Shown one piece after another: positions 1 through 64,000 of a stretch of DNA of 64,000 nt (position 1 is its first letter; each line of letters starts with the position of its first letter). Location of the stretch: contig FN649728.1 in NCBI GenBank assembly GCA_000310025.1, forward strand, positions 5,440,761-5,504,760, read 5' to 3'. Source of the stretch: Ectocarpus siliculosus (taxonomy: Eukaryota > Sar > Phaeophyceae > Ectocarpales > Ectocarpaceae). The notes under the pieces are model-generated. The model had not been told where the DNA came from and ran no database searches. It worked only from the letters and a program-made list of their open reading frames with translations. The translations under genes and the position numbers were made by a program.

Positions 1-4
1 TTTG

Positions 5-39
<35 letters not shown>

Positions 40-3000
40 TTTGTTCTTTTGCTTCCTGAGTCGAAAAACTCCCCGGTTAGTAGGTGGGCCTCTCTGGCCT
101 TTCCTCTCTCCATGCGTGCGTGCGTGCGTGGTGTCTCCGCGGGGTTTCCGCTTTCTCCCTCCCTCGTGGGCATGGCGTGATCCATCATCTCCGTCTTTTT
201 TTTATCTTCGTTCGTTCGTTCGTTCGTTGGTATTTTGGTGGTTTTCTTCTTTGAGTGTCATCATCATATCATTCTGGGCTGTATGCATTGTCTCTCTCCC
301 TTGCTCTCTCTCTCTCTATCTCGTCGCCCAGTCGTCCTCCACGTTGTCTGTCTTGGCTCTTCTCATCTTCCTTTCGGTTCTTTGGGTCGGTTGTTTGTTC
401 TCCCTCTGGCTTGCTTCTGTGTCTGTGGTGGTCTGTGTGGGGTGATGGTGCCAGCCAAAACCGAGGAGCTCGCCGTTAGGCGTCGCCCTTCTTCATCTGC
501 CACCCCCAAGCGTTTTAGGTGACTTTTTTTATCGGGGGGCGGGGCGGGGGGGCGTAGATGTAGGCAGTTTACCTCCGATTTTACGCGTCTGTGGCTTGTT
601 AGCACATGGGGCGAGCCAGCGATGAGATTGGGCGTGCTCAATTCGATTCGTTGGGTGTTGTTGCTGTGGAAAGTGTAGGTGTTGTTGCTGTTGTTGTTGT
701 TGTTGTTGTTGAAGCTGCTACCGCTGCCGCTACTGCCGCTGCTGCTGCTGCTTCTGCTGCTGCCTTGCGTGGTGGCGATGAAATTCTGGTCGTCCTTTTG
801 TCCTTCCCATGCTTGACCGGCCTACAAGTCCGTCTTCGGAATGAATGTCGTACGGACTCACGTCAAGTTGGACTCAACCCTTCTAGACCTCAACCACCGT
901 CGCCTCTCCCCGTCCCCCGGCAACTGAATCGGAAAAGCCATGGGGCAAAACGGGATGATGTTGATGCGAGAGAACCAGGTCGGAAACGCTGTAGCATGGC
1001 GCGAGAGGAGGCACTTACATTGAAACAAGGGTTTCGGGGTTTGATTTTCGTGATTTGTCACAACAAAGACCGGGTTTTTGTCTGCTCAAGGAGCCATCTA
1101 TCTATCTTTAGCTGTGTATCTAACGGGGCGGTTGGTTGTGAGGTAGCGAGACAGATGTTGTTGTTGTTGACGTCGTTGGTGACTTTCTTGTTGTCATGGT
1201 CCACGGCTGCTTGCCGTGTGGCAAATGCCGATGATACTTGTTTTGGGATGCGTGTATCTGCGAGGACGTGTCAACTGTCGGCAGGGACATAAGTCATCAT
1301 TCGTGTTTCTTTGTTTTTGATACCGGCGACAGGGCGGGTCAGCAGGTCGTCGCCGGCAGTAGATCACGCGCTTGGGTTGTATTTGGTCGTTCAGACGTGG
1401 GCTGTCGGGGGGTTCGCTGTGTTGCTCCAACCCCGGCTCGTTGTGTTTTTCGCCGGTTGGGCGTGCGTTTTTCGGGAAGGTGTCGAATCAACGAACGGCA
1501 GACACAGTACGATGGGTTTGGTAATCGAGGCGGAATTTGGGGGCACTGACGCCTGGTGAACGAGGCAGAGTCGGGCGGCTGTGAATTGATGTAGAGCAAG
1601 GAGGGGAGGGGGGTTGTGGTGTGCCGGCACCACGTGTTTGTTTGTTTGCGTGGAAAACACAACAAACGGCACACGAGGGGGCTCTTCTTTCTCTCACCGC
1701 CTCCTTTCTGCGGTTTGTTTCTCCCCAACTTCTTCTCAACGCTGGCACTTGCTCATGAAGGAAAAAGTAGGTTGTTGTTGTTGTTGCTTCGCCATGGCAA
1801 GGAAGGGGGGGGGTGACGCTACGTCCTCATTGCTCTGAACGAGGGTTCTCCGCAGTGTAGTGCATGACTTGGGTGTTGGTGTCTGTTTCGGGACTATGTA
1901 GGGACGTGGATGATGATCAACACGCACACTCGGTGTGAGAGTAGATTCCCTTGAGGGATGAAGAAAAAGAAAAAAGTAAGTGTAACAACAGTCGAGGGAC
2001 ACGGGGCGTACTATAATAGTGCCGTCGGATGGGATGTATTTTCACTCCTCGTGATATTTTTGCCAACTGGGTACAACAAGCTTAAGAATTTGTTCGCATT
2101 AGTTATGTGCATTACAGCCAGCTTACCTATACACGAAGACTACCCACGTTGTGGAAGGCGCAACAGAGCTTAATTTCTTTTGCCATTTTCCGTCACCGAT
2201 CTGTCCAACGACAGCTGCAGTGCTCATTGTACAGTAGTAGTACACGGTGCATTAGCTTTTCTGTCTGTCTCTTTCTTCTTCCACACGACATAGTTTTTGC
2301 GAGGGTACCATGCGGGGGAGGGAGGTGACGCAGAATAGTTGTGACTTCATCTACAACATAACACATTCATTCCTGGTCCTGATATTTTTGGGAGTTCTCA
2401 TGAGACGTCCCTTCCTCGTGAAACCGCTGGCAAAATGGAGGAAGCTCCAGTCGAGGCCGCTATTATTGCTATTATTGTACCCGCGGACTAATATTTTCAA
2501 GCCAGGTGCGGCATTTTCCAACCAACCCCTATCATCCCGAACCCTTGACCTTTTTTCCAGCAATCGAATCATCGCAGGACCGGTGAACCTTGATTCATTC
2601 AACCACGCTCCGAAGCCACGCTTTTTTCTTTCATTCGCGAATCCTGCGCACGTACTGTAGACCGATAATATGTCACGAGTGAAATCCTGCAGTCTTCCCA
2701 ACTAAGTAGGCGATTCATATGTATGCACAATTTTTAGTTCATTCTGCACTTGATGGTGCTCCCCAGGGCTCAGGGCACGGGCTTGTCCAGATCTCACGGC
2801 AGCCTCGTGGATTAGTGATGGTAAGGGATATCGACAAGTTGGACAGTGAACGAGCCTCCCAACATATTTGTTTTCCTCATTGTCTTGGGTGTGCCATCTT
2901 CCACACCATGCAGCCAGGTTCCCACAAGGAAGAACTCCCTTTGCTTGTTCGGTGGTTGCCTTCAATCGATTATCTCGGCAATGGGCTTAGCTGCCCCTTC

Positions 3001-4957
3001 CGCCCCGTTGGGCATGTATGTGTGGAATATTCGCGAACGACTCTGTACTCCGGAAGATGCTTTCACTTCAATGTTGCACATTGTCTTCACTCCATCGAGA
3101 TTCGAAACCGCAACAACCTTGGAAGAACGTTGCGAAAGGTTACCACTGGAGGACCCCTGAAGCCAAAGTTGTGTTGTCAAGTGGCTGATGAACGAAGGAT
3201 GGATGGGTGGGACCACCGTCCGAGGTAGGATGCCTTATCCAATCCAGTACTTCTAGTACATGATCCGCGGTAGGAAGTCAGATTACAACAGCAAGCAGGA
3301 ATCTCCTTCCAAAAATATTGGCCAATCAGAACACTTCGGGCACCTTTTCTCTCTCTCACTGGGGGCACCTCTTCTCTCTCTCTCTGAGCCTGAATGTGCC
3401 CATAGTTCGGTAGGCCGAGTCCAACAAACACGAGGTTCGGTGATTGGCGCCGGAGACCTGGCAACTGAAATCAAGCCGTTTACAGTAGGGGGCCCTGACC
3501 GGTCAAATTGTTTGATATGCGGTGCTATGCATATCAGGTTGAACTTGACGTGGACGGGCCGGGCCCTCACTCGCTACCAACTCGTTCAAGCGGCAGAGGG
3601 TTTTGGGGCAAACGCGTGACATCCTTTGACAGCCTACCACGACATTTACCTACTTCCTGGTGGGGTACGTTGAAGCCGTAACGGAAGGTTTTCATCGCCA
3701 CTGCATACGGCCGAATTGACGCTTGTTGAAAAACTCGGTTAGAAAAGGACACAGGCGTTCTGTGGTGGGTTCCACTCCGTTCAAAACATGTTTCTTCTTT
3801 GTTATGCATATGCATTGCCACAGCACGCAGTGGAGGAGATCCGCGTGGCAGAAATTAACGAGGGTATGAGGGAAGAGAGTGCTGAACTCTTCTCGCATTA
3901 AAAGTCGAAGGCAACATACCGCAGGAGGGGAGGGTAGAGAGGGGCTCTTCTGTGTGACCACGGGTTGGAGTACACGGCACTATTATTATAGTGCTGTGAG
4001 CGCTCTGATTTGACGTGAAGACAAAAAGAAAAAATATGAGGGAGGCTCAGGCTTTGGTGTCACTGGACTGCCGTTGTCAGTGGACGCTAGCATAATCGGG
4101 AACCGCTGGGCGTCGTTCCTAACAAGAACATGTCGATTTCGCAGTTGCAATCACACCCGCAGGACCCAACCAACCCCCTTGAGGTTCTCCCGAGAGTTCA
4201 TATGCACCACTTTGATCACACCTCGCAATGGTCAGAAGACATCACGGGCACCGCCAATCAATACCCAGTCCTAAATCTTAGCGACATCGCTGTTGCCTCT
4301 CCTCCTGCTCTCAACCCAGCAAACAAACTCCGGGACATCGGTCCAGGCTGTACGCATCGGCAACGAATGCCTACCGGCCGGATACCCAGGCGACGGACAC
4401 GCCCGCCCGGCAGCCGGCTCAGCAAAATACTGGCATCTCACACACCGCTGGGTCAATTAGTTGGGTTATCTCCACCGGGGGAAGCAATGTTGTTAACGTA
4501 CTGCGACTCTCAGAAGTCGTTTCGCACTTGCCGGCGTACCCCACATCGGCGGATGCCTTCTACGACAGCACCTAACAAACAATCGAAAGTCTAGCCTAAG
4601 GCCGCCCTCTTCCGACACCACTCCTCTCTGGAGATGTTCTGAACTTTGCTCGAATCATGGTGGAGCTCCGAGCGCCACCAACAGGCTGCGGTGCTGTAGC
4701 GCCACGCGGCGGGACTTTTCAAGTTTCTTGCACTTCACGCGGTGGAGCTCGGTCGTCCGCGGCGTGTTCATGCTTCGCGCTCGAAGCGGGGGAACCGGGT
4801 CTCTTACCACTTAATGCGACGCAACTGCTACATATCTTGCCATCACCTCTTGTGGTGACACTGCTATATTCGCGTGAAGCGGGGGTGTGTTGGTCTCTAC
4901 CACTTGCGGTGGAACTGTTACTCTACCACCATGCGGTGAAACTACCACCGCTTCACT
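1..4957. other. Gene-poor left end, no supported gene
   Basis: The window opens with a run of about 30 cytosines (near 10–40), followed by pyrimidine-rich and TTG/CTG-rich low-complexity DNA to about 1.9 kb. A short reading frame at 445–518 (start MVPAKTEELAVRRR) ends at a GTGACT donor-like site and could be a first exon on the plus strand, but I found no partner exon. Around 2.7–3.6 kb both strands carry open frames of 85–170 codons with no recognisable domain. Nothing here is firm enough to call a gene. 4700–4957 contains degenerate copies of a GCGGTGGA-like motif and probably includes the 3' untranslated region of the minus-strand histidine gene. Confidence 0.5.
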
Positions 4958-7753
4958 TCACGCGGCTCTCCTAGCCGGGACCCCCTTCTCCGCCAGGTGG
5001 TCTTTAACCTCCGATATGGAAACTTCCTTGCGGTGGAAAATTCCAGCGGCGAGCGCCTGTGTTCGAAAATAACAAATACGTTGATGAGAGACAACAATGG
5101 GAGCGGGAGGAGGCGGAGGAATCGTTGAAGTATCCTACAGGTGATAATCGAACCAAGGCAGTTGTAGTAGACAGGAAAGGCTGCACCAACGAACACAAGC
5201 ATTGAGAAACACACATCGAAATATGACTACAACACACACAAAACGGTGCTTCGCAGGTTCTATGCAAAAAACCACCGGCGGGCGTATCGCGGACGTCGCA
5301 ACCGGTTCAGTTGAATCGAGAGGAAACGCAGGGCATAACAATACCCAACGCCGAGAAAAAAATGTCATACACAGGAGCTTGACGTACATCAAAAGCAACA
5401 CGGAAAGGGAGAGAAAGAGCCGCCCAGCGAAAATTGGGAAGGAATCGTGCATCGACCACGGTTGGAAAACCTAGGGGTGACAAGTGCGGATTTCTCCCAA
5501 CGCAATGTTCGAAAACAACACCTTCGGGACGTGGAGGCAAACACCCACGCGGGCTCCTCCACACGCTGCACGTGCTGCGTTTTGACGCAAGGAACGTGCG
5601 ACCACTGAGAAACACCATTGCACACTACCACTAGTCGCTATTGTTAACGATCAACTCGCATCTCCGACCATCGGCACGAAAATTGTTAGTTTCTTGAAGC
5701 CTACGTGCCGCCGGCACGCCAAAAGGACTTACTGCGCATCAACGCAAAAAAAAAAATGCTGGCAAGAAGGAGGGACGAGGGCTGTATGATACAACCAACA
5801 CAGCGGGGCACCAGGAAGATGTTGGCCATCGAGACCAAAAATAAGCGATTGATTCATGGGCGAATAGGAACGTACGACCACGAAAGCTAAATTGCTCACA
5901 GCCTGGACCCCCGTCGCGTCGAAGACCTCCGAAAAATGCTCCACGGCGCCAGCCCCGCTCGACGCGATGACCGGGATAGACACCGCTCCCATTACAGCCT
6001 AGAAGAGCCCACACACACACACACAAGAGGGGCAACAATTTAAAGGGGAGGGTAAGCCACACAAAAGAGGGGCAACAATTTAAAGGGGAGGGTAAGCCAC
6101 ACAAAAGAGGGGCGACAATTTAAAGGGGAGGGTAAGCCACACAAAAGAGGGGCAACAATTTAAAGGGGAGGGTAAGCCACACAAAAGAGGGGCGACAATT
6201 TAAAGGGGAGGGTAAGCCACACAAAAGAGGGGCAACAAAGAAAGGGGGAAAGTAAGCCACACAACGAAAAAGGCGCAGCGACTGCGAGGAGAAATGATGG
6301 GAGCATTTTTTTTGGGTGTGTGTGACATTATCCACACAATGAAAATCCGATAAAAAGTATGGATGGAACTCGGGGGGGTGAAACACCACAGGTCCGGAGG
6401 TGGTACCTGGGAAGACGGCAGGGAAACAAATCGACATGGTCGGAATATTTTCTGCACGTCGTTCGAGAGGCGCGATGACAGAGGTACGCCAATACCCCTC
6501 CTTTACTTCCAAAACGTCCGGCTACTTGACTACTGCTGTACGCGTGGAACCGTAGGTATAGTCAGCCTTCTTGGCACCCGCCAAAGAGACAAAACAAAAC
6601 ATCCGCAGGGAATGAGATTTGGAACAACTCGGTGAGTGATTTTAGCTGAATCTCGCGTGTGCTCGTCTGCTCATGGCTGCATCATGTTGAAGCTTGGTCC
6701 ACTGACTACCACGATGCGAATCCATTTCGTCTCTTCGTATTGTCTTTCCCTAGGAGGACCCCGCAATCGGAATACGGGAAGCCAGATACCAATAGGCAAC
6801 CAGATCATGCGTACATGACAACAATTGAACCATTTCAGTTTATTTGGCAGCAGTGTATGCATAAAACGAACGGCACGGGTACACATCTTTTTTGTCTTTT
6901 TTTCCTGGATACATATATTTTAATGAATTTTTCCCAATGTTTATCTTGAAAAATGTGCGCAATTTCTTCGACCTCACAACGATTTTTTCGTCACCGGGTC
7001 TTGTGGTTGCCGTCACGGGCAATACGCACGTGAATTTTTTTTTGAAATCCATGACTGTAGCCAAAAGTAAAGACCGGTCAGCAGGAGTGGCCGGGACAAC
7101 CTCTGGCACTGACGCAAGACATTTTGACCGCTTGGAGTGGATAGAGTTGGGCCCTCAGAGGGTCGACGAAAAAAAAACAAAAACACCCATGTTTAATTAG
7201 ATGACGACGGATGCGGAGCAACTTTCGATCGTCGATATGCCTTACCGGCCGCATTTTTTTTGCTCTCCTGGTCGTCACGTGACCTTGGTGGCGAACGAAG
7301 AAAGAAAGGGAGGGCTACAGCGACGAGCAGAAGCAAGACACAACCAAAACCCTGCCGATGATGCTGTATGGGTGAGACCCCACTCCCATACCGAATGAAA
7401 GAACACCAACCAACACGTCCACCCCAAACATGCCGAGCAATCGGTTACCTTGACCAGCTCCAGGTCGAACCCGTCCTTCTGGCCGTCCATGTCGACACAG
7501 TTCAGCAGAATTTCTCCTGCCCCGAGTGTCTCGCAGCTCTGCTCTCCGAGAGCCGTGGTCCGTTCCAGCAGAGGGCGACACCCGCGGTACGTGTGGCGTC
7601 AACACCACATATCACAACAGCAAACGATGGACAGAAGGAAGGTACTATCAACGTGGTGAGAATGCGAGCAAGTAAAAAAACATCCTAATTAGGCCGTCTC
7701 TTCTCTTCTCTTCTCTTTTATCACCACCTGAAAAACCCTGAACGACGACAGCA

Positions 7754-7794
<41 letters not shown>

Positions 7795-9472
7795 TACAAG
7801 TATAACATGTAATGCCCATCCTTTCGTCCATCTCATCCATGCTCTCAAACAAGAACAGTGATTGTCGGATATATCCTTCTTTGCGCAGGTGGCAGCCCCC
7901 ACAAGGCAAGTCGGGGCAAAAAAAACAAAAAGTCTGTTGTGACTGCCCCGGGTGGCAAAATAGTGCACCCGGAAGAGATGGGACGAAAAACACGCACACG
8001 TGTTCATGTTCATTCCCTCCAACAGACAGACAGCACACAGCATACCACAGCATGCCACAGCATGCCATACCTTGGCGAGCGAGACAGCATCGATGTCCTT
8101 GCCTTCCCTTCCCCCCTTGACAGTGCACTGGTACCAGCAGTACCTCTGTCCCATTGGACCCCCCTTGTCCGACTCCTTGACCTTGAGGACCGTGTGCTTC
8201 GGCGCGTCCTCCGGGTTAGCCACGTACACCTGGACAAACCGCAAAAATGATGCGCAGTTGTTTGCTATTCTTGGGCATCACGGAACCAGAGCACTCAGAG
8301 ACAATAAAACGGCTTGAACGTTCTTGGGGCTGCGACAACGTGACTACCGAAGGCAAGAAGACACAAGAAAGACACTGGGGCATCTCCCAAGAGCGTATGC
8401 GAAACAAACGAGATTTCGAGACGGCTTTCATTCAACAACACCCTACACCACGTCCCTCAGGGTATCGGTTGCACATGCACGAAGCGTGCTGCTGTACGTC
8501 AGCTCAGGGGTTTACACCCGTGGTTCGCATGTAGTTTCTGGGCTTTTCAGCCAGCATCAACACGGGGAAAGCCACGCAGCACTATTTTGAATTTCTTCAA
8601 TGGAGAGACGAAAACTCGCAACATACCCATGGGACAGATACTGAGCAGCAGTGCGGCGCTGATCCCGGTCGTCACTCTACACCGGAGTGCAACCCTACTA
8701 TTGAGGGAATACACCCCGCTATATAAGAGGGACCATAAACCACTATTGGGGGACTACACCCCACTATTGAGGGACCCTGTGTTGTCCTGCTCACCCTCCT
8801 GGGGTCCACCGAGACAACGACGGCCTGCTTTCCGTAGACGTGGGAGATCTGCTCTATCGAGCTGTCGCCGGTCAACTCTCCACCTCGCTTGAGCAGGGCC
8901 TGTGGGGTCGTATACGCCGGCGTGAGAGAGCAGCTCGTGAAAACCGTCTCGTCATTGACAAAAAAAAAGTGTTTGAAACTTGATACGAAGTGCTAAATAG
9001 CCAGCTGCTGCGTGCAGCAAACCGGAAAGTCGAAGCATCGATGTACTAGGCGACGAAGGCCAGCGGTGTTTCAACCACACAGTGGACTCTCGAACGCCGC
9101 AACAAGTCTTCCAAATCAGCTTAAGGCAACACAAGTAGGTGATGGTGCGCTCTGTAGTGCCCACTCGAGGGATACGCCGAAACGCCACCATGGACGAAGT
9201 ACTTTCACTCTGCAAGTAGCACGAGAGGCAAGAGGCCGATTGGCATGGCTACTCATGGGGGTGGCAACGTGGCCACAAGTCGGGGTTGAGGGGTGTTAAC
9301 GCTAGTGCTAGAAAATTATTTGAATTTGATTCGGGTCCACGTGTTGGTGAAGAAACATGCCAAAAATATGGTAAATCGCACGTACCGACTGTGTTGAAAG
9401 AAGAGGGAAAAAAAGCTGCTGCGGGCCGTCGACCGAGACACTGACTACTACCAGCAGGATCAGCTCCAGCAT

Positions 9473-9536
<64 letters not shown>

Positions 9537-9944
9537 CACCACCACCAAACAACAACGACAACAACGACAACGACAACGGTGACACGAAAGAGAGGCCAGA
9601 CACACCTCCGCGGCGTAGACGGCATCCGAGCCCAGAGAGATCTTGTCCGCGCCGGCCCTGAAGTAGCGGGATGCCACCTCGACGGCACTGTACGTCTGGA
9701 ACACGACCGCCACGAGCAAGGAAGAGCAGACACAAAGGAACATTGGCAAACGCACCACAACCAACGAAAGGGAGAAGTTAATCGTGGGTAGATACTTTTC
9801 ACAACCACTGAATTGAACAATGAGGGCACACGTCGTGAGGGTACCCACATCGAAAACTGTTGTGGGGAGGGAGAAAAAAGAGGGACCACGGTACAGAAAT
9901 CCTGAAATCCTTCTACCAAAAAAGAAAGAGGTTCGAGTCTTAGT

Positions 9945-9990
<46 letters not shown>

Positions 9991-12900
9991 TGCCAAAAAC
10001 ACAACCGCCACGGCGGTGTGTGCTAAGGCGCTGCTACCGTACGTGTCGCGGACCCCGAAAAGGGAGTCGCTCATTCTGTTTCGTGCGGTCCCCCGACAAT
10101 TATTCTAACCGCCAGCTGTCAATCGCGTAGACAAGTGCCAAAAAACAGCACGAGTAAACAATGCTCCACCACCGTGAAAACCGAACCGGGTCTGCTGCGT
10201 AGCCACATGTGTCCTCATGCTGCCGATCCACGGTATCATTCCGCGGCACAGGCAGCAGCCGTTCCGTGGAACGGCTGGCTCCCAGACGCACCTTCCCGGA
10301 GTCGTCGGTGTGGCTCCTGATGCCTCCTCCCACGGTGAGAGGGACGAACACGCGTTCGGATGCGAGCTCCAGCACCTAATAAAAAATCAAAACAGAAGGA
10401 AGGAAAATGGCCGTCCGCCGTCGTGTTGTGTTGTATCTAAAGCGGGAAGATGAAAGCGTGCAAGACATCAAGGTGCGCGCAAAGCTCCAGCACCTAACAA
10501 CAACAGAAGAAGGAAGTTGGCCGTCCGCATGTCGTGTTGTGTTGTACATATCTACAGCGGGAAGATGAAAGCGCGCAAGACATCAAGGTGTGCGCAAAGC
10601 TCCAGCACCTAAAAACTAAACAGAAGGAAGGAAGTTGGCCGTCCGCATGTCGTGTTGTGTTGTACATATCTAAAGCGGGAAGATGAAAGCGCGCAAGACA
10701 TCAAGGTGTGCGCAAAGCTCCAGCACCTAAAAACTAAACAGAAGGAAGGAAGTTGGCCGTCCGCATGTCGTGTTGTGTTGTATCTAGAGCGGGAAGATGA
10801 AAGCGCGCAAGACATCAAGGTGCGCGCAAAGCTCCAGCACCTAAAACAAAAATAGAAGAAAGGAAGTTGGCCGTCCGCATGTCGTGTTGTGTTGAATCTA
10901 AAGCGGGAAGATGAAAACGCGCAAGACATCAAGGTGTGCGCAAAAGCGGTGCTTGGTCTTTTCCCCACTATGACCTGGAAACGAAGACTGCCATTCGCAT
11001 GCTTTGCGTGACCAACGGTGGTATACCATTACCGTACCCCGTTTTCTTACGGAAACCTGTGCTTGAACACCAAATACGGTCACATCATCGGGGGGTATGC
11101 AAGAACGATGCGTGCGCGAGCGACCGGACATCCACAGGCACGAATGCATGCATCCGCACCTTGAGCATGGGGAGGTCGTCGAGCACCCCTTGCCTGAAGG
11201 ACGTGATGTTCAAGAAGCAAACCTCATCGGCCCCTTCCTCGTAGTACCTGCGGCAATCACGGTTCACACCAACATTCGTTCACACTATTATGGGTTTTCA
11301 CGCGACGGTTGCTCACACCACGGTCTTCCACACGACGGTTTTTCGCACCACCTTCTTTTTCACCGCTGTTCACAACACCACCAACCACAGAGCGAAGCCG
11401 ATACGAAGTACCACACCAAGTACCACCCCACCAAGCTTTTCCCCTCGCCTGCACATGAGCAGAAACCATCGTCACGGCGGAAGCATACATAGCATAAATA
11501 GCACGGTACCGCGCGCGATACGAAACAGAACGCATCCTCTCCCTACCCACAGTCTACCACTTGGTAGTAAAGATGGCACCACGGACATTAAAACAGTAAC
11601 AGCGGGCCGTCAATTGCCCTTCCGGTGGTGGAAGACAAATACAGGCCCAACGGTCCCGAACGAATCAAACACACTGCAAGTGGGTGGGTAAGGTAAAACC
11701 ATAGTTCAGGCGATGCGGTCAAAACCCGGCTGCACCCCCGGCAACGTCGCAAGCACACACGCGGGATCTGAAAAAAACAACCCAGGTATCCGTACGTACC
11801 TCCCGGAAAGTTCCACGGGTTTCCCGAGGTTCCTGACGTCCCCCTTCCCCTCCTGAGTCCCCGCCTCCCTTACGTCGTACTGGTCTCCCTTGGTCACCAC
11901 GAGGTCCCCTTGGTCGTTGGACCTGAGAGCGTGGGAGCAACAGAAAGTGCACACGGAGAGGGAGAGGGGCACCGGCACCATGAAACTGTCTGCATAAAAA
12001 CTCTTTACAGTGCCTAAAGTCACAAACAACAGAAGTTCGAAACGCAACCACAGCGAGGTGAACGGAGCCGCGCAACAAAACGGAAGCGAGGTTGGGGCAG
12101 AGGCTGCGGTTTGCAAACACAAGACGGCGTGGCCTTGATATTGGCTATAATAAGAGCGGAAGCAAGCGCGGTGGTTTCTCGATGATTCAATAGTACCTTT
12201 GTATATTGCACAAAATCATATCTAGATTACCACGAGTCACTGATGGCATCTGCCTATCCGTGCAAGTTTGTTGGGGGAACCGCGAAATCGAGCCACGGCA
12301 CGCGGTCCCACGTACCAGGAACGCCACAACTTGGCACCACACCCAGGGATTCGGTCCTTCCTCCCTCCCGCCCTCCCTCCCATCCCCTTCCCTCGTCTCT
12401 CTCTGCCCGTTAGACACTCGCGTTGGTTTGCTTTTGGTCGAGTATCTGCCCGAGAAGCCACGTGTTCTGCAAAGGACAGGGGAAAAGAAAAGAAGACCTC
12501 ATCCAGAACCTGTCCCGAATTTACAACAACGAACCCCCAATACACTCTCAACACTCAAAACACAATCAAGAGGCAGCACATAGCAGTACCTGACATCCAA
12601 GCACGCCACGATTCTCTTCACCAGCTTGGTGTCCTCGTTCCCCCTGGCGCTTCCTCCGCCGCCGCTGCTGTTCCCGCTCCCCTCGGCCGAAACGCCCCCC
12701 ATCTTTCCCTTTCCCACAGAATCCAGGAACGCTCCCAGGAGACGGAGACCGACCTGTGCCAGAAAACGTTGATAGGTGACCAATTCGTGATGAATGGCAA
12801 GCATCCGATACGACAACAACAAACGTTGGACGCAAAGGGTTTGGGAAGCAAATGCGGCGAGGGCGGGCACTACAATACACTTGTCACGCATTGACGTATG

Positions 12901-15900
12901 TAGCTCTTTTTTTTTCCCTTGACGGCGAGCGGCAGACACCAATTTTTTTTCACGGGTCGGGGGTACAGAATAACAACGCGTACCTTAAACCCTGCAATTC
13001 TTTGCCTGTGTGCTTGTTATGATCCCACCAATTCCGAACGAGGTTTGACATAGGTTTGGACTCCACACTTGGGGGGTCCCGCAGAAGAAAGAAAGGCCAC
13101 GCGCGGCATCATCTTCTCGTTGGTGTGCGGTTCGCCATCTTCCTTCTTCATGCGGTGCTCGACCTAAAAAAAAACAAAAAAATCAACCAGTCAATCAAGC
13201 AAGCACCTTTCCGCTCTTCTCCGGATGGAACTGGCAGGCGGTCACGTTCCCCTTCTGCACGGACGAGATGAAGTGCTCCGGCGGCTCTCCCGCACCTCCG
13301 CCGTACGTCGTCGTGCTCAAGACCCACTCCTCGTTCTCGGGCCTGACAATAAACAACAACATCAACAATATCAACAACAACAACAATATCAACAACAACA
13401 ACAACGACAACAACAACAATTATCGACAGAAGGTAATGATCAGCATAAACACAGCCCGGGAATAGGACATCGCAACAGGGGATGTGTGGTCATGACCGAT
13501 GCTTTCTTTGTCGGCAGCGAATGTACGTCGGGCGCGTGTTGGTAGCATTCCCGGGCAATCGTGCAGTCGGTATGCCGGCCAACACTATATAACAAGACAT
13601 ACGACAACGAAAAGGGCTGCGTAGGGGGGGGGGGGGTGATGGTGGCCGTGCACTCAAAAAGAGCTTGTTGCTCCAAGAAAACCGCAGCTTTCTGATCACG
13701 ACAAGATGAATTGAAACACTGTCAAATGGGGATCACGTAAATCAGCATCAGAGACAGGGTTGAAAGATCTTCGAAAATCAAATTTTCGAAACGGATGACG
13801 TTGTGTCCATCACATCAGTAATGGTGGCGGTACACGGTCGGATAATGACTTGAAAATCTCAGCACCGGAACAAAACAAACCCCCAATACCACATACTTCT
13901 ACATGGCAGCAGCAGCAACACCAACACCCACCACACCCACAGCAGGACACAGCCCCACCGAAAACATCGTCGCCCTCCGTACTCTGGGGTCCTCACGTGC
14001 TAGTCGCGCGGAAGCTGTGCACGAAGTAGACCGCGTCCCCGTCGGTGTCGAAGTCATCGACAAAGGGGTGCTCCTTCCTCACGCAAAGGCCGTTCCATCC
14101 GATGTGGGGCACCGCGGTCTGGGTTCGTGTTCACAAGAACAACAAAATAAAACGCACGAAGCCATGATTTGGTGTTGAGAAACCGGTCGGTTATTTTCTT
14201 TGGCATGTCAGCGGAAGCCCAACATATGTATGTGCAAATGAGCAATGGGAACTGAATAGAAAATTGAAAGAGTGAGAAACCTTTCAACCCCCTTTGCGGC
14301 CACGGGTTTGCTACTGTTTACCCCACCCCCCAAAAGCTTTGTTTTCTATCCAGCACCTATACTATCCGATACCTCAAAAACTTCCACCAAAAACAACAGC
14401 ACGATACAAGATGCCACCAAAGATGTGCACACGCCAACGCAGGTATGACTGGCTCTTATTTTTTCCGGTTCTGACTTCCTCTTTCAACCAAACCCAAGTT
14501 GGGATGGGCTTCTTAGACCCCTACGCCCCGAAATCATCCACTTGATGCTTTCTTCAGCTTCCATATCATGCTTCACTCATGACGAAACAAAAAAAAAATG
14601 AAAATAATTTGAGGCTAAATACTAGAATCAAGATAGGCCCAGTACATATCCAGTCGATTTTTCTCCCGCCCGTTGTAAAGACTGCAACACAGTCCGTTCG
14701 ACTGCTGTGAACATATCTCGGACGGGCAATATTTCATTGACTTGTCCTCCAAACACCCAAAAATAACATATTTAAGGCAAAAACACACCCTAAGGTACTG
14801 TGATTGTACGTATACTTTCTAAAAACAAAATCGGAACGGGACAAGAAAAGCGGATATCAAGGACACACCTTGGCAGGGTCGAAGCTCGCGACCATACCCG
14901 GGATGACGCCCAGCCCTTTCAGCCCGGGGGTCTCGTCGCTGCCATCGAAAAGAGTCTTGGTGACCACAACAATGACAAGGCACGACGACATGAACGACAA
15001 CAAAGAAATCGAATCACGATATCAGCTGCCATCGAAACGATAATTCATCACCACAACAATAACAAGAACAAGACGTAAACGACAAAGAAAGACGTCCAAA
15101 GCACCCAGGAGTAGACTCGGCATCAAGAGCCGTTACCAGCAAGCGTTGACGGGGGCGGCGAGGGGTGGGAAGACAAGCGAACGCGCAGCACCAGTTGCGC
15201 GCCCATGTGGGCATCTCGTCCGGAAGGTAGGCGAGGACCAGCCGTGTAGAGCATCTCCCACAAGCGAACGCCAACGGCTGCGTGACAACACACGATGCAC
15301 CTTCTTCGAAGTAGCCGTTCAAGACCATACACAGCATCGTCATGGTGGAACACAACCGGCAGCTTTCAGTCGATGACTTAATTCGAAGATCGAGACAGCA
15401 CGAAACCCGGGGTTGGAAATACACTAGGGGGGGGAGGGGAAAAGAGGGGGGATCATCTCTGCAGTCCGTTTCCAAAGGCGTTTCTTTGCCGCCAGACGGA
15501 AATAGCGACAGGCTCCGTAAACCAATCGAGTCAATCTGCACCACTGAAAAGAGAGCAAGCGCGGTTGGTGGGCCAGCACCAACATCGCACCTGCATGCCC
15601 AGGCAGATGCCGAAGAAAGCGCGGTCCTGCTTGATGTACTCCGTCAGGGGCCCCGTGAAGCCCTTGTCGTTGAGGGTCTCCATCGCGCTGCCGAACGATC
15701 CCACACCGGGGAACACGATCACCTTCGTCCAAGCGTTGAGACAAAGCGGCCACGCGAACACATACATGGCCACAGAAAAATCACACGACGATCGTATTCA
15801 CATGCCTTGTGCCTCACGCACATGTATGCATGCGCGTATCCTGGCGTGTGTGATGCTACACACTCGCCGGACATTCAAATTCCGCCATAACATAGAAGCA

Positions 15901-18561
15901 TGTGCCTGAGTATGCAACCGCAGTCGTTCCCCCGAAGCGAAGTTGAACCAACACCGCACGGACGCATCCACGTCCTCCTTTGGCAACATCGCACTGAAAG
16001 AGCAGGCCCACGCAACACCAGCACGGCATCATCCGCCGCCGCAATTGTCCGCTTACAACCGAGCTGTCTCCGTTTGCAACCGAAACAATTTCTCCCCAAC
16101 AGGAAACTACCGTCACGGACGGACCTCTTGCCGCAGCCGTCGATAGCCGTTGATATCGGAATGGCAACCGTGGCAGCCAGCCAGCCATCCTGCTACGAAT
16201 CGTCCCTGCCGTGCGTTCCGACTCTCGCGCGAAGCGAGACGACCTCGCAAAGGACCAAGCACGAAGACGTGCGGGGATCGCAATACCCTGGCGCACCACA
16301 CAATCGCGTTGTAATACGCACAACGCGGGCCACATGACCCTGCGGGCAAACCATTCGACCACCTTTGTAACGGACCAAGGGTCAACTGCAACGGACCAAG
16401 CACTAATACGGTGAGTACCAATGAAACGCCAACGTACGATACAACACCATGCACGGCCACATCGTAGGGCTTGGAGAGCACAGCAGTGGATCCATGCCCA
16501 TGGTCACGTCGAAACAGATCCTAGCTTGGGCATACACCCAACCAGAGGAAAGAGGTATCGGCTCCAAAATCAAACGCGAAGTATCTCTCCAGCAGCCTGT
16601 TGGGGCCGGTGGGGTGTGGAGCCGAGGGGCAGCGAAGCCCATGGACGGCAACCTTGAACCTCAAAACAAAACCCCTACTTTTACAACATTTTTTTCGGTG
16701 GAACGAACCGTGTGTCCGCTCAAACATCAATTGCCAGGCGCCACACACCTGTGCTTTCTCGATGTCCTCAGGGGTGAGCACGTCGACGGTGGTGTACCTG
16801 CAACGGTCACCGAGGCCACACATGTCACACGGCGTTCGTTCGTCGCATCTCATCACGATGCATCAATTGCAATTGCACCGCGAAAGCTCCTTCGCTTGAT
16901 GTGAATTTTCTATGCACCATGCCATACGGCGTCACCATCCCGGATCCCTCAAAAGGGGGTGCGGGCAACCAGTCTTGACGTGTGATCGTGGAAAACCACC
17001 GAAAAGAGCATCCAGCGACACGTACGGCATGCGCACACATTAGACCAGCTGCAAAAGCGTTGGGCAAGAAAAAACAATCCATGTGGTTGTAAACCCGGAG
17101 CAACGGTTGGGGCTTGTCTCCACCAGTACACCAGGCCGTCTACCTTCACACACGTTCTCTTCTCCAACAAAAGAAAACGTGTCCGCAAGTTTACAACTAT
17201 GAAAGATCACATCGGGGTTCCAACCCATTCATCTTCCACTTTGCTCCTGTGCTCCTCGTCACAGATTCAATCTCCTCAGGCGCCGCTGTACAGCAGCAGC
17301 GCATACCACTACGTGGCTTCCTTCCCCGACCAGAGGGTTGTGGCCCGCTGCGGCGAGGACGGCAGTTAACGACACTACGTTTGGAGCCAGCTTTGCGGAG
17401 TATTTGATTCCGGCTGTGGACTTCGATGATACCACGCCCCCAGCGAAACACCTCAGTGCTAACGTACGTGCTCTTGCTCCATGAAGAATCGTCTGTCTAT
17501 AAGACATTCAAGGTCGGGAAGTCATGAGCCGGAAGATCGTTTTCGATCTTTCGGCCTCGAAACATCATGGATGTACTTGAGAATCGATTCGCAGCCGCTT
17601 CCTCTTCCGCAACCCCGTTTAACAGAATTTTCATCTTGAATGTTAAGGGAACGAAAGAGAAATAGATATATATATATATAGAGAGAGAGAGGAGGCGAGC
17701 GGACCGACTCACCCCGAAGCCTTGATGGCGTTCCTAACGCTCCTCACGTTTCCCGCGCCATAGTCCAGCAGGCTCACCACCACCTTACCCCTCTCTGATG
17801 CGCACGAGGGGAAACAAAATGCAAAACTAAGACACAGGGTTGTTGCCTAATTGGTCGCGTGAGATACTGACTGATGCCGGTCGACTTTCATACCGCCGAT
17901 GGTCTACAACTACAACGTCGCAGGCACGCAGCAAGAAAACATATTGAACACTCCAGGCACCAATGTTAATGTTCCTACTGTACATACGCATATCCTGCAG
18001 AAGCCTGACCAAATGGTACCGTTAATACTGCTGCAGGCATGTACAGGCAAGGGTCCTATGGGGGAGACATCCACTCTTGGCTGCGTGAGAAACACCACCA
18101 CAAAAGGACCACACACACAAAGCTGTGATGAGGCAAGGCAGAGTAAGCACATGTGCATCGTTGTTTTGCGTACATGTACAAGGTGTCGTGGGGAAAACAT
18201 GAGGTGTTGACATGCCTGCCAATCATAGCCGAAAACGGCGATTACATGTACATCTGCATACTCTGTTGCTCATGGTAATTTCTTCTGGTACAGAAGTCCT
18301 CTACGGGTGCTGGTGCAAGTGCCCCAGTGTGTGGTGCACGAGGAATGGACAACGGGCGTGTGCAACCCCACACCGCGTCGATGAGGCGCTTACAGCAGTG
18401 CATGGTGTGTTGCATGCTTCAACCACAGCAGTGCCGAACGACCGGCTTGATCCAAGGGCGCAGCCACGGAGCCCAACATCCCCAGGCCTTTCTTTCTCTT
18501 CCAACCGCTGCTCACCTTCGCTGACGTCAGCAGACGCAGCGGTGGACGAAAGAGCCGCCAT
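4958..18561 (-). CDS. hisHF: Imidazole glycerol phosphate synthase, fused HisH–HisF (17 exons)
   Basis: Bifunctional histidine-biosynthesis enzyme: the N-terminal glutaminase makes ammonia and the C-terminal barrel uses it to turn PRFAR into imidazole glycerol phosphate and AICAR. Exons in transcript order: 18561–18516, 17794–17713, 16797–16749, 15722–15591, 14955–14869, 14118–13997, 13342–13207, 12753–12590, 11922–11800, 11247–11160, 10375–10292, 9695–9606, 8899–8795, 8229–8071, 7538–7449, 5998–5900, 5056–4958. All 16 introns are GT–AG, all phases agree, and the total is 584 codons plus stop (yeast HIS7 is about 550). HisH: GAGNVRS near the start, nucleophile in GICLGMQ (Cys about 99), FHPEKSG (His 212, Glu 214). 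A Gly/Ser-rich linker spans about 229–261. HisF: ACLDV (Asp about 271), [14 protein letters not shown] (Asp about 433), [15 protein letters not shown]. The start ATG is the first in a 15-codon exon. I see no long transit peptide, so the cell compartment is unclear. Confidence 0.97.
6011..6262. repeat. 40-base tandem repeat, six copies, in hisHF intron 15
   Basis: Six head-to-tail copies of a 40-base unit (core AGAGGGGCAACAATTTAAAG); the last copy has diverged. The array begins about 12 bases from the 3' splice site at 5999–6000. On the transcribed strand it is pyrimidine-rich, so it supplies much of the tract before the acceptor. Two unit variants (GGCAACA and GGCGACA) alternate, suggesting that pairs of units were amplified together. 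Confidence 0.95.
7741..7795. repeat. CAG trinucleotide repeat in hisHF intron 14
   Basis: A run of about twelve CAG triplets read on the plus strand, which is CTG in the sense of the hisHF transcript. It lies in the intron between the exons at 8071–8229 and 7449–7538 and is not translated in the gene model. A run of TTCTC units follows on the minus side near 7700. Confidence 0.95.
8690..8778. repeat. Degenerate ~30-base tandem repeat beside hisHF exon 13 donor
   Basis: Three to four imperfect copies of a unit containing CACTATTGAGGGA and TACACCCC. The array starts about 17 bases past the 5' splice site (GTGAGC, 8789–8794) of exon 13, inside intron 13. Confidence 0.8.
9476..9534. repeat. Long CAG repeat in hisHF intron 12
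   Basis: About 19–20 uninterrupted CAG triplets, followed by ACC and AAC triplets. The repeat is CTG in the transcript sense and starts about 70 bases after the 5' splice site of exon 12. At this length it is likely polymorphic between strains. It lies outside all coding exons. Confidence 0.97.
9946..9988. repeat. GA dinucleotide repeat in hisHF intron 11
   Basis: About 20 GA units, read as a CT run on the transcribed strand, mid-intron between exons 11 and 12. Confidence 0.95.
10365..10960. repeat. ~116-base minisatellite that duplicates the exon 11 acceptor
   Basis: Five copies of a 114–118-base unit fill the 3' end of hisHF intron 10. The block AGCTCCAGCACCTA recurs at 10365 (the true exon border), 10483, 10598, 10716 and 10830. 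Read on the minus strand this block is the intron-ending TAG followed by the first codons of exon 11 (V-L-E-L). The transcript therefore has four cryptic acceptors upstream of the real one. Units differ by only a few bases, so the expansion looks recent. Confidence 0.95.
13343..13422. repeat. AAC/AAT triplet repeat at hisHF exon 7 acceptor
   Basis: Imperfect AAC and AAT triplets, read as TTG/TTA in the transcript, run almost up to the 3' splice site of exon 7 at 13343–13344. The repeat itself forms the region where the polypyrimidine tract would be. Confidence 0.9.
17662..17692. repeat. TA and GA dinucleotide repeats beside hisHF exon 2 donor
   Basis: A TA run followed by a GA run, starting about 20 bases inside intron 2 from the GTGAGT donor at 17707–17712. 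Confidence 0.9.
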
Positions 18562-19300
18562 GGTGCGATGACCCTGTTCTCCACTCTCTCCTTGATTCCT
18601 CACGACCCGCCCCCAGCAGTCGAAGTGCTCTCAACGCTCTCACCTTCTTCCCGTTCGAGGCAGCAGCAGCAACGTCACACAACTGGATGATACAGTCTAT
18701 CACTCGAACGTCGCTTATCACCGACAACAGTGTCGATGGAGCAAGGGATATATATATAAACTTCACGTGCAGTCTCTCGCGAGCGTAAGCACCACTAGGA
18801 ATTTCCACTGATGCACTGCTCTGGTTCGCTTGGCTGTCCGGTGTCCGGGTGCTGTGCGCTGGTTGACTTCACCATTCACCGATTTTGCGGGGCCGTCGGT
18901 CGGGACTGTCACCCCGCAGCCTGGATATTTTGCGCACACAGCCGTTCAAGTTCACAACTTCACAACGTAAGTGCAAGGTTACCCATCCACCCACAACCCC
19001 ACTCTTCTGCGGTAGGCGACAAGATCAGGATTACTGACGCCCTTTGAGCGCGTTTCAAGCGTGGGAAGCCCACGGGAAACAAGAAGTGGGCAGCTCAAGC
19101 CTCCGGCGAGATGGCCCTGTGAGCAATCGGCACAACAACAACCAAGAGGTGTTTACCCATCCCAACCGTCAGCCATTGCGAGGTTTACAGTAGCGACCGA
19201 GCTGTTTGACCCACAGCAGTGGTTCTTCAAGGAGCAACGCCCGACCAGGGGTTAAGGCATGGCATATGGTGCATCTGGAACATGCCCCACTCAGCTAGCG
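18562..19300. other. Upstream region of hisHF, no gene seen
   Basis: Non-coding stretch that should hold the 5' untranslated region and promoter of the minus-strand histidine gene. The plus strand has only short frames without recognisable domains. Confidence 0.5.
18747..18758 (-). promoter_or_regulatory. Possible TATA-like box of hisHF
   Basis: A run of alternating TA about 190 bases upstream of the hisHF start codon, in an otherwise mixed-composition stretch. The position suits a core promoter element with a 5' untranslated region of about 150 bases. It could equally be a chance dinucleotide repeat; other TA runs in this window lie inside introns. Confidence 0.25.
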
Positions 19301-19317
19301 GTCGGCTGGATGGACCT

Positions 19318-20345
19318 TCTCAACTCTTTGCTCGGTGCCGGCGCCAGCTTCACCGCTGGTTCGACGGGATGCGACGGACAAAATGATCGATGCCGCCATT
19401 TCCTGGGCGTCCTGTCTGCCGCGCTTCGCAGATGATCCCGGCTGGATGTGAAGGTGGTGTCGGCCATCTCGGGTAGATCGGCTCTTTACAAGGCCACAAC
19501 TGACATCTCGGGGCGACATGGCTGTCACCAAGGAGTTGATGATACTTGCCGGAGCCAACGTGAACTTTCGAGGCCCTTTGAACTCATTCGACGCCCTCAC
19601 GTCCGCCATTTGCGGCGGGCACGCTCATCAGCCATTGCAATCGATCTGGTGCTGGCCGGAGCAAGCGTTCGCAGTCGGGACGTGCGAGGTGAACCCCGCT
19701 CCATCATGCAGCCGCCTAGGATGGAATAATAACGTCCTTTTTTCAGCGATGCGAGCAAGGATGCTCTCGACAATCAATGGCGGGGGTCGTCCCCGCTGAT
19801 TTTGGGCAGTAAGTAAGACTTCGGCGGTAGAGACCCTGCTAGCCTCCGATGCCGATGTCAACATTCGCGACGTGTCATACTCGTGAGGGGCTCTTCATCA
19901 TATTTGCGCCATCAGGGTTGCTCGGAATACTGCGCAAGACACGGTCGAAAAGCTCTCCTTGATTAAGCGTGGGGCGGACCCGAACGGCGCTGACAAGCCT
20001 GATGGCGTCACTCCCCTCCACGTTGCTGCTGAGCATGATCAAGGACGCGCCATCAGCGCGCTGATTGAAGCGGGCGCTGACATGGAGCGGCGGTGCGGCG
20101 ATCATGGATTTACACCTCTAGCCGCGGGGCAATGCTCTCGCTCCTGCAGTACGGCGTTGACGTCAACGTGCAAACCAATCGTGAACACCCGCCAGTCATT
20201 GAGCTTGGCGTGCTGTGGGCCGTATGCCATATGTGGGCCTGGAGGCAGCCGTGGGCTTCCGCTGCAATGGGGGGCGGACGACGCGCACGACGTGGACAGA
20301 CAGCGGGTCAGGTCCTATCAGCTTGTTGCAGTTGACGGGCTATTG
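19318..20345 (+). pseudogene. Decayed ankyrin-repeat gene
   Basis: Pieces of at least five ankyrin repeats are readable on the plus strand, but in different frames and separated by stop codons. The clearest is at about 20000–20100, with GVTPLHVAAEHDQ followed by ALIEAGADMERR, matching the repeat consensus (TPLHxAA, then LLxxGAD). Others are LILAG-type ends at about 19535 (MILAGANVNFRG), 19640 (LVLAGASV), 19830 (LLASDADVNIRD) and 20135 (LLQYGVDVNV). Ankyrin repeats bind other proteins. No intron borders explain the frame changes, so I read this as a pseudogene rather than a spliced gene; an exon structure cannot be wholly excluded. The stretch to about 20.7 kb may hold its former 3' part but I recognise nothing in it. 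Confidence 0.65.
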
Positions 20346-20399
20346 GAGGTGAAAGAAGAAGTACCAGAGGGCCGTCGTGGTTGATCTGATCAGGAACGA

Positions 20400-23022
20400 A
20401 CGTGTTGGCCCAACACTAATTCTGCGGACTGAGTGGATGGGCGTTGGGTGTCTTGACCTGGTAAGAACACAGCCGCCAAGTGGGGTACATGCTTAGCTTT
20501 CAACAGACGGGGGCCGTCGTACGACATGTTCCACATCGGCAGCAACGAGAGCAAGAAGAAGAGCTTGTGGAAGCCTGGTATGCGCCTTGTGACCAGACTC
20601 TGCATGCCGGCCCGGCCACAACTAGCTGCGGCTGTACAACTTCATGTTGTAGGCAGGGTGCAGACCGACAGCAAACACATGGCCGAATACGGTTCCGCGG
20701 CATCTATGCAGGCATCCACTTTGGATAGCGTGCATTTATTCTTGACGGTGGAGACGAAAAATAAAACTAGGCCTGTAGTCCTTCCCACGGAAAGGCGTGC
20801 CATGCATCTGCAGTCTACACACACACGAAGAATCTCGGGCTTTGCACCAAACGTTGTTGGCACACACAAAGTATTCGGTACCTGCGTGGGTACATGTTAC
20901 ATACACGGAACGAAGTTTGTTTTCCTTCATGCGTAACGGTAGAGGGCGCAAATCATGTCTGACTTTACAAAAGGTTTTGCAGGTCGGATCTTGCTGCCCG
21001 CATCCTTTGCCATCGTCATCGGTTTCGTTCCCCTCTCATTTTCTCCTAATATTTTTCTTCTCTCTTCGGGGTCGAAACCCACATACCACCCCAAGTTTGG
21101 GTCTTCGGGCCCGTGTGTAGGACCTGCGTTCAGCACGCGGGTAGAGTACGCAGGACACAGCAGTGAAGTGAAAAAAAAAGTTGGCGGCTCACAAATGGTC
21201 TCAAATAGTGCCGCTAGTCGATGCGCCAAATGAGCCCAGTCAAAAGCTTTGTGCCTGTACTTGGGAGGCAGAACTATTTGCACGTAGTGAACTCTGCGAG
21301 GTTACCGTGCCATCGCGTCGGGAGCCTGTGCGAGTAGGTAGTAGAGGTTCCCTAGGCAGCAGTAAGATTTATTTGAGTTGGGGCTTCCGGTTAACCCTTC
21401 ATTCAACAACGAATTGCAGTCGTGAGCTTCATTTTTCACGACTTGCCCTCTGCACCATCGGTCCTGTGTGATGGTTTCCAGTGGTAAGAACTCGGGCAGA
21501 TGATGTCATGCTGAAAGATGAAAAAAAAACTGTTCCGTTACTGGCTGTTTTAAAGACGTCATAGCTTCGCAAAAAAAGTACAACACACACGTAACAATTC
21601 AACAAATAGGGCCGGGGAAACAACGTGTGGGAGTCAAACGCACCGGTGCCTGGGAATCGCAAATCTTCATAATGCCTGCGTGTGCCTCCGATGCGAAAGG
21701 CACGCAGAACAGTTCCTTGGTGATGATCCGCTCCAAAGACAACGAAAACAACCTCTAACTTCTACGCCTCGTTTGTCCTACATTGAGCCTACGCACGCAA
21801 GGCCATCCACGTTCCTGCACACCTTCGCTCACTAGCCTTGCCTTACCCGTGGCGTTTCAGGGAGGCGAACAGAAGGCATGGTCTCTACAAACCCAATGGT
21901 CTACTTGTACACAGAATAAATACGGGATTGCAGATACTCCTGGCAACAAGGAAGGGCACCTACCAAGTCACCTCTACAATCGGAACCAGCCTCGGAATGA
22001 GACCTTCCACATTCGCCAGGCCCCAACCGCCCCACAAGAGCGGCGGAGCAAATGATCAAATGCGGTGAAATTCCACAAGAGACAGGCTACAACAAATTAG
22101 ACGCTAGAGAACAGGACCACGGACATGCTGTCTCGTATCAACGCTGAACAACCGGTACTCTCCCCCCCCCCCGCCATGGCTTCAAAATGAAACCTTCCAT
22201 GGTACAAAAACTGGTTCACTCCAAAACCACGAGCAATTGTCATACATCATGAATAAATTCCGCCGCAATGCGGGCGGACGAATCACCGTCGGAATGTTTC
22301 CGACTGGAGTTATCTCACAAGGAGAAAATCCGCGCACGCTACTCCTTACGCTACTGAGTGCTTGATCAACCGTGCCTTCCAGCAGCGCACGCCAGAAGTC
22401 CCGCTCGGTTCATTTTCACTCCGCCCCGTCACCCCCCCCCCTCCCCGCGTGCTGCAAAGCCTGCCCCAGAACAATAACAAAACTTGATGGTATCATTGGT
22501 TCAAACCCGGCCGTCATTCAAACAGAGAGCGTTGTGCCCCGAGTGCCGCTTACAGCTGTGCACCCTCCCCTTCCCCCAAAGCAAAACCAACAACCTCGCG
22601 CGCTCAGGAAACAAGCATGAGGGAATTTTCTTTTTTTTCCAGCAGCGCAAGGACAGGGGGAACGGAAGGACGCATACACCAATATCTAGTGCCTACGGGG
22701 AAGCGAATGAAACCCCTTTCGTGAACAAAGCGAATCGTAATCGTGGACTGGAACAACGACACCAACACCAACAACGGGCAGGGTGCATGGCGGTCTCAAC
22801 ATGAGGGGCCCGTCTGCCCCCGACCGACGCCATCCCCCCCCCGCCCCCCCAAAGCAGGAGAGAGCCCGCATATTTGCACCGCCGTACATGTGGGCGACTC
22901 TCACGCCGTTTTAGACAAAGGTGTCGACGTCAACCCCGCCCAAAGAGAAAGAAGAGAGAGAACGCCCCAGCCCCCCCCCCCCCCACCCCCCGTTCAATCG
23001 TAGACGTTTCACACGCCACGGC
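20400..23022. other. Intergenic, no supported gene
   Basis: Between the ankyrin remnant and the 3' end of the Cys-rich gene. At about 20940–21140 both strands are open; the minus strand reads a hydrophilic peptide containing PEERRKILGENERG, which could be a lone exon, but no partner exon or domain was seen. Runs of cytosine occur near 22150, 22430 and 22840–22990. Confidence 0.4.
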
Positions 23023-26000
23023 TTAGAGGAGCATGCCGCCGAAAGCCATGGCAGCAACCACCACGCCGACGCAGGCGGACCCACCCGTGGGGAGCCTGGT
23101 CATGGACACGGCACCGTTGCCCTCGGCCGTGGCGTCCGCGTCGTCGGTGGCTGAGGGAACGGGGGTCGCCTCGACGCCGTCCGCTGAGTCGATGACTCCA
23201 TCACCTGGTCAGACAAAAGAGCGGGGTCACCACGACGTGGAGGGTCAGAGAGTAGAAAAAAGCGGCTGCGACAAACACTAAAATACCAAGAGCAAAAAAA
23301 AAGCAGGGACCGTTGGTGTAGGACGGGCGGCTTCCCGTGTTGTTAACACCAACAAGGCGCTAAGCACCCCATGGCCACACATCAAACAGGCAGCCAAGAG
23401 ACTATACCCGGGATGTCAGTAGGTGCCGGGGGAGGCACCACCTCTCGAGCCCCGTCTTGCTGTCGAGTCTCGAGAAGATGAGGGGGGTGCCGACAACAAC
23501 GACAAGAGAAAATCACCAAAAAGGCTATGCAAAAAAAGACAAAAGACAGCGTTTAACGCGAGGGAGGTTCTTCGACCTTCGACCTAGAAGCTGTCTCCTC
23601 CCTTGCGTTCCTCTCCTCTCCTCTCCTCCACTCTCACCGTTAGTGTCCGCCGGCGACGACGTCTCTCTGACGGGCGACGGGGTGGGCGCGTCGGTTACGT
23701 CGCCGATGTCGCGGGTGCCGTCCGCGGCCCCGCCCGGGGTAGGGGAGGCGGTGGTGGTGGCGGGAGTAGGAGCGGCGGTGGTGGCGGCGGGAGTAGGAGC
23801 GGCGGTGGGGGAAGCGGAAAGGACCACCACCTCATCCATCGAATCGACCACCCCTTCGCTTAAAATGTGAGGAGAGGCCAACGACGGGGGGGGGGGGGAG
23901 GGCGGTGAGGACGAGTCAGCCACGTGCAAGGACGCAGGGTTGTCGGCTCGAACAAAGCTTCGCAGTCGGTGAGCTTGTCGCGTGAGATGAGGGAAGCGAC
24001 AGATGTGAGCATGCCTCCCGTAACAGCATCAACACGGAATAGTTGAGCTCCACGGCTACACGCAGGCGAACATGCTTTCGGTGTGCACCTTACCGTTTGT
24101 GTCGCCCACGATCCCGGTGTCCGCGGAGTTGACCAGCCCGTCACCTGGCGTCGGCAGCATCGTACCGACGAACGGACGGACGGACGCGAAGGGAGGGAGA
24201 TATAGCTCAGGATATATGGATACTAGATACTATGATAGGACGCCAAGAACCACAGATCAAGGTCGTCCATAAACACACGTACCCGCCTGCATGCCTGCTT
24301 GCTCAACGCTCTAGACGTGAGGACAAGGAACGGGGTGAAACACCAGAAAACGGCACACCGACTGATGCCCAGGTAACAAAAAAGGCGATGTACCGCCGGA
24401 CAGAGAGAGACGCTCAAGAAGGCTCTAGATTTCAGTTCACAAGAATTGAACATTCCACATGATTAATTGACTGCGGGAATACAGGGTCTGCCTAACCGCG
24501 CATGTCGTAGGGGTGGCGGTGGAGCTCAGGGAGAGCTTTTCCTTTAGTGCCACGTCTGACCTGGCCTCTACAACAAGAGCACAGAAACAAGAGCACAACA
24601 AGAACCGAAGACAGTCACCTTCACATGCCGGGCCAAAAAATCAACATGTACTACTACAACGTGCTTGCCGCTCATTTTTTCTTGCTGCGGTCCAATCAAC
24701 GACACGGCTCAATACAAAAAACACACAAAATAGATTTTTTTGGGTTCAATTCTGGGTACTTCTATCTACTGTACTCTGCCAGCATGTAGCACACAAAGAG
24801 AGACCCACCGTTCACGTCAAGTAGCTGGGTAGGCGCCTGAGTGAACTGGAACTCCCGGGTCCCCGCGAGAGGGGCTTCCGTGGTGGCGACGGCTCCCGGG
24901 GCCACGGTGGTTCCGGGCGCGGCCACCGGCGGGAAGGTCGGGGCGGCCATGGGGGCGTCCGTGTAGGTGCCGTTGAGCATGATGCAAGGGGCCACGACGC
25001 CCACGTCGCAGTCGACCCCCGTGGTCAGGATGGTGGAAGAGCAGCAGCTGAGTTTTCACATTTGATTGTTGTTTGTATTCGGGTTTGTTGCACCGGCCAG
25101 GGAGAGGAGAGGACAGTCGACAGGCAGGCAGGGGGGGGGGGGGGGGGGGGGGGGCCCCCCCTTTTTAAAAATTTTCCACCCCTTTTTGAAGGGGGGGGGG
25201 GGGGGGGGGGGGGGAAAAAAAAACCCCTTTCCCGCAACAAAAAAATGGGGGCGGTGCTCTTAAAAAAAAATTTCCCCCAATTTCCCACCCCCACCCCGGG
25301 GGGGGGGGGGGGGGGGGGGGCCCCCCTTTTTTTTACGTGGGGGTGCGCCCCCCTATTTTTTTTNNNNNNNNNNNNNNNNNNNNNNNNNNNNNNNNNNNNN
25401 NNNNNNNNNNNNNNNNNNNNNNNNNNNNNNNNNNNNNNNNNNNNNNNNNNNNNNNNNNNNNNNGGGGGGGGGGGGGGGGGGGGGTGCAACATGACACCGT
25501 TCCGTGCAGACAGAGATGGTGCAGCGGTCTCGGTAACGAGATCTGCTCCGAAGTTGCGACACTACACCGCAGGGAGTGGGTGAGGAGGGGAGCCCCTCCT
25601 TATTGTACCCTGTTGTCGCGCACCACTTACTCTTCGGCTCCGTTGGTGCCGACGATAGAGCCGCAGCCTTCGCCTCCGCAGACACCGTTGCACTCCTCAG
25701 CGCAGCAGACGCTGCCATCCTGGACGCCGGCAATGCCGTTGGGGCACGTGGAGGCAACGAAGTCTGCGATGCGAGAGAGAGAGCGCGCCAAACAAACGAC
25801 GGGTTAAAATAGAGGGCAAACAAACAAGGATACAACCAGCGACCACAAACAGAAACCGTCAGGGCGAAGAAAAATCGTCGAGGACACCAACGAACACAGA
25901 GCACGAGCCGTAGGTCAACGCTGGCTGGCTTCTATACTACATATCTCAATTCGGCAAGGGATTCTTAGTGCGGGAAAGCGGAGGGGGCTGTTGGGCTCGG

Positions 26001-29000
26001 GGTGGGCCGTTGGGGGAGAAATCAGCTCGGCAAACACCGCACACACACAAGACAGAGAGAGGGATCCAGATCGAGATATCGAGAGATAGAAGATCAAGAG
26101 ATAGACAGAGGGAGCTAGAGAGACGGCCAACACATCTGTGACGTCTCTTCTCTTCTTTCGCTGAATCTGCTCTGTGGCACGTACCCCCGCTTCTCCGTTT
26201 ACGGGCAGGCACTATTTACTCGGACCCTTGGCTTACCGGGGGGGTCCATGACGCAGGGGGCCGCGTTCGTGACGGTGCACAGGTCGTTGACAATGGCAAT
26301 CTTCGCGCGAGCGAAAACGACAGGCGCGTTGTGGACGGACGGAGCGATGGATTGATGGGCGCACGAAAGAACACGGATAAGGGACCGGAAAGGACGGTGT
26401 TGTACTGGATGATTTCGCGTGGTCGCAGAAGAGGAAACCGAATACTTGAGAAAATTCTTGGCGCCGAACGGGCTGCTGCTTCGTTTCTGCTCTAGGTCGT
26501 CACCACAACACTATCAACACCCCGACGCCCTCCCATGATAGCGTGCCCGCCCGCCCGCCCGCCCGCCCGCTTTTCTCTTCTACCCCTTCCTTACTCCAGC
26601 TTCTCACGGCCCTATCTCTCCTCCCTTTCTCGGACCCGCGGTCAAGCTGCAAACACCGCGAGTGCACACAGCAACGACGCCTCACGCTGGCAACACGTAC
26701 GTACCTCCTCGGAGCAGCAGTCCAGGCCGGTCAGGCCGGTGACGTCACCACAGCCATCGCCGCCGCACAAGCCGCACGCGGCGTCACAGCTTCACCACGT
26801 TGACGAAAACGCGCACGCAAGCGAGCGAGAGGGCGAGGACGCCGCCAGACGTCAGAAAAAAAAAAAAAGGTAAACGGAGAAGCGAAGAGCGGGCTTTGTT
26901 TCTTGGGAGGTGGGGCGGGTGGACCGGTGGACGGCAGATGCCGGATAGTGTGCCTGCCTTGTTGAAAAGAGAGATGAGCAGGCGGGGCACGGTGGTCTCA
27001 AACGGGTAGGAGTGGTGAGCAAGCCGGAGTGGATCTAGCCGGCGACTCGCTGTCGGCGGCACATACCGTAATATCCTCTGAATGGTCCCCGGGAGGACAT
27101 CTATCTTCCTTGCCCACAACGATATCCCCGGGGCTATCTCTACGGTAGGGGGGACATACAAAAAAAAAAACACCCGGGGACAAATTTCCCCGGACAGATC
27201 TACTAAAAACACACACACAACCACAAGAGTTTGGTGTTTTCAACCGCGCAAAGACTGACGTCTTTTCATTGGTCAGCCGGTTAGCGCCGTCGATGCAAAC
27301 AATAAAAACACACACACACACCACCCTCACACACACAAGTACCTCACCTCCGAAGCTCCACGATGTCTGGTCTAAACACCATCTACGAACAACAAGAACT
27401 CTGGTTCGGTTGCACCGATTTCGGAGAACGATGTTTGTACCATCACGCGACATTATTGCTAAACGCGCGGACGGAGCCCGTGAACGTCGGACCTTGTTCC
27501 GACGGCATTCAACAAAACACACCAACCGATTTCCATGCACTCCTCCACCGGGGACGCGTTTTCTATGCGCAAAACGCCCCCGGGAACACGTTTTTTATTA
27601 GCAGAAAAATATGTCCTCGGGAAGATTTCTACGGTAGGGGGGAGATCTTTATAAAAAAAAAAAAAATGTCCCCGGAGATAACTGCAGCGTTTTTGTGCCC
27701 ATTTCGGCCACATTGGGGGGGGGGGGGGGGCAATTCAGAAAATATTACGGTATAGCAACGTCACCTTCCCCCCCTAAAAAATACACGCCGCTGTGGTTAT
27801 TGTTTGGGTTCCGCATCTGTTTTGGCTATGGTTGGGGACGCTCTTCATGAAAAAAGCACGCACTACACATCCACACGTACCAGATAAGGTTGACCGGGTC
27901 CTCAATTCCGACGATGCCGTTGCTGCAAGTAGTCGAGTTGTCCGCTTCGGCTGCGAAAAAAAAAAAAAAAAAAAGTGCCAAACAGAAAAAAACATCAGAG
28001 TCACAACATGCACAGGTCTAATGCACAGCGCGAATACAGCAGTACCACCAACTGGACATTGGCTGCAGCTAGATAGAATACATGCCTTGCTCATCCCAAA
28101 ATCCATCGCACAAATATGCAGCATGCGGCACTAGGTACATTTACATAACTGGAAAATAGCATGGACTACTTCCTGCTCATCACCTTCCCATGCGCAAAAA
28201 ATGAACTACACGACACGTCGAGATGCAAGTCTACATACTTCGTACGAAGAATTTTGTATGGGACTCTGACCTGCCCATCACCTTCCCATGCGCGAAGAAT
28301 TTTTGCCCAAACACGCCACAAGGTTAGTGTACACACGAAGGATGGACCCCTTCCTGTGCATCACCTTCCCATGAGCGAAAAATCATTGCACAAATACTTA
28401 CGTCTCGATGAGGACCCCTTTCTTTCTCCTCATCACCTTCCGACGCGCGCAAAGAACGAAAACACTTACCGGCTCCCACGACGCAGGGGGCGGAAACCGT
28501 GTCGGAGCAGACAGCCCCGGACTCGATGATGAGGTTGGAACAGCACTGGGTGGCGTCCACCCCGGCGAGGGACCCGCAGCCCTCGCCGCCGCAGGAGTCG
28601 CCGCACACCAGGGGGCAGCACACGTCCGTGTCGGGGTCCTGTACCCCTGTCTGACCGTTTTCGCAGACCGAGTCGTTCGAGGCGGCGGCTGCGCATCAAG
28701 AGCGGGGACGGGGGCGGGGTGGAGAAAGAGAGGAACCGTCAAGTCGAATCTTGCGTACGCAGGACGTTGTCGCTCTCCACGTTGTGTGGGCGTATTGTAA
28801 GGTATTATCCCTGTCGGTGTGACTGCAACGAGATTCGAACCCGCGCCCAACACGTCAGAAGGGCGCGAGGAAACCTCACTCAGCTTCAAATGTGTATGTG
28901 CCGCCAAAGAAAGAACACAACAAAAAGTGGCCATGGCGGCGGATTCCGCAAGCAACCCACGCCTCGAGCAGGGCTTACCGGTCGTGATGATGCACGGCGC

Positions 29001-30493
29001 AGCCATAGAAACTTCGCAAAGGGTTCCGGACTCTATGATCTCGGTCGCGCAGCAGTCGGCCGACGTGAGGCTAGACGTGTTGGCCGGGGTGCAACCGACG
29101 CCGCCGCAGAGTCCGCATTCCTCCACACAGCTTCGCGTACGTACGCGATGTTTTTTGCACGCCAGGCGATGCATGCGTGGGAGTTTGGATACAACGTTAA
29201 TTCACTTACAGGCGTAGGGATGCGCACACGGGAGGACGCACTGGGGCAGACAAGACTCCAGAGGATTTACCAACACAATTAAAATAAAAAAAATAGAGAG
29301 AAGCGAGGGAAACAAGAGCAACTGGCCAAGCAGCACCAGCAGATGCTACGATTCGCATCACATTGAGCACGGCACCCACCCACCCTCCGTGCGACAAACG
29401 ATACGCACACCACCCCGTACTACCAGCACTCGTCTACCGATCAGCCTTTCGGCTCGCGCTGGGGTCTTCCACACGGGGAGTTTTCCGTGCACGCTTGGTG
29501 AGGCACACGACCGTGGGTTTGGCGACGACTGACGACGCCATCGCCGACGACAAACACTGCAGGACTCCCGTACACTGCTCTACACGCACCAGGCGTCCAG
29601 GCTGGTCGACTGGATACCCTCGAGTCCGTTGCTGCACACGGCTCCTGTTGTGATCGTCACCGTCGTTGTTGTAGAGAAGGCAAGAGTAGTCCCAGACGTG
29701 CCAAAAGTCAAGACGACATCGGAAGGTGGTGAGGAGAATACAGTATTCCACGGGTTGCTGTCATGGTTTCGCTAGACAAGCCATGATCGCAACCATCAGC
29801 AATATTTTGGTACCAGGTAGAAAACAACACAACAAACACAGGTACAGCCGCCGTGGACATATATAGGCGGAGGGTTGGGGGGGGGAGGCCCAAGCACAAA
29901 ATTCTGTCTCACTGTCCAACCGATGCTGTTTGCAATAACGGCCACGTTGCTGCAGGTTGTCGTCAACCTGGAGAATGACACGGATACGAAGACTGTCAAG
30001 TGTTCGAGGAAACGAGTGTCACAATACAGAAAGTAGTATTTTAGTACAGCTGTTTCCCCCCGCACCACATACATATGAATAGTAGTTCAGACTCCGACGA
30101 CCAAAGAGGCCAATCAAATAAATTAAACAGCCAAGTAAAATCTTTTCATGTGCCCTCCAGTCCTCGTCACCTCAGAAAAACCGGAATTACAGGTACATCT
30201 AGGTTACAGTATCGTAATTTTCCTTGTTGAAAGTCAACACCAACACCAAAACAGCCACGGAAACTTCAGTAAGGTTGATATAGATCCATCCACAACCGAA
30301 CTCAAGTGTAAGGACGGCCTGCGCTTCTGGTAAATGTGCACACACTACTGGTGGTATCATTTTTTATTCGAACTCAACTCTACTGCTGTTGTAGCGGATG
30401 AGCAGCCGTCTCACCTGCGGGAGTCATGGTGCCCACGAGAAGCGCGATGGCCACGCACACCAGAGCGGTGAAGCTCGTCGCCTTGCCCAACAT
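23023..30493 (-). CDS. Secreted Cys-rich modular surface protein (12 exons)
   Basis: Probable extracellular protein of about 516 residues; function unknown. Exons in transcript order: 30493–30415, 29644–29590, 29130–28979, 28688–28470, 27950–27881, 26789–26705, 26300–26237, 25763–25631, 25047–24809, 24144–24094, 23858–23638, 23204–23023. Exon 1 encodes a signal peptide (MLGKATSF, then a hydrophobic stretch ending GTMTPA). Four modules of about 65 residues follow, each with ten cysteines: C-x-NG, then CC, C, CGGxGC, CC, C and (A/S)APC or VAPC. A Thr/Pro-rich stalk comes next, with three acidic segments of the type GDGxxxSAD or DTN that could bind calcium. The C-terminus is a hydrophobic tail (about GSACVGVVVAAMAFGG) suited to a GPI anchor or membrane span. 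Intron phases agree at all junctions except into the exon at 23858, which is off by one base. An assembly gap lies in intron 8. I recognise no named family. Confidence 0.85.
23638..23858 (-). other. Thr/Pro-rich stalk exon with uncertain 5' border
   Basis: Exon 11 of the Cys-rich gene: low-complexity PTxAATTAAP-like repeats flanked by acidic segments. The only AG near its 5' end leaves one base before the frame, whereas the previous exon (24144–24094) ends needing two. Either a micro-exon, an unusual acceptor one base earlier, or a sequence error in the G-rich neighbourhood (a long G run is at 23886–23899) would explain it. Confidence 0.6.
25130..25485. other. Assembly gap with homopolymer junk flanks
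   Basis: Exactly 100 N (25364–25463) flanked by blocks of pure G, C, A and T, mostly 6–25 bases long. This pattern is typical of low-quality read ends around an unsized gap, not of real DNA. It falls in an intron of the Cys-rich gene (between 25047 and 25631), so no coding sequence appears to be lost. Confidence 0.9.
27090..27760. repeat. Dispersed short repeat, two copies, in Cys-rich gene intron
   Basis: Two related segments near 27090–27200 and 27590–27690 share TCTACGGTAGGGGGGA, then an A-run, then CCCCGG. They lie in the intron between exons 5 and 6. They may be remnants of a small non-autonomous mobile element; no clear terminal repeats or target duplications were found. Confidence 0.5.
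28178..28469. repeat. Four-copy intronic repeat next to the exon 4 donor
   Basis: The block CATCACCTTCCCATGCGC recurs at 28178, 28276 and 28359, with a shortened copy at 28431, spaced 72–98 bases apart. The array abuts the 5' splice site of exon 4 (GTAAGT, 28464–28469), and a second GTAAGT on the minus strand near 28396–28401 lies at the matching place in the neighbouring unit. The array therefore appears to have copied a donor-like site. Confidence 0.75.
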
Positions 30494-33400
30494 GATGACG
30501 ACAAGGGGTGGTCGGTCTGAGGGCGTGTGGAGAAAAAAAAAACTGCAGGGAGGAGGGCCAAGAGCAGCAGCAGTAACGGTCCGGGGAACGGATCACGTAA
30601 AACTTTGAGAAAACGAGAATTATTTCCACTGTTGGACAGAAATGAACTGATTGAAGAAATCGCAGCGAAAACGATCACGGTGACGGGTGCAAGGGGGGGT
30701 TGGCGGCGAGGCCAGGACCACAAGGTGGCAGCTTTTTATCCCTCGTGAGCAGACAAAGGGGAACCAGTACTCTTGCTTCCCAAGACAAACGTGTACTGGA
30801 AAATGCTGGGAAAAACATGTTTTCTTCTAGTGGACACGCAAGGCGCTTGCAGCAGTTGTGCGAGTTCCTCGGATTCCTTCATGAAGCAAGGCAAAATATG
30901 TCTCGAAACACCCGGGTGAGGTGTGTTGTGATTACCACGGCGGCTTTCGAAGAACACTCTCAAGTGCGCAGCAGCAGCGAACTACTTTATTTAATGATTG
31001 GCTTCCGTGTTCCAGGGGAAGGCCAACTGGCATTTTTTCATTTTTTAGTCAGTGTGTTTTTATTATTCCTTAAAAATATCAAACGGAAAAAACGCCGGGA
31101 GGCGGAGGAACAACAGAGTACAGCAGTACGTAGATGCCCCAACACCACACCGCTCACGCATGACTGACAGGTTGTGAAAATCTGCCGAGGCCGATCAGAG
31201 CCAGGCAGTTGCAGCAGCAGCCTCGACGACACGCATACCCCTTGCACAGAAATAGCAAAGGGGGAAGGTGTCTAGCTAGCGCGGAGAGGTGGGGTAGTCA
31301 GAAGTTGGGGTGATGAAGTAAGTGATGAAGAGGCAGCAGGCTGCCTTTTTCCGAAGTTCTGACCCAAGTTCGAACCGAGGAGCGCGTGTCAGCTTCCCAC
31401 ACATTTCAACTTCGTTAAACGTTGTTTGGGACGGAGCATCAACACAACAACGGTGACACAACAGGGGCTGCCTGGAAGCATGGAGTAGTCAACTGCACGG
31501 CTCTCATCCCTCGTAGCGACCCTATCTACCTCGACCTCGATTGCCCCACCACAAGGCAACAGGCAGGTTTGTCAGCAGCTTGATGCTCTGGCGCTGCAAG
31601 CAAAAAAAAAAAACTCTTCTCTTCTCCCCTGTCGGCGCGCTCCTCGTGAAACGGGCGGCCACCGTCGTTTGCTTTTCGCCAAAGAAAACGTGAAGCAACA
31701 TGAGCCTGCTGCTGTATTCAAGAGCACACGCTGGCCCGACCAAGCTCGGTTGGCGCTGCCCTGCTATCATGAGCGCGCAACCGGGGAACGTGTGCCCCGT
31801 GTTCAACAGCTGCTAGTCTATGAGGTGTTGAGTGAGAAATTTCAGCGCTTGCACCTCGCTCTCTTGTACTGCTGTACGTACAAAAGAACATCCCCTGCTC
31901 GTCGCGCCCTTCATTGATGCGATGCTGCCGGAGACAACGGCAGCCCCTAGTAGTATCATACCTGCCGTGCGACATCTATGTAGCCCATCACATAGCCAGG
32001 CAGCTCCAACCTGTGAGCTCGACATTTTCTGAGGACAACAGAACGCGCCCTTTAGCGCCAACGTTCTTTGGCGTGGGCGAGGCTGTGCAAATCCGACATT
32101 TTTCGAAAAAACAACTGGCCATCCAGTCACAGATGCAACAACACAACAACAACACCCCTGCCCGTAATATCAAACTCCATACTCTGCAAGTACACACGGT
32201 TCACCTGGTGCTCAGGAGTCAAGCGGTCGAGATCGATAGGACTAGAGCGCTAGGGCGGCGTCAGGTTGATTTGTTGTGTGCGCTGGGTCTCTTTCTGCTA
32301 CAAAGCAGTATCGCGCGCGCGCCTCTTCAACTTTTCAAACGAAGGCACATCTTGCTGCTCATTGGTTGGAATTTCAACGGTCCCGTGTTCTTCGGGAAAA
32401 TCGTAAAAATTCCTGTAAGGTGTGTAGCCGTGTCGACCGTTCCGGCGCTCTCGCCATCTCCCTCTCGCCACTCAACTCTCAAGCTACGGCGTAGAAAAGT
32501 AACCTGGCAGGTACAAGGCCTGACGTGCTGCGGTAGACTACGAGAGGCCCTCGTTATTCAAATGGCACCAGCAACGTGAGGTGCATGTGGTTTAAATTTT
32601 CGTCCTGTATGTAAAGTACAAGCCCGTACAAATACTACAGCAGGTGCGGTGTTCCGAGCAGGAACCAACCGCTCTTTCGTGTAGCCCAACGGGATTCAGA
32701 TTACCTTTTGGCGACATGGTATGGGTATGACCTTGAAAAGAAGGCGTTTTTATTCATATTGTCTACTCTCCATGGGCGACCTGCTGTGTCGCTTGGTAGC
32801 ACTTTTGTTCTATCATGACTTGGGGGAAACGGTACTGCAGGCATCACTTGGTTTCGGTCCCTTCCATATCACTCGAGCCCTTTTCCCTTTGGTCACCACA
32901 TGCATGCTGTTTTTTCGACATGGCGGCTGAAGCACACAGACAGCTACTTCCTTCCTGCTGTAGCTCGAGTGTTTGGAGCATCGCAAGCATCGAGCAATAG
33001 CTGCTATGAACACTTGTATGGAAATGGGATGCGGTGCATGCAGCATCGTCTATTTAGAACGCATCAGGGGAACTCCGTAGTTGCTTCTTATCCCAATGAA
33101 ATGTGTGACTGCACGAGTTGACGGGAGCACCGACCACCATGGATGTATGCAAATGCAGGCGACAGGCTTGGGCAGACTCTCATTTCGATCAAGAGTTGTA
33201 TGCATTTGCGTACCCTTGTTATTAACGAGTTACCCCCGTCTTCCAAAGGCGGTTTGCGCTTCTCTCTGTTCTTGGCCGAGGTATTGTTTGCGTCATCAGC
33301 AACACAGGTGCGTCATCAGCAAGGACGGGCGCGTATTTGGTTTCAGGGGGAAATGCTCTACTAACAAGCCTAAAAACACGATGAACACAACCCTGATTTA

Positions 33401-35241
33401 GACCGCGTCGCCGTTAGCGTCGCCTTTCGTGAGGGGTCGCGGGATGATGGGGGTTCTTCTGGTATCCACGCTGCGCCTGCACCTGCCACGCCCACGCCGC
33501 GGCCACCTTGGTCAATTTTGGTCCATCGCCTTCGTCGGTTCCCTCTTCGGGACAGCCATTCTCCGCCGCAACGCCGCCACCCCGCAACCACGCTCGCGCT
33601 GGCAGCTAGGCCCGCCCGCGCCGCCTCCTGTCGCATGTTCAGTGCTGCTTCCTGTCGCGATGCCGCATTCCTGTCGCGATGCCGCCGCCGCTTGCGGCGT
33701 CACCTTCGGCGTCGGCGTCGCCCGCTTCGGGCCGGCCAGCGCGTGTGACAACGCCACCACCGCCGCCCCCGGCGATGCTCTCGCTCACCTGGCACGTTTC
33801 GCGGCAGCTCCGCCCGCGGGTTCGAAGGCGGAGGATACGGGGGACCCCCGGCTGCAAGCCTGCTCGAGATCACAGCAGACGCCGGCTGACGTCATTGACC
33901 TCATGAGGCTCAAACAGACTCAATGCAGTATCCAGCTGGTTTTCTGTTCACTGCTGTAGAAACTTCAACGCGTCCCTTCAATTGGGACGTGCCTCAAAAG
34001 GGAAGACCTTCTATGACCCCTAAGCCTAGGCACTACGTTTAATAGGCGCGCCGAGAGACACAGCTTGGTGACGGACATGTGGCTGGTCCAAAAAACGTCT
34101 TCCAACCACTTGCCCATGCCTAGCCACTCAAACACTTTCGCCTTCAAGAATTTGGACATTCCCATCATTGTCGCGACGCCTTCGTTTGCTCTTTGGAATG
34201 ATGATTGCACTACAGTGCTGCAGTGCGCACTCTCTCTGCGGACAATCAAATGTTGCCCGTCGGCCGAGAGCCGTGTCTCGAGAAACAAAGGCGATTAGGG
34301 AGTGACGGTCCCTAGTTGATGTATGGCCTGGATGCACGGGTCGAACGCTGCCCCAGCAACAGAGTGGATGCTGAAGCCAACAGCACTTGCACTGTAGGAC
34401 ATATCTTTGTCAGAATTTCAACAGCAAACCAAATGATTGCATTTGCCCGCCTGGTTTTGTCGATCATCAGTCCACTCCTTCGCTAACGGCACCCGCGCGT
34501 TGCAATCGTCCTCTGATGCACCAGGGAAGAGCACAGCTTGGCGAGAAACCTGTACTCGAACATCATGTGCTTTCATCCCTTATCCAAGCGCATCCATCCA
34601 TACCCCTAGTCGCACAAAACAATCCTCGATAATCCCAAATTTCACCGCTACATATGCTACTCCATTTCAGTTTTTACCTAACACCCAGTCTTTTTCGTGT
34701 AATTATATGTTTACCTCGCTGAACGCGACGTTTTGAATCTATGAATTCATCTTCTCCCCTCCGCGGGGCTACACCACACTGTTCATACACGACACCGATT
34801 ATTGCTAGGACGAGCCGCAAGGTTGCATCTAGACGTTCAGGCCTGTGCTACTTGCCGAGAGAAGCAATGGCCTTGTGAAGGAGACTACTGCCCCCTCCTT
34901 TTGGTTTGTCCTAATACATGGTCAATATCACAGCACTCGAGTACCGGGATCCATGCTAAGTGCGCCCGCTCGTATGTCGCAAGTGACGCACCGCTGTGAG
35001 CGGATCACGGGTGTTATTTCGGGCACATTTGCAAGCCATGCCAGAGGCCTTGAGAGCTTCCCACGGAACGCCAAGATAAATCGACCATTTTTTGTTGACC
35101 CCTTTTCGCCCGCTCTCGGCGCGAAGGCCACCGTTTGAATCAACAGGAAAATGCTCACTCGACCAAGGGCAACCACAGAGGGAGACGCATGTTGCCTACT
35201 GGTTTGAAAGCGCAATGCGGCAACACACCTCAAGGGTGATT
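30494..35241. other. Long interval without a supported gene
   Basis: Between the start of the Cys-rich gene and the end of the first GBP gene. The 33420–33900 stretch is strikingly GC- and CpG-rich and opens long Ala-rich frames on both strands (for example 33429–33959 plus), as GC-rich DNA does by chance. At 33965–34288 the minus strand has a complete 107-codon frame (see separate entry). The remainder shows only short frames. Confidence 0.45.
33965..34288 (-). CDS. Unassigned 107-codon open frame
   Basis: A complete frame from ATG to stop reading like a folded protein (includes MGMSKFLKAKVFEWLGMGKW). No known domain is recognised and no splice partners were found. The antisense strand is also open over most of the same stretch, so the coding strand cannot be settled from sequence alone. 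It may be a fragment of a repetitive element. Confidence 0.25.
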   Translation of the reverse strand: MFLETRLSADGQHLIVRRESAHCSTVVQSSFQRANEGVATMMGMSKFLKAKVFEWLGMGKWLEDVFWTSHMSVTKLCLSARLLNVVPRLRGHRRSSLLRHVPIEGTR

Positions 35242-38200
35242 CTATTGCCGATAGAAATATCCCCCGCCCGCAGGGGATCTTCCGCCACCGGGGACGAACT
35301 GTCCCCCTGGGTAAAAGGTTAGAGTGGATCCTCCACCATACCCCCCCCCGGCCATATACGGGCTTCCCCCACCCATTCCTCCCGTGCCAGGGTACCCCCC
35401 TCCCATCGCGGGGGTCCCTCCCCCCATGCCACCACCACCGAACCCTCCCCCGCCTCCCATCATCGCCAGCATCATCATCAATGCGCTCGATTGGGACTGG
35501 GACTCCCGAGCCGCGCTGGCTTGAGCTTCGGCCGCCGCCGCTTTGGCTTCCTTGGCTTCGTCGAGTGCGACCTGGACCTCTTTCTTGAACGTTTCGGCCT
35601 GTTCGGCGAGCTCCGCCGTTTTCTGCTCTGCTTTCTCCCTGGCCTCGCGGTCATCTTTACCAGCGGCCGCGGCCCGGTTGAGCTCTTGAAGGCTGAGGTG
35701 CGCACCTGGTGGACATAAGGGAGTGTCAACGCGTTGTTATCGGTGGGAGTTTGTCACAACGGTTGTTCAGACGACGCGAAACTGCTACCTCGACCACTGC
35801 ACCGCTCACGACCTAACGGAGCATGCTCGAACCCGTCGGCAGCCGGCCTCACCCTTAACGAGGTCATTGAAATCCTTTCTCGTATCGGCCCAGCCTAGCT
35901 CATTGAGGAGGTCCGTGCGGACAAATTCGCCTCCCGTAGGCGTATTCTCGGTGACGAGACTTTTGATGTCCAGCTCGAGCTCGCCGAAATGTGAGGCCAC
36001 AAGCTGGTTCCACTGATCCTCGAGAACATTCTGGTCCAAAGGAAGGCTGAACGCTCTGGCCTGCGGCGGCAAGATGAAAACGTGGCGCATGAACCTGGTC
36101 AGCTCATCATCAACGAAGAAGCTGGTACACCAAGCATCTCGGCCTTAACTAGAAGGGACCACTGGTAATCAGGCCCACTTTCAATATCGTACCACACCCG
36201 GCCCCGTACATCACATCCAGACAGCTGCAGTCAACGAGCGCAGGAAAGGATTGCCGACGGCTCGACGCCGTGTCTGAAAATAGTGATAGATGCACTGTTC
36301 AAATTCACAGCTTGGGTTCACGTGATCCAACAACAGGTTTGTCCATCAACCGTGGACTCATACCAACCTTTTCGGCGACGTTCGCCTCATGTCCGCACGC
36401 TATTGCTCGCATCCTGCTCTTGAGTTCGTGCCGCTTCGATTCTTGGTTACGAGATACAACCTCAGCTTTGGGGGAAACCCGGTCCTCCAACTCCTTCTTC
36501 GCGTCTTCCACGATGCCGACTGAAATCCCCTGCAGGGAAAGAAACCGGCAGGCCAAAAAGCCATTGGAAGTGTCATCGAGTTCAATGGCTAGCACACACG
36601 TATGGAAGACAGAGATACGCGAAGTTGCAGCCCCCGCCAATACACTGTAGCCTTGCGGCTGCTTGTATTCTTCCGGATCTGCGGCTAACCGGAACAAGCG
36701 AATGCAACACAGCCATTGGTGCCGGACATTTGTGTACTCTAGAGGGTTCCACGGGTTTGACATGCGTCTACCGACGAACACGGCGTCGAACCATGGCGGC
36801 AGCCGGTAGTTTCGTACCTCTGATGCCACGCTGAACTGCTGGAGGACGTGCTTGCGAGCTTCATCAAGTGCGGTGTTTGTCTCCAGAGTACTAAGAGCGA
36901 AGTGGCCACCTGTGCGGTGACACGATGCCAAAGTTAAGCGAATAGGGTAAGATTTGCGAGACTAGCAATGGCACGCCAAGAAAAGGAACGGGGAGAGAGA
37001 TGCACTAAACCTCACCAAACGTTGATCCAAGCATCTTGTCGAACTCCACGAGGGCGCGTTGGACTTCTTGGTCAACCCGCGCAATGTCGATTGCCTCGAG
37101 CACACTGCGGACACGACACAGAACATGCAGGTCAAGGTAGGACGTTGTTCGACCCCAAAACAACGAAACCTCAAGCGAGGTGCTGTATGGTCTTCTACAA
37201 CACAGTGACGGACCAAACAAGACACGAACCATGAACGTGCCACGGAGGCTGCCCTCTCGAGAACACAGTGGCGTACTTCAAACCTGGGAGGACATATTTT
37301 CCCGGTTTCGTTGATGGATTTGCACAGCCCCCCCACGATGTCATTCATGCGCTGTCCGCCCGCTATTTCCTTCTTGGCGAAGGTATGGGAGCTCGCCAGA
37401 TAGCCTGCGATGATGCGCCTCAGCTGGCCGAGAGAAGCGCTGAACTCGGGCGTAACCGCCGACAGGGGCACGGCCCCACCTGCGACAAAGCGACGTTGTG
37501 GAGACGAGTGTCAAAGGCTGTGCTCTCTCCAATTCGTGCCCCGCAAACTCCACTCCACGCGACACTACTGTGAGTACTCGCTCGATCACAATGAGTGCGG
37601 AGAACGCACAGAGCGAAATAGCTCGTGGACACTCACGTTCGATGTTAGCATGAGGGCTGGGCATCGTATGGAAAGTGATGCTCTCGAACGCTTTCTTCAG
37701 CGTGGTGCGGATCAGGTTTCTCTCGGCCCCGTCCTTGGCGGCTTCGAAACTAAGGTCTTCCGTGTCCTCGATTCCCATGACGAAAGCCTCGGTTTCTGCG
37801 GCCCTGCCGGTCACGTCACGCAGGAGGATGATGAGGTGGCCGAAGGCGTGTTCCCGTTTGCCCTCTCCATTCACCACCTTTTCGGCGGCTTTGACCATGA
37901 CCAGCAGATCCTGCAGCATCGTAGTCTTGTTGGGCAAGAACATCCAGTTGTAGATTACTACCTGCAGTGGTTCGCGTGATCGGGCGTCGTTTTGCAGGGA
38001 AAGGCGATTCAACTACTTCACTGATGGATTTCCATTGGTCCGACATGCCTTGCCGAACAACAGCGAAGCACGTCTGGTGCAGCGTGTTCCCTGTGTGTCA
38101 ATACTCGTTATTCTCTCAAGACTTGAAGAATATTTCGCCCGGACAGACTGTCACACCCTCGGCTAACATCATGCTCTCATGGTTTCGTCATCCGTGCTTG

Positions 38201-40970
38201 AGCACCACACATGCTACAGGGGCGCCAGGCCACCCGAATACAATGCGCACACCGCGCCGATGGCTCGCTGTAACTTGAGCCCAGCGGCTGAAGGGTGGAA
38301 GGCCACCGCAGTACCCCGTTGGCGTGTACAGTACACGAGAAGGCCACGATCGAAACGATGATATGTATTTCTACACCGGGCGCAGGTGACCATCTGCGCG
38401 ATATTCTGGCGATGTGACGGGCGCTGAAGGGCTTCGTTCGAGTAAAGCTATGACTCCGATCCAGCGGCGCTGACTTTAGGTCATTGCTCACCTTTGACAC
38501 CACCAAGAAGGTCGTTGCAAGGCGCACGCCATGTTCATTGGACTTGTCACCCTGGCCTTCCATGTCCACGAACGCGATCGTTGGTTTGGGGGTAACAGGT
38601 GGTATGTGGCTCGTTTGACTCCCGCCAGCTCGCTCGAAGTCAGAAAGAGACGCGAGGAAAGGCGAGATGTCAGCCCCCGCTGTGCACGGCGCCACATTCG
38701 GCGACACAGGAAACAGGTCGTCGTGTCCCGTTAGCGCGTTCATCAGGAACGACTTGCCGCGTCTGGCGGCTCCCAGAATCGTGACGATGTTCAGCGGCTG
38801 GCCGGCGGGAACCGTATTCAACAATTGACAGGCTTCGTGCTTTACGCGAAGCACGCCGCACTTTTGGTCAGCAATGACCCAATTTTTGGCGGTGGGACTT
38901 CCCGGCATCACCACCGCATGAGGGGCTTGGGCACAGAAGGTTGCTTGCTCGAGGTACGTCTGGGCTTCTACTTTGCGCGATTCGGCTTCCTTCACGAGCT
39001 CTCCCACATTTCGAGCTGCCTTCTCTGCCGCCTCGATATCGTGCTTTCCTGCCCCCTCCACGGCACGTGCGAGCTCTTTTTGTGCCTCGCCCATGATCTG
39101 CGCTTCGGCGCTGGCATTTAATTCTTGCGTGCGCCTGATAGTTTCTTTCCAAGCCTGTTGTGCGTCAAAGTCGGCTTGCCCTTCCAAGCTCGTGACGGTC
39201 TCGTGGGCTTGCTTAGCTTCCGCCCCAGCCCTTTCACACTCTAGCATGGAAGATTTCATTCGTTCGGCCAGCTGGGTCACCATTTGGTCTGCCTCATCCC
39301 TGACCTTGCGGTCAGTATCGCCGTCCACCACCGCACGGTTGAGGGTTCTTGTGCAATGCTCCACCGCTGCTAGCAAGGAGTCAGATTGGGGGTTCGTCGT
39401 GGGATAAGGACGATTCACCCTCACGAATGCTGTAGATCGAGGCAGTCCACCGCACACGACGCGTCGCAAGCACGTTAACGTATGCACGTTTCACGTTATC
39501 TGCCACCGACTTTGCCGTCGTTGACTTTGCCTGCAAGCTCATATACACTCCATTTGTCGTAGCTTTGGTGACCTCTGTTGCTCTACGGTAAAGTTGCGTT
39601 ATTGAGCGAACACGAGGTGTGTGAAGGCAACAAAACTTTCCTCTTCGCATTGCTGCTTCACCAACTGCCGCCTCTCAGAGTGAGGGGAATTTCATTAATC
39701 CGTATCCATGTTGGCATACTTTGGCGCATTGCTGTCGGGGCTTCGTCGTGTACAAGTACGAACATAGCGGCACAACCCCATCCTGCGGGCATGGTAAACA
39801 TTTTGGTTTCTGATGATGATACTGCGCCTCTCCCACCCACGCAATCAGGCCAAATTGCTGTTGTTGTGTCGGTGGTACACGCTTTCAAACTTTAAAGGCG
39901 ACGAAATACGTGCAATACGTAGAACACCGACCACAGATGTGCCGACCTCGATTTTCTTCCTGCCGGTCTGATTCTGTACTGGATATCTACAAGATGAAAT
40001 AGGGACAAAACGGCGTACGTTCGGAATGCCATAGAGATGAATTTCCATCCATCCGCTTGGCCCTAGCCATGCAATCACTTTGCTCCACGTTTTCGCTGCC
40101 ATATTCATTTCATGTACGTAGACTTTGAAAATGTGAATTTACTGCATGTGGATGCGACCATTAAATGATTCATCTCCAGTGCCTGTTGTGGACGATTGCC
40201 TTCGCATTGGCATCGACGAAAAGATGTATATACACATGCCTGATGAGGGTGGAGGACAAACCGGGTTCGAACCCAGCCACCCAACAAAACGGGGCAGATC
40301 CACGAACAACAAGTGTCCACACTTCACGAACGCATCGCACCCGTAAAACACGTGAACACTGTGAAGAAGAGTATCCAGTTCTCCCAATACCTCCCAATAC
40401 CTCCTTGAATGTCTGAGGAGCAAACCAAAGAGGCCAAACAGTGTGGGGGGGGGATAGCATGTGGAGGTATCCGCACACAAGCTGCCATCGCCCCATCTCC
40501 CGCTGCCCGTCGAGGACGACTCCCTCTTTTAAACGCAGAACGGAAATTGGAGTCTTGGAAAGTGTCGGTTTATTGCTCACGTCTTGCATACAACCCCAAC
40601 GAGTCTGTTTCTGCCGCAAGCAGCAATTGCCTTGAGTAGCACTGAGTTTCTGTACGTGGATCACCGACACAGCCTGCTTGGCATCTGTTTGTTTTCGCTA
40701 TCGAGTAGGCGCGTTTCGCTACATAGTTCATGTCTCGATCATGCCGCCGGAGCTGGTCACTGAACAATCATGGAAGCCAGCGTTGGTTGGTGAGCAAGGA
40801 AACCAAGAGGCTAGTGCAAGTGACTGAGAATCCAGATCAACGAGACTTCTTCACAGGTTCTAGAGGAAGGGCTTACCCTTGAGTAGCTCCTCAAACGCCA
40901 CCGCATTTGACCTGTTGCAGCGAAGTTCGCCAAGCAGAGCTTCCTCTGTCGGCGTTCCTATCGTCACCAT
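35242..40970 (-). CDS. GBP-like large GTPase with chimeric N-terminus (9 exons)
   Basis: Guanylate-binding-protein family GTPase (dynamin superfamily), predicted 834 residues. Exons in transcript order: 40970–40877, 39366–38492, 37961–37637, 37479–37284, 37104–37016, 36909–36818, 36529–36368, 36060–35853, 35705–35242. Residues about 40–175 are a charged coiled coil. The G domain follows: P-loop GAARRGKSF (about 230), PCTAGAD (switch I), DMEGQGD (about 299) and LLRDV, the family's RD motif in place of NKxD. Helical regions come next, then a second coiled coil and a Gly-rich tail (GGGYGGGS, MGGG repeats). Starting at the ATG at 40970 and splicing with GTAAGC to the AG at 39367–39368 keeps phase. 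The donor at 36367 (GTTGGT) is the least certain border. The exon structure from the G domain on mirrors the paralogue at 45334–51587. The biological role is not shown; relatives remodel membranes or act in defence. Confidence 0.9.
39660..40108 (-). other. Possible decayed coding remnant in GBP intron 1
   Basis: Two overlapping minus-strand frames inside intron 1 of the first GBP gene read like protein (for example KVIAWLGPSGWMEIHLYG and KMFTMPAGWGCAAMFVLV). I recognise no family. It may be a fragment of a mobile element or a retired exon. Confidence 0.25.
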
Positions 40971-41703
40971 CTTTTCGCCATCGACACATGGTTATGATAC
41001 ACGGTACGAGAGAGCAACAGAAACGTATCATTGTACAAGTCTACGTATGTACAGTATCTACATATAGTCTATATGCACACATGGAGCAGATGTATCCGTA
41101 CATACATCGCGACGAAGTTCATGTTGTTCGAGACAAGTGCTGAACGTTGTAGCGAGAACCACTCAGAAAGACGACATTGATCATGAGTGGTCCACAAAAC
41201 GAAAGATATCCAAGGTCGTGCGGGGGTAGGTCCCGCAGCACGGAGCTGGTTGAGATGATCGGTGGAGCGAAGCGCACAAGGCAACCTTGCAAAAAAATGC
41301 GACCCCTGGAGGCAGAGAGAGAGGAAGCGGCTCAAAATACAGTGGTGCTGCAGTGCACAGGACACCCGCCCACATGACTTGGTACTCGAAGCCTCGATAT
41401 GTAGTGATTGCGTGAACAGGAAAACAGTTCACCACGCAAGTCTGTCTGTGCTTTTTTCGACGCAGGAGCATGCACCATCCCGACGCAGGCTGGCGACGAA
41501 GGCTGGCGGGTTTAAGTGGAGGGTCGCTTGACAGACTGCTGCATAGACTGCTGCATCAGCGCGGAGTTTTTCGTCCAACTCACTGCTGAGATTTTAATCG
41601 TTCTCATGGGCGTGCCCATGGGTAGCCAATGAGAGCCCTTCAAAACCGAATCAGTGTACTCCTAAACAATAGATTATCTGCTTTCGAATGGGCACTCTAA
41701 CAG

Positions 41704-41740
41704 CTATATCCCTAACGCTAACCGTAACCCTAACCCCAAG
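41704..41740 (-). repeat. Interstitial telomere-like tract
   Basis: A short run of imperfect CCCTAA/CGCTAA/CCGTAA units (read as TTAGGG-like on the minus strand), immediately before the CCATGGG-rich duplicated block. It is only about five units and is imperfect, so it may mark an old repair or insertion event rather than a former chromosome end. Confidence 0.7.
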
Positions 41741-41879
41741 CCCACACGAAACGTGTTAGGTGTGGCGCTGGTGGCTAAGTACTGCTGTAAGTTGATAACC
41801 CGGTGGCTAAATTCTAGGTTGATATGCCGGTGACGAAGTTCTACATAGATAGGTGGAAGTGCCCACGGTGGGTACTTCA

Positions 41880-42380
41880 TGGGCTGCCCATGGGCCGCCC
41901 ATGGGTATGCCCATGGGTGACCCATGGGAGTCCCATGGGTCGTTTGGGAAAACTGGTAGTAGTATGGGAGATTGCACCATTTGGCCGAGGAGTCAGGTAT
42001 TTGACCGGGCCAAGACGGATCGATCTCGACAAAGAAAGGTGGGTATTTGTGGACGGAGGAGGCCGAGGCTGTTGTTCCTCGACAGAAGCCTCGGTGTCGA
42101 CTATGCACATGCTGCTCAGCATTACAAGGGGCCCCATGAAGAGCCCATGGGCGGCCCATGGGTGACCCATGGGAGTCCCATGGGTCGTTTGGGAAAACTG
42201 TTACTACGGGTAGTATGGGAGATTGCACCATTTGGCCGAGGAGTCAGGTATTTGACTGGGCCAAGACGGGTCGATCTCGACAAAGGAAGGTGGGTATTGG
42301 TGGAAGGAGGAGACCGAGGCTATTTTTCCTCGACAGAAGCCTCGGTGTCGACTATGTACATGCTGCTCAGCATTACAATC
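41880..42380. repeat. Direct duplication of ~215–250 bases, each copy led by CCCATGGG dyads
   Basis: Two copies, about 41916–42127 and 42161–42378, differ by few substitutions and small indels. Each copy starts with a cluster of the self-complementary octamer CCCATGGG spaced 10–12 bases apart (for example 41888–41940 and 42142–42183). A related dyad pair sits at 41606–41624. Open frames cross both copies in several frames on both strands, which the repeat composition alone can explain. Confidence 0.9.
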
Positions 42381-44111
42381 TGCCCTGGACGAGGCCATCC
42401 TTGATCTGCAATGAAATAAAAGCGTCTGAGATTGGCTACCGCCAGCTCCCGGTTCGGAATAGGAACGAATTCGATAGTACCTTATTTTACCCACCGCCTC
42501 CCGGGCAGATCGGCTCCCAAGCGCTAACATTTGTGAGTGAGACGACGAATAGCCGCCGGCGTGTGAAGCAAGCTATGAAAAACACCTACAAAAAGACCGC
42601 TGTGGTACATACAGCGCTCGCTTTTACACCTGAACTCTACAGCAGTATATCCCGCCGCAAAACATGGAGAATCGACCCACATCTATTTTATGACGTCAAC
42701 CCGTCACGAGCTGGAGGATGAGGGGAAACCCTATCTGAAGTAGTTTAGCGTCTTCTGTCCTTACCGTGAATAGTGACCTGACGGCTTGCCTGACGCTGGC
42801 GGTGGTCTGCAGGCGGGCGGCGTACGGACTGGAGGGCAAAAAGGCAGCTTTCAATGGGTTGCACCGATCACAGACGTACGTACGAACGTGTGGGTTTCGG
42901 AGGGATTTGTGGGAGTAATCAATTGTCATTGTGCATCATTCATTGGGGTCTGTTGTAGGATTCAGATGTGTAGACGGAACATACATTGTAGAGGAGAATG
43001 GTTCGGAGAGATGTAACTCCCCGCGTAAGGATAGAACAAAGGGGGCATGATCTTATTATTAATGTAGTAGCCCCTGCTTGAACAGAGGATCCTGGCCCCT
43101 TGGTATCATTCCTACCGATACATACCCAAGGCAACAGCTACTGCTTAGCTGCTGCTGCTGTTCCGCAAGAGGAATAACGAGTTGGTTCTTCTTCACGGGT
43201 GTACTGTAGTACCAGATCGCACCACGCGTGCATACGTTTCTTTGCAGGTCGACACAGACGATGCCTGTAGGCTGGAAGTGGGACCAAGCTTTTGCGGGTT
43301 GCGACTTGAACATGTATGATTTGTTAAAAAAAATAACAGAGGGACGCTGTTTTCTGCACACATGAGTACAGTAGAGACAACAGCTAGATGATGATGTAAA
43401 CCTCGAGGTCATGATGGCAGCCCGAGACAGGGTGATGGCACGTCGTAAGTTATTTGAAAGGCGAAGGTTTACCGGTGGTCGCTGCGCGGTAGAGCGGCCA
43501 TGCGTAGGCTTCCGGACCTTGGAATAACACGTCTTCAACTCGGAGGCATGTAGACTGCTGTATGCATGCATGTGCGTGCATACGCTCCGAATAATCAATC
43601 CATTGGTACGTACAATCCCGTTCGACTGTGGGTATATCTCGAGTGGGTAGTCTTTCTGTGTGTGTTTTTATCATTCCTTAATGACCAGGCCCGCTTGACC
43701 GAACCCACACACAGAGAACGCACAATGTGAGCCCTGCCCGCGCCCATACGCTCCTGCTTTTCCCAGAAGAGCACACCAGCACAAACAACCACATCAACCT
43801 CCCCTCTAGCAGTGCACCCAACCCCACCTCGGCTTGCTCCCACCACCACCAGCTAGATGTATGCGATATGGTTCGTCAATCCTGGGATTAGCTCCTGTGC
43901 TGCCAACAACCATAGATCATGGCCCAAAGACTTGACTGGGCGTACAGTAAAACCGTCGCGTCGCCGGTGTATTTATCAAACAATCAAAACAGTTCAGTTG
44001 CTGTCAACACTCACACACATGCATAATGTAGCCTTTCACTCTCAGAAAAGTTCTCTTCTTGCAGTAGACACTGTAGATAACAACAAGGTAGCCTTTCAAC
44101 AATCTCTCCGA

Positions 44112-44151
44112 ATAGACTTGGTACGTACCAGATAGACTTGGTACGTACCAG
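44112..44151. repeat. 20-base tandem duplication containing GGTACGTACC palindrome
   Basis: Two exact adjacent copies of ATAGACTTGGTACGTACCAG, each holding a ten-base palindrome. It lies upstream of the second GBP gene. Confidence 0.9.
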
Positions 44152-44429
44152 ACTTTCTTTTCATTATCAACAATCAATCACGTATGGTCGTCTTTCATTA
44201 TCAACAATCACGCATGTTAACGTCGAAACACCGAGTTTCCCCGGGCATGTGGACCCCTCTGGGTGGAACACGCCCCCACACACCACAACACGGTATTTTG
44301 TCCACAGAAGAAAACCAAACATCCGCCAATTGGTCACATCGAACAAAGGGTGAGTCCCGAGATACATAGGTAGTGTGTCAAATGTTGCCGTAACCTTGAG
44401 GATGCACACCGTGCGTCGAAGGATATCTT

Positions 44430-44470
44430 GATGTCGGTCCTGCCGACAAATGTCGGTCCTGCCGACAAAT
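44430..44470. repeat. Duplicated 20-base hairpin
   Basis: Two adjacent copies of TGTCGGTCCTGCCGACAAA. Each can fold into a stem of TGTCGG with CCGACA around a short loop. The location is about 0.9 kb upstream of the second GBP gene. Confidence 0.85.
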
Positions 44471-45333
44471 CGCACATCCGCGGAAGCCTTCGTTTTCTTT
44501 TCTTAACACGTGTGTGTGTGTGTATAATGTCGGGGGTCTTCGCATGCCTCTCTCACTGAGCACGCCCATGACAATGTGTTCCATGTGCTCACCATCTCCT
44601 TCTCTTTTCCTCGTTAATACAGTAGTTCGCCGTCATCCACCAGGCAATATTCATATGTCACTCCACGAGGTCATGAGGAAAGACATGTTCACCGAAGCTC
44701 CCTGTACTGCTGTGTAGATGCCTTGCCAACACTGTGCTATGTACGAACACTTGGACAGTGTTGATAGGACCAATTCTTGCTGCGGTGCTGTTGTACCCGT
44801 AACTGCAAGACGTGAGGTGCGGTGTCGGTGAAGACCAAAGAGAGTCTCATGTGAAGAAGAGTTATACAGGGGTGTTGTGTCGGGTCTGATGCACTCGAAT
44901 CTGAACATGTTTGCCACAAACATTTTTCGGCGAAAATACCATGGAGTAGATGCAATGCATGTCCATTTCGTGAGCGCGCAGCAAACAACAGACGAATATC
45001 AATGGCTTCTCCCCTCTCACGGAGTCGAAGAAACAAACAGGCACAGGTGCTGGCTTGCGAAACAAACAATCTGGGTAAACTTCAATCAAAGTTTCATCCA
45101 CCTGTATGTGTACGTAGTCTATTCGTCAAAATCTCGGCAAAATTCCAACCAAGGCTTCATCTGCCTTCATCCTGCTTGATTTATTCGTTTGAGACGAGTG
45201 AAGTCGGTGGAATCCCACGTTCCGGCTCAACATCAACCGCAGCGGTCAGCTTGACCGCCAAACGATGCTCTGTGAAAGATGACCCAGAACATGTTGTACT
45301 CACCCCGTTTATTCTTCAGCAGGTCGCATCGAT

Positions 45334-48300
45334 ATGGAAACCGCTGTAAAATGGGTCACTGTCACTGACGGGAGGCTTCAGGCAACCGAGGAAGCATGCG
45401 AGCGGCTTTCGAACGTTTCCGACGACCAGTCACTGAGCGTCGTCACGATTCTCGGCGCCGCAAGGCAGGGAAAGTCCTTCCTAATGAATGCGCTGACACG
45501 TTCCGACAACGTCTTTCGTGTGTCACCTGAAGTGTATCCGTGCACGGAGGGAGTCGACCTCTTTCCCATCCTGATGCCTCTGTCCGAGTTCAAGAGGGGG
45601 AGCGCGCGCAACATCACTCACCTTCCCTCAAGCTCGCCGCAACCCACGATCGGATTTGTAGACATGGAGGGTCAAGGAGATCGGTCTGACGAACGTGACG
45701 TGCGCCTAGCAACACCGTTCCTACTGGTTTCCAAGGTGAGGGTGGGGAGCACTCGTGACAAGGATCGGTGTGAAAACCTGTCGCGTTCGGAATTCGATTG
45801 TGTTTTCCCTACCCTCACCATCAATTACCACGGTTAGCCTGAAACATTCATTTCTTTCAGCAGTAGTCCTTCTTTGTCACGTGTCTGCCCGCTATTGCGA
45901 TGTTCAGATTTGCTGCTGCCATGGGTGGTATTCACGATTACAGATGATCATGCGGCTGTTGTATTGGTTGCCCCGGTTTTCGCCGACTACCGGTCGACGA
46001 ACAACGTTTTTTTCCATCGTGTTACAATATGTGTAGCAATATGTACTGTCGGCCACGAAACACTCAACATTGCTCTGTTCGTCGAGGAAATCTAAACTCA
46101 AAGTTCATCGATTTTCATTGTGTTTCCTAAGCTTGAAAAGGCAGGAAATCAACACTCATTCTTGACCTCTGCTCGAAATCCAGACCATGTCTGTCTATTG
46201 TCTTCAACCAATCAGAGCTCGAGTTGGTATTTATCTTGATTTGTTAACCTCGAACCTCGTTACTCCGTGTCTATTCGCATGTTGTTGCTGTCTTCACACT
46301 GAAAACCGTTCCGATCTCTCAACCCAGTACCTCCTTCTGTCCGTACTGATCAAACACTTACCGAGAGATTCCCGTGGTCACAGGCTATGTAACTTACCAA
46401 GGTACACTCAAATCAAATGGACCCGAAGGGTCCGCCAGTCAAGTAAAATCAACGAACCACCGATAGTTTGGGGCCCTCTCGGCTCCCCTCTACACACGCG
46501 ATATGTGGGACAGAAATGAACAGGACTTCAACATCGCCGGCCAGAGAGAGACAGGTCATCCGGGGAATTTACGAAAAGGACAAAACAGAATGAAAGATAA
46601 AAAAGCACAAAGAGAAGAGGAAAAGGAAAAACGAGACAGGAAACAAATATTTAACAACGACACAGACACGAAGGCAAAAATAAGCCACACGCCACCTCAC
46701 AAACCGAACACACACAATCAGGGCCACCATCAACAGCCAAGGCATGTCCTCATTCGTGGGGGTATGAAGCAATGGTGTAATGACGGGGAGGGGGGGGGGG
46801 GGGGGCATCAGCGAATGAGTTCAATTCGGTCTATGTTGCCACGAGACGTGCAGTATAAAGTATGAAAATATGTGAACCGGCCTAAAATCATCAAATTATG
46901 CTTTCCTCTGTAGTTTGAAACACAAAGTCCGTATATTTTCGACCTTGGACACATAATTCAGCCAGTAACCTTCCCAGGTTTTGCAACAAATAACATTATT
47001 GGGTATTGAAAGAAAATGCAACGGGGTTGCATGGACCACCATGAGGTACCATGAGAACATTTCAACTTCGACAATGCTATTTGCCCCACCCGTGGAGTGA
47101 ATTCATAATTGCTCCACAAGGCAGATCTCCGCCCACAGAGCTCCAATCGACTTCAAACCAATTGAATCGTGTAGGCTACAGCTAACTCAAAAGCTACTTT
47201 AGAAGGTGAATCAGACCAGTGGCTGCAGAGATATGCGGAAAAAAGCGGATTCCGCAGCATATCAGGAAGTAGCAATCGTCTCGAACCTCCGTCCACACAG
47301 CTCCAATTGACCCCAGACCGTTCGCATCGTGTTAGCACGGTCCATACCGTTCATGCAAGCTATCGCATACTCAAATTCAATATATTTCTGCAGAGAGTGG
47401 TCAACAGAGGGGGTTCCGCAGCATCTAGGGGGGAGGGGGTAAATGTCATGAGTCCCGCTATACCTCCCATCACATAGTTGAAACGCGCCTACATTTGACC
47501 GCACCGTGTTGGCACGGCTCACAGCTATCATTCAAGCCATCGGGCACCCCAATCGGACCACCAGTGGGTGCAGAGGAACGCCCACCAACGGGGGATCAGT
47601 GTCTTAAAGGCCGGTGGAGCAGATAACCCATACCTGCTCCACCAGGTCAAACTCTATCTACAGGGCGTCGTTTGCCCTATGAAAACTTGCGGTGTGTCGG
47701 CACCGCTCACAGCTATCATGCTAGCCATCGGACACCGCAATCGTACCAGTGGGTGCGGTTTCAACTTTAGGAACGCTGCCCAATGTGGCGATATGAACAA
47801 AGTTGGGCTGCACACAATATGAAATAAAAAACCGAAATGTGGTACCTCGTCATTCGCCATGGACTGTTTTCGTCGCTTCATGGTACAAACATACAGGAGA
47901 GATAAATGGAACAAGAGAAGAGGGAGCCTGAGAAAGCTGAATTGCTGTCATGGAGCAGCACTATGATGGCACATCTCACCATCATGTTCCCAAACCTCCC
48001 ATGGTGCACCATGAGGGCCCATTGTGCGTGACAGTAGATCATGAGAGTTGGGAAAGAGGTGGCCTTAGGTCATGATGTGCATAGTACAGCAGACGGGAGG
48101 CAGAGGAATAACTCTTGTGTGGGCTTCATCCTTTTTGAGCCCGGCTGTCGCGTCCAACATTTGTCCAAAAAATTGTAAACGGCCGAAGGCAAGAACAAAA
48201 GAGATGATGAATCATATCTAGGACGTACCTCTGACTAATACACACATTGAGGATGAACTATGCTGTTTTTTTTCAAACAGGCGACGGAGGTTGCCCTGTT

Positions 48301-51300
48301 GCGGGAGAACGACGCACAGGGAAGCATGCTATCAAGGGGCTAAACCCGACATTTGGGACCAAGTATCAACCAAACAAATCACACTCATTCCCCGTAGATG
48401 CGAACACCAGTGGAACAGTACAAGAGGACGACACGCTCATTTGTTCCTCCTGTAATATTTGCAGGTCGTCATCTTCAACTGGCTGGGCTTGCCCAACAAG
48501 AGCACCATCCTGGAACGGCTGGTGGTGATGATAAAGGCTGCTGAAAAGGTATCGAGGCGCAAGAACAAAGGTGAGCCCATGTTCGGCCACCTCATCCTCG
48601 TGATGCGCGACGTGAAACAGAAGGCTGCGGAGATCGAGGCGCTGATCATGGACGACGAGGATGGCGGCCTGACGCACGAAGATGCTGAAGGCGTGACGGA
48701 GCGCAACCTCATCCGGAAGAGGCTGAGGGCGGTCTTCAAAAGCACGGTCGTCCACACGATGCACCGCCCCCACCCGGACATAGCAGGTGACGATGTAACA
48801 ACAACAAGAAATATCACGACGTTTTGCGGCGCAAAGGCACGTTGCGCACGCCAAGGCAAGGGTAGAACGGCAATCTTACATATGTTTGTTGTAGTTCCCG
48901 CAAACCATCGCCAACTGGGCGATAGTCATTTTTTGTTCCAGGCTATTGGACATTTCTGTGACTCAATCACCGACCCGCCTGATGTCCCTGTATCTCCGGC
49001 AGACGAAGCGGTGCCTCTGTCTGAGGTATCTCCAGGGTTCACGACCTCGCTCGATGAGCTGAGGGACACTATCGCAGAACACCTCACGACCCCGCACACC
49101 TTCGCTGGCCAGCCCATTGCTGGCGGACAGCGCCTCCATGACATCGTCCGAGGCCTGTGCGAGGCAGTCAACTCCACCGGGGATATCTGCCCTCCCAGGT
49201 GCGTATTAAATGTGTAGAAGCTCCTATCGTGAACACAAAAGAAACCTCGCCGGCTTGCCAGACTTGAGGTTGCAGCAGATGGGAGGACGGCGTGTCTTTT
49301 GTATCATCTTCTGGAGCCCGCCCTCCTGAACAGCGGGCATGTCAGCCGGACGAGGCGATCGTTCTTCGAGGAAACAGGACGCTCCGGCGATTGGATTCGC
49401 TGGCGGATCGTTGTGACACCTCAAGATGACGGGGGCATACATAGTCCATGGTGGTTGTCAGGGCTCCTGTGGTCAAGGTTACATCTGTATTTGTCGTATG
49501 GCATGTATGTAGTACCACGTTGTCGCATTGCTTCGCCGGCCTGACTCTGACCTTTGCGAGCACGGGAACGACAACACCATTCGCAGCGTGCTCGAAGCCA
49601 TCGACATGAGGTGCACTCAGGAGGAGAAGGAAAAGGCGCTCGTCCTTTTCGACGCCATGATTAGTTCGGCCAGAAACGGTGAGCGTGGAATGCGGTTTAG
49701 TTCCTTTGCTTCGGCGCCCTGTGAAGTACTAGCATAAGAACGAGTTTACAGCTCAACATGTACTCTGTGTAGGCCGGTAGAGCAAGAGAGGGAGGCGTGC
49801 CTAAGAAGAAGAGGTCCAGAGGAACGTAATTCGAGGCATAGAAGTGACTAGCGTGGTGGAATACATCTTCGTGTCTCTTGTTGTGTGCGATGGAACGAGG
49901 CTGCTTGGGAAATGTGTTGTTGTGCTGATCTTCCCAGCACACTTTCCGCTCCATTCTGGCCACACGCTATGTGCAGGTGTCTTGGTATTCAGCACGCGCG
50001 AGGTTACTCGTACCATCAATGACGCTCGCGAAAAGGCGTTCGAGCAGTTCGACCAGGCGACACAGGTACCGGCCACTCCTTCAATGCAGGTTACGCTGAA
50101 ACAATAGAAGAAGTGGATGCTGCCACGATTATCATGGTCGGAGAAGCTAAGACCGAACCTCGTTACGGTGTTTAGTGGTTTTGGGAGGGGCCCCAATCGC
50201 TGTTATCAATCTGCCTCGGGCAATTGATAACAATACTGCGGTGAAATGGTATAACCCGAATGTGCGCATCTATCTGATGGTACGAAGGAGGCCAAGTCCT
50301 TGAACCCGTTGAACTCTATGGCTTGCTCCGACTAGCGCACCGTCGGTTAACCACTGGCATAATTCGCCATACGCAGGCGATATCTTCGCGCATCACGAAG
50401 GGCGTGCACGAAGAGCTGGTCGAGCAGATGTCGCCCAAAGCTGCGGTTGTGGCTGGCAGCCAAGACACGAAGCGTCGTGAGCTTTCAGCCAAGATGCAAG
50501 CGCGGGTATCATCAGCCGAAGCGGACGTTTCCGGGACGGCGCTGGGTTGGAACGCGGTAAGCCGGTTCTTTTTGGGTGTTTCCCGCACGCTTGCCGAGTA
50601 GGTCTAACATATCTAGCGTGGGGAAGATTCACATGGAGACGATCGTCTGAACAAATATCTTCGAGGCGAATACGGGCGTATTGTAGACGGTGCCAGAATG
50701 TAACAAACGACGCGAACGTGCCGATAGTACAGTCCCCGTTGATGTTATGCCACTAAGCCAGACCCTCCCAATCGAATGTCGATCCAGATGAACGAGGACG
50801 GCGATCCTACCGGCATCGACGAACACAACCTCAATACGCAATGGAACCAGCTTGTCCGATCCACGTTCCAAGCCCTTCAGAAGGATCTCAAGAAAATGGC
50901 CACTGTCAATCGCGTGGTGAACGAGGCTCTGCTCCATGAACTGGGCTGGAATCTATCGACGAAGCAGTTCGAAGGTCTCGTCAAGGGTAAGACATGCGTT
51001 CCTGTACCAGATCAGAGCTCGCGGTACAGGCTCGCTGACAGCCGCCCACCGACGCAAAAGAACGACATTTGGAGGCCATAGAATGTCCTCACATCAGTGT
51101 TGGGCTCGATCTGATGACTAAACAACAGATCCATGCGGTTGCTATGTCCCTATGGTGCAGCGTATTCAAATGCCAACCTTGTCTGCATCTACGTGTTGCA
51201 GGTACGCGCACGCAGGTGCAGGAACGCAACCGCACGGCGCTTGCACGCGAGGAGGACCGCAAGGCCAAGGAAGCCGCCGAGAAAAGGGCCAAAGAGCTGG

Positions 51301-51587
51301 CCGACCAAAACGCATCGTTGGAGAGGGAAACCGCGGCGGCTAATCGGCAGCGAGACGACGCACGGCGACAACAGCAACGGCGACAGGAACCGGAAAGTTC
51401 GAACGACTCGTATGGAAACTTGCAACGTGCATGGCTCGCGCACCGCCTGTTGGGCGGAGGCTACGGAGGAAATGGGGGCTACGGAGGCTATGGGGGGTAT
51501 GGGGGATACGGAGGATACGGAGGATACGGAGGATACGGAGGCTATGGAGGATACGGAGGGTTCAACCCGTTCGGAGGCTACCGGTAA
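45334..51587 (+). CDS. GBP-like large GTPase with Gly/Tyr-rich tail (8 exons)
   Basis: Second GBP-family GTPase, predicted 621 residues from the ATG at 45334. Exons: 45334–45735, 48465–48786, 49003–49198, 49587–49678, 49977–50065, 50377–50556, 50788–50986, 51202–51587; all introns are GT–AG and the phases agree. G domain: P-loop GAARQGKSF (41–49), YPCTEGVD (switch I), DMEGQGD (110–116), VMRDV (about 181–185). Helical segments follow, including SVLEAID and LHELGWN, then a coiled coil rich in Glu, Arg and Ala (about 496–555), and about 35 residues of GGY units ending GGFNPFGGYR. Exon lengths and phases largely match the first GBP gene; the third coding exon is 196 bases in both. Intron 1 is 2.7 kb and holds a degenerate repeat array. 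An extra 5' exon is possible. The glycine/tyrosine tail may mediate self-association; that is inference. Confidence 0.92.
47110..47775. repeat. Degenerate ~170-base tandem repeat in GBP intron 1
   Basis: Four diverged units starting near 47122, 47284, 47460 and 47630. Shared landmarks are an ACCTCC(G/C) start, CACAGCTCCAAT, a CGTGTTGGCACGG-type block and a GCAAGC(C/T)ATCG-type block. Units are only partly alike, so the array is old. It occupies the 2.7-kb first intron of the second GBP gene. Confidence 0.75.
51463..51563 (+). repeat. Coding repeat of GGA-TAC-GGA units
   Basis: Imperfect nine-base units, in frame, encode the Gly-Gly-Tyr tail of the second GBP protein. Third positions vary (GGA/GGC/GGG, TAC/TAT). 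This shows the repeat has been kept at the protein level for some time, while its length could still vary between strains. Confidence 0.95.
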
Positions 51588-53930
51588 ACACACTGACGAC
51601 TCTCTACCCGGCGCTCTCACGTGTTTGGGTGCCGGCGGAGGAAACTGCCCTGCGAAAAGGCCAAACCGTAGGACACTTGATCGCTTTCCTTGTGGTCGCT
51701 GCGAAACCACCGCAGAAAAGACTTGCCAACTGCAGTACGGGTGGGTGAATTGCAAGGACACGGGCTTCGCTGGGGTCGACTGCGAGAAATCCACCTAACA
51801 CAGAGTCCCTACAGTACGCGATTTTTTTTCACTAAACTGGGCCACTTCGTCGTAACTTGCAGGTGGTGGGTGTTCGTAGTCATCGTGTGGTTCCCCACAT
51901 ACAGAGACGAAAAGGTCGCCAACAGAAACACCACCTACCGACTGTAAGGGGATCCATCAAAGTGTGCATTGTGTGTGTGTGTATTTTTTTCTTCTTCTGA
52001 GACGTACTTGAGCCACCAAAAGATAAAAACACCAAACGTTTCAGACCCTACCAAGCGGCCGGGGGTTTGGTTGGGGTTCAGATATCGCATTAGCTTGGAC
52101 GGAATGGCTTCATGCTCAGAAATGAACCTTCATCTTGCGGTGTAGAAGCACTTGAGACGCTTATGCGGAGGGGTTCGTAGGGGGTTCACGAGGTTCTGTG
52201 TTATGATCTACCGGGACAGGCCTTTGTGTCGTTGTGAGCTACGTGGAACATGATTTGTGGATTCTAGGCCTGTGACGGTCTACACACTTTTGCTGTGATG
52301 TTTCAGGATGGCCGAAATGGGGAAATTAGCGGAAAGCGCCGAGAAGCACTTTTAGCGGGTTGTTGGATGCTGCGAAAACCGTGGGTGGTTCTATATTTCG
52401 CCGCCCGGCTCCCAGAGAAAGAAAGAGGCCGAACCGAAAACATTTGATATCCTGAGCCGGAGCCGGTACTTACTGTGTCAAACGAAGGGGGAAAGGAGAT
52501 AGATACCTATGGTAGGTTAGGCGGCGAAAAACGGGGCAACACGAGACGGGGCGCTCACGACCAACAGAGTGGGTTCGTCCACGCTTTACGTGGAAAAATA
52601 TTCGGCAAACGGAAATGGCGTGTTCCCACCCGCCTACCGTACATACACCACCCGCCCGTGGAGGCATGTATTTCGAAAATAGTTATCACGGAGCGTGTCA
52701 CTGCTGTGTCGGGATTTGCTTTCATATGTCGTCCACCAGAAATTCATCTGAGAGTAGTGGTTTCTTTGTTTTCTCGCGGTAATGTTGACATCAATAACTA
52801 ATATAACCACCGGGCGTGGTATAATAGTGTGTTGGGGGGCGGTGTTATCATGTGGGTGTGAATATGTTGTGAGTGTCGTAGTCTGCAGGGTATCCTCTAG
52901 GGTGGGAGGCAAGGGGAGGACAGAGCCGTACAAAAGTTTCATGGCATCAAACAATAGTACATTTTTGTGTAGAGGACAACGGTAGGGTACCAATATTGGA
53001 AGAGTGGCGGTCGGGGAACTATACCAAGCAGCCTTTGTAATAGGCCTGTGTTGTACTTCGTACACAGGTTACAATAGTATGTTGGACTGGACCGTGATGG
53101 GGCCGCACAGGCCGGGGAGAGAATGAACGGAGAGGGGAGAAAGAAAAGTCACACGCAAAAGGAAGTTGTTGAAGCTGTCAAGGGAGCATATGCGGACGTC
53201 GGATGCAGAAGGTGGTACTCGGGAGAGGGGAATTGCGGGGGCGAGGGGATGAGGACGTCGTCGAGGAAGACGCTATCGAGAAAAACAGCAGTGCGTGCAG
53301 ACGCTCCAACCAAGAGGGTAGCTGGAAGTGTGGTGCTGATTCTGGACACTGCCAGGAAGCACAGAATCACAAAGTTAAAACAGGAAACAGAGGGCGACGA
53401 GGGGATTCAATTGGGGGACAATCTTTTGATTTGGAAGTGATGGCGTTAGCGATGTCGGCATACACGCACGTGCAACGTGTTGGGAGACTTAAATGAAGAT
53501 GGGCCTGGGAGGAAATAAGAAGCCATGGTGGTGATGGAGGGCAGCGATAGCGTGGTAGCGTATGTGATGACGGACATGGGGGGTGGGGGGGTCTGACAAG
53601 GCTCTGACAAGGTGGTTGAGGGTACTGATCGGATGATACCGGCAAAAGTTGCGTGTTTGTTAGAAGGTGCTTACAGATAGAGGGCGGAAGGACTTCACGT
53701 GTAGACCAAGTTTCGTCCCAGCAACAACCTGGCGAAAAGATAAAATATCAGTATATCGTTTTTTACATTCCGTCGATGGTTTCGGAATTTCGTCAGCCCT
53801 AGAGCATCTCGTCCCCTTGCATCCGTATTTTGTACGGGATCGTGTTTTCGGAGAGAATGACTGACGGAAATTGCACCCGCAGACATGATCATGAAATAGC
53901 TCAATTGAGGGTGCCAACAACGGGTGCCCT
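51588..53930. other. 3' flank of second GBP gene, no further gene seen
   Basis: A plus-strand frame runs on after the GBP stop in another frame but has no recognisable content. At 53123–53440 a 105-codon plus frame rich in Lys, Arg and Glu is open; its antisense is open too, and no domain is seen. Confidence 0.45.
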
Positions 53931-53939
53931 ACATTACTT

Positions 53940-54275
53940 GTCAATTCCATGGAACTCCATGGAATATTCCATGGAATACCATGGAGTTCCATGGGGTTCC
54001 ACGGAGTTCCATGGATTTTCACGGAGGTCCATGGTGTTCCACGGATATCCGTGGAACTCCATAGCATTCCATGGCACTCTATGGGGCTCCATGGAGTCTC
54101 CATGGAGTTCCGTGGTGGTGGAGTCCACGGAATATTCCGTGGAATTCCACGGAACTTGCCGTGGAACTTGCCATAGAATATTCTGTGGAGTTACCATGGC
54201 TTGCCATGGTTTCCATGGAATACCATGGAACTCCATGGAATCTCCGTGGTATTCCATGGAAATTCCGTGGAGTAA
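53940..54275. repeat. Array of ~30 near-palindromic CCATGG units
   Basis: About 335 bases made almost entirely of TTCCATGGAA-like units in which CC(A/G)TGG recurs every 10–13 bases. Many units are perfect dyads, and CCGTGG/CCACGG variants form a sub-cluster in the middle. Both strands are open in several frames (Trp/His/Met/Gly-rich peptides), which follows from the repeat and is not evidence of coding. Confidence 0.95.
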
Positions 54276-55933
54276 AGAAAAAATACGACATGGATGAATA
54301 AAATCATGTCGAAAACCAGAGAAGAAAGGAAAAAGGGTGGCGAAAAAGGGATTCTCGATCCCGAGACTTCGAGTGCACGGAGGCTTGGTTGGACCTCATG
54401 GGATAGATGTCACCAAACAATTTTTACTCGTCGGACAATATTTGCCTTGATGTATGTAGCGCTCACGGTTATTTCCCTTGAATTATCTCCACATTGCCCC
54501 CAAGCCAAAATGGTAACGCGAAAAATCTGATGACTTTTTGTTTTTGTTGTTTCCACGGTTCTGAATATCTTTGTGGTTCTCCCTCGCTTGCTTCTCTCGT
54601 CTCCACTCTGCCAAAAGATCACGAAATCGATTCCAAGTGTTGTTTGGAGCCACTTGAATTTTCGGCGCCGCCACCAAAGAGAAAGTATAAAAAGTCAGAA
54701 ACGCCTCAGACACCGACCGATACGGTCACTTGGGCGTGGCAAGAAGGTCAACATAGTTATCAACCTTCCCACCCAAAACGAAGTTCCGATCGTGATCATC
54801 GAAGCCATGGTTAGAACCAGGTGGAACCACCTAAAATTAGATCGCCACGCCTTTTGTTGTTATCTGCAACCAACAAAAGGCTTGTCCATGGCCAGAAATC
54901 TACCTGTGTGACGAAGGCACTGGAACAAAAGCTAGGAATACACCCATTATGATGACAAGATGGCCACCAGAAAGACCTCTTGGTGACTAGAAAACAACAT
55001 GCGCTAGCAATCATACAGAAGGGCTAAATACACGTATGTACCAAGTAGCACCTGACGCTGAACATCCCCCGCCCAGCCTTGGTCACTCTCGAGAAACCCA
55101 GGGGAAATTATGTAAGCTCTTCCCCCTCCCCGCCTTTTCAAACTTGGTGTACCCTTTACTTCCCCGAGTCTCAAAAGAAAGACGAAGAAATGCCAAGCTC
55201 TACATGTCCCCTCCACTTTCAAAGCACAAATGCCACTAGTAGACTACTCCATTAATTTACAGTCAGCAAAATACGAATCCTCTGCCCCCCACCCCGTCAA
55301 GTTCTCAAACAAACATCTCCTTTCACCTTTGACCCGTGTTTTGATCAGCCTTGGGTGTATTTTCAGTGAGCACGAGCGAAACATACGCACCTGACACACT
55401 CAAAAATAGTATGCTACAAACTCCCGGACAAGCTTTTCGTTTGGGTTGTCGGTGCAGCCAATACCGTCACCATTTTCTTTCTTGAACTGCATTGTTTTCC
55501 TTCACTCAACAAAGGAAATCTCACCGATGACCCCGTGTTTTCACGCCCAACATACATATATATATGTACGTTTCCCGTGTGGTGTTGGCCCTGTGGAGCT
55601 CAAGTGCCATCGGCACGTCTCCAAGCATGGAATCCGCTTTGAGTCACTTGTGCCCCCCCCCCCCACACATTGAAAACCCGCAATGTACACCGAACGGCAG
55701 CAACGACATCGAGGGACACTTCTTGGGTCATCTGTGCTGTCCAAGAAAAAAACGCCAGCAACACACACCTTGTAACATGTATCCACCAAGCACACAAACA
55801 ATCATTCATGATGATCAACGACATAGGGCTACCCACGTAGACGTAGATTTTTCCTGCACGCAAAATATGAAACCAATGGACAGTGCCTTCATGCCCACAA
55901 CACCAACGTCAATATGCTGCCTTCCTAACACAT
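54276..55933. other. Interval without a supported gene
   Basis: Short plus-strand frames near 54500–54910 read partly like protein (for example KKVNIVINLPTQNEVPIVII), but in more than one frame and without a recognisable domain. A decayed gene or element is possible. Confidence 0.35.
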
Positions 55934-56512
55934 NNNNNNNNNNNNNNNNNNNNNNNNNNNNNNNNNNNNNNNNNNNNNNNNNNNNNNNNNNNNNNNNNNN
56001 NNNNNNNNNNNNNNNNNNNNNNNNNNNNNNNNNNNNNNNNNNNNNNNNNNNNNNNNNNNNNNNNNNNNNNNNNNNNNNNNNNNNNNNNNNNNNNNNNNNN
56101 NNNNNNNNNNNNNNNNNNNNNNNNNNNNNNNNNNNNNNNNNNNNNNNNNNNNNNNNNNNNNNNNNNNNNNNNNNNNNNNNNNNNNNNNNNNNNNNNNNNN
56201 NNNNNNNNNNNNNNNNNNNNNNNNNNNNNNNNNNNNNNNNNNNNNNNNNNNNNNNNNNNNNNNNNNNNNNNNNNNNNNNNNNNNNNNNNNNNNNNNNNNN
56301 NNNNNNNNNNNNNNNNNNNNNNNNNNNNNNNNNNNNNNNNNNNNNNNNNNNNNNNNNNNNNNNNNNNNNNNNNNNNNNNNNNNNNNNNNNNNNNNNNNNN
56401 NNNNNNNNNNNNNNNNNNNNNNNNNNNNNNNNNNNNNNNNNNNNNNNNNNNNNNNNNNNNNNNNNNNNNNNNNNNNNNNNNNNNNNNNNNNNNNNNNNNN
56501 NNNNNNNNNNNN
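55934..56512. other. Assembly gap of 579 N
   Basis: Unsequenced stretch. The length is not a round number, so it was probably sized from spanning data. Open frames that run through it carry no information. Confidence 0.99.
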
Positions 56513-57046
56513 TAGAATATTAGTCGAGCACCCAAACCATAAAACCAATGCACACAGCCTGACCATGCACCCAACATCAAAGGTAAAAATCGAACACCTT
56601 CTCAACACATTAACCCCAAACCGAAAGACTGCAACAGCTTCCCTTGCAGAATACTTAACATTCCTTGGGTGGTCAATAAATAAACACCTCTCGCGTATGA
56701 TCATGAGATGGTATGTGCGTTACTGGAGATCCCCCTTTTTAAGGGCGGCATCCGGAGTCTAGGTCAACCTGGGTTACCGATCCTGTGTGGCAAACATTCA
56801 CCTTTTAACGGGGCCGGAGGCAGCAAGAAAAGAAGCACGTAAAATAAAAAGTCAAACAGTTTCAACCAGTAGGAAAACGGTGGCCGACAATACAAGACCA
56901 CCTCGAGACATGAAAGCAACATGCACGTTGCCAATTGGAATGAAACATAAACCGACGCAGCCAAGCGAAAAACAAGGAAGTTCATTCAACGCACCACCCT
57001 AACCAGTTGAAAAGGAAAAGCAACCAACTCGCACAAGGAAAATCAC

Positions 57047-57064
57047 GAACCCCCGAAGGGGTTC
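57047..57064. other. Hairpin GAACCCC–CGAA–GGGGTTC
   Basis: A perfect seven-base stem with a four-base loop. No U-run follows it and its role is unknown. Confidence 0.6.
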
Positions 57065-59974
57065 ATGCCATCTTCGGGGTACGTCGTGCTTCGGTAAGCG
57101 CGGTAGCGTCAGGAAGGTTGCGTTCGCGGTAGACTTTCAGCTCATTCAACCACCTGGTTGTTTCCGAGAACATTTGAACGTGCAAGGCAAGCGTGGACGA
57201 GAAGGTCCCAAGTTTGATGTTTGTTCCCCCAACTTGTCAAAACGAACGTACTGGAACACGGGCCTATCGGTGAGGTTTAGGCCCCATTGGGAGTAGCAGC
57301 CTGCAACAAAATTGTCAACACACCAGACAATAAGTTGCACCGGGCTTCACACAAATCCCGCTCGTGCCCCCCACCCCCCTTCCGTCCTACAGAGTACTCG
57401 TGTAGGGTGGGGAGCCTGAGGTTGCAGGGCAACGGCGAGAATTTAATACGAAGCGTATTTCCCGCACTCGGTAATACGTATCCACAGTCGCGGTTACCGA
57501 GAGCGCACTGGGGCTTCACAATCAATCTACACGTCTTATTGTGATGCGGGCGAGGGTTAAAGCTGGCAAGACACGCACGGACATTCCGTAAGCACTGCCC
57601 TTCGCACGGTGGTTATGAGGATCGACTGAGTACGAGCCCCGGCAAACGGCGCTTATTAGTTGTGCTTCATTTGTATTGCCGACATTTCGTGGTACACATG
57701 TCCACCAGACACTCACCTCATGCTCGACATGAGGTGCATCACGGCCCAAAAGAAACAACGGCCCCGGGGAGTTTTCGGCCCCTCTACCGCTGTGTTTAAC
57801 CCAGCCCCGGGCTCTGTGCATTTTATAGTAGCACCCGATCCCCCCTGCGGGTCAACGACAGAGGTAACTACGGTAAGCGTACCTTGTTGACGTTACCCCG
57901 GAGCACCCTTCGTGGGTGTAGGTGACAGCCAGGGAGACACGACCAAGATCACGCAGTCTCGAGGCCTTCATACGCTCGCGTGCATCCTCGAGTTTGATGA
58001 GCGTGCCTATGGTGGGATTGCGATTCGCGCCCATGGCGTCGATGCAGGCATCATACTGGTCCAATTCCGGGCCCGCTGCAGATAATAGACGTGTGTTCGG
58101 GCACGAAGTGCAGGGGAACATATTTCACCGACAGAATAACTTCATGCTTAGGTCCGGGTTTAACCTTTTAATACACAAGCTAGCGCCGCGGCCCCTCGCG
58201 GGGGGGGGGGGTGAGGGTTACCCGCCCCCGTCTATGCTCCTGTTCTGTAACGCAGCGTACGACGGACTGCTTTAACGTACGAAGAAAAGGGTCCCTTTGA
58301 GGAGGGGGGGGTCCCACAGCGCTCGTGGTGTCGACCCAAAAGTACAATGTGTTGCACTGTTGCTGGAAAGTACAACCCGGCAATCAACGGCAAAGTATCA
58401 AGCAGTGGTGAACGACATTTCGTACATAGTGTGTGTACATGAACGTAATGAAATAGTGGTACAACCGTACATCTCTCTCGCTATGTATATATATATCTCT
58501 CTGTGCGTGCACGCTGTCTCTCTTGCGTGCGGTAACCGTTTTAAGGATGCGCGAAACCCTGCCTATCTGCGTGTACCACAATATCAGGTGGGGGGGTAGT
58601 AAACCTCGGGGAATAAAATTTCACTTCGTCTTACCCTGAGCGGGTTTGCGTCGAAGATCAAAGATTCCAAGGTGGCGCAAACAAGTCATGCTTAGGACGT
58701 AGTCACCAGGTACACGACTCATCACCACACGACAAGGGACTTTGATTTGCCTAGGTTGCATGAAAAAACTAGGTTTCCAGCAAGTCTCCAGAAACATCTA
58801 CACTTGAAGTGACTACGTTCACGGGGCGGGTCGGTCGAGATTGCCCGCTATCAACATGTATATGCACGGTAAGCTCAACGCTCGGCGGGGAGGTGGGGGT
58901 AGCGGGGAGTTGCAAAGATGAACAAAAAAGGGGAATGCTCACACGGCGGGGCAGGTGGGGTCGGCGGCGTAGTACTGGTTGCGCGGCTGCCTCAGCCGGG
59001 ACTGGTGGTGCCGGTGGCAAGAACGTAGAAGCCGTGGGCTCAACCTGCATGGGTACGTCCATCTGCCAACAGGAAACACGACGAAGAGCGGGGATATAGA
59101 AGTAGATTTATTATCCGCTGGTTTTCCATAGGCGTCTAAGCAATGGTCGGCCCCGCGCGGGGGTGATCGAGATTTTTGGGGACCCCCGAACCCTCCTCTT
59201 AGGTCGGGAAACTATTTCTATTGTAATAACTTACCAAGAACAAATTATCTTTGGTCAGCATGACACGAAAAGTGGTTGGAACGATAATCAGTATAGATAA
59301 GCACAATAAATTCCTTCTATTGGCAGGCACCACACTGGCAAAGGTCACTCTAAAGAATGGGGGTCGGAAGTATAAAAAAAACAACCCAGCGTTGTCGCAG
59401 TGCTCGCGAAGTAGAGTTGGACTGCATACAACCGCCACCTACCCTACTCCAGCGGGGCAGGATAGAACACGCGCAAGGTATACCAATCGATGTGGAATGG
59501 TCCCCAACGAAAACATTCTTGCTTCAAACCGCGGGGTGTTACAGCGGGTTGTCGTAATGAGCCGCGGAGCGCGAAGCGCGACAGTTCTTTTCCCTCCGTC
59601 CAGGAGACCTCTATCTACCGGGGGCCCAAGCTTCTTTAAGCGACCGCCAAATGTAGCTCCTTTTCATCTAGAACCAGGTCAATAGAGGATGGATTCACAA
59701 TCTGCTGGCTTGAGAAGAAGAAGAAAAATAGGGCGCTCTTCACCACACCGGTTAGGTCGTGCTCCGATAGAAGATGACCGTGTTTCTCAAGCATTTGTAG
59801 GAGATACCCACCCCGATCCCCGGGGCGTTGTAAAGGAAATGCAAGCCAAACAAAGCAAACGTAGATCTCCCACAGACACACGCAGTCTCGCAGTTGGAAC
59901 AGCAGGGGAAGCACTTCTAAACGCAACGCCGCTGGGAGGGGCAAGGCAGCTCCGGCGGGCGAAGAGAGCCATAT

Positions 59975-60450
59975 ACACAGCTCGTGGCAGATGCCGTTGT
60001 CCTTGCTGTTGATTCGGTGTGTGGGGACGGGTCGTCGTAAAACCAACTTACCTGCACCGGGGGCGAAATAGCTACGTACTAAACTGATCCGAGCGTGTTT
60101 CTTTCAGGCTGTCCCAGACTCTCGCGCTCCCGATTTCTGAACGTCCGACATCATTGTTGTCTGTATCAATACCAAACAAGATGGGGCATTGACACAGCTC
60201 GTGGTGGATACCTTTGTTGTTGCTGCTGCTTTGGTGTGTGGGGAGGGGTCACCTGGAAACAAACCAGTGCCACGGGGAAAAGAGGTCTTCTTTTATTGGC
60301 CGCGGGGGTTATTTTTTGCATGCATGCATCTTGCCAACTCTCTCCACCTCAGCTTCCGTGGGCCCTATGGCCCCGTTTCCTCCATCGCCTGCCACACAAG
60401 ACGTTGCATACACACAGCTCGCGGGGAATAGCTTTGCAATTGCCCAATTG
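59975..60450 (+). repeat. Three diverged copies of a ~215-base unit
   Basis: The block ACACAGCTCG(T/C)GG recurs at about 59978, 60195 and 60412. The first two copies also share GTTGT–TTGCTG runs and TGTGTGGGGA(C/G)GGGTC. In one frame the three read A-Y/L-T-Q-L-V/A followed by a hydrophobic segment. They may be remains of a tandem coding duplication inside the unresolved block. Confidence 0.55.
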
Positions 60451-61001
60451 CTGTTGCGTCACTCTGTGAAGAGAAACCATCGAAAACCCAAATCGGTGGG
60501 GGAACGTATGCATATGTATGACGTGTACACCGTAGGCGACACAAGATACCACACCCCCTGTACAAATAATTAAAACCCGAGTACTCCACGACGAAGAGGA
60601 TACGTAAACCCGGCGAGACGATGTCGGAAAGCTCTCGACGGGATGGTTCCCACACCACCAATATCAGCACCGCCGCTTATTGTTGTGTGGAGCAACCGAG
60701 ATTTGACATTGGTCCAGGGGGGGTGGTATTTTATGTCACCTACGGTACTGCTGAATGCGTACGCCGACGGCCGTTCGCTACAGGAGCACATGTTATTGGA
60801 TGACTCTGATGGCTCAAAAATTCAATATGATTGACTGTACCCGCCACAAAAGCATCGCAGACATAGACTACTGCAAGGTATTGAGTCGGCTACCCCGCGG
60901 CTCATCACCCCGCCCTATCTAGCAAAAGACATGCCAGCCCTCCCCCCTCCCCCCTCCCCTTTTATTTGGATCCGTGCTAGCACGATTTCATAGTACCACA
61001 C

Positions 61002-61545
61002 CTGATGAATGGGTCGCCCTAGTCGTTGTTGTCGTCCAGCCTTCCCGTGGTAGGGCGCATCCTCATGCGGCACGATGCACGGGTTTCCTCGGAAGTATGG
61101 GGGCGCCAGGGACTGCTCCGAAAACAGCCGTAAATTGTTCTCCTGAAAGGTCCATGAGTGAGGGCGTGGACGCAATTGTCGAGTTTGTGCATGGGGAAGG
61201 GAGGGGTGGGCGGGGTGGAGAAGGAACGAATGCACAAGGATTCCTCGCAATACTTACGTCGCGAAGATGGGGGGCCCGCGGGAAACGTCCGCCCGTGCAG
61301 GAGGAAGGGACGTCGAACTGAGTACCAAGGGCGGCCGCCGCAAATTTGGCGGCCGCTGGCAGCGGTAGGGTGGGCCTCGCTGCCGACGCTTGTTCGATGT
61401 ACGTCTGGCCGACGGACTGGTCCTTCTGCGACATGAGCAGCTGCACCCGACGATCCCCGTCGGCCTTGTAGTCACCCGTGTAAGGCAGGTCCTCCTCCTT
61501 GGCCCCCGAACCTTGATTCTGTTTCTGCTTCCACTCGTAGAAGAG
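61002..61545 (-). CDS. Two clean exons of an unknown minus-strand gene (partial)
   Basis: Exon 61545–61258 is 96 codons, from a TTGCAG acceptor to a GTAAGT donor. It begins LFYEWKQKQNQ, has a charged middle (KADGDRRVQLLMSQKDQ) and an Ala-rich end. Exon 61142–61002 is 47 codons, from a TTTCAG acceptor to a GTGTGG donor, and contains APPYFRGNPCIVPHEDAPY. Both are phase 0 at each end, so they join in frame, and the intron between them is 115 bases. No family is recognised. The 5' and 3' partners were not found; the gene may extend above 61.5 kb, where a minus-strand frame at 62441–62860 is a candidate. Confidence 0.45.
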
Positions 61546-64000
61546 CTGCAACGCAATGCAGGGCAGGGAACACAGGAATTATAGTGAGATGAACAAACGT
61601 GCTTGTTCAAGGAATGCATGTTGCCAGTACGACACAGCATTTTTTTCGAGTTGTGTCCTTTTCTTTGTTCCATCTCTGGTGTGTGTCGGTGGTCATACAT
61701 GAGACCATTTTCAATAATATGCGTGTAACACGAAACAAGGAGCGGCGATCAATTTGCGAGAGGGAATCACCTGAACCCCACTCACGCACGTGTGTCCTAC
61801 GCCTATGGTATAAATACAGTTCTAAACCCCTATGACCTCGGATATGTCCTCCTCCGACACATCTGTACTCTATCTCCAAAGGCAAATGGCCAATTGCCGC
61901 AAAGACAAAGGCAACAACAGGATGCTCTGTGGCCACACGCTACCCCAAACCAAGATGAACATACAAAGCGAAACGGCCAAGAGGAGTCACGCCACTTGCG
62001 ACGAAAACGCATACATTTGCTGCTGTTACTTTCGCTACGTCGTCCACATCAACACGCGAATGTGCCCATGTAAATCGACTTGCGCAACAACAGCATATGC
62101 AACGGAACGTCTGCGGCAACTGTTCACCCCCAAACCAACAGACATCACCATTCATTGCCAGCCAGGCATACCAGCGTCAACATAGTTAAGGTCGTTCGTC
62201 CCTCATTCTTGTACACACTCCTCTAGGGTTATCTCCCAGTCCTTCATTGTGTCAAGGTCGCACAATTTTGATCGGTCTTATAGGGCTCTTTTCTCGACCG
62301 GTGTGGTAGCTGTTATTTTCTTTCTATCATTTTGTATCTCTTCCGAGTGGTTTGTACCCTATTTTTGTTTTGTTTTCCCGCGGCGTCGTGTGTGCCGGGT
62401 TTTTCCGACCACGAGCTCCCCGTTTTTGTGGACTATAGAGCTAATGTGAGAAACAACAACAACAACAAACTCTACTGTAGAGCTTCGTGTTCACCGGGTC
62501 CATCATTGGGACGCTTGAACGTTTCACCCCTCGGATACCAAGCGGCGTGGGTGATTCGCACTTTCTCCAAGTGAAGGGGGGCATTTCGCGTCTCCATATG
62601 GCCCTTGTTGGTAATGGCCTCATCAGTCGTTGTGCCACATTGGGAATCAATTCACTGGATCCCCGTGCCTTGCTCAGGGGTTGCTTTGCTACGTCGATGA
62701 GGAAGAACCGCACCTTGCAGAGACAAGGCACAAAAATATACGTGTGTCGCACGGGGACAGGATTCCCGACAGGCGGTGAGTCACCGACGGAACAGAGTAC
62801 TGAAGGATCAGTGCAGAGAGACGCCCTGCTAAGGAGTCCGGCGTACTGTAATTGGAACAATCTCTACATGACCGCACACCTGCGCTGTAGGCCTTGCCGT
62901 GCTGCGTCGCCAACGTCAATGTCCATGACACAGGCTACCCGCACCGCCGCTCGACCACGCCCTTGTTCAACGCCCATGAAACGGTGCACTCGCACCGCCA
63001 CACGACCCCGCACTTGTTCCCAACACCCGCCCCTGCCCCCGCCCCAGCCCCAACTCCAACCCCGAATCCAGCACCAGCACAAAAACGGTGCGCACCCCTG
63101 CCTCCCCGCCCCGATTCCGGCATCGGTAGCACCAGGTATTGTGTGTGGCGTACCACTCGCAGCAAAGAGCGAGGGAGGTTGTCGCACAATACCTCCTTCA
63201 TATAACGCTCGCGGAAAACACGCCTGCCTATATACTGCATCGAGAACATATCATTGCTGAGGCTTCCTTTCCTCCTACAAGACTACACAGTGATTCTCAT
63301 CATGGGGCTTCTCCCCTTCTACGAGACAAACACTGATACAGAGTGTGGAGACGCCTTGCTACTGCGAATCCCTCAGTAAGGTGGATACGTCTGGTACATG
63401 GGTCCACACCGACCTGCAGCAACAACGAAAATGTCACCTACAGTACAACAGTGTCCTCCCCTCCCCTTTTCCACCTCACGTACACAACGACATGATGGAC
63501 CGCAGTGAGGGAGAGCAGCCATATCGACGCGTGCTGTATGGTGGTTGAGAATTGGAACTTTGTTTTTTCTGAGTGTGTTTAAGCAGGCTGAAGTTTGAAT
63601 TTCTGAGAGTCGGAGTAAGAGTTGTATGCAAGAAGGCTTATCATGCTTGATGTGTTTGACAATACAGCTGTCCCCGGATGATAGCATATACCACCGACCC
63701 CGGGGGCGCCGCGATGCGCCGGAATCAAGGGGGAGGGAGGAAGTTAGGTGCTCAGATCATCGATAGTTGTTCGTCGAGCGGGGAGGGCAGTAGGAGTGAG
63801 TTGCAACGGACTTTTGTTTTTGCTTTGTGGGAGTAAAATCGTGGCAGTGGCTGCAGCCCTTTTGGACTTTGTTGGGTATTAGGAAGGTGATATTGAAACG
63901 TGGCGGGAAGGTTACCCGGATCGATTACGTTGTCGGAGTTATCCTGTTTGCGTCTTTATCTTGTTTTTTCGTAGTACGATCCTTGGGAGGGAGGGCTTTT
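61546..64000. other. Right end, unresolved long frames
   Basis: The longest frame is plus 62487–63260 (257 codons). Its first 120 codons look protein-like, while its second half is Pro/Arg/Thr-rich low complexity. The opposite strand is open at 62441–62860 and also reads like protein (RKCESPTPLGIRGVKR), so the coding strand is uncertain. After 63300 no gene is seen. Confidence 0.35.

Follow-up and report, generated by a model that had tools for sequence, protein, structure and literature searches.

A GBP-type large GTPase gene of Ectocarpus siliculosus with a probable 5' extension derived from GBP tail exons

The window analysed here, a stretch of 64,000 nucleotides on contig C3 of Ectocarpus siliculosus, contains two divergent GBP genes, named A (minus strand) and B (plus strand). 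Gene A probably encodes a large GTPase of the GBP type, its coding sequence lengthened at the 5' end by GBP tail exons; a long transcript carrying the extension, and pairing through the N-terminal coils, are predicted along with it. The homology part of this interpretation is well supported by the sequence comparisons described below. The predicted layout of the A protein is coil-coil-GTPase-helical-coil-Gly tail. The first-pass annotation had proposed the order coil-GTPase-helix-coil-Gly tail; the coil ahead of the GTPase domain was recovered in our analysis, and a second tail-like coil (39079-38936) had been missed.

Genome searches with PF02263 and with A exon 2, over a search space of 189 Mb in 492 contigs, reached a second divergent GBP pair, C and D, on contig C33. 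All four genes were modelled by hand, from splice sites and mutual comparison, as uninterrupted proteins of 834 (A), 621 (B), 645 (C) and 626 (D) residues without the stop. Eight exons make up each of B, C and D (phases 0,0,1,2,1,0,0,1), and the same phases were found in the last seven exons of A; since the borders were set by hand with mutual reference, this shared plan does not amount to four independent results. In the D model, the penultimate-to-last intron required a GC donor. An extra exon and a coil before the GTPase domain were found only in A among the four modelled genes, the surplus consisting of exon 1 and about 150 codons at the front of the G-domain exon (Table 1).

Table 1. Hand-modelled features of GBP genes A and B, in window positions.
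Feature	Position	Strand	Description
Gene A, whole	40970-35242	-	Hand model
Gene A, exon 1	40877..40970	-	Matches the last ~31 codons of the GBP penultimate exon; ends AAGG/gtaagc, phase 1
Gene A, intron 1	39367..40876	-	1.5 kb; no other GBP exon found inside
Gene A, exon 2	38492..39366	-	Two tail-like coils and a complete GBP first (G-domain) exon in a single open frame
Tail-like coil 1	39197..39366	-	Same register, counted from the splice site, as the A-D last exons
Tail-like coil 2	38936..39079	-	22/45 aligned residues identical to A's own tail coil
Ordinary GBP first exon in A	38492..38908	-	Retains a Met (MPGSPTAKNWV) close to the usual start; P-loop GAARRGKS, DMEGQGD
Gene A, remainder	35242..37961	-	Exons 37961-37637, 37479-37284, 37104-37016, 36909-36818, 36529-36368
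Gene A, last two exons	36060-35853, 35705-35242	-	Penultimate exon; last exon with coil, Gly-rich tail, FYPGGQFVPGGGRSPAGG
Gene B	45334..51587	+	Divergent GBP paralogue, no N-terminal module in the model
Gene B, exons	45334-45735, 48465-48786, 49003-49198, 49587-49678, 49977-50065, 50377-50556, 50788-50986, 51202-51587	+	

The GBP N-terminal GTPase domain (PF02263) was matched by the three genes scanned, A, B and C, at 41.4, 45.9 and 49.8 bits, against a cut-off of 21.1, and all four genes contain GxxxxGKS, D[MV]EGQGD and a hydrophobic-RD-[VL] stretch, the RD of which we take to be the GBP form at the G4 position. For that position, the part of a GBP review consulted gives (N/T)KxD (PMC9005921). 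The best solved relatives were chains named GBP5, GBP2 and GBP1. The PF02263 match starts at residue 13 in B, 39 in C and 204 in A, that is, the GTPase domain is N-terminal in B and C and not in A. The C-terminal helical domain GBP_C (presumably PF02841) gave no match up to E 1 in A, B or C with HMMER, whose filters drop most weak matches; the helical exons are present in these three genes, and are either too diverged from GBP_C or of another kind. A match of A to a URGCP-like GTPase, at 12.9 bits, was far below the cut-off of 55.

A more distant GBP, with a P-loop and DVEGQGD, was found in two open frames of contig C8 (L018, 6072-3790, minus strand), and neither a penultimate nor a tail exon was found for it in the 15.5 kb searched. 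Among the best candidates scored in the genome searches, no further G domain of this type was found beyond A-D and the C8 member. The PF02263 matches on contigs C4, the strongest of the genome search, and C2 look by eye like other large GTPases; since the N-termini of these matches lie outside the models, A is the only extended gene among the four modelled ones. No N-terminal module was found on C or D. When 1307 ORFs from C33 (26.0 kb) and C8 (15.5 kb) were searched with the penultimate and tail profiles, those genes' own penultimate and tail exons were returned, followed by matches at E 0.091 (penultimate) and E 1.1 (tail). No relative was confirmed in viral contigs (69 pattern stretches) or in bacterial and archaeal genomes (581).

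Exon 1 of gene A (40970-40877) is translated as MVTIGTPTEEALLGELRCNRSNAVAFEELLK. When 39367-45333 was searched by tblastn with 33 exon proteins of A-D, two penultimate exons matched 40982-40878, that of C at E 0.004 and that of B at E 0.022 (E-values scaled to a database of nominally 100 kb). This bears out the proposal that exon 1 resembles the end of the penultimate GBP exon, and takes the match four codons further upstream than claimed. The homology begins at 40982, four codons (DGEK) 5' of the ATG, and ends at the last full codon, so that the proposed start falls opposite the donor-exon Met within KKM[V/A]T; directly 5' of the open frame 40991-40863 there is an in-frame stop. Shuffled versions of exon 1 reached its score in 0/500 cases against B and 0/500 against C, with only weak similarity to A (21/500) and none to D (472/500).

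In a six-frame profile search of the window, exon 1 ranked third of 1930 ORFs (E 0.056), behind two real penultimate exons. A chance match to the same profile in the control contigs C33 and C8 (1307 ORFs) had an E-value of 0.091 and spans 13 profile positions, against 34 for exon 1. Used as a whole-genome query, exon 1 returned no place except itself. Its donor site had the best score among the 113 GTs in 41000-39380. Taken alone, exon 1 is unconvincing; its position, the shared phase 1 and the exact end carry the conviction.

Exon 2 of gene A is entered at phase 1, like the last exons of A, B, C and D in the hand models, as had been claimed for this junction. When coil 1 was compared with the four tails without gaps, residue 1 on residue 1, offset 0 was the best of 90 offsets for 4/4 tails, so the earlier claim that coil 1 and the tail coils lie at identical spacing from the splice site is right. 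Identities in this anchored alignment, per 57 residues, were 19 with A, 12 with B, 11 with C and 9 with D, and the scores were matched by 0, 0, 0 and 5 of 5000 shuffles, respectively. Heptad-block shuffles equalled the coil 1 score in 1 (A), 1 (B), 0 (C) and 138 (D) per 1000. Joined to exon 1, the coil scored 40.2 bits against a four-tail profile, the best of 5000 shuffles reaching 19.3. With gaps, similarity to tail D was not clear, as the coil 1 score was reached by 51/500 shuffles and the joined score by 103/500.

In the window, the tail profile found A exon 2 at E 0.0016, third after two real tails, and its best non-tail match in the control contigs had E 1.1. The C tail, as a query over the 189 Mb, returned four places, namely the tails of C, A and B and coil 1 of A exon 2 (E 3.67). 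In the reverse direction, the 147-residue coil region of A gave as best other places the A tail (E 0.17) and the C tail (E 0.69), values that are not significant alone.

A second tail-like coil follows in the same exon: residues 97-142 of exon 2 (from 39079) match the tail coil of A at 22/45 aligned residues, and coil 1 has 19/46 residues identical to that tail. The A tail, as a query over the 189 Mb, returned six places: itself, the C tail (E 1.5e-4), coil 1 (E 0.009), coil 2 (E 0.040), the B tail (E 0.081) and an unrelated place (E 1.9), both N-terminal coils of A thus outranking the real tail of B. Coil 2 alone, as a genome query, found the A tail at E 0.33. No resemblance beyond shuffles was detected between coil 2 and the tails of B, C and D, nor was any found in the direct comparison of coil 1 with coil 2. 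Later copying of the tail of A may have given rise to coil 2, a reading that is favoured over a chance likeness of an Ala/Glu/Lys-rich helix.

Coil-to-tail nucleotide identity is about 60% (82/135 and 83/138), indicating that the event is old or that the coil evolves fast. Codon positions 1, 2 and 3 were kept at 31, 30 and 21 of 45, and at 30, 30 and 23 of 46, between the coils and the A tail. Positions 1 and 2 are thus better kept than position 3, as under protein selection, a pattern that could come from the tail side alone. An AlphaFold model of exon 2 had a mean pLDDT of 44.8 and a pTM of 0.27, with low-confidence helices predicted at residues 17-60, 66-104 and 110-146, numbered from the first full codon; this model supports only the helical prediction.

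Codon usage and the open frame support the N-terminus of A as coding sequence. With the remaining exons as the codon-usage reference, the 184 codons ahead of the old start scored 0.333 bits per codon, compared with 0.293 for B and 0.304 for C, which belong to the training set; none of 406 overlapping non-coding windows of equal length exceeded -0.13. Exon 1 alone scored 0.286 bits per codon, whereas 430 windows as long as this exon never went above 0.214, and the score drops 5' of the exon 2 acceptor and 5' of 40982. Under simulated neutral drift to 75% identity, the frame stayed open in 32/2000 simulations. The exon 2 acceptor (39366) scored 4.3, below 27/28 other acceptors (range 2.8-13.3), and was outside the top 8 of 127 AGs scored.

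The models of B, C and D start with METAVKWV, MGRQRLGASTAIKWV and MDPSSAVKWV, respectively, and the Met that A keeps at 38908 lies within a few residues of this position. The module therefore seems to have been put ahead of a complete coding start, not to have replaced part of it, and a shorter product from this internal start would also be possible.

On the proposed course of events, tail exons of a GBP, an A/B/C-type copy and possibly A itself, would have extended the coding sequence of A at its 5' end. The transferred parts would comprise the end of the penultimate exon, an intron of phase 1 and the front of the last exon, where the coil is encoded. The donor stop codon and Gly-rich end are missing, and the coil continues without a break into the former coding start. 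Translation would now most likely begin at the ATG aligned with the donor-exon Met (KKMVT), and the presence of a second tail-like coil suggests that the coil was duplicated once more. The donor is assigned to the A/B/C type because the joined module scored 120 against C, 110 against A, 105 against B and 45 against D. A donor tree did not place it (ultrafast bootstrap 50 and 42).

How the tail exons reached this position can be read in two ways that fit. The first-pass annotation had the N-terminus made from the C-terminal exons of another GBP copy, left by the collapse of a tandem duplication: homology, order, register and phase agree with such exons as the source, and the collapse of a whole tandem copy found no such backing, since apart from the exon 1 matches the 33 exon proteins gave nothing below E 0.40 in 39367-45333 (tblastn). 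Two head-to-tail copies, the first losing its front before fusion, would thus be plausible only, because no other third-copy exon was found near and because copying of the gene's own tail would leave the same anatomy. In the latter case, A would have received at its 5' end a copy of its own tail exons, or of just one fragment of the tail, and a collapsed full tandem gene would never have existed, to which we give somewhat less than an even chance. Both N-terminal coils are closest to the tail of A (19/46 and 22/45 identical), and no further third-copy exon was found in 39367-45333; against it, the penultimate exons of B and C resemble exon 1 more closely than that of A does, the joined module scores highest with C, and the tree leaves the donor unplaced.

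Two further explanations would deny the module its role or its ancestry. It could be a relic, the transcript starting in exon 2, translation beginning at the Met at 38908 or at a Met in coil 1, and exon 1 being dead. The Met kept near the starts of the B, C and D models and the poor exon 2 acceptor would fit this, but we regard it as unlikely, given 184 open codons with coding usage, exon 1 included, an exon 1 donor that is the best of its region, and the stops that neutral drift would usually have introduced. That unrelated Ala/Glu/Lys-rich coiled coils merely look alike is very improbable and was already disfavoured by the register: offset 0 was best for all tails, heptad-block shuffles seldom equalled the coil 1 score except with D, GBP tails top the genome lists, and exon 1, which has the shared phase-1 end, is found immediately upstream. 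What speaks for chance is that single genome-wide E-values are modest, that the control-contig match has an E-value similar to that of exon 1, and that coil 1 does not rise above shuffles against tail D.

A 5' extension by GBP tail exons, the reading preferred here, sets A apart from the layouts that have been described. In the sections consulted of a GBP review, the GTPase domain is N-terminal with the helical parts behind it, whereas A has tail-type coils ahead of the GTPase domain (PMC9005921). In plant GBPLs, too, the helical domain is followed by a coiled coil at the C-terminus (PMC9629626). GVIN1, a related giant GTPase that coats bacteria, and the very large inducible GTPases are described as having an N-terminal domain before the large GTPase domain, a non-standard order based on AlphaFold (PMC11974893). 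As given in that description, GVIN1 has two GTPase domains per chain, in contrast to the single one of A with its tail-derived N-terminus of ~184 residues. Phase-compatible exon duplication in candidate immune GTPases, as in A, is known from the brown-algal ROCO genes, although those shuffle 72-bp phase-2 LRR exons, as far as the cited portion goes, and A would have gained phase-1 coil exons of a GBP (PMC11378527). No GBP of this kind was found in print in searches of open-licence papers, those for brown-algal and Ectocarpus GBPs included.

The model of permutation by duplication predicts, in the part cited, partly duplicated intermediates with one end truncated, and A likewise has a tail-type module on both sides of one full copy (PMC3320104). 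It differs from such intermediates in that the repeat covers no full domain but just the coil and the end of the helical part, and since its own tail is intact nothing has been permuted yet. Gene A is a possible half-way product of permutation by duplication. It could be traced as a case of the predicted partly duplicated intermediate through the shared phase-1 intron, the kept Met and the splice-anchored register.

GBPs assemble around targets. The N-terminal coils of A could perhaps pair with the tail coils of A itself or of B and C, linking GTPase assemblies at both ends, which we hold to be a tentative proposal with a little under an even chance. Plant GBPL3 contacts the nucleoskeleton via disordered coiled-coil regions, according to the excerpt used (PMC9629626). 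With tail-type coils also at its front, a GBP would put to the test the extent to which domain order matters for assembly. It is rather doubtful that gene A represents a functional midpoint in the circular permutation of a dynamin-superfamily GTPase. On this reading, the upstream copy would have lost its front, an internal Met of the penultimate exon would now serve as start, and the coils, doubled later, would pair with the A, B and C tails and so give the protein another handle for assembly, ahead of the GTPase.

Several other features were observed in and around these genes. The A/B pair (window 40970-45334) and the C/D pair (C33, 1044.4-1047.3 kb) are both head-to-head, possibly an old duplicated or conserved arrangement; in a protein tree of A-D, the A/B and C/D pairs were not clearly grouped (bootstrap 56). 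The tails of A (window 35245-35334), C (L014) and D (L015) end in the common motif FY[PK]GG[QV]F[IV]PGGG..P.GG, and the last 30 residues of A, as a genome query, found only three places, the tails of A, C and D. The B tail, unlike these, ends in GGY repeats, and a nine-base repeat array encoding GGY units was found at the end of gene B (window 51455-51584). The window has N runs at about 25360-25460 and 55930-56515. An open frame at window 19887-20384 (plus strand) resembles ankyrin repeats by eye. Between A and B there is a 176-base direct repeat (41959-42134 and 42210-42385, 93%) with CCCATGGG boxes.
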